Assembly: GCA_948470755.1 (NCBI GenBank)
Contig: CAOKPU010000030.1
Location: 1-37,993 of the forward strand
DNA: 37,993 bases
Direction of reading: 5' to 3'
From: an uncultured Lachnospiraceae bacterium
GTDB lineage: Bacteria; Bacillota; Clostridia; Lachnospirales; Lachnospiraceae
The notes below the pieces were generated by a model. It searched no databases. It was given only the letters and a program-made list of their open reading frames with translations, and was not told where the DNA came from. The first letter of the stretch is position 1. Each line of letters starts with the position of its first letter. The position numbers and the translations under genes were made by a program. Shown here one piece after another: positions 1 to 37,993 of this stretch.

Positions 1-676
1 TGTCATTCAGATAAATCGTGCCATCTTTGGAAGCAGCCATTTTTTCTTCTAAGAGCTGCTCTGCTTTATTATAGGCTGATCTATCCTCTACCTTTTCCGC
101 AATTCCTTCCTCTGTATCAGCCGCTTTCTTTTCTTCCAATGCTTCCTCTATTTTTTCTTCCTTTTCTGCCGCCTTTTCTTTTGTCTTTTCAATCAGTTCT
201 TCAGAATTTTTCTTCCTTTCTTCTCTGAGCTTGTCGCTCATGTTCAGCATAAAATCATTTCTCACACAGGCAATTGCACAATATCTTCCATTTTCGTCTA
301 TATAACTATGCCGATATACAACATTCCAACCACTTGACTTATAAATACCATCCATCAGCTTTGTTGCCGATTCAACGCCCCTGATCAGCTCCTTCGTTTC
401 CTTTGCCTGCTCCGGATCGTTCTGCATCTTTTCCAAAAGCTGTGGATTGATTGTTAAAGTTTTACCACTTTTTGCTGTCTGGTAAGAATTTCCAACCTTG
501 AATTCTACGCTTGGCGCAAGTTTTTCCAATTCTTTCATGTACTCTGCTGTACTTTTTGTTTTGCTGTTTCCTGATGCATTTTCTGTATCCTTCTTTTTTA
601 CACTATTTGCCACATTGTTTCCTGCCATGCTCTGTGCCGCATAGCTGCTGTAATTGTTTGTAATCTCCATTGCCAT
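1..676 (-). CDS. Partial hypothetical protein, DUF6033-like (C-terminus outside window)
   Basis: The minus-strand frame is open from an ATG at 676 to the left edge, about 225 residues, so the C-terminus is missing. The start is supported by a GGAGG at 685-690; a second ATG six bases downstream is also possible. The N-terminus begins MAMEITNNYSSYA and is rich in Asn, Ser and Ala. A middle part contains SYIDENGRYCAIACVRNDFM, and from about residue 150 it becomes very rich in Lys and Glu, probably a charged coiled coil. No signal peptide or membrane segment is visible. I recall similar Firmicutes proteins filed as DUF6033, but this assignment is from memory and no function is known. It is transcribed in the same direction as the BlaI/M56 pair but is separated from it by about 55 bases. 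Confidence 0.6.
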   Translation of the reverse strand, partial: MAMEITNNYSSYAAQSMAGNNVANSVKKKDTENASGNSKTKSTAEYMKELEKLAPSVEFKVGNSYQTAKSGKTLTINPQLLEKMQNDPEQAKETKELIRGVESATKLMDGIYKSSGWNVVYRHSYIDENGRYCAIACVRNDFMLNMSDKLREERKKNSEELIEKTKEKAAEKEEKIEEALEEKKAADTEEGIAEKVEDRSAYNKAEQLLEEKMAASKDGTIYLND

Positions 677-731
677 AATTTTTGTCCTCCTTGATAAAAA
701 ATTTATTTAGAAATCCATTTCTACGCTGTGC

Positions 732-1985
732 CTATAACATTTTAAATAATTTAATATACCAATTTTCTTTCATTCTTTCATAAGGAATCTGCACTAACAC
801 ATCCTTTGAATCTCTCTCATAATAACAAATTTCTGCTGCACCGCCTAAACCGGGAAGTTTATAAAATCCGCCAAAAACAATGCATATATCCCCTTCTACG
901 TTGTTCTGGCATAGGAAATCATCAAAAGCCTCCCTTTCCACATAGACAAACTCATCATCATATGAGATCATCCCGCTTAATTCCTCGATATCACATGAAA
1001 CAATTTCATTTTTCACACCATATTTACCGACCATAATATCGTGACTTTCATTACACCTCCCATAAGAATGGCTATGTACAGCCAGCATTACAATTATAAT
1101 TATCAGAAAAGCCCCGACTGCCATACATACACACATTTTTTGACGATATGGACGAAAATCTGCAATTTTTTCCATCCGCCTTTTCATTTCCGCAAAGTCT
1201 TTTTCCCCAACATAGGTAGCGGCAGGCGGTACATCCCCCATTGCCGAACGCAACAGCTTCAAACTTTTCAATAATACCATGCCATACTCATGAGCTGCTT
1301 TTCCGCTGTTCTGTATGCAAACCCTGTCACAAATATCTTCCATGTCCGCCCGAAAAGTCTTTTGAAAAATTGTCAGACACGGATTAATCCACAAAAGACA
1401 TCGCAGTATATCCCACGCAAAACCATACCATAAATGCCCCAAACGGATATGCGTCTGCTCATGCTGTATAATTGCTTTCAGTTCCACTCTATTGCAATTG
1501 TCCACTATTACTTTAGGCAGGACAATTTTAGGCTTTAACAATCCAATCGTAAACGGTGTGACATTCATATCTGTAACATAGATACAGATATTCTCAAACA
1601 TGACGCTTTCCATTCCGGCAACTGCTTTCCGAAGGCGCAGTCGCTTTCCAAATATACAGATAACAGCCATCAGAATGCCTGCCATATAAATGCGGTCAGC
1701 CCACAGCCATGAAGTTGTTGCTGCCGTAATCCTCCATGTTACTTTGATAACAGCTTCATTTTCGTAAAACAGTTTCAACTTTCCAAGAAACGGAATAACA
1801 AGGAATAATGCCCACAGCATTCCCTTTAAAAAAGTCCGTTCTGCAAAAAACTTTTTCCGAAGCAGCATCACAACCCCAACCAGCACGAAAGAAAAGGCGG
1901 CACACCGTACAAGCTGGGTAGTGTAATACACCGCACAAAAATCCAGAAGGTTGCTGATCCATGTCCAGTCCGGCATGACAGTCAC
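732..1985 (-). CDS. BlaR1/MecR1-type M56 membrane metallopeptidase (antirepressor)
   Basis: This is a 417-residue membrane protein of peptidase family M56. The zinc motif HEQTH lies at residues 175-179, preceded by the family-typical stretch PKIVLP (about 152-157) and followed by a membrane segment and the acidic EDICD near 216-220. Membrane segments are visible near residues 28-42, 56-68, 97-113 and 288-306. In this family the protease is activated by an extracellular signal and leads to cleavage of the partner BlaI-type repressor. The C-terminal ~110 residues are short and contain no penicillin-binding SxxK/SxN/KTG set, so the ligand need not be a beta-lactam. The start is a GTG that overlaps the BlaI stop as GTGA; an ATG three codons later (1976) is an alternative. 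Coupling to BlaI indicates a sensor-repressor module, but its target is not obvious here. Confidence 0.88.
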   Translation of the reverse strand: MTVMPDWTWISNLLDFCAVYYTTQLVRCAAFSFVLVGVVMLLRKKFFAERTFLKGMLWALFLVIPFLGKLKLFYENEAVIKVTWRITAATTSWLWADRIYMAGILMAVICIFGKRLRLRKAVAGMESVMFENICIYVTDMNVTPFTIGLLKPKIVLPKVIVDNCNRVELKAIIQHEQTHIRLGHLWYGFAWDILRCLLWINPCLTIFQKTFRADMEDICDRVCIQNSGKAAHEYGMVLLKSLKLLRSAMGDVPPAATYVGEKDFAEMKRRMEKIADFRPYRQKMCVCMAVGAFLIIIIVMLAVHSHSYGRCNESHDIMVGKYGVKNEIVSCDIEELSGMISYDDEFVYVEREAFDDFLCQNNVEGDICIVFGGFYKLPGLGGAAEICYYERDSKDVLVQIPYERMKENWYIKLFKML

Positions 1986-2395
1986 CGCTCTTTGTTCGGG
2001 AATTCCGTTCCCCGTCCTTTGCTTTTCTCCAGAATCTCCTCCAGTTCCTTTATCTGCTCATCTGTCAAATCAAAGCTCTGCAGCAGAGCCGCCATTGCAT
2101 TTGTCCCGCTTCCGGAAAAATAGCTGTCCACAAACTTTCTGCTTTTCTCCCTCACGCATTCTTTCTTCTGTTTCAGCACATAATAGTGGTAAACCCTTGA
2201 ATCATGCTCATCCACGATATAACCTAAGACATCCTTCTGGTTCAGGCGGTTCATCAGCACTCTTACCATCCTTTGCGACATATCCACATTTCCCTGCATC
2301 TTTTTATAGACCTCAGAAGATGTCAATGGTGTATCGCTCGCCCATAAAACTTCCATAATCTGCCATTCACTCGGCGTAATCTCTTCCTTTGCCAT
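1982..2395 (-). CDS. BlaI/MecI/CopY-family transcriptional repressor
   Basis: This 137-residue winged-helix repressor starts at an ATG preceded by AAGGAAGG. The N-terminal half has the family pattern ITPSEWQIMEVLW, then a recognition region around SQRMVRVLMNRLNQKD, then the wing with GYIVDEHDSRVYHYY. The C-terminal half is the dimerisation helix region with LTDEQIKELEEILEK. In this family dimers block promoters until the partner M56 protease triggers repressor cleavage. It is translationally coupled to the downstream M56 gene through a GTGA overlap. A TTGACC hexamer about 40 bases upstream could be a -35 element, but I see no clean -10 or dyad operator. Confidence 0.92.
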   Translation of the reverse strand: MAKEEITPSEWQIMEVLWASDTPLTSSEVYKKMQGNVDMSQRMVRVLMNRLNQKDVLGYIVDEHDSRVYHYYVLKQKKECVREKSRKFVDSYFSGSGTNAMAALLQSFDLTDEQIKELEEILEKSKGRGTEFPNKER

Positions 2396-2674
2396 ATTTT
2401 TCCTTCCTTTTTTTATTTTGTTTCTTTATCTATCGGTCAATTATCATTAATTATTAAGAGTCGTTGACGTTTTATCTAATCAAATATCGAAGATATTCAT
2501 GTTGGTATTCCAAACTCCTTTATATCATATTTCAAAATTCTCATAATCCATTTCTTTGAATTCTGAAAAACAGAACTCTTGAAGTCAATTTCTCAAACTT
2601 CTTGAATTCCGGTCATTATGCGGCTTTTTACCTGTTTTTCATTGTTTGGCATGGAATTATCCCTCTTTCATTTC
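2396..2674. other. Intergenic stretch, AT-rich, no gene seen
   Basis: About 280 AT-rich bases lie between the BlaI start and the end of the ICE-type gene. It must hold the promoter of the BlaI/M56 operon on the minus strand. No coding frame, strong hairpin or RNA motif was recognised. Confidence 0.5.
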
Positions 2675-2974
2675 TCATTTCATTCTTACACGATAATTAT
2701 TGTTGGAATTTAACTTTGACATTCTCTGCCTTGCCTGTTCCCTCTGCTCATCACTTACCATCCTCGGCTTACGATAAGTAACGTGTGATTTCGGCATGGA
2801 ATAAGTCTTATCAATGTCCGTCTGCTTCAGCAGCTTATAACTGTCAGGATAATCAGACACAAGCCGATCCAGCTTACGCATCACGGACTTATCCCTTGTG
2901 TAGACAGTGGCGGCCTGTTCTCCAGCATTGTAATTTACTACGGTTTCCATTTCATACTTTGTTAAATTTGTCAT
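2675..2974 (-). CDS. Small mobile-element (ICE-type) conserved protein
   Basis: This 99-residue protein begins MTNLTKYEMETVVNYNAGEQ. It matches what I know of a conserved small protein in Tn916/ICE-type elements of Firmicutes, with the motif AATVYTRDKSVMRKLD, then DIDKTYSMPKSHVTYRKPR and a basic C-terminus. The ATG at 2974 overlaps the stop of the upstream sigma-like gene as ATGA, which decides the start; a longer open frame upstream is out-of-frame read-through of that gene. Function is unknown; it may be a DNA-binding or regulatory protein of a conjugative element. No integrase, relaxase or other ICE gene is nearby, so the pair looks like a remnant. Confidence 0.75.
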   Translation of the reverse strand: MTNLTKYEMETVVNYNAGEQAATVYTRDKSVMRKLDRLVSDYPDSYKLLKQTDIDKTYSMPKSHVTYRKPRMVSDEQREQARQRMSKLNSNNNYRVRMK

Positions 2975-3303
2975 AATCTGATACCCTCCTGTTTCTGCAT
3001 CAAAAAAGGACTGCATCTCGCAATCCCTTTTCCAGTGTGTTCCTGCCCTGTTTTCTCCCATTCTTTTCTTAGCTGCTTCAATGCCGCCAATTTCCAGTAG
3101 TTTGCTGTGGTTCTGCTGCCTCCATACTCTTTCCCGATTTTAGCATCTGTATAGCCGAGGAAAAAGTACATTAACACAACCATGCGCCTTTGCTCTGACA
3201 GTGTGCATAATGCGTCTGCCAAACATCTGCTTGCCACAATAATTTCTTGCCCTTTTACAGCAAAAACAATCGGTTTATCGTACTGTTCAAAGTAACTATC
3301 CAT
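2971..3303 (-). CDS. Sigma-70 region 4-like small regulator, ICE-type
   Basis: This 110-residue protein has a region-4 helix-turn-helix: LADALCTLSEQRRMVVLMYFFLGYTDAKIGKEYGGSRTTANYWKLAALKQLRK. The opening MDSYFEQYDKP is typical of the small sigma-like regulators of Tn916/Tn1549-type elements in Clostridia. Such proteins lack region 2 and probably act as activators or accessory sigma factors for element genes. The C-terminal 20 residues look unlike the family, so the gene may be slightly altered at its end. Upstream of the ATG there is no good ribosome-binding site, so the true start could differ. It is translationally coupled to the following small gene. Confidence 0.75.
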   Translation of the reverse strand: MDSYFEQYDKPIVFAVKGQEIIVASRCLADALCTLSEQRRMVVLMYFFLGYTDAKIGKEYGGSRTTANYWKLAALKQLRKEWEKTGQEHTGKGIARCSPFLMQKQEGIRL

Positions 3304-3442
3304 TGTACAGGCATTTCATACCGCCGTATCCTAAAAAAAGGATACAGTTACCACACCCTCCGCAATCCCATTTTTCAAAACAGGAAACGGCGGCTGTATG
3401 TGTCTGCAAAATATCTGATTTTATATTTTTATTGCATTATCC

Positions 3443-4756
3443 TCAAAGTATCTTTTTCTTTTTCGATACGATATAAAACACTGTTCCTATCAATGCGACG
3501 ATAAATTCCGTCAGTGGGTAAGCGCACCATACGCCCGTCATTTTCAAGAGCGAGGAAAGCAGGAACGCTACTGGCACAAGGACGAAAAAGCCCCTTAAAA
3601 GCGAGATAATTTGTGCCGGACGGGGACGTTCCGTTGACGTGAAATAAGTCGCCGTAATGATGTTAAATCCCATGAACGGACAGGCAAGGAAATACAATTT
3701 CAGCCCCATTACCGCAAACTCCTGTAAAACTTCATTCCGTTCACTGTTAAAAATATAGGCAAGCTGTGGTGCGCGGAAGAATATCGTAAGATAAACCATA
3801 CCCGACAAAAACAGCATTGTAACCATTGCGTATTTCCATACGGCTTTTACATTCTTTCTGTTCCCCGCTCCGTGATTTAAGGAAAGAAGCGGCTGGATTC
3901 CCTGTGAAAGCCCCGTATATATGGCGACAGCCACAAGCGAGATTACCGTGATAACGCCAAAAGCCGCCACGCCGGTATTTCCCTCCAGACGTAGAATAAT
4001 GAAATTAAACAAAAGCATGACAACCCCCGAAGTCAGTTCTGTGACAAGGGGCGGCACGCCGCTTGACACAATCCCTGATACCACTTCCATTTCCGGCAAG
4101 GATTTCACAAAACGGAAGCGGTTCTTCCTGCGGATAAAATAGGACGACAATACACCCATGCTGATGACAGGCGCTAAACCCGTGGCAAGGATTGCTCCGA
4201 ATATCCCCATGCGGAGCGGGAAAATGAAAATATAATCAAGCGCAACATTAGACATGCTTCCGGTAATCATTGCTGTCATAGAAAGAGAGGGGCTTCCATC
4301 ATTCCGCACAAAGCATTGCAGAAGATTATTCATCAAAAAGGCAGGGGCAAACATCAGCATGACACGGAGATAGGTATTTGTCATGGAAAATACCGTATCG
4401 TCAGCTCCCAGTATCTTTGTGACAGCGCCGGACAGGAACGCCCCCGACAGCACGAACAAAACCGAAAAAGACAGGGCGATATAAACCGCATTTGTGAAAA
4501 CAGAATCCGCCCGTTTGTTTTCTCCACGGCTTTTCAAAAGAGAATACCTTGTTCCACCGCCCATACCAATCATCAGCCCCGTTCCGTTGATAATACAGAA
4601 CACGGGAAAAGCAAGATTGAGGGCGGTCAGACCATTTGCCCCCAGACTGGCAGATACAAAAAAAGTGTCCGCTAATGTGTAGCAGGAATATGCCATTTGT
4701 CCTAAGACATTCAGCGATACATACCTTAAAAAATCTTTGAAAATATTTTTGTTCAT
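3443..4756 (-). CDS. MATE-family multidrug/sodium antiporter (MepA-like)
   Basis: This 437-residue polytopic membrane protein has about 12 hydrophobic segments arranged as two similar halves, as in MATE transporters of the DinF/MepA branch. The N-terminal features are ADTFFVSASLGANGLTALNLAFPVF and the glycine-rich GLMIGMGGGTRYSLLKSRGE typical of MepA-like proteins. The second half contains GLSQGIQPLLSLNHGAGN, the matching motif of the repeat. Family members export cationic drugs or metabolites using a sodium or proton gradient; the substrate here cannot be read. The length is normal and the frame intact. It stands alone between the ICE-type genes and the palindromic repeat. Confidence 0.93.
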   Translation of the reverse strand: MNKNIFKDFLRYVSLNVLGQMAYSCYTLADTFFVSASLGANGLTALNLAFPVFCIINGTGLMIGMGGGTRYSLLKSRGENKRADSVFTNAVYIALSFSVLFVLSGAFLSGAVTKILGADDTVFSMTNTYLRVMLMFAPAFLMNNLLQCFVRNDGSPSLSMTAMITGSMSNVALDYIFIFPLRMGIFGAILATGLAPVISMGVLSSYFIRRKNRFRFVKSLPEMEVVSGIVSSGVPPLVTELTSGVVMLLFNFIILRLEGNTGVAAFGVITVISLVAVAIYTGLSQGIQPLLSLNHGAGNRKNVKAVWKYAMVTMLFLSGMVYLTIFFRAPQLAYIFNSERNEVLQEFAVMGLKLYFLACPFMGFNIITATYFTSTERPRPAQIISLLRGFFVLVPVAFLLSSLLKMTGVWCAYPLTEFIVALIGTVFYIVSKKKKIL

Positions 4757-4875
4757 TATACTGCCTCCCTGTTATCAATAAAGGCATCCGAGTCTGCCGT
4801 CAAAATCTGAAAGGGTGGCAGCCCCAAACGCCTTTTAATCATTTCATAAAACAATAAAAAAGTGTGCGCCCTCCC

Positions 4876-5174
4876 GGAGTTTTTTCGTATCATAGGAAAT
4901 TGCAGAGCAATTTCCTATGATGATTCAGGTGTCAAAAGGCCCATCCGGCGGCCCCGTCTGGCAGATTGCACACTAGATTTGTGCAAACGGCTTTTGCACG
5001 ATGGAGAGGAGACTCTAAAATCGTGGAAGCCTCTGCTGAACACGATTTTTGCTTTCCGAGGCTCATCGGAATGTCCCGTGCAACAGAGTGCGCACAAATC
5101 TTTTGTGCAATCTGCCAGACGGAGCCGCCGGATGGGCCTTTTGACACCCAAATCCTATGATGCAAAAAAACTCC
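4876..5174. repeat. Large (~300 bp) imperfect palindromic repeat, copy 1
   Basis: The two ends are inverted copies. An outer arm at 4876-4897 pairs with 5153-5174. A main stem of 25 bp (4928-4952 with 5124-5148, starting GGTGTCAAAAGGCC) continues after a small internal loop into 16 perfect pairs (4956-4971 with 5105-5120), then about 10 pairs (4975-4984 with 5092-5101). The centre holds small hairpins: 4981-4999, and an AAAATCGTG/CACGATTTT pair at about 5017-5049. The left arm carries an extra perfect 15-bp hairpin with a 3-base loop at 4889-4921. Related copies lie at 37073-37130 and 37912-37993. It encodes no credible protein; it is either a MITE-like mobile palindrome or a structured RNA. 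Confidence 0.85.
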
Positions 5175-5203
5175 CATACACAAATAGCCTTTGTGTACGG
5201 GAG
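5164..5203 (-). terminator. Rho-independent terminator-like hairpin (minus strand)
   Basis: A 14-bp stem (5171-5184 with 5190-5203, one wobble pair) has a 5-base loop and is followed on the minus strand by a run of seven T. It overlaps the outer edge of the palindromic repeat, so it may belong to that element. Confidence 0.65.
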
Positions 5204-5228
5204 CGTTTCAAACCGTTGTGCTTATGAT

Positions 5229-5734
5229 AGCATAAGGCAGATAGAAAAGCAAGTCCCACACGAAATGAAGCATGCCATTCATCTCATCCAGGAACTGGCC
5301 TCTAAGATCAATGAGATCGTGGCAGCTATCAAGCGTATCATGAATGAGGAAATCCATTCCCCAATCCTTACCATTCCGGGTATCAGCTACCGCATGGCGC
5401 CATGATCCTTGCTGAAATCGGCGACTTTAACCGTTTTGATTCCCCGGACAAGATACTTGCCTATGCAGGGTTATCACCTTCCACTTACCAGTCGGGACAG
5501 CTCGACGGCTCCTATTCACACATGGAAAAACGGGGTTCCAGATACCTCCGCTATGCTTTATTCAATGCCACAAAATATGTCTGTCACTGGGATGATACTT
5601 TTGGTAATTATCTTGCCAAGAAACGGACGGAAGGCAAACACGATAATGTTGCGATATCCCATGCAGCGAAGAAGCTTGTAAGGGTGATCTATCAGCTCGA
5701 AAGATCCGGTCAGCCATACCATAAGGCGGTCTGA
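5229..5734 (+). pseudogene. IS110-family transposase, 5'-truncated and frameshifted
   Basis: The C-terminal half of an IS110-type (DEDD, Transposase_20) recombinase is present in two frames. The first part, up to about 5395, reads KINEIVAAIKRIM then LTIPGISYRM. The second, from about 5402, reads MILAEIGDFNRFDSPDKILA, AGLSPSTYQSGQ and SRYLRYALFNATKYV, ending at 5734. The family would read ...YRMGAMILAEIG; here the run ATGGCGCC lacks one G, so a single-base deletion breaks the frame. The N-terminal RuvC-like DEDD domain and the element's 5' noncoding end, which in this family encodes the bridge RNA, are absent. The palindromic repeat lies directly upstream. The gene is dead. Confidence 0.9.
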
Positions 5735-5805
5735 TTTTCTCCTGTAAATATCTCCTTTTTGAGCGCCAGTAATGACACTCTGTTTGTTATGCGGTTTTCA
5801 AGGTT

Positions 5806-6111
5806 CTAAGAACTAAATTTCCATTCCTGCATATCTGAAATCCATTCATAAGCATTTCTCCGCAGAAATGACAATTGCTCAAGAAATTCAAAAAAGTACA
5901 AATTATCAAAATCCTTTCTCAAATACTCATTTAGTTGATTATCATCAATAATTTTCTTCCAAACAGGGGTCTTCGCCCCTCCGCCCCCTTTCTTTCCGCC
6001 GGGGCATACAACCCGCCCGGATGGGTTTCCACTAGCAACAAACTCCTTGTAGCTTCTTTTTAAGTTTGGTATAATAGAACACAGATCAAGACAGGCAGGG
6101 AGGTTTTCCAT
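5806..6111 (-). pseudogene. Uncertain open frame containing an FGGY-kinase-like fragment
   Basis: A 101-codon minus-strand frame starts opposite the yesM start. Its middle reads GGGAKTPVWKKII, the ATP-site signature of FGGY sugar kinases. At the DNA level, 5947-5985 matches the corresponding part of the xylulokinase gene in this same window at about 35 of 39 bases by my count. The flanking residues do not fit a kinase: on the N-terminal side there is low-complexity GGKKGG, and on the C-terminal side the phrase FFEFLEQLSFLRRNAYEW, which I do not recognise. The likeliest reading is debris of a rearrangement at the edge of the IS110 remnant. It is probably not translated, since the yesM promoter runs through it. 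Confidence 0.4.
6047..6075 (+). promoter_or_regulatory. Sigma-A-type promoter of yesM/yesN-1
   Basis: TTGTAG at 6047-6052 and a perfect TATAAT at 6070-6075 are separated by 17 bases. Transcription would start near 6082, giving a leader of about 30 bases with GGGAGG at 6098-6103 before the kinase ATG. The good consensus suggests constitutive expression of the sensor pair. Confidence 0.75.
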
Positions 6112-7893
6112 ATGTATTTGCAGCGTATGAAAAAAGCTTTTTTTAACCTTTCATTAACCTCAAAACTAAAATATACTTACACAATCTTGATTTTCATCTG
6201 TTTTTTCTGCAATCTCCTGATCTTATACGGATTTTTCTCCAAAGAAATGCAAAAGACAGTTTCCGCCCTTACCTCACAGACCGTAGACACCGTGTCCCAG
6301 GGCGTAGATCATTCCCTGTCCACCATTTCCAAAAGTTCCACTTATCTGCTCGGAACGGCAGAAGTGCAAAATTATCTCCGGGATATGAACCATTCGGAAT
6401 ATGCCATTTCCTCCAAACAGCTCCGCAACTTCCTTTATATGTCGCTGGAATCCATGCCCCTCGTTTCTTCTATTATTGTCATGCAGCCATCGGGCGCGTA
6501 TGAAGGGGCCGCACGGTATACGCTTCCTTCCATACAAATGGATTCCCTGGAAAATACCTCCTGGTACGAAAAACTATATGCCCAAAAAGGGGCGCCCATA
6601 TTGACCATCAACGCAGACGGTTTCTTTGCTTTTGAAGACGGCGGCAATTATGTTTCCTTGATCCGCCTGATCAACAGCACGGAAGACGCACAGCCTGCCG
6701 GCTATCTGTTTATTAATATTTCCGTGGACTCGCTGCTTTCCTTTGCCCGGGAAGATGAAAACAACTATTCTGATTTCTGCGTATTCTCCGGAAGGGATAT
6801 CATCCTTCCTTTTGCCAATGATGATTTGAACCTTTGGTTCCAGGATCCTGCTGCGGATTCCCTGCCTGCAGAAAATATCATCCGGCTTAACGGGGAGCGT
6901 TATCTTTTGCTGAATTTCCAGGCTTCCACCCTCGACTGGAACTATATGGCGGCCATCCATTACAGTTATCTGACCCACCAGCACCAGACGTTCCTCCTTA
7001 TTTCCATCATTATTATCCTGATCAGCTTCCTATTTTTCCTGCTGATCGCACTGGGTACCAACCGGTTTATCACCGCCCCTCTCTGCCGGCTTATGAATGC
7101 CATGAAAAAACCGGAAACCGGGGATTTTAACCATGCAAACGTCACCCCCTATTATGACGAGATCGGCCAGCTCCAAAATGCTTATAACGATATGGTCGAT
7201 AAGATACAACAGCTCCTGGAATCCAAGGTTGCGGAGCAGAAAAAATTGCGCCATACTGAGCTGAATGTACTCCAGGAACAAATCAAGCCCCATTTCCTTT
7301 ATAACAGTTTAGGGGCCATCTCCTATCTGGTAACATCGCGGCAAAATGAAAAGGCATATGACTTAATCATCTCCTTGTCGGAATATTACCGGGAAAGCTT
7401 GAGCAAAGGGGATAAAGTCATACCATTATCCGCTGAAATCAATATTGTCAAAAATTATTTGAAACTGCAGAAAGTCCGCTTCCCGGAAGTTTTCCGGGAT
7501 GAATATGAGATTCAGGAAGAACTTCTTTCCCGCCGGATTCCAAAGCTTATTTTACAGCCCCTGGTAGAAAATTCGCTTTATCATGGCATCATCCCTACCT
7601 GCGATTACGGGATTATAAAAATAAGTGTATTTTCAGATGCCGGATATCTCTTCATCCGTATCTCGGACAACGGCATCGGGATATCGCCAACCGATCTTGA
7701 AAAAATATGGGATTTGAAAACCGACCGTCCTTCCCAAAGCTTTGGTTTAAGAGGCACGATCGAACGGATGCAGATTTTTTATGAAATGCAGGATATCTGC
7801 ACGATAAACAGCCGCCCCAACGAAGGAACCACCATTACTTTTTCCATTCCACTGAATAAAACGGAGACGCAGGATGAACCACTCGATTTTTAA
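6112..7893 (+). CDS. YesM-type sensor histidine kinase 1
   Basis: This 593-residue membrane sensor kinase has the standard YesM layout. There is a membrane segment at about 21-43, an extracellular sensing region to about 290, a second membrane segment at about 293-315, HAMP at about 317-370, the phosphoacceptor region with QEQIKPHFLYNSL (His394), and an HATPase domain with N-box QPLVENSLYHG (482-492), DNGIGI (519-524) and FGLRG (544-548). Family members sense extracellular oligosaccharides, sometimes via a binding protein, and phosphorylate the partner YesN. GGGAGG sits eight bases before the ATG. Its stop lies inside the next gene (20-base overlap), so the two are co-translated. Being next to the GH43/ABC operon, xylosides are the natural guess for its signal. 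Confidence 0.95.
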   Translation: MYLQRMKKAFFNLSLTSKLKYTYTILIFICFFCNLLILYGFFSKEMQKTVSALTSQTVDTVSQGVDHSLSTISKSSTYLLGTAEVQNYLRDMNHSEYAISSKQLRNFLYMSLESMPLVSSIIVMQPSGAYEGAARYTLPSIQMDSLENTSWYEKLYAQKGAPILTINADGFFAFEDGGNYVSLIRLINSTEDAQPAGYLFINISVDSLLSFAREDENNYSDFCVFSGRDIILPFANDDLNLWFQDPAADSLPAENIIRLNGERYLLLNFQASTLDWNYMAAIHYSYLTHQHQTFLLISIIIILISFLFFLLIALGTNRFITAPLCRLMNAMKKPETGDFNHANVTPYYDEIGQLQNAYNDMVDKIQQLLESKVAEQKKLRHTELNVLQEQIKPHFLYNSLGAISYLVTSRQNEKAYDLIISLSEYYRESLSKGDKVIPLSAEINIVKNYLKLQKVRFPEVFRDEYEIQEELLSRRIPKLILQPLVENSLYHGIIPTCDYGIIKISVFSDAGYLFIRISDNGIGISPTDLEKIWDLKTDRPSQSFGLRGTIERMQIFYEMQDICTINSRPNEGTTITFSIPLNKTETQDEPLDF

Positions 7894-9475
7894 AGTTATT
7901 ATTGTAGATGACGAAGAGTTAGCCCGCAAAATGCTCATCACCGGCACCAACTGGAACGCTCTGCACATGGAAATCATCGCGGAAGCCATTTCCGGGCAGG
8001 ATGCCCTTTCCATTATGGAAGAGCAGATACCGGACATCCTTTTTACCGATATAAAAATGCCCTATATGGACGGCATCGAACTATGCCATATCGTCACCAG
8101 GCGCTACCCCCATGTCAGGATCGTCGTTACGACTGCTTTTAAAGATTTCGATTACGCCCAGCAATGCATCAGCCTCGGCGTTTCCCATTTCCTTTTAAAG
8201 CCAATCAACCGCAGCGACCTGGTATCCATCCTTTTAAAACTCCGGGAGCAAATCGAAAACGAAAAGCAACAGTGGCTTGAATTCGACCATCTTAAAAAAA
8301 TATTGGAAAAAAACTATGCTTTCCTCAGGGAACGTTTCCTGCTGGAGTTTTGCGAGAACAGCACACGGTCTGTTTCCACGGAAAAACAGATTTCTTATTA
8401 TTTCCCGGACGGCATTCCTTCCTATATACAAGTTACCCTTTTGGAAGCCCATTTTCCCCACTCCGGCAACCTGACGGAAGAAGAACATCTCCTGCAGGAC
8501 ATGAAAAACCTGGAATTTATCAAAAACTATCTGGGGGAAAATAAAAATGTGGAAATATTCGGGGATAACAACCATCATTTAGTTATGCTGGCTTACTCCC
8601 CGGAAGTGCAGGTCGTTTCCCTCTGCGAACAGCTCCAGCGCAGCATCTACCAGACTTCCGGCCATGAAATCCTGTTCGGGGTCGGCAACCACTATGATAA
8701 TTTTTTCAAAGCGGAAGTTTCCTGGTCCGAAGCGCTGGAATCCCTCAAATTCAGCCGCTATATGCCTAACCGCCCTATTGTCATCTACCAAAACGATATC
8801 CATGTGCAAAATACCGATTGGATCTCCTCCCCCGCAGAATTGGAGGATATCAAATTTTATATAAAAGCAGGACTCCCCGATTCTGTCCAAAAGCTCCTTG
8901 CGCCGCTTTATATGGAGCCGGATGGCGCTTTGACCAGCCTGGAACATGCCCGCATGTTATCTATGACTTTATTATCCTCTGCCGTCAATGCGGCAAACGA
9001 TATCGGCATCCCGTTAAACGACTTGTTTCCTGATTCCGGCAATTCCCTCCTGCAGATTCTGCTCGGCCCCACCAGCCAGGAACTGCGCAGCCAGACAAGC
9101 GCCTTCTTAATCCGGCTTACGACGGAAATCGCCGCATACCGGACCAATAAAAGCAAAACCATCCTATGGGAAGTCCTGCAGTACATACAGACTCACCTGA
9201 CGGACTCCTCCCTTTCACTGAATTCCGTAGCCGAAACGTTCCACATGAACGGCAGTTATTTAAGCCGCACTTTTACGAAAGAGCTGGGATTCAGCTTTTC
9301 CAAATATTTAAACCGGCTCCGCATGGAGCATGCGATCACGCTGTTAAACACCACTGACTTAAAGGCTTACCAGATCGCCGAAGCCGTGGGCATCCCGGAT
9401 GCTTATTATTTCAGCAACTGTTTTAAGAAATATACCGGCACATCGATCAGAGATTACAGAAAAGGAACAACATGA
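7874..9475 (+). CDS. YesN-type AraC response regulator 1
   Basis: This 533-residue regulator has an N-terminal receiver domain (VIIVDDEELARKM, phosphoacceptor D59 in FTDIKMP, and K in LLKPIN), a long middle region, and a C-terminal AraC-type double helix-turn-helix. The last of these shows LSLNSVAETFHMNGSYLSRTF and then the second helix pair AYQIAEAVGIPDAYYFSNCF. The gene overlaps yesM-1 by 20 bases. Phosphorylated YesN proteins activate transport and hydrolase operons by binding upstream of the -35 region. The duplicated block upstream of the isomerase and of the second binding protein is the best candidate target. It converges on the GH43 gene and shares a terminator hairpin with it. Confidence 0.95.
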   Translation: MNHSIFKVIIVDDEELARKMLITGTNWNALHMEIIAEAISGQDALSIMEEQIPDILFTDIKMPYMDGIELCHIVTRRYPHVRIVVTTAFKDFDYAQQCISLGVSHFLLKPINRSDLVSILLKLREQIENEKQQWLEFDHLKKILEKNYAFLRERFLLEFCENSTRSVSTEKQISYYFPDGIPSYIQVTLLEAHFPHSGNLTEEEHLLQDMKNLEFIKNYLGENKNVEIFGDNNHHLVMLAYSPEVQVVSLCEQLQRSIYQTSGHEILFGVGNHYDNFFKAEVSWSEALESLKFSRYMPNRPIVIYQNDIHVQNTDWISSPAELEDIKFYIKAGLPDSVQKLLAPLYMEPDGALTSLEHARMLSMTLLSSAVNAANDIGIPLNDLFPDSGNSLLQILLGPTSQELRSQTSAFLIRLTTEIAAYRTNKSKTILWEVLQYIQTHLTDSSLSLNSVAETFHMNGSYLSRTFTKELGFSFSKYLNRLRMEHAITLLNTTDLKAYQIAEAVGIPDAYYFSNCFKKYTGTSIRDYRKGTT

Positions 9476-9486
9476 TTGTTGTTCCT
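9463..9486. terminator. Hairpin between convergent yesN-1 and GH43 genes
   Basis: A perfect 10-bp stem (9463-9472 with 9477-9486) with a 4-base loop overlaps the yesN-1 stop codon. On the minus strand it is followed by TTTTCTGT, so it works better for the GH43 operon; on the plus strand no T run follows. Confidence 0.65.
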
Positions 9487-9499
9487 CTCCCAATTCCCT

Positions 9500-11140
9500 T
9501 TAAATATATTTCCCGTCCACTTCCATATCCAATTCCTGGTAAGAAAAATAGTCGAAATCAGCAGGAAGCGCCGTCCCCAGTCCGTCCACGCTGAACATCC
9601 CGGTAAAAGCCCCCGTAAACGCAGCATCATAAACCGCTTTTATATATTCATCCGACAGCTTGGCGGAATCAAACCGATAGGCCGTTTCCTGCCATAATTC
9701 CCCGTCAAAAGAATAGTAATATTGGTAAGAAATACCCCTTACCTGCACTTTCAAATAAATATACTCCGCATCATCCGGCACCGGGATCGGATTCTCCTGG
9801 TATACGCTGAAGGTTTTTCCTAAATCCGTCGCTGTGACATCAATGACCCTTCCGTATTTTTCATTCCATGTAACCTGTATACAAGACCAGTTCTTCGTAT
9901 TATAATAACAGCTTAACCCGGCAGACTGCTGGATATTTTTCGGCCGGTAAGACATCTTCGTCTCCGCGTCAAACGTAAAGCTCTGCCATCTCCTGGCCAC
10001 ATGCGCCTGCAAAAATGTGGATGCCAGCGACTGTCTTCCGTACAGCCTCAAATGCCCCGGCCGGCTTTGCAGGGACATAGTATCCTCTTCCAGAGGAACT
10101 CTAAGCGTCTGGAAAGAAAGGCCCAATCCCTTCTCGTTAAAATCATCTTTCCCGCTTCTTGCTTCCCCCTCGCAGCCTGCCGCGTCCACAGGTGCTTCCA
10201 CTTCCACCATTCCTTTATGCCCGCCCACAATATGGGGCCAGCCGTCGTCATCCCATATCACCTTTTGGATGCCGGTCTCCCTTCCGAGCGGGCACCACCC
10301 CCTTTGCTCCGCCACGGACTCCGTATGGTGGTGTATCGGCCTTCCCATCAAATGGGCAAAATACCATTCCCCGGTTTTCGTCTGTACCAAAGATCCATGG
10401 CCCGCCTTCTGGATCGGATGAAACGGGGCGTCCAATGTCGTCAGCATAGGCTCCCCCGGCTGCGTCATAAAAGTTCCCCGCAAAGATTCCGCCCTTGCCA
10501 CCCGTTCCTGATGGGCATATACCGTCCCGCCCTGTGCGACAAACAGATAATAGTAACCATTGATCTTATAGATATGCGGCCCCTCCGTAAAACGGTCGGG
10601 CGTCCCTTTATAAATCACCCATGGTTCCCCCACCAGCTTCTTTTCCTCTTCCGAATATTCCGTACACATAATCCCGTAAAAAGGATGGTGGAAGCTCCTC
10701 GGATCCCAATATTGGTTCAACAGATATTTCCTTCCATCGTCATCATGGAACAAAGATGCATCAAACCCCGCCGTATTCAGTATGACCGGATCCGACCACG
10801 GCCCCATGATATTTTCCGCAGTAATCAAATAATTGATACAGTCTTTATAGGCTCCGTCCGTTACCTTCACATCCGTATAGACCAGATAAAATTTCCCGTC
10901 ATGATAAGACAGGTCCGGCGCCCAGACGCCGCCGGAATCCGGGTTCCCCCACATGTCCAGAAGCCTTTTTTCTTTCAACGGATAAGTAATCAGTTTCCAA
11001 TGCGCTAAGTCTTTGGATTCATGGATCCGTACCCCCGGCCACCATTCAAACGTCGAGGAAGCAATATAATATGTATCATCCACTCTGATCAGGCTGGGAT
11101 CCGGATGGAACCCGGTTAAAATAGGATTTTTTATTTTCAT
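9500..11140 (-). CDS. Glycoside hydrolase family 43, beta-xylosidase/arabinofuranosidase-like
   Basis: This is a 546-residue cytoplasmic enzyme without a signal peptide. The GH43 five-bladed propeller occupies about 1-310. The catalytic base is D14 in GFHPDPS, the pKa modulator D127 in GFDASLFHDDDG, and the acid E186 in FTEGPHIY. From about 340 to the end is the beta-sandwich domain typical of XynB-like xylosidases, with YYSFDGELW. The start is the ATG at 11140, where MKIKNPILTGFHPDPS matches family N-termini; an upstream in-frame extension would run into the permease gene. It is the last gene of the binding protein-permease-permease operon, 20 bases after the second permease, so it likely acts on imported xylo-oligosaccharides. 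Specificity between xylose and arabinose cannot be decided by eye. Confidence 0.93.
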   Translation of the reverse strand: MKIKNPILTGFHPDPSLIRVDDTYYIASSTFEWWPGVRIHESKDLAHWKLITYPLKEKRLLDMWGNPDSGGVWAPDLSYHDGKFYLVYTDVKVTDGAYKDCINYLITAENIMGPWSDPVILNTAGFDASLFHDDDGRKYLLNQYWDPRSFHHPFYGIMCTEYSEEEKKLVGEPWVIYKGTPDRFTEGPHIYKINGYYYLFVAQGGTVYAHQERVARAESLRGTFMTQPGEPMLTTLDAPFHPIQKAGHGSLVQTKTGEWYFAHLMGRPIHHHTESVAEQRGWCPLGRETGIQKVIWDDDGWPHIVGGHKGMVEVEAPVDAAGCEGEARSGKDDFNEKGLGLSFQTLRVPLEEDTMSLQSRPGHLRLYGRQSLASTFLQAHVARRWQSFTFDAETKMSYRPKNIQQSAGLSCYYNTKNWSCIQVTWNEKYGRVIDVTATDLGKTFSVYQENPIPVPDDAEYIYLKVQVRGISYQYYYSFDGELWQETAYRFDSAKLSDEYIKAVYDAAFTGAFTGMFSVDGLGTALPADFDYFSYQELDMEVDGKYI

Positions 11141-11160
11141 ATGCCTTTTCCTTTCTTCAA

Positions 11161-11991
11161 TCAGCCTTTTACCGCGCCGGCAACCATGCCGCTCTGCACT
11201 TGGTTGCTGAACAGCAGATAAATTACAACCGTCGGCAGCGTCGCCACGACAAGCCCCGCGCCCATCGTTCCCCAATCCGTCGTATACTGCCCTACCATCT
11301 GCATAATCCCGACGGTAAGAGTCCTGTATTTTTCAGAATTGATAAAGGTGATCGCAAACATCATCTCGTTCCATGTAGATAAAAAAGTAAAGATGGAAAT
11401 CGTTGCCAGCGCCGGTTTTACAAGCGGCAGTATGATCGTAAAAAACGTGCGGAATATCCCGCATCCGTCCAGGAACGCCGACTCTTCCAATTCCAAAGGA
11501 AGCACCTGGAAAAAGCCGATCATAAAAAAGATAGCCATCGGAAGCGCAAACGCTATGTAAGGAATAATGATCGCCTGGTAGGTGTCCAGCATTTTCAGAT
11601 TGCGCAGCATAATAAATACCGGCAGAAGCACTGCATGAAGCGGTATCATCAGCCCGATTGAGAAAAAAGGCTTTATGATATGGTTGGCTTTGACCCGCAT
11701 TCTTGCAATGGCATAGGAAACCATGCAGGCAAGGATATCCGATACCACAATGACGATCAGCGTTACAAAAATGCTGTTCAGCAGATAATGCCCTACATTG
11801 GCATTGAATAACGCATTTTGATAATTCGACCAGTGGAATTCCTTCGGAAGCCCCATCACATTCCCGCTGTATATTTCATTATTGTCCTTCAGTGAAAAAA
11901 ACAAGAGAAAAAGCAAGGGATAAATCTGCACCACTGCAAATGCCGCCAAAACAATATGGAGCAGGACCTTTGTTGGTTTTATCTTCTTCAT
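11161..11991 (-). CDS. Carbohydrate ABC transporter permease (MalG/CUT1), transporter B
   Basis: This 276-residue inner-membrane permease of the CUT1 family has six hydrophobic segments. The EAA loop EESAFLDGCGIFRTFFTIILP (about 171-191), which contacts the ATPase, and the MalG-type C-terminus GMVAGAVKG are present. It lies 10 bases downstream of its partner permease and 20 bases upstream of the GH43 gene. No ATP-binding subunit is encoded nearby, which is usual for CUT1 systems in Clostridia that share one MsiK/UgpC-type ATPase. Confidence 0.95.
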   Translation of the reverse strand: MKKIKPTKVLLHIVLAAFAVVQIYPLLFLLFFSLKDNNEIYSGNVMGLPKEFHWSNYQNALFNANVGHYLLNSIFVTLIVIVVSDILACMVSYAIARMRVKANHIIKPFFSIGLMIPLHAVLLPVFIMLRNLKMLDTYQAIIIPYIAFALPMAIFFMIGFFQVLPLELEESAFLDGCGIFRTFFTIILPLVKPALATISIFTFLSTWNEMMFAITFINSEKYRTLTVGIMQMVGQYTTDWGTMGAGLVVATLPTVVIYLLFSNQVQSGMVAGAVKG

Positions 11992-12001
11992 CTTCTTCCT
12001 C

Positions 12002-12877
12002 CTAATAAGTAATATTTTCTACTTTGAAACATTTTTCAATCAGGAAATAGAAAAACAGGCACTCCAATACGATGAAAATTGCCATAGCGCTTCCCATCCC
12101 ATATTCCATCCTGGAAAAAATGGATGTATACATCAATGTACTCGGCACTTCGCTTGCATGCAGCGGCCCGCCTTTTGTCAACACCCAGATCAAGTCAAAA
12201 AGCTTCAGCGACCCGATGACCGCAAAAGTCAGGCTGACTTTCATGGTGCTTTTGATCAAGGGGATAGTGACATGGAATGCCATCTGCCGTTCATTGGCCC
12301 CGTCGATCTGCGCCGCTTCATAAATATCCGCCGGCACGCTCTTGATCCCCGTATAAAGGATCAGCATATGGTACCCGATATACTGCCATACGATCGGGAA
12401 CAGGGAGGATGCAAGGACGAAACGTTTATCCCCCAGCCAGTCCTGCCCTTGGAAGCCGAAACTTTGTAAGAGGGCGTTCAACGCGCCGTAGTCAGGATTG
12501 TAAATCTTCAAAAACAACTGGCCGATCACTACCGTGGAGAGAAGCACCGGGATAAAATAAATGGTCCGGTATACTTTTTCCCCTTTTACTTTTCTTGCCA
12601 GTACCAGGGCAAAAAACAGCGCCGGTATTAATTGCCCGATAATGGACGCTATGGCCAGGATCAGCGAATTCCGCGCCGACAGGAGGAAGGCTTCGTTTTT
12701 TATCAGTTTCAAATAGTTATCAATCCCAATAAATATCTTCTCTCCGATCCCATCCCATTGCATCGTACTATAATAGCCGGACATGGCAATCGGAACAAAT
12801 GCCATGACCAGGTAAATCACAAACGCCGGAATTACAAAAATCCAATATGCTTTTTTATTCCCAAGCATCTTCTGCAT
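12002..12877 (-). CDS. Carbohydrate ABC transporter permease (MalF/CUT1), transporter B
   Basis: This permease has 291 residues from the ATG at 12877, chosen because AAAGGAGA lies just upstream and MQKMLGNKKAYWIFVIPAF is the normal family N-terminus; a longer frame reads back into the intergenic hairpins. Six membrane segments are visible. The EAA loop is IYEAAQIDGANERQMAFHVT, followed by IPLIKS. It pairs with the MalG-like subunit as the transmembrane channel. The gap of about 115 bases to the binding-protein gene holds two hairpins, suggesting lower expression than the binding protein. Confidence 0.95.
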   Translation of the reverse strand: MQKMLGNKKAYWIFVIPAFVIYLVMAFVPIAMSGYYSTMQWDGIGEKIFIGIDNYLKLIKNEAFLLSARNSLILAIASIIGQLIPALFFALVLARKVKGEKVYRTIYFIPVLLSTVVIGQLFLKIYNPDYGALNALLQSFGFQGQDWLGDKRFVLASSLFPIVWQYIGYHMLILYTGIKSVPADIYEAAQIDGANERQMAFHVTIPLIKSTMKVSLTFAVIGSLKLFDLIWVLTKGGPLHASEVPSTLMYTSIFSRMEYGMGSAMAIFIVLECLFFYFLIEKCFKVENITY

Positions 12878-12923
12878 AACGCATCTCCTTTCTACCCAAG
12901 AAAGCTTTTCTAATACTAAGAGA

Positions 12924-12979
12924 ATCCGGAAAAGATTTCCGGATCCTCTGTCATTCAAATTCTGTTCCGCGAAGCGCGG
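12924..12979 (-). other. Two intercistronic hairpins after binding-protein gene B
   Basis: A 9-bp perfect stem (ATCCGGAAA at 12924-12932 with 12936-12944, extendable by AGAG/CTCT) and a short GC-rich stem (CCGCG at 12967-12971 with 12975-12979, extended by CTG/CAG) lie between the binding-protein stop and the permease start. No T run follows either one, so they look like mRNA-stabilising or attenuating elements rather than full terminators. Confidence 0.65.
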
Positions 12980-12992
12980 CAGAGTTTGATGA

Positions 12993-14372
12993 TTACTCGT
13001 TTATTGTCTGGAGATTTGCACAGAAATCTTCCGGGGTTACAGAGCCGTCAATCAATTTGGCAATCTCATTCATAATCGTGTCTGCTTTTGATCCGCCGGT
13101 CAGGGAATCCAGCCAATATACATATCCTGTCGCATCCGCCGTCAGGTTCGCAATTTCCTGCGACAAACGGTTCAAGCCGCTCGTATCGCCCATCTCCGCT
13201 TCCCATGCAGGCATTCCTGAACCTGCCAGATACTGGTCTTTGGACATCTTTTCACAAATGTACTGGGCAACCGCCGCTGCCTCTGCCGGATGTTCGCAAC
13301 TGCTGCTCACAAGGAATGTTTCGCCGGAGCCGCCGTGGAATTCATCAACGGAACCTTTCCCGCCTTCGATCACGGGGAATTTAATGACAGAGATTTTACC
13401 TTTTACTGCCGCATCGTCCGCTTCGCAGTCGCCGTTCAGCCAGCTTCCCATAAACATCATGGCTGCCCTTCCCTGCTTGAACGCCGCCACCGCATCGTCT
13501 TCCGACGTACCCATGGCGCTGCTTCCAAAGCCGCCTCTTGCCGCAAGTTCCTGTACTTTCCTTGCCGCTTCCGTCAATTCCGGCGTATTGAAGGATGCCG
13601 TGCCGTTCAACGCCGCGTTAAAATCTTCCGCCCCAGCCATCCGGATCGCATGAATGCCGAAGATCATCAGGCCCGGCCACAAATCCTTTTCCCCAAGGGA
13701 AATCGGCGTAATGCCGGCTGCGCTGAATGCATCCACCGCTTCCAGCAATTCATCATATGTTTCGGGGATTTTCACGTTATTCTGCTCAAACAACTCTGTA
13801 TTTACATACAACGAAGCAACCGCCACACTATAAGGGTATCCATATGTTTTTCCGTCAAAAATAAAATTATCCAACGTGCCGCCCAGGATCCTGCCCTTTA
13901 CATCATCCGTCATATACTCATCCAACGGCAATACGAGTTCCGCATCCACATAGGGTTTCATCGTTCCTGCACCCCAATTAAAAAATACATCCGGCAGCTC
14001 GTTGCCCGCCATTGCTGTTTTCAATTTTACTTTATAAGATTCCGATTCCGTGCCTTCATGGATGACTTCCACATTCGGCATATCCGTTTTGATGGATTCC
14101 AGCGCGTTATAGAACGCGACATAATTGCCATCCGTGGAATTCGGATCCGAGAACTGGGACCATAATGTAATAGTCACCTTTTCCGCAGATGCCTCATCGC
14201 CCGGAGCCTCATTGGCATCCGCCTTGGCCGCTTCCTTTCCTGCCTGGACTGCTTCCTGGGTTCCTTCGCTCTCCGCCGCCGCATTTCCCCCTGAATTCCC
14301 GCAAGCCGTGCAGCCCAATGCTAACACCGCCGACATCATTAACCCTATCGCTTTTACTAATCGCTTTTTCAT
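12993..14372 (-). CDS. Sugar ABC transporter substrate-binding lipoprotein, transporter B
   Basis: The protein has 459 residues from the ATG at 14372, set by AAAGGAGA upstream and by the signal peptide MKKRLVKAIGLMMSAVLAL. The lipobox region reads ALGCTACG; by family habit the second Cys is lipidated, though the first is also possible. An Ala/Glu-rich linker follows (to about residue 60), then a CUT1 extracellular solute-binding fold (SBP_bac_1) with VTITLWSQFSDPNSTDGNYV, ELPDVFFNWGAG and GRAAMMFMGSWLNGD. It captures oligosaccharide outside the membrane and delivers it to the two downstream permeases. It is the first gene of the operon that ends with the GH43 enzyme, directly behind one copy of the duplicated promoter block. 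Confidence 0.95.
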   Translation of the reverse strand: MKKRLVKAIGLMMSAVLALGCTACGNSGGNAAAESEGTQEAVQAGKEAAKADANEAPGDEASAEKVTITLWSQFSDPNSTDGNYVAFYNALESIKTDMPNVEVIHEGTESESYKVKLKTAMAGNELPDVFFNWGAGTMKPYVDAELVLPLDEYMTDDVKGRILGGTLDNFIFDGKTYGYPYSVAVASLYVNTELFEQNNVKIPETYDELLEAVDAFSAAGITPISLGEKDLWPGLMIFGIHAIRMAGAEDFNAALNGTASFNTPELTEAARKVQELAARGGFGSSAMGTSEDDAVAAFKQGRAAMMFMGSWLNGDCEADDAAVKGKISVIKFPVIEGGKGSVDEFHGGSGETFLVSSSCEHPAEAAAVAQYICEKMSKDQYLAGSGMPAWEAEMGDTSGLNRLSQEIANLTADATGYVYWLDSLTGGSKADTIMNEIAKLIDGSVTPEDFCANLQTINE

Positions 14373-14408
14373 AGCCTCTCCTTTCAAAAGTAGTTTTATC
14401 ATGAAACC

Positions 14409-14480
14409 ATTCTAGCTTTTGCGGCTTGCGTTTAGAATAGAATTACTTTACTATTTTTTAGATTTTTTTGACTAAAAAAT
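14409..14480 (-). promoter_or_regulatory. Promoter/operator block, copy B (before binding-protein gene B)
   Basis: On the minus strand a -10-like TAGAAT (14409-14414) stands 17 bases from a weak -35 TTCTAA (14432-14437). Upstream of that lies an AT-rich stretch with AAGTAATTCTATTC and AGTCAAAAAAATCTAAA. The whole ~65-bp block recurs almost unchanged at 17641-17708. The weak -35 and conserved upstream sequence fit an activator-dependent promoter; YesN-1 is the likely activator. The leader before the gene would be about 30 bases. Confidence 0.7.
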
Positions 14481-14486
14481 AGAAAG

Positions 14487-14523
14487 ATAGAATTTTTTTC
14501 CTTTTCATAGAATTTTTTTCCTT
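14487..14523. repeat. 17-bp direct repeat, 20-bp period, upstream of promoter B
   Basis: The sequence ATAGAATTTTTTTCCTT occurs exactly at 14487-14503 and again at 14507-14523. The 20-bp period is two helical turns. It lies about 50 bp upstream of the promoter block and is absent from the isomerase copy, so it may be an additional activator or catabolite-control site. Confidence 0.7.
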
Positions 14524-14560
14524 CTGCAAAACCATGTTCCGCAAGGCGCGTCTCCGCAGC

Positions 14561-14597
14561 AAAAAACAACTGCCCTTCCCTTTTACAGGAAGGACAG
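14561..14597 (-). terminator. Rho-independent terminator after xylulokinase
   Basis: A 10-bp stem (14570-14579 with 14588-14597, one mismatch) is followed on the minus strand by TTGTTTTTT. It lies 17 bases after the kinase stop and separates the isomerase-kinase operon from transporter operon B. Confidence 0.85.
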
Positions 14598-14613
14598 CTA
14601 TTTTCTCTTTTGC

Positions 14614-16074
14614 CTAACGATACCAATCTTTGATCATCGGATAGAGCTTTTTAAATTTTTCATACTTTTCTTCGTATTTTGCCGCAAGATGCGGATCCGG
14701 TTCAATCACTTCCGTTACTTTCACCACGGCCCCTGCCGCCGTTTCCACATCGGGATATTCGCCGCAGCCTACCGCCGCAAGCAAAGCACCGCCATACCCC
14801 GGCCCTTCCTCGCTGGCGATGATATCCAGTTTCAGGTTCATTACATTGGCAATGATTTTCTTCCAAAGAGGGCTCTTCGCCCCGCCGCCGCAGATTTTGG
14901 ACCGTTCCACGGCAATCCCGGACTTCCTCGCCGCCTCCAGGGAATCCCTCAATCCGAAGGCCACGCCTTCCAAAACAGCCTGGGTCATATCTTCCCTCGT
15001 GGTATCCATGGACATGCCGATAAAAGCCGCCCTCGCCCTCGCGTCATTATGGGGGGAGCGTTCCCCCATCAGGTAAGGCAGGTAAAAAACATTATTTTCC
15101 CCCAGCTTTGTAATGCCCGCCTGTTCCGCTGCAAACTCTTTCGTTTTCAGGATGTCCTCATTCCACCATTTATTGCAGGAAGCCGCGCTCAGCATACAGC
15201 CCATCAGATGGTAATGGCCGTCCGCATGGGCAAAGGAGTGGAGGGCATTCTTCTCAGCCGCCCGGAACGCCCTGCTGGAAATGAAAATAGTGCCGGACGT
15301 ACCGAGCGAAATATTGCACGCCCCGTCCCCTACCGTTCCGGTCCCGACTGCGGCGGCCGCATTATCACCGGCCCCGACCACCACCTTCACGCTCTCGGAA
15401 AGGCCCGTCCGCGCGGCAATTTCTGGTTTTAAACAGCCTACGGCTTCATAACTTTCAAAAAGTTTTGGAAGCTGTTCTTCCTTCACCCCGCATATTTCCA
15501 GCATTTCTTTCGACCATTGCTTCTTTTCCACATCCAGAAGAAGCATCCCCGAAGCATCGGAATAATCCGTACAGTGAACGCCGCACAGGCGGTATGCCAG
15601 ATAATCTTTTGGCAGCATGATCTTGCGGATCCTGGCAAAATTCTCCGGCTCATGCTTTCTCATCCAGAGGAGTTTCGGCGCGGTAAACCCTGCAAACGCA
15701 ATATTCGCCGTATAACGGGCCAGTTTTTCTTTCCCGATCACTTCATTCAGATAATCCGTCTCTTCCTCCGCCCTCCCGTCATTCCAGAGGATGGCCGGGC
15801 GGATCACCCGGTCTTCCTTATCCAGCGCCACCAGCCCATGCATCTGCCCGCCGAAGCCGATTCCCGCCACCTGCGACTTATCCGCCTCTGCCGTCAATTC
15901 CATCAATCCTTCTACGGAACGCCGGTACCAGTCTTCCGGGTCTTGTTCCGACCATCCCGTTTCCGGGAAATACAAAGGATATTCTTTGGAAACCACTTTG
16001 CGTATGGTTCCCTTCTCATCCATCAGCAGAAGTTTTACTGCCGATGTCCCAAGATCAATTCCTATATACAGCAT
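14614..16074 (-). CDS. xylB: Xylulokinase (FGGY family)
   Basis: This 486-residue kinase starts at the ATG at 16074, preceded by AGGAGGAAACGAC; the start gives the classic MLYIGIDLGTSAVKLLLMD. The FGGY N-terminal phosphate motif and GWSEQDPEDWY are present. The middle has FGGQMHGLVALD and AILWNDGRAEEE, as in xylulokinases that hold the sugar with an Asp near 230 (VGAGDNAAAAVG). The C-terminal ATP site reads KICGGGAKSPLWKKI. It would phosphorylate D-xylulose to D-xylulose 5-phosphate for the pentose phosphate pathway. It follows the isomerase gene by 17 bases in one operon ending at a strong terminator. Related FGGY kinases such as ribulokinase are less likely because length and motifs fit XylB. 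Confidence 0.93.
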   Translation of the reverse strand: MLYIGIDLGTSAVKLLLMDEKGTIRKVVSKEYPLYFPETGWSEQDPEDWYRRSVEGLMELTAEADKSQVAGIGFGGQMHGLVALDKEDRVIRPAILWNDGRAEEETDYLNEVIGKEKLARYTANIAFAGFTAPKLLWMRKHEPENFARIRKIMLPKDYLAYRLCGVHCTDYSDASGMLLLDVEKKQWSKEMLEICGVKEEQLPKLFESYEAVGCLKPEIAARTGLSESVKVVVGAGDNAAAAVGTGTVGDGACNISLGTSGTIFISSRAFRAAEKNALHSFAHADGHYHLMGCMLSAASCNKWWNEDILKTKEFAAEQAGITKLGENNVFYLPYLMGERSPHNDARARAAFIGMSMDTTREDMTQAVLEGVAFGLRDSLEAARKSGIAVERSKICGGGAKSPLWKKIIANVMNLKLDIIASEEGPGYGGALLAAVGCGEYPDVETAAGAVVKVTEVIEPDPHLAAKYEEKYEKFKKLYPMIKDWYR

Positions 16075-16091
16075 GTCGTTTCCTCCTGCCT

Positions 16092-17579
16092 TTATCCCCA
16101 CGGATTTTCCGTCGGATACCTGACTCCCTTCGGCTGGTTATAACCGATCTCATCCACCGGGACGCCGATATATTTGAAAACTTCAAACAAAGCGCGGCCA
16201 TAATGCCCGAATGCCACTGCGCCGTGATGGGGGAATCCTCCCTCGATCAGCACGTGCCTGTAAAACCTGCCCATCTCGGGAATGGCAAAGATCCCGATGC
16301 CTCCAAAGGACCTGGTCGCTACGGGAAGCACCTCCCCCTGGGCGATATAAGCGCGCAGCTTATTATCCGCCGTACTCTGCAGACGGTAAAACGTAATATC
16401 CCCAGGCACAATATCCCCTTCCAGCGTTCCCTGGGTCACTTCCTCCGGCAAGGCTCTCGCCATAATCAACTGGTACTTCATCTCGCAGGACGACAGTTTC
16501 CCGGAAGCGGTATTCCCGCAGTGGAATCCCATAAAGATATCTTTCTGCGTATAATCGTATTTTCCCTTGATATCCTTCTCATACATATCCTTGGGAACCG
16601 TATTATTAATATCCAAAAGCGTAACGATATCATTGCTTACCACCGTCCCGATAAACTCGCTCAGTGCGCCGTAAATATCCACTTCGCATGACACGGGGAT
16701 CCCCTGTGCCGTCAGGCGGCTGTTCACATAGCAGGGCACAAAGCCGAACTGGGTCTGGAATGCCGGCCAGCATTTCCCGGCGATTGCCACATACTTCCGG
16801 TAGCCTTTATGATCCCTGATCCAGTCCTTCAAGGTGATTTCATACTGGGCAAGCTTCTCCAAGATCTCCGGTTTTTTATTCCCCGCGCCAAGCTCCTCCT
16901 CCATCTCTTTTACGACGGCAGCTATCCTCTCATCCCCTTTATGCCGGTTGAACGCTTCAAACAAGTCAAGCTCCGAATTCTCCTCGATCTCCACGCCGAT
17001 ATTATATAGCTGCTTGATCGGCGCATTACATGCAAGGAAGTTCAGCGGCCTCGGCCCGAAGCTTATAATTTTCAAATGCTGCAGCCCTTCCACCGCCCTC
17101 GCGATCGGCACAAATTCATGGATCATATCCGCGCATTCTTCCGCGTCGCCGACCGGATACTCGGGAATATAGGCCCTGATGTTGCGCAGTTTCAGATTAT
17201 AGCTTGCATTTAACATGCCGCAGTAAGCATCCCCGCGCCCTTGCACCAGGTCGTCCCCGCTCTCCTCCGCCGCCGCGATAAACATTTTCGGCCCTTCAAA
17301 ATGTTTGGCAAGCAGCGTCTCCGAGATCTCCGGCCCGAAATTGCCGAGATATACGACTAATGCATTGCATCCTGCCTTCCTGACATCTTCCAGCGCCTGC
17401 ACCATATGTATCTCGCTCTCCACGATGCAGATCGGGCATTCATAAATCCCTTCCGCCCCGTACTTATCCGTATAAGCCTTGATCAGCTTTTCCCGCCTCG
17501 TTGTTGCAAGGCTCTCAGGAAAACAATCCCTGCTCACCGCTACGACCCCGATTTTTAATTCCGGCATTTGATTCATCAT
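16092..17579 (-). CDS. L-fucose/L-arabinose isomerase-fold sugar isomerase
   Basis: This 495-residue protein belongs to the FucI/AraA superfamily rather than the TIM-barrel xylose isomerases. Conserved parts include ALVVYLGNFGPE, GRGDAYCGML, and candidate metal ligands E299 (SCEVDIYGA), D323 (TLLDINN) and a C-terminal His in GGFPHHGAVAFGHYG. It is shorter than classical FucI (about 590 residues), as many 'L-fucose isomerase-like' proteins are. The family interconverts aldoses and ketoses with Mn2+. Placed 17 bases before xylulokinase and between alpha- and beta-xylosidase operons, with no xylA in view, it probably makes the kinase's substrate, possibly D-xylulose. That is inference; D-arabinose, L-fucose or L-arabinose activity cannot be excluded. 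Two adjacent ATGs (17579, 17576) are both possible. Confidence 0.85.
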   Translation of the reverse strand: MMNQMPELKIGVVAVSRDCFPESLATTRREKLIKAYTDKYGAEGIYECPICIVESEIHMVQALEDVRKAGCNALVVYLGNFGPEISETLLAKHFEGPKMFIAAAEESGDDLVQGRGDAYCGMLNASYNLKLRNIRAYIPEYPVGDAEECADMIHEFVPIARAVEGLQHLKIISFGPRPLNFLACNAPIKQLYNIGVEIEENSELDLFEAFNRHKGDERIAAVVKEMEEELGAGNKKPEILEKLAQYEITLKDWIRDHKGYRKYVAIAGKCWPAFQTQFGFVPCYVNSRLTAQGIPVSCEVDIYGALSEFIGTVVSNDIVTLLDINNTVPKDMYEKDIKGKYDYTQKDIFMGFHCGNTASGKLSSCEMKYQLIMARALPEEVTQGTLEGDIVPGDITFYRLQSTADNKLRAYIAQGEVLPVATRSFGGIGIFAIPEMGRFYRHVLIEGGFPHHGAVAFGHYGRALFEVFKYIGVPVDEIGYNQPKGVRYPTENPWG

Positions 17580-17640
17580 TCTTCCTCTTTCCTTTCTGTT
17601 ATTCTGTCCTTTTCTGGTTCCTGGTTTCTATATTAACATC

Positions 17641-17708
17641 ATTCTACCTGTTGCAGCTTTCCTTTAGAATAGAATTACTTTACTTTTTTTTAGATTTTTT
17701 TGACTAAA
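17641..17708 (-). promoter_or_regulatory. Promoter/operator block, copy A (before isomerase-xylB)
   Basis: This is the near-identical partner of 14409-14480: -10 TAGAAT (17641-17646), 17-base spacer, -35 TTCTAA (17664-17669), then the conserved AAGTAATTCTATTC and AGTCAAAAAAATCTAAA stretch. It sits between the GH31 stop and the isomerase start, showing that isomerase-xylB is transcribed separately from the GH31 operon and shares a regulator with transporter operon B. Confidence 0.72.
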
Positions 17709-17713
17709 AGAAA

Positions 17714-19693
17714 CTATCCTTTTCTGAAAAATATCGGAATGATATCAAGCGGCGCATCCGCCTCAACGCTTTGGCCCCCTTTGTACTCTTTTCCGCTCGC
17801 ATACTCCACCCAGTCTTCCCCGTCCGGCAGGTATACGCTGCGGGAAAACTGCCCTGCATATAGGATGGGCGCTACCAGTATATCCGGGCCGTAGAAGTAT
17901 TCATCCTCAATCTCCCAGCACATCGGATCATCCGGGTACATATAAAACAGCGTCCGCATCACCGGGGTTCCTTTTTCATGGGCCTCCTGCATCGCCTTTC
18001 TTGTATATGGACGCATCTTCTCCCGCAGTTCCATATATTTTTTGCAAATTCCGTAAACCTCTTCCCCATAGCTCCATACTTCATTAGCCGCGCCGGAACA
18101 GCATGACGCTCCCCCGGTCGTTCCATATTGGGGCTGCCTTGGCTCCCTGTCCCCATGAAGCCTCATGACGGGGCAGAAAGCCCCCCATTCAAACCACCGG
18201 GCAAAAAGCTCCCTGAACCGGGCGTCGTTAGGATCTCCCCCGTGGAACCCGCCGATATCCGTTGTCCACCAGGGAATGCCCGCGATTCCCATATTCAGCC
18301 CTGCAGCCAACTGGTTCCTCATGCTCTCAAAACTGGAAGCGATATCCCCTGACCACACAAGCGCCCCGTATCTCTGGCTGCCGGCCCACGCGCAGCGCAG
18401 GAGGTTCACAATATTTTCCTGCCCTTCTTTCTCCATGCCTTCATAAAACGCCTTCGCATAATCCACCGGATAGGTATTCCCGATCCGCAGGTTCGTCCCT
18501 TTGTAATAGCGGTAATTGTCAAAATCATATGCCGTATATTCCGGCTCCGCTTCATCCAGCCAGAAAACCCGGATCCCCTTGTCGTAATAGTTCTTTTTTG
18601 CCTTGTTCCAGACATACTCCCTCGCTCCGGGATTCGTCGCGTCGAAATGGATCGTCGCCCCCTGGAAATCCAGCCCTGCGCGGAATCCTCTCTCCGTCCG
18701 TATCAAATATCCTTTTTCAAGCATTTCCTCATAATTTTCACAAGTCCTATCCACAGTCGGCCAAACGGATACCATTAATTCGATCCCCATTTCTTTTAAT
18801 TCCTGTACCATAGCATCGGGATCCGGCCAATATGCCGGGTCGAATTTCCATTCCCCCTGTTTGGGCCAGTGGAAAAAATCAATGACGATCAAGTCGATCG
18901 GCAGTTTTCTCCGTTTATATTCCCTCGCCACTTCCAGAAGTTCTTCCTGCGTCTGGTAACGGAGCTTGCACTGCCAGAATCCAAGCCCATATTCCGGCAT
19001 CATCGGCGCCTTGCCTGCCACTGCCGCATAGGCTTCCTCTATCTCCGCCGGCGTATCCCCTGCTACCACCCAATAATCCAATGCCTTTGTGGAATACGCC
19101 TCAAAACTCATTATATTTTTCCCAAAGACCGCGCGTCCCACACCCGGATTGTTCCACAACAAACCATAGCCTGACGAAGAAACTGCGAAAGGCACGCTTG
19201 CCTGGGAATTGCGGTGCGCCAGTTCCAGATCCAGTCCTTTCAGATCCAGGTAAGGCTGCTGGTACTGCCCCATCCCGTATATTTTTTCCTTCGGGTCTAC
19301 CGATTCAAACCGCATGGTCAGATGGTAATCCCCTCCCGGTATGGGTTTGAATTCCCTCGCCTCCACTTCGACCGCGCTGCATTTTTTATCCAATATATCC
19401 CTTCGGTTCCTCCAGTATTCTTCCAAAAGCAGACGGCCGTCCGATCGATAAACCATGATTTTCCCCAAGTTTGTAATTTCTGCATAAATCTTTCCGTTCG
19501 CGATCCGCGCCCCCCGTCCCGTATAGGTAATTTCACCGGCCGCGTCCCCCTTATGATAAAGCGCCCAATTTTCTTCCGGCATTTTATCTTCCTTGGTCGC
19601 GCGGATACGGAGCGCATTCGGCCCCCACGGTTCTATCCATACTTCTTCCGCATCATAATGGAAAACCAGTTTTCCTTCCTTGTCATCCAGCAT
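17714..19693 (-). CDS. Glycoside hydrolase family 31, alpha-xylosidase-like
   Basis: This 659-residue enzyme without signal peptide is likely cytoplasmic. An N-terminal beta-sandwich spans about 1-230 with IYGMGQYQQPYLDLKG, then a (beta/alpha)8 barrel. The catalytic nucleophile is D380 in FWLDEAEPE and the acid/base D450 in VWSGDIASSFE. The segment IDFFHWPKQGEWKFDPAYWP is the region that in alpha-xylosidases of the YicI type shapes the -1 pocket and leaves no room for a glucose CH2OH, which favours alpha-xylosidase over alpha-glucosidase. Arg/Asp of the -1 site appear in GGFHGGDPND and MRLHGDREPR. It closes the first transporter operon, 29 bases after the permease, so isoprimeverose-like or other alpha-xylosides are plausible substrates. 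Confidence 0.92.
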   Translation of the reverse strand: MLDDKEGKLVFHYDAEEVWIEPWGPNALRIRATKEDKMPEENWALYHKGDAAGEITYTGRGARIANGKIYAEITNLGKIMVYRSDGRLLLEEYWRNRRDILDKKCSAVEVEAREFKPIPGGDYHLTMRFESVDPKEKIYGMGQYQQPYLDLKGLDLELAHRNSQASVPFAVSSSGYGLLWNNPGVGRAVFGKNIMSFEAYSTKALDYWVVAGDTPAEIEEAYAAVAGKAPMMPEYGLGFWQCKLRYQTQEELLEVAREYKRRKLPIDLIVIDFFHWPKQGEWKFDPAYWPDPDAMVQELKEMGIELMVSVWPTVDRTCENYEEMLEKGYLIRTERGFRAGLDFQGATIHFDATNPGAREYVWNKAKKNYYDKGIRVFWLDEAEPEYTAYDFDNYRYYKGTNLRIGNTYPVDYAKAFYEGMEKEGQENIVNLLRCAWAGSQRYGALVWSGDIASSFESMRNQLAAGLNMGIAGIPWWTTDIGGFHGGDPNDARFRELFARWFEWGAFCPVMRLHGDREPRQPQYGTTGGASCCSGAANEVWSYGEEVYGICKKYMELREKMRPYTRKAMQEAHEKGTPVMRTLFYMYPDDPMCWEIEDEYFYGPDILVAPILYAGQFSRSVYLPDGEDWVEYASGKEYKGGQSVEADAPLDIIPIFFRKG

Positions 19694-19722
19694 ATCTTCT
19701 CCTCCTCTGACTTATCTTTTTT

Positions 19723-20571
19723 CTATCCCTTTACCGCGCCGCTCGTCATGCCGCTTACAATATATTTCTGCATGAAAATGAAAATCAACGCTACCGGGAT
19801 AATCGTCACCACCGCAAACGCGGTCAGATAACTCCACTTTGTTCCGTATTGTCCCATAAAATTAAAAATACCTGCGGTAATCGGACGCTTCTCCTGATCC
19901 AGAATAAATGTCATCCCATATGCAAGGTCCCCCCATGCATAAAGGAAAGAAAAAATGGCGCATACCATAACGCCCGGTTTGGCAATTGGAATCAATATCC
20001 GGACAAACGCCGTAAATTTATTGCATCCGTCTAAATAAGCCGCCTCCTCCAAATCCTTCGGTATCGAGGCAAAATAATTTTTCAAGATCAGCACGGAGAA
20101 GGGGATCCCTATCGTCGCGTCGGCCAGCACAGCCGCAATCCATGTATTATATACATGCATATTTTTAAACATAATAAACATCGGCGTCAGCAATACCGAC
20201 ACCGGAAGCATCTGCGTCACTAAAAACGACAAAAGCATAAGCTTCCTTGCCCGGAAACGGTATTTCGCAATCCCATACGAAGCCGGTACGGCCAGCACGA
20301 CCGCGATCCCTGTCGCCCCCAGCGATATAAGGAAACTGTTTGCAAAAGAACGGAACATATTAAAGTCACCGGTTTCCACCTGCGCCGCATAGGATTTCAG
20401 ATTAAGGACATGCGGATAAAAGGTTGGCGGATTCTGGAAAATCTCCTGTTCCGTTTTTAGCGACGTAATGAGCGCCCAGTACAGCGGGAACAGCAGGATG
20501 CACAGAAACAGCACAGAAACAGCGCTGTATATTATATTTTTCTTTCTCGTCAGTTTCTTTTCTTCATCCAT
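19723..20571 (-). CDS. Carbohydrate ABC transporter permease (MalG/CUT1), transporter A
   Basis: This 282-residue permease has six membrane segments. The EAA loop is LEEAAYLDGCNKFTAFVRI followed by LIPIAKPG, and the C-terminus GMTSGAVKG is MalG-like. Its ATG overlaps the stop of the upstream permease (TAATG), so the two subunits are translated together. It precedes the GH31 gene by 29 bases. Confidence 0.95.
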   Translation of the reverse strand: MDEEKKLTRKKNIIYSAVSVLFLCILLFPLYWALITSLKTEQEIFQNPPTFYPHVLNLKSYAAQVETGDFNMFRSFANSFLISLGATGIAVVLAVPASYGIAKYRFRARKLMLLSFLVTQMLPVSVLLTPMFIMFKNMHVYNTWIAAVLADATIGIPFSVLILKNYFASIPKDLEEAAYLDGCNKFTAFVRILIPIAKPGVMVCAIFSFLYAWGDLAYGMTFILDQEKRPITAGIFNFMGQYGTKWSYLTAFAVVTIIPVALIFIFMQKYIVSGMTSGAVKG

Positions 20572-21470
20572 TATGCTTCCTCTCCTTTCGTTGTCGCTTT
20601 TATATAAAAGACGCCCACAACCAGCAAAATGACAAGCAGTACATTCGCCACAGCAGACCCTTTGCTGTATTTAAACATTTCAAATGACAATTTATAAGAA
20701 TACGTGGACAGCATATGCGTGGAATTGACCGGCCCGCCGCTTGTCATAACATAGACCAGGTCATATACCTTAAACGTATAGATAAAGCCCAGGATTAATA
20801 CCGACTCAATGGTCGGTTTCAGCAACGGAAGGGTGATGCTGAAAAATGTTTGTGTCTTATTCGCGCCGTCGATGGAAGCGCTCTCATACAATTCTTTCGG
20901 GATTGTCGTAAGTCCGGTGGAAATCAGGATCATATTAAACGGAATGCCGATCCATACATTAGCGCAGATCAGGGCGAACATTGCCGTTTGCGGCGTGGTC
21001 AGCCATTCAATGTTTTTATTGATCAAATGGAAGCTTCTTAGGATATAATTGATCACGCCGATATCCGTTGCAAACAAAAGCTTAAACATCAATGCCGTCA
21101 CTGTCACCGGGATCATCCATGGCACCAGCAGAATCCCGCGGACCGGTTTTGCAAAGGAGAATCTCCGGTTGAAAAAAAGCGCCAGCGCAAAGCCGATCAC
21201 AAACTGGAACACCAGGCATAAGACCGTATAGCGAAGCGTATTAAACAGGGAAGTCCGAAATACGCTGTCCTGGAAAAGTTCTAAATAATTATCAAAAAAA
21301 ATAAAATTCTTTACTCCACGCACCAGATTTCCCGCGCTTACATCCTGAAAGCTTAAAATAATGTTGCGTATGATCGGATATCCCACAAAAACCAGCATAT
21401 ATATAAAAGCCGGCAGGACGAATAATACCCCCGCGTTATCATAACGGAACATTTTCTTTACTTTTCCCAT
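20571..21470 (-). CDS. Carbohydrate ABC transporter permease (MalF/CUT1), transporter A
   Basis: This permease has 300 residues counting from the ATG at 21470, chosen because AAGGAGG lies ten bases upstream; a longer frame starts inside the intergenic hairpin and lacks a site. It has six hydrophobic segments, VLPAFIYMLVFVGYPIIRN at the N-terminus, and the EAA loop LYESASIDGANKTQTFFSI followed by TLPLLKP. It forms the channel with the MalG-like subunit that follows. Confidence 0.95.
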   Translation of the reverse strand: MGKVKKMFRYDNAGVLFVLPAFIYMLVFVGYPIIRNIILSFQDVSAGNLVRGVKNFIFFDNYLELFQDSVFRTSLFNTLRYTVLCLVFQFVIGFALALFFNRRFSFAKPVRGILLVPWMIPVTVTALMFKLLFATDIGVINYILRSFHLINKNIEWLTTPQTAMFALICANVWIGIPFNMILISTGLTTIPKELYESASIDGANKTQTFFSITLPLLKPTIESVLILGFIYTFKVYDLVYVMTSGGPVNSTHMLSTYSYKLSFEMFKYSKGSAVANVLLVILLVVGVFYIKATTKGEEA

Positions 21471-21497
21471 AAAATGCCTCCTTCTCACATAGAAAAA

Positions 21498-21538
21498 GCT
21501 GCTGCACAGATTCCCTATACGATGTTCCATGCAACAGC
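21498..21538 (-). other. Intercistronic hairpin after binding-protein gene A
   Basis: A 9-bp stem (21498-21506 with 21530-21538, one wobble pair) encloses a 23-base loop between the binding-protein stop and the permease start. No T run follows. Its position matches the hairpins in transporter operon B, suggesting the same device for making more binding protein than permease. Confidence 0.6.
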
Positions 21539-21551
21539 GATTTCTCATTTC

Positions 21552-22868
21552 CTATTTTACGATGCCGTCAATCGTTGCCTGTGCTTCCGCCGCTGCGTCC
21601 TCCGGCGTCGCAGTTCCTGTAATCACCTGGTTAAATGCCAGTGAGATCGCATCCGATACGCTCGGCCACTCAGCCAAAGGCCCCCTCGGCATTGCATAAT
21701 TCAATTCTTCCACAAACGGCTGGTAGGGGGAATCCGCTTCAAACTGGCTTTCTGCGATTGCCTTGTCCGCAGAGATATACCCGAACTTATCCATCAGGAA
21801 TTTTACTTTTTCTTCAGAAGTTGCATAGGTAAGGAAATCCAAAGCGCCTTCCACTTTGCCCCCGTTGATTACCGCATAATTCTCGCCGCCGAGTACGGAA
21901 GAATACTGGGAATCCTTCGGGATCAGCGTCACTTTCCAGTTCAGGTCAGGCGCTTCCTTCTGCATGGTCGGGATCTGCCACGGGCCATTTTCCATCATCG
22001 CCACGTTTCCTGCAATAAACTGGTTCATCACATCGCCCTGCGTCCAGTTGATGCATTCCTTGCTCATCACGCCTTCATTCACAAGGTTCTGGATAAATGT
22101 CAGGGCTCGAATGCCGTTCTCGCTGCCGATGCTGTAAGAATCAGCCCCCGTTGACCAAAGCCAGGGAACAAAGTTAAAAGTGCCTTCTTCGTTTTGCACG
22201 CTGCAAAGGGCAAGCCCTGTAACACTGTCGGTAGTCAGCGCTTTCGCCGTATCCATCAATTCATCCCAAGTGGTCGGTGCTTCCCGTCCGGCTTCCTTTA
22301 ACATATCTTCGTTATAATACAAAGCCAAACAGTTGACCCCGAACGGCACGCCGTATAATTTACCGTCCACCGTGCAGGAATTGACTGCCCCTTCATAATA
22401 GCTTCCTACGTCAAATTTCCCGGTCAGGTCTTCAAAAATACCCATTTCCACATAAGAGGCATGATCCGGCGAGTCTAAAATGGCAATATCGGGAAGCTCA
22501 TCCGCCGAAGCGCCGATCGATAACTGCTTTTTAAAATCCGCGAACGGCACATATTTCGCCGTCACCTGATAATTTCCCTGGGAAGCGTTATAGTCCTGGA
22601 TGACTTGGTCCAATGCGACCTGGTGCCCTTCCGTCTCCCAATAATACCAAATAGTTACTGCCTCTGCCCCGCCGGCCGCTGCTTCATCGGTCGTTGCTTC
22701 TTCTGAAGCCGGCTCCTCCGCTGCCGGGCTTTCTTCCTGCGCTTCCTGATCCGCCGCGCCCTCCGTATTCGCCGTATTCTCTGTCTGGCCGGAAGAACCG
22801 CATCCCGCCATCAGGCCGGCCGTTATTGCCAATGCCGCCAATAATGAAATTACTTTTTTGCTTTTCAT
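21552..22868 (-). CDS. Sugar ABC transporter substrate-binding lipoprotein, transporter A
   Basis: This 438-residue CUT1 binding protein has signal peptide MKSKKVISLLAALAITAG and a clear lipobox LMAGC. An acidic Glu/Ala-rich linker runs to about residue 65. The SBP_bac_1 fold follows, with VTIWYYWETEGHQVALDQVI, ADELPDIAILDSPDHASYV, and AGNVAMMENGPWQIPTM, the aromatic-rich ligand region. AGGAGGAGAAGG precedes the ATG. It starts the operon with two permeases and GH31, so it probably binds the alpha-xyloside that GH31 cleaves. A motif shared with the yesM-2 promoter lies about 90 bases upstream. Confidence 0.95.
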   Translation of the reverse strand: MKSKKVISLLAALAITAGLMAGCGSSGQTENTANTEGAADQEAQEESPAAEEPASEEATTDEAAAGGAEAVTIWYYWETEGHQVALDQVIQDYNASQGNYQVTAKYVPFADFKKQLSIGASADELPDIAILDSPDHASYVEMGIFEDLTGKFDVGSYYEGAVNSCTVDGKLYGVPFGVNCLALYYNEDMLKEAGREAPTTWDELMDTAKALTTDSVTGLALCSVQNEEGTFNFVPWLWSTGADSYSIGSENGIRALTFIQNLVNEGVMSKECINWTQGDVMNQFIAGNVAMMENGPWQIPTMQKEAPDLNWKVTLIPKDSQYSSVLGGENYAVINGGKVEGALDFLTYATSEEKVKFLMDKFGYISADKAIAESQFEADSPYQPFVEELNYAMPRGPLAEWPSVSDAISLAFNQVITGTATPEDAAAEAQATIDGIVK

Positions 22869-22959
22869 CCTTCTCCTCCTTTAAACCTTTTCCTGCAAGT
22901 TTTTCCCTTTTGATAAGTCTATCATACAGCCTTTCCTTCCCTTCCAAAACGGTAGAAAA

Positions 22960-22974
22960 ATGAAAAAGGATAAA
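22960..22974. promoter_or_regulatory. Candidate YesN-2 operator before transporter operon A
   Basis: The 15-mer ATGAAAAAGGATAAA is identical to 26361-26375 upstream of yesM-2. On the minus strand it lies upstream of a possible -10 TATGAT (about 22923-22928) that lacks a good -35, fitting an activated promoter. Confidence 0.55.
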
Positions 22975-22987
22975 TAATCTAAGCTGT

Positions 22988-24520
22988 TTAGCGATTGGAT
23001 TTCCGATACTCCGCAGGCGACATTCCCACATACTCCTTGAACACCCTGGCAAAATATTTCGCGTCTGCATACCCGGTCTTCTCTGCTATCTCATATTGTT
23101 TCAACTGCGTCCCTATCAAAAGCTCTTTCGCCTTTGCCAGCCGGTAATTACGGATATAGGCGCTGAAATTTTCCCCCAGCTCCTTATGGAACTGGGCCCC
23201 CAAATATTCCTGCGTCAGATTTAACCTGTCCGCAATCTCGCCCAGCGTAATGCCGTCCGCATAAAATTCATGGATCATGCTCTGCGCTTTTTTCACCGCA
23301 AGGCTCACTGTTCCCGCTTTCCGGCCGGAAACATCCATACGCCAAAGCAATTCCTCGCAGGTTCTTTGCAGCTCATTCCCTGTTTTTGCGCTCATAATAC
23401 GATCCAACTGCCTTTTCTGGTCAATTTTTTTATAATCGATACAGCCTACCTCTTTCGCAATATTCAGCACTGACCATTGGAAACGCACATAAGATTCTTT
23501 GATCTCTTTCGGGGAATAAACCTTCCCGTCTTTAAAATAACCGTGAAACCGATGGATGATTTCCCGGACTTTCTCTTTTTCCCCTGTACAAATCGCTATT
23601 TTTATCTGATTTTCCAAATCCACCGGATAGATGCAAACCTCTGTCTGGATATCGGTGACTCTCGGATAGGAAATCAGCACTTCATCGCCCAGGACAATAT
23701 TCCAGTCCATGTAAGGCAATAATTTCTGATACCCTTCCCTGATTTTCCCTATTCCTTGTACCTCCAGCATTCCGTAGCTGATTTCCCACTTTTGCCCTCC
23801 CCTCTTCTGGAATAGGATCTGGTTCTGGTACCAGCGTTCGATGTCCTGCCGGGAAGGATAACGGTAAAGCAAAACGAGGATCGCCTTATCATATTCCATA
23901 TCCACAAAACAATATGCCAATTCCTTTTGCTCCAGCAGACGGCGCATTTCCTGCCGTTTCCGCTCCCGCCCGCTTTCAAAATCATCCCCCATATAAACCA
24001 GCAGTTCGATCATCGGCATATCCTGCCGTATCCCATATTTTTTATCCAAAAACTCTTCCATCTGCCCATCTACAAGCGATGTTCCATATAGAATGCCGGA
24101 TACAATATTTTCCAGATTCCCCATGGCATCCGGCGTCCTTTTTTGTTCCTGTTCGTATAAATTCTGCACCTTCCGTATCGTCTGGACAAATTCCTGGATA
24201 ACGACAGGTTTGATCACGTAATCGCATACCCCCAATTTTACCGCCTGCTGTGCATAATTGAATTCCGAATATGCGGTTAAGACGACCACTTTCGGGAACA
24301 TGCCCATTTCCTGCATCATCGCAAGCATCGCCAGCCCGTCCATTACCGGCATTTTAATGTCCGTCACTACCAGATCCGGTTTATGTTCCTTGATGCAGTC
24401 CAGCCCTTCCTGTCCATTTCCGGCAACGCCAAGGATCTTTATTTCAGGGAACATCTTTTCCATCAGCTTACAAAGCCCTTCCCTGATCAATATTTCATCT
24501 TCTACCACTACTGCCTTCAT
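22988..24520 (-). CDS. YesN-type AraC response regulator 2
   Basis: This 510-residue protein has a receiver domain with VVVEDEILIREGL, phosphoacceptor D54 in VTDIKMPVMDG, and K in YVIKPV. A long middle region is followed by the C-terminal AraC double helix-turn-helix: ITLGEIADRLNLTQEYLGAQF, then QYEIAEKTGYADAKYFARVFKEYVGMSPAEYRK. It is coupled to yesM-2 by an ATGA overlap. About 120 bases after its stop comes transporter operon A in the same direction, its likely target; part of the transcription may read through. Confidence 0.95.
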   Translation of the reverse strand: MKAVVVEDEILIREGLCKLMEKMFPEIKILGVAGNGQEGLDCIKEHKPDLVVTDIKMPVMDGLAMLAMMQEMGMFPKVVVLTAYSEFNYAQQAVKLGVCDYVIKPVVIQEFVQTIRKVQNLYEQEQKRTPDAMGNLENIVSGILYGTSLVDGQMEEFLDKKYGIRQDMPMIELLVYMGDDFESGRERKRQEMRRLLEQKELAYCFVDMEYDKAILVLLYRYPSRQDIERWYQNQILFQKRGGQKWEISYGMLEVQGIGKIREGYQKLLPYMDWNIVLGDEVLISYPRVTDIQTEVCIYPVDLENQIKIAICTGEKEKVREIIHRFHGYFKDGKVYSPKEIKESYVRFQWSVLNIAKEVGCIDYKKIDQKRQLDRIMSAKTGNELQRTCEELLWRMDVSGRKAGTVSLAVKKAQSMIHEFYADGITLGEIADRLNLTQEYLGAQFHKELGENFSAYIRNYRLAKAKELLIGTQLKQYEIAEKTGYADAKYFARVFKEYVGMSPAEYRKSNR

Positions 24521-26304
24521 GTCCCCGCTCCACCTCCCGTTACCGGAATCCGGATCTGCACCGAAGTCCCCTGGCCCGGCCGGCTTTCAATTACAACTTC
24601 CGCCTTTTCGCCATAATACATCCGAATTCTTGTAATGGCATTTTCCATTCCAATATGGTTCCTGTCGTCTGTCTGGCGGAAAATCCCCGCATTCATTTCC
24701 TGCACGATTTCAACAGGAATCCCGCAGCCGTTGTCTTTGATTTCTATTTTTACAAAATCCTGTTCCCGTTTCATGTCCATATGCAGGCTGTGTGTTCCAT
24801 CCATACCCTCAAACCCATGCAGTATCGCATTTTCAACAAATGGCTGCAACAATAGTTTATGGATGAAGATCCCCATAATTTCAGGCTCCACATTCATGCT
24901 GCAATGGAAAGAATTCTTCAGTTTCATCTGCTGTAAAAAGATGTACTGTTTCAGCCAGTCCACTTCATCTTTGATCTTAACGACGCCATTGCTGTCCGAG
25001 ATCCCATACCGCAGGATACGCGCCAGCGTCGTTATCATATTGCTGATCTCATATTCATCCTTATCGATTGCCATCCAGTTAATAGTATCCAGCGTATTGT
25101 ACAGGAAGTGGGGGTTGATCTGCGCTTCCAGTGCGGCAATTTCCGCATTTTTCTGCTTTTCCACGGAATCCTTCAGCTTGTCCATCATAGAGTTAAATTC
25201 TTCCGCAATAATTTCAATCTCGGTCGGCCGTATTTTGTCCGGTTTGACACGAACTGCCAAATCCCCTTTTCCAGCCTTTCTCATCGTTTCCACCACCCGC
25301 TTGATGGAACCGGTCATCCGTGTCACCTGGCTGACCATAATGAGCAGGACTGCCAAGAGAGAGAGCAGGATGATAAAACCCAGCATTTTTTGCTGCCGGT
25401 GAAGCCCTCTGACAAGCTCCTCCCGGTTCGTCGCACGAATAATTTCCCATCCTGTTTTTTCATCGTACACGGAATAAATGGATAATTCCCCGTCTCCCAA
25501 CATGCCGGTTTCCTCTGCAATCCGCCGATAAGCCGCCTTCTTTTCCTCTTGCGCGGCATCTGCTGCAACAATCTGTTTTCCAACCTCGCCGGAACGGAAA
25601 CAGGATACTAAATATCCGTTTCCATCCACAATATAATTCATCCCGCTTTCCGTCGGCATCGAACATACTTCCTCCAAAAGCCCCACATCGATGCTTACCA
25701 CCACAATCCCGCATTTCTTCGGTACATCACGGTAATCGATGATGCGGTGCCCTATGTGGAACAAATAGCAGGAATTGCTTCCGAAAACTACTTTCTCTCC
25801 CGTAGAGAAAAGATGCGTCTTATTATCACTATTGATTTCCTCATACAATTCATCCTGTGACAAGGCCATGCTGTCCAGCCATGACGTATGGGTCGTAGAT
25901 GCCGTCAACTGATCATAAAAAGCCAGTTCCCCGCTCTCGGTAATAATCGCTATTGATTTCACATAGTCCTTTGTATAGAACAACCCCCGCAGCATTTTTC
26001 TTAATTTTTTCCTGTTATTTGCCACATCTGCCCCGGCATTGATCTCATCCACCAATTCTACAATGGAATCATCCGTATAGATTTGAAACAGAATATCCTC
26101 ATAAGAATCCAGCCACACATCAAGGCTCACTTTCGTCTGTTCCAGATTCGCCCTCGTCATGCTCTCCACATTATGGCGCACTAATCTCGATGTATTATAA
26201 TAATAGACAATATTTACAAGAAGAATCGGGATAACGGAAGTCAAAACAAACGCTGTCACCAGCCGTATTTTAATACTTTTTCTGTCAAGTTTCCTCTTTT
26301 TCAT
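24517..26304 (-). CDS. YesM-type sensor histidine kinase 2
   Basis: This kinase has 595 residues from the ATG at 26304, chosen for the GGGGAGG just upstream and the basic start MKKRKLDRKSIKIRL before the first membrane segment. An extracellular Cache-like region of about 260 residues follows, then a second membrane segment (FIILLSLLAVLLIMV), HAMP, the phosphoacceptor motif EAQINPHFLYNTLDTINW (His399 in this numbering), and an HATPase domain with QPFVENAILHGFEG and DNGCGIP. It should sense an extracellular sugar and phosphorylate YesN-2. The stop overlaps the yesN-2 start. Confidence 0.95.
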   Translation of the reverse strand: MKKRKLDRKSIKIRLVTAFVLTSVIPILLVNIVYYYNTSRLVRHNVESMTRANLEQTKVSLDVWLDSYEDILFQIYTDDSIVELVDEINAGADVANNRKKLRKMLRGLFYTKDYVKSIAIITESGELAFYDQLTASTTHTSWLDSMALSQDELYEEINSDNKTHLFSTGEKVVFGSNSCYLFHIGHRIIDYRDVPKKCGIVVVSIDVGLLEEVCSMPTESGMNYIVDGNGYLVSCFRSGEVGKQIVAADAAQEEKKAAYRRIAEETGMLGDGELSIYSVYDEKTGWEIIRATNREELVRGLHRQQKMLGFIILLSLLAVLLIMVSQVTRMTGSIKRVVETMRKAGKGDLAVRVKPDKIRPTEIEIIAEEFNSMMDKLKDSVEKQKNAEIAALEAQINPHFLYNTLDTINWMAIDKDEYEISNMITTLARILRYGISDSNGVVKIKDEVDWLKQYIFLQQMKLKNSFHCSMNVEPEIMGIFIHKLLLQPFVENAILHGFEGMDGTHSLHMDMKREQDFVKIEIKDNGCGIPVEIVQEMNAGIFRQTDDRNHIGMENAITRIRMYYGEKAEVVIESRPGQGTSVQIRIPVTGGGAGT

Positions 26305-26322
26305 GGCGAACCCTCCCCTTTT

Positions 26323-26375
26323 ATTATAACGGCTGAACCCCATGAAGAAATAGGACATTTATGAAAAAGGATAAA
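26323..26375 (-). promoter_or_regulatory. yesM-2 promoter with candidate autoregulatory operator
   Basis: A perfect TATAAT on the minus strand (26323-26328) lacks a recognisable -35. Upstream, 26361-26375 holds the 15-mer also found before transporter operon A. This arrangement fits activation by YesN-2 of its own operon. Confidence 0.5.
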
Positions 26376-26419
26376 ATATATCATCTGAAATAATGTATAA
26401 TAATAAAAAGGGGCTGTCG

Positions 26420-26505
26420 GGAAATATGAACTGCTCCCCGTCAAGTAGACAATGAAAAAATTATATTTTTTTCATTGTCTACTTGACGGGGAGCAGTTCA
26501 TATTT
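26420..26505. repeat. Perfect 40-bp inverted repeat (miniature IS-end hairpin)
   Basis: Arms 26420-26459 and 26466-26505 are perfect inverse copies with a 6-base spacer. The arm contains TGAACTGCTCCCCGTCAAGT followed by AGACAATGAAAAAA, which resembles terminal inverted repeats I remember from IS3/IS150-type elements of Clostridia. No transposase lies between the arms, so this is a minimal end-to-end element. It could also act as a terminator for the minus-strand gene at 26544-27161. Confidence 0.8.
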
Positions 26506-26543
26506 CTGCCGGAAGCTTTGGAACCGGCAAGGTTAATCATCTT

Positions 26544-27161
26544 TTACTGATTTATCCCAATCAGTTCATTCCATCCGTTTTCCAACAGCCAATCGTCCAT
26601 TTGCCCCGAATGTTGAGAAGCGTTTTTTATTATTTCCTTTGCGGATCCTATATCATTTCCGGGTATCACCAACAGCGCCTGTCCCTCCTGTTTTGCGTCC
26701 TCTTCTCCAGAACCGGAAGGGGCAGTATAAATACCGCATACTATGGCTTGAAAATCTTCTGATAAAGCAATGATTTCACAGGAAACATAATCCCCTCTCG
26801 TTCTTACACATCCAAAACCTTCTCCATGACATTCCGTATAAAAACCCATATACTCATCGCTATGATCAATATTTCCAAAAATACTATATCCATTAACAAG
26901 TATATCCCCCTGCACCGCATCCCGCTGATTGTGAAAAATATAATGCAGCCTTTTTCCTCTGACTTCTACATCCACTTTTTCCCACTCAGCGCCTTTCCGA
27001 TCCCATATGATACATCCGATTGCGGTATAATTTATTTCTTCTTCAACCGGATAATTATAATAATGGATAATATATTGTAGTACTGAAAGTATTGCGGTAA
27101 CTCCGACTACAGATAAAATAATAAAAATACTTTTTGTACGCCTAAATGTCCATACTTCCAT
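26544..27161 (-). CDS. Hypothetical membrane-anchored protein
   Basis: This 205-residue protein has one N-terminal hydrophobic segment (about 12-33, IFIILSVVGVTAILSVLQYI) and a soluble extracellular part with no domain I recognise. The body alternates short beta-like stretches such as VDVEVRGKRLHYIFHN and GFGCVRTRGDYVSCEIIALS with acidic loops, and ends DDWLLENGWNELIGINQ. Such single-pass small proteins are common as unnamed genes in Lachnospiraceae. It sits alone between the IS-end hairpin and the Rpn remnant. Function unknown. Confidence 0.65.
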   Translation of the reverse strand: MEVWTFRRTKSIFIILSVVGVTAILSVLQYIIHYYNYPVEEEINYTAIGCIIWDRKGAEWEKVDVEVRGKRLHYIFHNQRDAVQGDILVNGYSIFGNIDHSDEYMGFYTECHGEGFGCVRTRGDYVSCEIIALSEDFQAIVCGIYTAPSGSGEEDAKQEGQALLVIPGNDIGSAKEIIKNASQHSGQMDDWLLENGWNELIGINQ

Positions 27162-27225
27162 AGCTGCTGTTGATCCTTTCCACTTATAACCATTCCGGTA
27201 ATCATCCCTGATTGAGCGTTCCGAT

Positions 27226-27318
27226 TTACTGCATCACTTTTCCAAAAAGGAAGTCATTGGCAATACTTAGATTTTCCCACGTTTCATTTACATCTATCTC
27301 TTTTTCCATTTCTTCCAT
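27226..27318 (-). pseudogene. N-terminal remnant of Rpn/PD-(D/E)XK transposase-family nuclease
   Basis: A 30-codon minus-strand frame reads ...TWENLSIANDFLFGKVMQ and then stops. The phrase matches the conserved N-terminus of Rpn-family recombination-promoting nucleases (PF12784-type), where it continues into DPELCKELLE. The rest of the ~300-residue gene is missing, and no continuation is visible downstream in any frame. The other sequence between 27162 and 27533 shows no gene. Confidence 0.7.
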
Positions 27319-27533
27319 CTTTCAGCGTCTCCATTTTTTATTATTATATCACAATATAAATATATACCGCATCATTATTTTACCGTGGCATGTGGCAGCC
27401 CCCACGCCACAAGCCTTGCATCATAAACCGATACTCCCGAAAACATTTCCTATTGTATCCGTTGTATTAAAATCCTTTTTAAACCGAAACATGTAATCGC
27501 AGGCCTTGATCTCCGGACAACGGATATGCCTGT

Positions 27534-28262
27534 TTATTTGCTGCAATAAATCTGAATTGCCTCTGCGGTGAACTCTGCAGTTCCTTCACCGCCTATTTTA
27601 TTGATATTTTCTGTAAACTCACCGCCCCCGGCATACATCTGACCAAGACATGCCAGAATTTCATTGCTACACTGATAAAAATGTCCACTGATATAATCCT
27701 GTAACTTTTTCACCTGATCCTGCACTTCTTTTGAATGAGAACCTGCCGCTTTTAATTTTCCAAATTCAACAAACAGCCGCATGAAATCCTCTACGATGTT
27801 CTTTTCATCTTCCTCTGTCCAGTTCTTTGCCTTCTCTGCAAACTCCTGATACTCATCAGTTTTTCCCCACTGCTGCTTGGCACGGTCTGCATATTCATCC
27901 AGTTTTTTTGTATCGAATACGGAAAAATCCATTGTCTTCCCTCCTATTAATTTTATTCCACGGGCAAATAATATCAAATTCTCCAGATGTTCCTTTTTCA
28001 TCGTAAGCAACTCAATCTGCTGCTCCAACGCCTTATTTCTGTCAAAATCAGGACTTGATAGGATCTTTTCGATATCTTTCAGGGGAAATCCCAACTCACG
28101 AAACAGCAAAATCTGTTGCAGGTTTTCCAGCGCCGCATCGTCATACAGCCTGTAACCTGCTTCTGTATGCTCCGTTGGATGTAATAATCCGATTTTGTCA
28201 TAATACTGTAAGGTGCGTATACTCACCCCAGTTAATTTACTCACTTCATTTACTGTCATCAT
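27534..28262 (-). CDS. MerR-family regulator with TipAS-type C-terminal domain
   Basis: This protein has 242 residues from the ATG at 28262, set by AAGGAGG nine bases upstream. The MerR winged helix is at the N-terminus: TVNEVSKLTGVSIRTLQYYDKIGLL, then EAGYRLYDDAALENLQQILLFRELGFPLKDIEKIL. A coiled coil follows, then a TipAS-like antibiotic-recognition domain with the characteristic YQEFAEKAKNWTEEDE and GHFYQCSNEILACLGQMYAGGGEFTENINKIGGEGTAEF. TipAL-type proteins bind diverse thiopeptides or other drugs and activate promoters with long spacers. Its own promoter has exactly this form. No efflux gene is adjacent, so autoregulation is the only visible target. Confidence 0.93.
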   Translation of the reverse strand: MMTVNEVSKLTGVSIRTLQYYDKIGLLHPTEHTEAGYRLYDDAALENLQQILLFRELGFPLKDIEKILSSPDFDRNKALEQQIELLTMKKEHLENLILFARGIKLIGGKTMDFSVFDTKKLDEYADRAKQQWGKTDEYQEFAEKAKNWTEEDEKNIVEDFMRLFVEFGKLKAAGSHSKEVQDQVKKLQDYISGHFYQCSNEILACLGQMYAGGGEFTENINKIGGEGTAEFTAEAIQIYCSK

Positions 28263-28290
28263 GTTTGTCTTCCTCCTTCCGTGTAAGTTC

Positions 28291-28321
28291 AATATAAGCT
28301 ATTACGTCACGTAAGGGTCAA
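28291..28321 (-). promoter_or_regulatory. MerR-type autoregulated promoter with 19-bp spacer
   Basis: On the minus strand -35 TTGACC (28316-28321) and -10 TATATT (28291-28296) are separated by 19 bases. The spacer contains a perfect palindrome TTACGTGACGTAA (28302-28314 on the plus strand). This overlong spacer with a dyad is the hallmark of promoters untwisted by MerR-family activators. Confidence 0.85.
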
Positions 28322-28489
28322 TACTTTTTTTGAAATATTTAATGTTTTTACAACTCTTTCCATGTAAAATCCATCGGCAAATTATCCTTTTTAACATTAA
28401 CGTCTATAAACACTTCCCCAAAAACAGATCGCTTGCCGCAAAAGAAAAAATAACTATCTTTATAAATATGATTTTTTACAATAAAGTTC

Positions 28490-28518
28490 TTGCCTAATAA
28501 ACATTTTTGCACTATTAT
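28490..28518 (+). promoter_or_regulatory. Candidate promoter for the omega-RNA-like element
   Basis: TTGCCT (28490-28495) and TATTAT (28513-28518) with a 17-base spacer would start transcription near 28525, about 40 bases before the conserved RNA. The transcript would include an 8-bp hairpin (28536-28543 with 28549-28556). The stretch 28322-28489 before it shows nothing recognisable. Confidence 0.5.
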
Positions 28519-28562
28519 ATATAGTAACGAACGCATTTTGTATCAAGTATACAAAAGCACAC

Positions 28563-28780
28563 TGTAAAGAGAAGAGGAATAGCCCATAGGCTGGGCTGGG
28601 CCTGTAGAAGACATGCAGCCGTAAAAGGAGAGATGCATGTAAGCAGCGTGAAGCCGAACGGGTTTGGTTCAGGGTATGTCCCAAAAGGACGGCCTGAGTC
28701 TGCTGGCGTGGCACATGCTATATTCTTACAGACACAACTATCCGTTGCTCGGAACGGATCAGTTAGAAAAAGAGGGATGC
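28563..28780 (+). ncRNA. HEARO / IscB omega-RNA-like structured RNA without iscB
   Basis: The order of conserved pieces agrees with HEARO/omega-RNAs as I remember them. AGCCCA/TGGGCT and GGCTGGGC come at the 5' end, then GCAGCCGTAAAAGG closing a GGCTG/CAGCC stem. In the middle is ATGTCC...GGACGGC, then a late hairpin (ATCCGTT/AACGGAT at about 28740-28758), and a 3' end with CAGTTAGAAAAAGAGGGATG. In IscB loci this RNA sits directly before the iscB ATG and carries its guide at the 5' end. Here the ATG that follows four bases later starts an unrelated protein, and the 3' GAGGG doubles as its ribosome-binding site. No RuvC/HNH protein is in the window. 5' and 3' limits are approximate. Confidence 0.65.
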
Positions 28781-28783
28781 TTT

Positions 28784-30136
28784 ATGTTTATTATTGCACA
28801 AATCCCATTTGTAGATTTCAGGCTTTTATCAAAAGAGGAATTTACGGATTGTATCTTCCCCAATACTTTCCCTAAAAAAATGAGCAAATCTACCTATTAC
28901 CGCTATTTTGGGGAGGAGAAGAACAGATATATGCCCAATCAGTTGCCTTTGTCCGAAAGGCAGTTTTTTGATGCGCATAAGATTTTGCATATTGACTATT
29001 ACGGTTTTAAGGGGGATGCATCCTATCATCCTACCTTGCTTTTTTCAAGGCTTTACGAGGACGCCCAGTTTTTCCATTTTGATATAGGCATCCGGGAAAC
29101 TTTCAAAAACACGATCAACAGAAACGATTTTCATCAGTTTATCAAGGCTTTTTTATTATCGCCTCTTTTCCGTTTTAACGCTAAATATGATCAAAGCGGA
29201 AAGAACTATAATTTCTTAGAATTAACGGAACAAATCCGGCAGATATATTTATATGCCACGAAATCAAAAAAGGCCGACAAACCGAATGATTATATCCATG
29301 ATATTATTTTAGGCTACCCTGCGTTATTCATCACCTATGATAAAAACGAAAAACATTCCTTTGGAAAAGCAAAGGAAGTGAAACTGGGCAACGGCATCAA
29401 GGTCAGATATGACACAATCCCTTTAAAACATTCTTTTATCGATGTATGGTTTATCGGAAAAGACGGCCTGCCCAAATACAATCAGGATCTACGTAACCTG
29501 CGGATTTACTTATCCAAGCTTCATGCTTACAAAGAGTCTTCCCGCATCCTGCTGGAATACCTGAAATATAACGGTTCCGGAACCTTGGATATGGACAAAG
29601 TGGTTACTTTTTTTAATTATATATTATCCCATATGGAAAAAGAAACGTATTATGGATATCATAATGCCGACTTCTGGCAGCTAGTCTTTGGCATTGATCA
29701 TGTATACAATAAGATCAGTTGGGATGAATACAAAAGGCAGATGAATGCCCAGATCAGGGAGGTTATTGCTATGAGCCAGAAAAATAATCATATCACTATA
29801 ACAAACAGCCATGTGACCGGCCCTATTATTACGGATTCCGAAAAAATTACGTTATATGGTCCCGGTCAGGATCCGTTGGAAGCAAACATCCGGGAATTTG
29901 ACGCTGCCTTTAGCGAATTGCTTAACCGCTCCCAACTGACCAACGACCAGATGGAACTATTAAACAGCCAGGTGGCTGCCTTTAAAGAATACGTGAACAA
30001 TGGATCCCCTAAAAAAGAATTTGCATCCACTCTGTTCAATACTATAAAAAGCACTTTCCAATACGTCATAAAAAACGCAGACGGCATACAAAAGCTCGTC
30101 TTAGCCGGCGAATCCATCCTTCAGCGTTTACAATAA
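28784..30136 (+). CDS. Protein of unknown family, 450 aa, downstream of omega-RNA
   Basis: It begins MFIIAQIPFVDFRLLSKEEF. The ATG at 28784 is preferred because the upstream in-frame extension lies entirely within the conserved RNA and GAGGG sits at correct spacing. There is no signal peptide, and I recognise no catalytic motif. The N-terminal ~320 residues are rich in Phe, Tyr and His and look globular. At about 340-360 comes a short beta-like repeat (NNHITITNSHVTGPIITDS). The last 100 residues are helical, ending IKNADGIQKLVLAGESILQRLQ, an arrangement reminiscent of adaptor or oligomerisation tails in defence proteins. It converges on the type III restriction operon with a shared terminator. 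A role in defence is only a guess from location. Confidence 0.8.
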   Translation: MFIIAQIPFVDFRLLSKEEFTDCIFPNTFPKKMSKSTYYRYFGEEKNRYMPNQLPLSERQFFDAHKILHIDYYGFKGDASYHPTLLFSRLYEDAQFFHFDIGIRETFKNTINRNDFHQFIKAFLLSPLFRFNAKYDQSGKNYNFLELTEQIRQIYLYATKSKKADKPNDYIHDIILGYPALFITYDKNEKHSFGKAKEVKLGNGIKVRYDTIPLKHSFIDVWFIGKDGLPKYNQDLRNLRIYLSKLHAYKESSRILLEYLKYNGSGTLDMDKVVTFFNYILSHMEKETYYGYHNADFWQLVFGIDHVYNKISWDEYKRQMNAQIREVIAMSQKNNHITITNSHVTGPIITDSEKITLYGPGQDPLEANIREFDAAFSELLNRSQLTNDQMELLNSQVAAFKEYVNNGSPKKEFASTLFNTIKSTFQYVIKNADGIQKLVLAGESILQRLQ

Positions 30137-30177
30137 AAGCCATACGGGCATACGGTTCCCGTCTATCCCCAAAAGCC

Positions 30178-30212
30178 AAAAAGCCAGCCTGCAGACGCAA
30201 GCCGGCTTTTTT
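30178..30212. terminator. Bidirectional terminator between the 450-aa gene and res
   Basis: AAAAAGCCaGC (30178-30188) pairs with GCcGGCTTTTTT (30201-30212) around a 12-base loop. A run of A on one side and T on the other makes it work for both convergent genes. Confidence 0.85.
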
Positions 30213-30220
30213 ACGCTTTT

Positions 30221-33031
30221 CTATTTCATGATTTTCTTCATCAGCGCTTCATAACTGTCCGCCGTTTCATAGACGATCTGCCCATTGCCGACCGCCCTGA
30301 AATGCTCTTTTGCGCAATGGAACTTTGCTTTTTCCTCCATCCTGCGCCGCGCAGAGCCTGACGGATTCCCGATATCCGCAATCAGGCAGCGATGCTTTAA
30401 TCTCCCTTCATAAAAAGCAATTGCCCAACCGGGAGTATAACGCCCCGCCGGAGTGGGGATGGAAAAACCGTCCGGCAGTTTTACATATACAGCCACCTCT
30501 TCTGCCATATCCAGTTTTCCGGCAAACTCCCTCTCCTTTTTTGAATCGTATATGACATAATCATACAAATGTTTTTCCGCCTCCATGGCATCCTTGCCAA
30601 TCCTTCCCTTCATGGCCTGCTCCGTAAAAACATCCGTACCATATCTTTCCTCCAGGGGCTTATACGTAATATTCCCCATCATAGCGGCTGCTTTCTGTTC
30701 GTTTATGAGCAAGGCCGCCCTTCGGATAAATTCTTCCGGATTATCTTTAAACCGATCAAATACCGTTTGCCCAATACCCATCAGGACTTGGGTCACTGTC
30801 CTCCTTGTCAGTCCGGTTTCCTTTACGATCCCGCCGGCCAAGTCATATTTTATACCCGGATCCCAAGCCGTCCTCCCCCTTCCCTCATAATGGGAAGAGC
30901 TTCCCTTTATCATGGAAAGGCCGGAAAACATATCCCCTTCCCGTCCCACATCCCCCATCTGCCCCGATTCCACCTGAAAGGAAGCCTTCGGCACATCCAG
31001 CTTACGGTTCAGGGCCTCAATGCATTTACCGGCCAGCTCATTGTCGTCAAAATCTACGGTATATACCGATTTTGCATTCATTTTAGACCAAAGATCCTTA
31101 AATTCCCTACTGTTTAATTTTCTTTTATCCACCTTTAATTCTACATTCCTGCTGCGGGCGTTTTCCGTCATCAGCCTTGATGCTCCCATGGCCTGCCCGG
31201 CAATTTCCTTCTGCAGACCTTTTGCAAAGCTGTCATAGCTTTCGCTGGCAATCACCGTCAGGACATTGACCTTATGCACATCGCTTCCAAGGATGTCCGC
31301 GTCCATCCGCTCCCCTTCCCGGTTTACGCAAAGACGCAGCCCCCTCCCTACCTCCTGACGTTTCCTGACGCTGCTGTCACTATTCTTCAAGGTGCATATC
31401 TGGAATACATTCGGGTTGTCCCAGCCTTCCCGCAAAGCGGAATGGGAAAAGATAAATCGCACCGGGGATTTTTTCGGATCAAGTTCCAACAGCAGTTCCT
31501 TATTTTTCATAATCAGGTCATACGCATCGCAGTCATTGGAAATCCCGCCCCTTTTGTCATCCCCCTCAGCCCGGTTCACGATACGCCCTTTCTTATCAAT
31601 GGAAAAATATCCCGCATGAGTGCCTGACGCCGGAATGGCGTCCAGGTATTCCACGTAATCCCCGTTCCCCTCTTCATGCCGCAGGCCGTCTATGACATCC
31701 TGGTATTCTTCTTCAAACATTCGCGCAAAGACGCCATTGCCCGGCCGTCCAAGAAAATCATATACTTTATAATGAGCAACCTCGTCAATAAAAAATAAGG
31801 ACAGCACTTTTATTCCCATAGGGAACAACTGCCTCTCCCTGTCTATATGGGATAAAATCGTCTCACGGATCTGAATCCGGCGCAGTAGTCCTTCATCCGC
31901 CCTGCCTGCGATATCCCCGGCGTAAATCTTAATCCCATTGGCAAACTCTACCGAGTCATCCCGTCCGTCGATGTTTTTAACTACAAATCCCTCTTTATAT
32001 CCGGCAAGCCCCCCTGACTGCCTGTACAAATCAAACCCGATGCCGGCTTTTTGTGATTTCTTTCTGATACCGGATGCCGTCTTACAGTCAAACCAAATCG
32101 CAGCCGTAGGGGCCGCCTTCGACAAATGAATGCCTTCCAAATACACATAGCTTCCCGTTTCCGCCGTTTTGGACTCCGTAATCCCCTTTACCGCAATTTT
32201 CTTTACCAAGCCTTTATGATAGGCTTTGGCCGCATCCAGACGATAAACCATATTATAAATACTGTCCGGCTTGTGGGTGGCGGAATAACGCAGCGTCATC
32301 AATGGATGGAACTGCCTTAACCTCTCTTTCGTCCTTTCCCCCTCCACCGACTGCGGCTCGTCAATAATCACTACAGGATTTGTTTTTGCAATCAAATCAA
32401 TCGGCCTGCGGCTTCCAAACTCGTCCAGTCTCATGAAGATCCGCCTGGCCTCCTGCCCTTTTGCATTAAATGCCTGGGAATTGATAATCATTACATTCAT
32501 GCCGCTGTCCGAAGCAAAATGATATACCTCCCTTAGCCGCGAGGAATGATAAATAAAAAAGCGGATTTTCTTCCCGTATTCTTCTGCAAAATGATCCTGC
32601 GTCATTTGCAAAAAACGGCAGGCTCCCTCCCTGATGGCGATGCTCGGGACAACGATAATAAATTTGCTCCATCCATACTGTTTATTCAGTTCATACATCG
32701 TTTTGATGTATGTATATGTCTTGCCGGATCCTGTCTCCATCTCCACCGTCAGGTTGTACCTTCCTTCCAATCTCGGAGATAATGCGATCCGGTTCTTTTT
32801 TTGTATTTGACGGATATGATCCAGGATAACTCCATCCGCCAGCTTAGGCACAATCGGGGCGTTCGGCCATATTATGCCGGCCCCCTCCCGTTCCGGATTC
32901 CCTGTCCGGAAGCCGCATCCTTTGTTTTCCTCATAAGCGGATGTCATATAGGGCTGTCCGACAAACACATCTACAATTGCCCTAGCTGCATCCGCCTGAA
33001 ACTTCTGATGCTTAAACTGTAGTTCCATCAT
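30221..33031 (-). CDS. res: Type III restriction enzyme Res subunit with degenerate nuclease motif
   Basis: This 936-residue SF2 helicase-nuclease has the motor motifs intact: Walker A METGSGKTYTY (about 98-108), DEPQ (224-227), SAT (250-252) and motif VI RQEVGRGLRLCVN. The C-terminal region aligns in pattern with the Res PD-(D/E)XK domain, with YDSKKEREFAGKL and EKAKFHCAKEHF. Where the family has P-D-W and V-E-T-K-G, this protein has TPGW (Gly868) and ADIGNP (Asp886, Gly888). The metal-binding Asp and the catalytic Lys are therefore missing, and the nuclease is probably dead while the ATPase may work. It follows mod by 7 bases in one operon with a PD-(D/E)XK-like gene upstream. Start is ATG 33031 or the adjacent 33028, behind GAGGAGGG. 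Confidence 0.93.
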   Translation of the reverse strand: MMELQFKHQKFQADAARAIVDVFVGQPYMTSAYEENKGCGFRTGNPEREGAGIIWPNAPIVPKLADGVILDHIRQIQKKNRIALSPRLEGRYNLTVEMETGSGKTYTYIKTMYELNKQYGWSKFIIVVPSIAIREGACRFLQMTQDHFAEEYGKKIRFFIYHSSRLREVYHFASDSGMNVMIINSQAFNAKGQEARRIFMRLDEFGSRRPIDLIAKTNPVVIIDEPQSVEGERTKERLRQFHPLMTLRYSATHKPDSIYNMVYRLDAAKAYHKGLVKKIAVKGITESKTAETGSYVYLEGIHLSKAAPTAAIWFDCKTASGIRKKSQKAGIGFDLYRQSGGLAGYKEGFVVKNIDGRDDSVEFANGIKIYAGDIAGRADEGLLRRIQIRETILSHIDRERQLFPMGIKVLSLFFIDEVAHYKVYDFLGRPGNGVFARMFEEEYQDVIDGLRHEEGNGDYVEYLDAIPASGTHAGYFSIDKKGRIVNRAEGDDKRGGISNDCDAYDLIMKNKELLLELDPKKSPVRFIFSHSALREGWDNPNVFQICTLKNSDSSVRKRQEVGRGLRLCVNREGERMDADILGSDVHKVNVLTVIASESYDSFAKGLQKEIAGQAMGASRLMTENARSRNVELKVDKRKLNSREFKDLWSKMNAKSVYTVDFDDNELAGKCIEALNRKLDVPKASFQVESGQMGDVGREGDMFSGLSMIKGSSSHYEGRGRTAWDPGIKYDLAGGIVKETGLTRRTVTQVLMGIGQTVFDRFKDNPEEFIRRAALLINEQKAAAMMGNITYKPLEERYGTDVFTEQAMKGRIGKDAMEAEKHLYDYVIYDSKKEREFAGKLDMAEEVAVYVKLPDGFSIPTPAGRYTPGWAIAFYEGRLKHRCLIADIGNPSGSARRRMEEKAKFHCAKEHFRAVGNGQIVYETADSYEALMKKIMK

Positions 33032-33038
33032 GCCCTCC

Positions 33039-35006
33039 TCAAATCACTCTTATTTTCGTATCCGGAGACAAAAGCCGGAACATTTCCGCCATATTCATCT
33101 TCGCCGGACTGCCGGAAAAACTGCCGTCCTTAAAAACCACCTTACGAGGATGCTTTTTTGCGATTGCCATGATCAACGCATCCGGGATGTTTTCTGCAAA
33201 ACATGCAATCAAATCCCCGCTATTATAATCATGCACCATACACCCCTCCATTTCTTCCGACCGGCAGGGCAGCGACAGCGGAAGCCCCCATTCCAACAAA
33301 CATCCAAACAGTAAATCCAAATCCGTCCTGTCCTCTTTTATATCCTGCTCCAGCATGGCCAACAAGCTTTGCGTATACTCCTCCGGGGGATAATAAACTT
33401 CCTTGCGGTTGCTTTCGTCAACCTTTAACGCCCGGAAGCCATAATCAATATCTGCCTGTGTTGTTTCCCTGATCCATTCCCCGGCCCGGCGTATCCTCTC
33501 TCTCCCGATCTGGCATATATCCTGATAGCCTTGCCGGTAAGCCTCCGATTTTTCACGGATCCTTTCCGCTATCTGGACCATAATATATTTCCTTGTGCCG
33601 CCGTCTTCCGCATTCGCCTGCATCACCGCGTGGGCGGTCGTTGCCGAACCGGAAAAGAAGTCCATGACGATATCCCCATTCCCCGTCAGCGATTTGATAT
33701 GCTCTTTGCAGATATTGACCACCTTCGGCGTATCAAACGGGATTTCCATCTGCGCCAGCATATCCGTATCGCTGCCGCCATAATAAAGCAATGAAGGAAT
33801 ATTTTCATATAGGTTGTCCCTCAATAGATACTTGCTGTTCGGAATTGTGGTTTCGTCTTTGCCAAATAGGACCCTTCCCTCTTCCACCATTTTTTTCATA
33901 GTGGCGGGAGGGTTTCGCCATCCCCTTTCCGGCACCGGACAAGGTTTCTTCGTCACCGGGTGGATCAGGGGAGTAAAATAATCATCCGGCGCTTTTTTCT
34001 TATTCGGCCAGGCCATAGATACCGCACGGTAAACATTTCCCTGTTCATCTATCTTATTGTAAGCTTTTTCGCCGCCGCTGAAATCATGTTGCTTTCTCAT
34101 CCAGGCGGAAAACTCATGGTTGATGTCCTCCAGGGAAAGCCCTCTTCCATTTTCCGCATAAAGTTGCCCCGCTTTCTTCAATATCGCTTCCGCATTTTTT
34201 TTCGGCCTTTGCAGCCTGCATCTTTTCATAAATTCCTGCTTATTTCTGGCATATGCCACAATATATTCGTGCTGACAGGATATCCCTCTGGCGTCTCCCT
34301 TTGGATTCCTTTTATCCCAGACAATCGTACCAAGATCATTCCCTTCCCCGAATATCTCGGCGCAGATCTTTTGAAGATTGCTCATTTCATTCTCATCCAT
34401 ATTGATCAGGATGGCCCCGTCGTCCGTCAACAGATTCCTGGCAAGCATTAACCTGGAATAGATCATGGAACACCAGTCCGAATGATATTTCCCGGCCAGC
34501 CCGCTATTTTCCCTGCTGAAATTCACATTGCCGTCCTCGTCAAAATAACCTGTCCCATTGGCATATTCCTCATTATCCATGAGGAAGGAATCCGGATATA
34601 TAAAATCATGCCCTGTATTATACGGGGGATCGATATAGATCAGCTTAACCGCGCCCAGATAGCTTTCCTGCAGCAGTTTCAAGGTTTCCAGATTATCCCC
34701 TTCTATATATAAATTTTCCGTAGTATCCCAGTTTTTGCTTTCCTCCATATCCGGTCTTAAAGTCTTTTTTATCGGCCGATTGGCTTCCACAACAGCGGCT
34801 TTCTTTCCTACCCATGTGAACTCATAAGCTTCATCCCCGGGCATCACTTTGTCCGTCAACATCTGTTGAAGCATTCCCATATGCACCATCTGTTTCGGAT
34901 TGCCTTCCCCGTCTATGCCTTCCGTTATGCAATTAGGGAATATCTTTCCTAACAGGGCGACATTGCGCGAAACCATATCCGAAGACTCCATCCTCATCTT
35001 TTCCAT
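33039..35006 (-). CDS. mod: Type III restriction-modification methyltransferase Mod
   Basis: This 655-residue beta-class N6-adenine methyltransferase has motif IV DPPY at 126-129 (LIYIDPPYNTGHDF) placed before the AdoMet motif I at 450-457 (DFFSGSATT), which is the Mod order. The segment between, about 220-400, is the target-recognition region. The C-terminal ~170 residues are accessory. GAGGAGAGGG precedes the ATG. In type III systems Mod recognises the asymmetric site and methylates one strand, and associates with Res as Mod2Res1-2. All visible catalytic motifs are intact, so modification is probably active. It lies between the PD-(D/E)XK-like gene (73-base gap) and res (7-base gap). No simple-sequence tract suggesting phase variation was seen. 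Confidence 0.95.
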   Translation of the reverse strand: MEKMRMESSDMVSRNVALLGKIFPNCITEGIDGEGNPKQMVHMGMLQQMLTDKVMPGDEAYEFTWVGKKAAVVEANRPIKKTLRPDMEESKNWDTTENLYIEGDNLETLKLLQESYLGAVKLIYIDPPYNTGHDFIYPDSFLMDNEEYANGTGYFDEDGNVNFSRENSGLAGKYHSDWCSMIYSRLMLARNLLTDDGAILINMDENEMSNLQKICAEIFGEGNDLGTIVWDKRNPKGDARGISCQHEYIVAYARNKQEFMKRCRLQRPKKNAEAILKKAGQLYAENGRGLSLEDINHEFSAWMRKQHDFSGGEKAYNKIDEQGNVYRAVSMAWPNKKKAPDDYFTPLIHPVTKKPCPVPERGWRNPPATMKKMVEEGRVLFGKDETTIPNSKYLLRDNLYENIPSLLYYGGSDTDMLAQMEIPFDTPKVVNICKEHIKSLTGNGDIVMDFFSGSATTAHAVMQANAEDGGTRKYIMVQIAERIREKSEAYRQGYQDICQIGRERIRRAGEWIRETTQADIDYGFRALKVDESNRKEVYYPPEEYTQSLLAMLEQDIKEDRTDLDLLFGCLLEWGLPLSLPCRSEEMEGCMVHDYNSGDLIACFAENIPDALIMAIAKKHPRKVVFKDGSFSGSPAKMNMAEMFRLLSPDTKIRVI

Positions 35007-35079
35007 CCCTCTCCTCCTCTTCCATGCCTCATCCGCTTACTTTTACAGCCATACCAATCCAAATGGGAAACTCCACCTT

Positions 35080-35841
35080 TTAAACGCCCTGCCGCGCCAG
35101 CTCCTGTATCGTCCCATACCCCAGGAACCGGCAATAAGGGTCTTCCCGATGATCGAACCTAAAAAATTTTAATCTGGAGATATCATCCAAGAACGGATTC
35201 TTTATCCGGCGGTTATATACGATTAAAAATTCCATATTGCTTTTTACTGCCAATCGGGAAAGCAGGATAAAATTATCATAATCATCCGTATACGGCGTCC
35301 ATCGGTCTAACGTTATGTATGACCGTTTCAGTTCTATGATTTTAACCGGCAGATGATTCCTAAGCTGCAGCAAATCAATATCCGAAACGACTACCGAATT
35401 CCCCATATACGTTCTTTGCCACTCATGGTAGGGGCTGGAACTTCTGTCATTGATCATTTTACCAGCCCCCATATCGTTCATCTTTAACCCATACTTTGAA
35501 AAATGGCCGCGCAGGGCATCGGAAGAAATCACGGAAACTTTCTTCATTCCCGGTTCACAATATCCTACTTGATCCATAGGCCGGGCCGGGTCGAAACGTA
35601 CAAAATTGACAGATATACCGCTTTCCCCGGCAAGCCAGGCTGCCATATCCACTGCATTTTTCTCCTCATTGGTAAATGCCGCATCCGGCCTGTTTGCGGA
35701 AGCAACCGTAAGGACCATCGGTTCGCAATCCGCATTCCCATATACCAAAATCCAGATGTCCTTACCCGTCCAGAAGAAATCCCTTCCTTCTTCATGTTGA
35801 GCCAAATAATCATAAACGCCATTCCCATTATAATAAGCCAT
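35080..35841 (-). CDS. PD-(D/E)XK nuclease-like protein of the type III RM operon
   Basis: This 253-residue protein has no name I recognise. Its C-terminal half carries a PD-(D/E)XK-like signature: VVSDIDLLQL (D154/D156), then after about 14 residues KIIELKRSY (E170-L-K172), with a preceding helix containing E140 and a following strand MEFLIVYN. The N-terminal half (DIWILVYGNADCEPMVLTV and onwards) looks like an alpha/beta domain. It is the first gene of the operon with mod and res, behind GGAGGG and a good promoter. Because the Res nuclease motif is degenerate, this protein could supply the cutting activity in trans; that is inference. Alternatives are an inactive structural homologue or a separate defence effector. 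Confidence 0.7.
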   Translation of the reverse strand: MAYYNGNGVYDYLAQHEEGRDFFWTGKDIWILVYGNADCEPMVLTVASANRPDAAFTNEEKNAVDMAAWLAGESGISVNFVRFDPARPMDQVGYCEPGMKKVSVISSDALRGHFSKYGLKMNDMGAGKMINDRSSSPYHEWQRTYMGNSVVVSDIDLLQLRNHLPVKIIELKRSYITLDRWTPYTDDYDNFILLSRLAVKSNMEFLIVYNRRIKNPFLDDISRLKFFRFDHREDPYCRFLGYGTIQELARQGV

Positions 35842-35882
35842 AAGAATTCCCTCCTACATTGTTTTTTCTGTATGCAGCTTCT

Positions 35883-35911
35883 ATTATATTCCATTGTCCA
35901 TCCAATAGCAA
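35883..35911 (-). promoter_or_regulatory. Promoter of the PD-(D/E)XK-mod-res operon
   Basis: On the minus strand -35 TTGCTA (35906-35911) and a perfect -10 TATAAT (35883-35888) are 17 bases apart, about 42 bases upstream of the first ATG. Confidence 0.7.
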
Positions 35912-35975
35912 TCACATAGAAGCCGGATGGAAAAAGCTGCCTATAATAGTTTTTAAACCGCGCCAAATCTGCTAT

Positions 35976-36017
35976 ATTATAATCATCAGATTATAATCAT
36001 CAGATTACAATCATCAG
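35976..36017. repeat. Three tandem copies of a 14-bp unit
   Basis: The unit ATTATAATCATCAG occurs twice exactly (35976-35989, 35990-36003) and a third time with one change (36004-36017, ATTACAATCATCAG). It lies in the divergent region between the RM operon promoter and the metallo-hydrolase gene. It could be an array of operator sites, or a slippage-prone repeat. Confidence 0.85.
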
Positions 36018-36105
36018 GATCCTGTCAGTAAAAAAGCGCGCATCCCCGGGAGGTTTTTGACGCCAAAATCCTGAATGATAACAAACAAAAAGGAGAGGAA
36101 TGAAA

Positions 36106-36945
36106 ATGAAGATCACCGCTTTACTTGAAAATACGACGGAACGGGAAGACATGCTCACCGAGCATGGATTGAGCCTGTATATTGAGACCGGAAACCATAA
36201 GATCCTTTTCGACATGGGGCAATCCGATCTTTTCTCCAGAAACGCCGCCATGCTGGGGATCGACCTTGCAGCCGTAGATATCGCAGTCCTTTCCCATGGA
36301 CACTATGACCATGGGGGAGGGCTTAAAACCTTTTTGGAAATCAACCGGACGGCCCCCGTCTATCTCAGCCGCCATGCCTTTGAACCTCATTACCACGGCC
36401 CTGGAAAATACATTGGGCTGGATGCTTCCTTAAAAGGACATGAACGATTGGTTTTTATTGATGATGTATCGTCCATCGGCAAAGGCCTGACCCTGTATCC
36501 CTGTCATGGGGAAAAAATACGCCAGACGCCATTTTTATCACCCCAGGAGCATTCCTCCACAGAAGAGCTTTTACGCAAACACGCAGCCGAAGATTCCGGC
36601 CTTCATATGATGGAAAACGGCGCCCTTTTGCCTGAGGATTTCCGCCATGAACAATATTTGCTAGTCGAAGAAAGGGATCATTCCGTCCTGTTCAGCGGCT
36701 GCTCCCACAAAGGGATTCTCAATATTGAAAACCGGTTCCGGCCGGACGTCCTCATCGGAGGCTTTCATTTTTCCAAATTGCCGCTGGACAATACATTAAA
36801 AGAATATGCGCAATACCTCGACTCTTTTACGACCGAATACTACACATGCCACTGTACCGGCATACGCCAGTTTGAATTTATGAAAAACCATATGCATCAT
36901 CTGCACATCCTATCCTGCGGGCAAAGCATCCGGCTATTTCATTAA
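36106..36945 (+). CDS. MBL-fold metallo-hydrolase, dihydropterin (MJ0301/TTE)-type
   Basis: The protein has 279 residues from the ATG at 36106; AGGAGAGG ends two bases before another ATG at 36100, too close for that one to be favoured. The metallo-beta-lactamase motif SHGHYDHGGGL is complete, with an early ILFDMGQSDLF, a later metal-site region FSGCSHKGILN and GGFHF, and a terminal YTCHCTGIRQFEFMK. This combination is typical of the group annotated as 7,8-dihydropterin-6-yl-methyl-aminobenzene phosphate synthase-like hydrolases. The actual substrate is not known for most members. It is monocistronic, followed by a short repeat and the cobalamin riboswitch; a folate or corrinoid link is not proven by position. 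Confidence 0.9.
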   Translation: MKITALLENTTEREDMLTEHGLSLYIETGNHKILFDMGQSDLFSRNAAMLGIDLAAVDIAVLSHGHYDHGGGLKTFLEINRTAPVYLSRHAFEPHYHGPGKYIGLDASLKGHERLVFIDDVSSIGKGLTLYPCHGEKIRQTPFLSPQEHSSTEELLRKHAAEDSGLHMMENGALLPEDFRHEQYLLVEERDHSVLFSGCSHKGILNIENRFRPDVLIGGFHFSKLPLDNTLKEYAQYLDSFTTEYYTCHCTGIRQFEFMKNHMHHLHILSCGQSIRLFH

Positions 36946-37072
36946 GCACTGACTGACCGCCAACCGCTTTTACCCGATTCCCCAAATTCATCTGGACAAA
37001 CTGCCTATCCGATGTTATATTGAGTATCAGGTTAAGATTACGGGTATATTGCACCCGTGATTTTCATACCGG

Positions 37073-37130
37073 TTCGGATGTCAAAAAGCCTGTCCGGCGG
37101 AGCCGCCGAGTGAATCTTTTGATACCCGAA
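37073..37130. repeat. Short copy of the palindromic repeat family
   Basis: TTCGGATGTCAAAA at the left end pairs with CTTTTGATACCCGAA at the right end, around a perfect CGGCGG/CCGCCG hairpin with a 2-base loop (37095-37108). The end sequence matches the main-stem sequence of the large copy at 4876-5174 (GGTGTCAAAAGG...CCGGCGG), but the centre is deleted. It lies immediately upstream of the riboswitch. Confidence 0.75.
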
Positions 37131-37142
37131 TCCCATATGGTA

Positions 37143-37325
37143 AAGCCGTCGGTGCCGTCTCTCCATAAGTGGGATGGATAATAGGGAAACAGGTGCGATG
37201 CCTGTACGATCTCGTCACTGTATGTAAGGAGCGCATGGTCTATGTCTGCAATGACAGCCACTGACAATAGTCGGGAAGGCGACGATGCATGATGATTTAC
37301 AAGTCAGGAAACCTGCCGGCTGGCT
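37143..37325 (+). promoter_or_regulatory. Cobalamin (adenosylcobalamin) riboswitch aptamer
   Basis: Conserved elements appear in the right order: GGTGCC (37151), AATAGGGAAACAGGTGCGA (from 37180), CACTGTA (37216), GACAGCCACTGA (37253), GTCGGGAAGGCGAC (37270-37283) and the B12-box AAGTCAGGAAACCTGCC (37301-37317). The aptamer senses cobalamin and normally lowers expression of downstream genes. The gene controlled is the DUF4430 protein at 37480. Confidence 0.93.
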
Positions 37326-37434
37326 GGTACAGGAATATGGCTTTTTTATTCCGGATCACGAGGGCTTGATTGTACCGTTGCCTTTCATACTTTGCATGTC
37401 CACATTTTTATTGCCGATTCCTGTACCTTGTTTT
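37326..37434 (+). terminator. Possible riboswitch expression platform with long-range terminator stem
   Basis: GGTACAGGAAT (37326-37336), directly after the aptamer, is perfectly complementary to ATTCCTGTACC (37417-37427), which is followed by TTGTTTT. The 11-bp stem with a long loop could be the cobalamin-controlled terminator before the gene. Confidence 0.5.
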
Positions 37435-37479
37435 GCTGATGCGGACATTTACATACATCAGAGAATCAGGAGGAAAAAC

Positions 37480-37896
37480 ATGAAAGAAAATTCTAAAAGT
37501 TTGAACAGGAAAATCGCAACAGCCGCCATCTGTCTGGCTGCCATAGCCGCTGTATTGCTTCTTGTATGGCGTATAGCATCCCCCCAAAGCGTTGCCGGGG
37601 GCAAACAGATTACCGTGCAGGTCATCCATGGGGACGGAAGCAGCAAAGACTTTACGCTAGACACACAAGAGGAATATCTGGGCCCCGTCCTGGTAGCCGA
37701 AGGAGTGGTCGAAGACAACCAAAGCGCTTATGGTCTCTATATTCTTACCGCCGACGGAGAAACCGCTGACGAATCCGCCCAGGAATGGTGGAAAATCACC
37801 AAAAACGGCGGGCAGCTCAATACCGGCGCAGACTCCACCCCCATCGCGGACGGGGAACACTATGAACTGACCCTGACCGTAGGCTATGACGGATAG
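37480..37896 (+). CDS. Membrane-anchored DUF4430 (transcobalamin-like domain) protein
   Basis: This 138-residue protein starts at the ATG at 37480 behind CAGGAGG (37467-37473); an in-frame upstream extension reads through the riboswitch and is not credible. An N-terminal anchor (about 11-31, IATAAICLAAIAAVLLLVW) is followed by a DUF4430 domain with the pattern LGPVLVAEGVV, EWWKITKNGGQLNTGADSTP and IADGEHYELTLTVGY. This domain is related to the C-terminal beta domain of intrinsic factor and transcobalamin. Control by a cobalamin riboswitch supports a role in corrinoid capture at the outer face of the membrane. There are no B12 transporter genes in the window; any would lie to the right. Confidence 0.9.
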   Translation: MKENSKSLNRKIATAAICLAAIAAVLLLVWRIASPQSVAGGKQITVQVIHGDGSSKDFTLDTQEEYLGPVLVAEGVVEDNQSAYGLYILTADGETADESAQEWWKITKNGGQLNTGADSTPIADGEHYELTLTVGYDG

Positions 37897-37911
37897 ATAC
37901 CCTATAGAGAT

Positions 37912-37993
37912 TCGGGTGTCAAAAGGCCCATCCGGCGACCCGTCTGGCAGATGGCACAAAAGGATTTTGTGCAAACGGCTTTTGCACGATGGA
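37912..37993. repeat. Palindromic repeat family, partial copy at window edge
   Basis: From GGGTGTCAAAAGGCCCATCC on, about 75 bases match the left arm of the large palindrome (4928-5004), including GTCTGGCAGAT and GTGCAAACGGCTTTTGCACG. The window ends inside the element, so the right arm is not visible. Confidence 0.85.

Follow-up and report, generated by a model that had tools for sequence, protein, structure and literature searches.

A type III restriction-modification operon with a disrupted Res nuclease site and a candidate stand-alone nuclease gene

The window, a stretch of 37,993 nucleotides from an uncultured Lachnospiraceae bacterium, contains a type III restriction-modification operon in which the Res subunit has kept its motor motifs and lost the active site of its nuclease domain, and in which the first gene, here called U, encodes a candidate nuclease. 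The motor and the nuclease of type III enzymes are regarded as parts of a single chain. Judged from sequence, there is an even chance that the operon represents a three-part variant of the type III systems, in which Res would be the ATP motor and U would be responsible for cutting. The following features of the operon are relevant for this proposal:

35883..35911, minus strand: promoter-like site ahead of U (TTGCTA-17-TATAAT, 10/12)
35080..35841, minus strand: U, 253 aa, gene at the head of the operon, a candidate for a stand-alone nuclease of PD-(D/E)XK-like type
33039..35006, minus strand: Mod, 655 aa, type III-type beta-class N6/N4 methyltransferase with DPPY and DFFSGSATT motifs
30221..33031, minus strand: Res, 936 aa, SF2 motor with intact RecA1/RecA2 motifs, a shortened helical spacer and a lost PF19778 active site
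31166..31195, minus strand: spacer junction (Res residues ~613-622), in-frame loss of ~85 aa behind RecA2, where the helical spacer begins
30260..30577, minus strand: PF19778 endonuclease domain (Res residues 819-924, Pfam 1.8e-25), with PGW/ADIGNP replacing PDW/AETKGS

Operon layout and the altered Res subunit

The three open reading frames are all encoded on the minus strand (U 35841-35080, Mod 35006-33039, Res 33031-30221), with 73 bases between U and Mod and 7 bases between Mod and Res. The ATG of U is preceded by the ribosome site GTAGGAGG. By position alone, the TTGCTA-17-TATAAT site suggests itself as a natural spot for a single promoter of all three genes; the region contains nine promoter-like sites compared with a shuffle mean of 10.3, i.e. 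there is no excess.

In the type III family, Mod is the recognition subunit and methylates asymmetric sites on one strand; cleavage depends on ATP and on two inverted unmodified sites, close to one of which the cut is made. The Mod protein of the window is a beta-class N6-adenine methyltransferase as expected for this family, and it matches the PADLOC model MTase_III (8.5e-213) as well as N6_N4_Mtase (3.4e-31). Res is likewise the SF2 helicase-like ATPase of a type III system, with matches to PADLOC REase_III (1.3e-257), to the EcoP15I Res in the PDB (4.7e-60) and to Pfam ResIII (9.6e-14). METGSGKT, DEPQ, SAT, REGWDNP and QEVGRGLRL represent its helicase motifs, in agreement with an earlier note on this DNA that had called the motifs intact.

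An active PD-(D/E)XK site, which is also typical of type III Res subunits, is absent. In the same alignment columns, the window reads YTPGWA ... CLIADIGNPS and EcoP15I reads YSPDFA ... FIIETKN, and related Res proteins carry PDWA ... AETKG. Thus, the metal Asp is replaced by Gly, the Glu by Asp and the catalytic Lys by Gly. The alignment with EcoP15I and the relatives confirms the loss of the metal Asp and the catalytic Lys, which the earlier note had deduced from TPGW and ADIGNP. It had also considered an intact triad elsewhere in the domain; inspection by eye of the window Res nuclease domain revealed no such second D-ExK set. At E <= 0.001, no PF19778 copy other than the altered one was found in this genome, which is 92.5% complete.

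The in-frame loss of ~85 aa from the spacer is a new observation relative to the earlier note. The spacer was placed using the EcoP15I domain limits given in PMC4490356. The segment is present in most relatives and absent from the window, L068, L040 and L093. As L093 lacks the segment and has an intact site, the loss was rejected as a sign of a dead Res.

The U family and its recurrence beside altered Res

U possesses the acidic-acidic-Lys core D-Xn-(D/E)XK, consisting of D154-x-D156 and E170-x-K172 in the sequence VVVSDIDLLQL...KIIELKRSY. The earlier note had pointed to VVSDID...IIELKR in the first gene; the same letters were found, and the four residues (D154, D156, E170, K172) are invariant in 11/11 members of the family that were found. 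The members share 17-37% identity with the reference row L061, and only 13 columns of the 426-column alignment of the 11 proteins are invariant, D-x-D and E-x-K among them. Chance is insufficient to explain the sequence features of Res and U.

U appears to belong to a new, unannotated candidate nuclease family. The window protein has no match in Pfam or PADLOC and a single NCBIfam match, which is far under the cut-off. For the family as a whole, nothing of weight was found in Pfam, NCBIfam, PHROGs, PADLOC or the PDB sequences, the latter also being searched with the family profile; the lowest E-value (0.0012) was obtained with one member and an uncharacterised PHROG. Comparisons of U with Res or YhcG domains using hhalign were negative, as was the positive-control pair YhcG-Res. 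The idea that U is a YhcG, RhuM or TIR accessory gene was rejected because there is no such Pfam match; YhcG, RhuM and TIR genes in neighbouring operons do match Pfam (the TIR match under its cut-off).

As a single-sequence query, U matched only the window's own genome among 61 relatives, gave no confirmed match in genome_contigs and none in viral_contigs or phages, and yielded one weak match on plasmids (L032). A two-sequence profile also matched the window's genome alone among 398 genomes of the phylum. The view that U is confined to a single genome was dropped because of a U profile search that matched 5/299 genomes at E <= 0.01, the window's own included, and because of larger profiles. 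One apparent carrier, G691 (E 0.007), was dropped because blastp gave no U match. Scanning viral_contigs with the U profile and plasmids with two U relatives yielded nothing.

Eight of the 11 members are located within Mod-Res operons or directly at their head. U adjoins Mod-Res on one strand, and the order is either U-Mod-Res or Mod-U-Res. The Res active site is altered in 5/8 U-bearing type III operons and intact in 3/8 (L061, L071, L072). The altered sites are PGW/DIG in the window, PSW/DWI in L059, PSW/EWQ in L073, PNW/TQF in L075 and PEW/ETR in L068, the latter alteration being conservative only (D to E, K to R). Thus, a three-gene operon with a damaged Res does recur, a point that the earlier note had proposed to check, but the substitutions differ among the loci; the contrary case that it had named, in which U lies solely next to intact Res, does not apply. 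In all five genomes, the altered copy is the only PF19778 copy found (completeness 89-99%).

Among 34 related loci lacking U, the site is kept in 32, the whole domain is lost in one (L040) and one is unreadable. Fisher's test on 36 tree rows gave an uncorrected p of 0.0008 for the association of U with an altered Res site. The altered U-bearing Res proteins are spread over three Res clades and both gene orders. In the most distant clade, the site is altered in all three U-bearing loci (L059, L073, L075) and intact in all four U-less loci (L047, L048, L103, L104). When L040 is included, the tree needs four changes, of which at least three are forced by starred branches. Taking phylogeny into account leaves four independent pairs on starred branches, which are too few for a sign test, and the association then rests on few events.

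A possible division of labour and its alternatives

In the proposed three-part variant, Res would bind Mod and serve as an ATP-driven switch and slider that has lost cutting, a role to which the conservation of its motor points. U, as a stand-alone PD-(D/E)XK-like endonuclease, would be recruited to the Mod-Res complex and make the cut. The residue kinds lost from Res are retained in U, which is counted in favour of U as the putative cutter. An ordinary Mod-Res operon would have gained U and passed through a period with two nucleases, after which the nuclease site of Res would have been released and decayed, seemingly in at least three Res lineages. L071 and L072, which carry U and an intact Res, share a starred clade (99/99) with the altered L068; the tree program warned that the placement of the long rows L068 and L040 is unsure. 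Moreover, the U protein of L068 shares 62-69% identity with those of L070-L072 compared with 47-49% with the others listed. Because L068 groups with these intact, U-bearing loci, U was probably acquired before the Res active site changed.

The earlier note's idea that cutting has moved to a separate subunit gains from the recurrence with U and from the conserved motor, but U also occurs beside intact Res or without Res. In L060, a U relative lies tail-to-tail with a Mod-like methyltransferase, and the 19 kb retrieved (~9 kb on each side) contain no Res; in L032, the cluster around another relative contains an unrelated helicase of PLD-SNF2 type as well as a methyltransferase. Because of these contexts, the partner of U may be Mod or none, and Res is possibly not needed. 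It is conceivable, if rather unlikely, that U is an autonomous restriction endonuclease acting with Mod in a type II-like manner or alone, and that Res is kept for a non-cutting task, displacing, blocking or sensing foreign DNA as a motor or switch. Besides L060, this would agree with the nuclease domain keeping its length in the five altered operons despite the changed site, and with the inactive REase domains retained on helicases of type 3 BREX and BR systems, which are proposed to be sensors (PMC12839542). However, most U members are tied to Mod-Res operons, the loss of the Res site follows U in the sole clade with a readable order, and the Res nuclease is not obviously dispensable unless the same task is covered. 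As a point against the three-part variant, these operons often carry accessory genes, YhcG nucleases among them, next to intact Res.

Ordinary decay, in which Res is on its way out, Mod persists as a methylation or epigenetic module and U is an unrelated passenger, is improbable. Mutated res genes do occur in phase-variable type III systems keeping Mod as an epigenetic regulator (PMC3874151), and on the 3.6-kb contig of the related locus L051 only fragments of Res and Mod are present. Furthermore, the motor-part branches of the window (0.35) and L068 (0.66) are long compared with a median of 0.13, which would fit looser constraint across the whole Res. However, helicase motifs and a long open frame (932-1036 aa) are present in all five altered Res, and chance would have to explain why decay hit U-bearing operons in three clades. 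The altered pair L059-L073 shares 76% in the RecA part and 48% in the nuclease part, compared with 77% and 75% for the intact pair L047-L048. The corresponding RecA pN values are 0.155 and 0.153 with a pS of ~0.81 in both, pN being preferred over dN/dS because of saturation, or near-saturation, at synonymous sites. Because the conservation of the motor persists, Res is not simply dead, which is clearest in this one clade. The picture is more mixed in the window's clade, where the nuclease-to-RecA divergence ratio is 1.42-1.80 for window pairs and overlaps with the 1.23-1.52 of the intact L033 with others. Because the pairing recurs in several relatives, it probably represents a genuine variant instead of simple decay.

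It is very unlikely that U has the nuclease fold but acts in regulation instead of cutting, a reading that draws on the sequence-based assignment of U and on its presence beside intact Res, because catalytic-type residues are among the invariant positions, which is unexpected for a non-catalytic copy.

The L040 operon (family member G215) consists of Mod, a 263-aa gene and a Res without the whole nuclease domain. In the tree, this Res and that of the window are sisters (98/80), each on a long branch. The 263-aa gene encodes a conserved E...D...ExRSS pattern, which is common to homologs on one plasmid each of Virgibacillus and Methanocaldococcus, in the latter case next to an N-6 methylase. The gene has no similarity to U in tblastn searches. 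With a likelihood somewhat short of even, type III restriction can be split in a more general manner: a new family of stand-alone endonucleases would cut, Mod-Res would serve as a platform for recognition and ATP-driven movement, and decay of the Res site would follow, repeatedly; the L040 263-aa protein, from a second, unrelated family, may likewise replace the lost nuclease domain.

Supply of the nuclease by a separate gene would make it possible to separate, and to test, the step that leads from ATP-driven sliding to cutting. This would raise the questions of which partner U binds, whether two sites are still needed for cutting and whether different cutters can be licensed by the motor. Such a finding would also be a warning that a Res motif alone is no ground for calling a type III locus restriction-dead, and it would add an unannotated candidate nuclease family that has been overlooked by defence-gene libraries.

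Comparison with known systems

In a literature search of titles and abstract starts, with subscription papers mostly outside its reach, no paper was found that describes a nuclease-dead Res together with a separate nuclease in a type III operon. In type 3 BREX and BR systems, the helicase retains a degenerate PD-(D/E)XK domain, and a different domain or protein has been proposed as the effector (PMC12839542). In contrast to the window, the helicase belongs to the SNF2 family, the partners are different and there is no Mod-Res system. A stand-alone PD-(D/E)XK gene between mod and res is also known from YhcG (DUF1016), which is present in L036, L041, L094 (partial match), L096 and L098. However, YhcG belongs to a different family than U, and Res is intact in all five loci. 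In classical type III systems, two genes suffice (PMC3874151) and the nuclease belongs to Res (PMC4490356). EcoP15I and EcoP1I (Mod2Res1) resemble the window in their Mod and Res families, the mod-res order, the SF2 motor motifs, the spacer and the C-terminal nuclease domain. The window differs from both in that it has lost the Res active site, has a shorter spacer and carries U as an extra gene.

An operon with an altered Res

The 253-aa candidate stand-alone nuclease gene (U) opens an operon in which it is followed by clear type III family members, the methyltransferase Mod and the motor subunit Res.

Window, 35841 to 30221, minus strand: U-Mod-Res operon, three genes
Same, minus strand: U, 253 aa; gap of 73 bases; Mod, 655 aa; gap of 7 bases; Res, 936 aa

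A promoter-like site matching at 10 of 12 positions lies directly ahead of U, and good ribosome sites are present at U and Mod. Since shuffled sequences contain such sites at least as often as the region does, a single promoter common to the three genes is only plausible. The ten larger ORFs scanned outside the operon all belong to glycoside hydrolysis, sugar uptake, two-component regulation, a BlaR1-type peptidase or a MatE transporter; there was no defence gene among them. A 490-aa ORF (window:28664-30136, plus strand), convergent with Res, has a weak relative on a Nitrosomonas plasmid (22% over 56%) and no substantial family match in Pfam, PADLOC or NCBIfam; it could be another defence gene.

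The alignment with relatives revealed that PDWA is changed to PGWA and AETKGS to ADIGNP in the window's Res, while EcoP15I has SPDFA and ETKN at these columns. The loss of the nuclease site and the intact helicase motifs, both claimed by the earlier note, were thus confirmed. No other PF19778 nuclease domain was found in the five genomes with an altered Res (completeness 89-99%). A stretch of about 85 aa where the helical spacer begins is also missing from the window's Res; for EcoP15I, PMC4490356 places RecA2 at 366-594 and the spacer at 620-810, followed by the nuclease domain. This deletion is no sign of a dead enzyme, because the Res of locus L093 shares it and yet has its nuclease site intact. 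At L093 (1117-14658, plus strand), Res is located directly behind genes that, as read from the ORFs, resemble a type I restriction locus, and Mod comes after Res.

The U family and its genomic context

As the sole query against 61 relatives, U matched in its own genome only, as did a two-sequence profile run over 398 genomes from the phylum. Among 299 genomes drawn from the bacterial family, four more had a match (E ≤ 0.01), one of them spurious, and a five-sequence profile matched in 5 of 397 family genomes, the window's own counted. A pattern-based scan of a species-representative genome collection yielded seven U loci from 96 candidate stretches, two of which were already known; additional U-family searches added no locus. 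The family thus has 11 distinct members (window, L059, L060, L061, L068, L070, L071, L072, L073, L075 and L032); according to identity checks, L074, L069, L105 and L106 are the same loci as L059, L068, L073 and L075, respectively. Their alignment has 13 invariant columns, four of which form D-x-D and E-x-K, in agreement with the PD-(D/E)XK-type core previously suggested for U. The family has no match of weight in Pfam, NCBIfam, PHROGs, PADLOC or PDB sequences; the lowest library E-value, 0.0012, came from one member and an uncharacterised PHROG.

The best single account, to which we give an even chance, is that the type III system has been split: Mod-Res would recognise the target and run the ATP motor, and U would be the putative cutter in place of the Res nuclease. 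Accordingly folded and active U, its contact with Mod-Res and a need for ATP are predictions of this account. Eight of the 11 members lie within type III operons (see table). The L070 member is at a contig end with neither Mod nor Res in view, and that of L032 shares a cluster with a methyltransferase gene, with one further ORF in between, and with a PLD-SNF2 helicase gene located behind it. The L060 member is positioned tail-to-tail with a Mod-family methyltransferase, and no Res was found in the surrounding 19 kb. The latter arrangement favours the strongest rival, namely that U is an autonomous nuclease and Res is retained for a non-cutting task, which we regard as rather unlikely.

Table. 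Gene order and Res nuclease site of type III operons with U
Window: U-Mod-Res; altered, PGW/DIG
L068: U-Mod-Res; altered, PEW/ETR (conservative change)
L061, L071, L072: U-Mod-Res; intact
L059: Mod-U-Res; altered, PSW/DWI
L073: Mod-U-Res; altered, PSW/EWQ
L075: Mod-U-Res; altered, PNW/TQF

Res site loss in the presence of U

The three-gene operon with a damaged Res recurs in other genomes (L059, L068, L073 and L075), which the earlier note had proposed to check, but not with identical Res substitutions. For comparison, the Res searches supplied 34 Res loci without U, 32 of which are intact (27 in the tree and the fragments L049, L052, L102, L114 and L115); L040 has lost the Res nuclease domain entirely and L051 is a fragment without the nuclease-site region. 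No further U copies were found by tblastn with the 11 U proteins across all fetched loci, of which L039, L047, L051, L052, L098, L102 and L115 are among those at or near a contig end, where a U past the edge would be missed. Fisher's test of 36 tree rows gave p 0.0008, uncorrected for kinship, with L040 scored as altered and with samples drawn by different queries (U for one, the window's Res for the other); the family-wide Res searches scored only two or three candidates per genome, and both points limit the comparison further. In a tree of the motor part only, altered Res, L040 included, occur in three clades, with four changes, at least three of them forced. In pairs chosen by U, the altered state is never found in the opposite direction, and the association is consistent; it is not formally significant because only four independent pairs are available on supported branches.

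The altered L068 falls into a supported clade with the U-bearing, intact L071 and L072, whose U proteins are also closest to its own. Thus, by parsimony, U was probably gained first and the Res site lost later in this clade, although the tree program flags the placement of long rows, L068 and L040 among them, as unsure.

Identity within the altered pair L059-L073 is 76% for RecA and 48% for the nuclease domain, versus 77% and 75% for the intact pair L047-L048, and the RecA pN values are 0.155 and 0.153, respectively, with synonymous sites saturated in both. Therefore, in the L059/L073 clade the motor has been held at normal stringency while the nuclease has been released. The sequences give a softer picture for the window and L068, which have long motor branches (0.35 and 0.66); the nuclease-to-RecA divergence ratio of the window is 1.42-1.80 versus 1.23-1.52 for the intact L033, an excess that is only partial. 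Simple decay of the system would fit these long branches, but it is improbable, more so than an autonomous U, given that RecA of L059-L073 is as conserved as in the intact pair.

Other accessory genes and a possible second replacement

The PDDEXK nuclease YhcG is encoded between mod and res at L036, L041, L094 (partial), L096 and L098. Res is intact in all five YhcG loci recognised (ten neighbour proteins scanned), so a nuclease neighbour by itself is not tied to Res loss. Accessory genes are frequent in type III operons of the bacterial family; besides YhcG, this cargo includes RhuM and a TIR-like gene, the latter with a match under the Pfam cut-off (further loci: L045 and L051, L042), and the slots beside mod look like cargo hot spots. 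Upstream of mod, a recurring gene pair of about 1,075-1,110 aa and 200-226 aa, recognised by length and position only, is present in many intact operons (L035, L037, L041, L042, L043, L045, L046, L095, L099 and L100).

In the tree, the Res of L040 is sister to that of the window. Between its mod and res, this locus carries a gene for a 263-aa protein.

L040:6207-6998 (minus strand), with L040:3748-5913 (minus strand): type III operon, Res ending before the nuclease domain

The 263-aa protein has no family match; it shares E...D...ExRSS with its two homologs, one encoded on a Virgibacillus plasmid (L107) and the other on a Methanocaldococcus plasmid (L108), where an N-6 methylase adjoins it. 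It may represent a second, unrelated nuclease replacement, with an Arg at the position where PD-(D/E)XK enzymes have a Lys.
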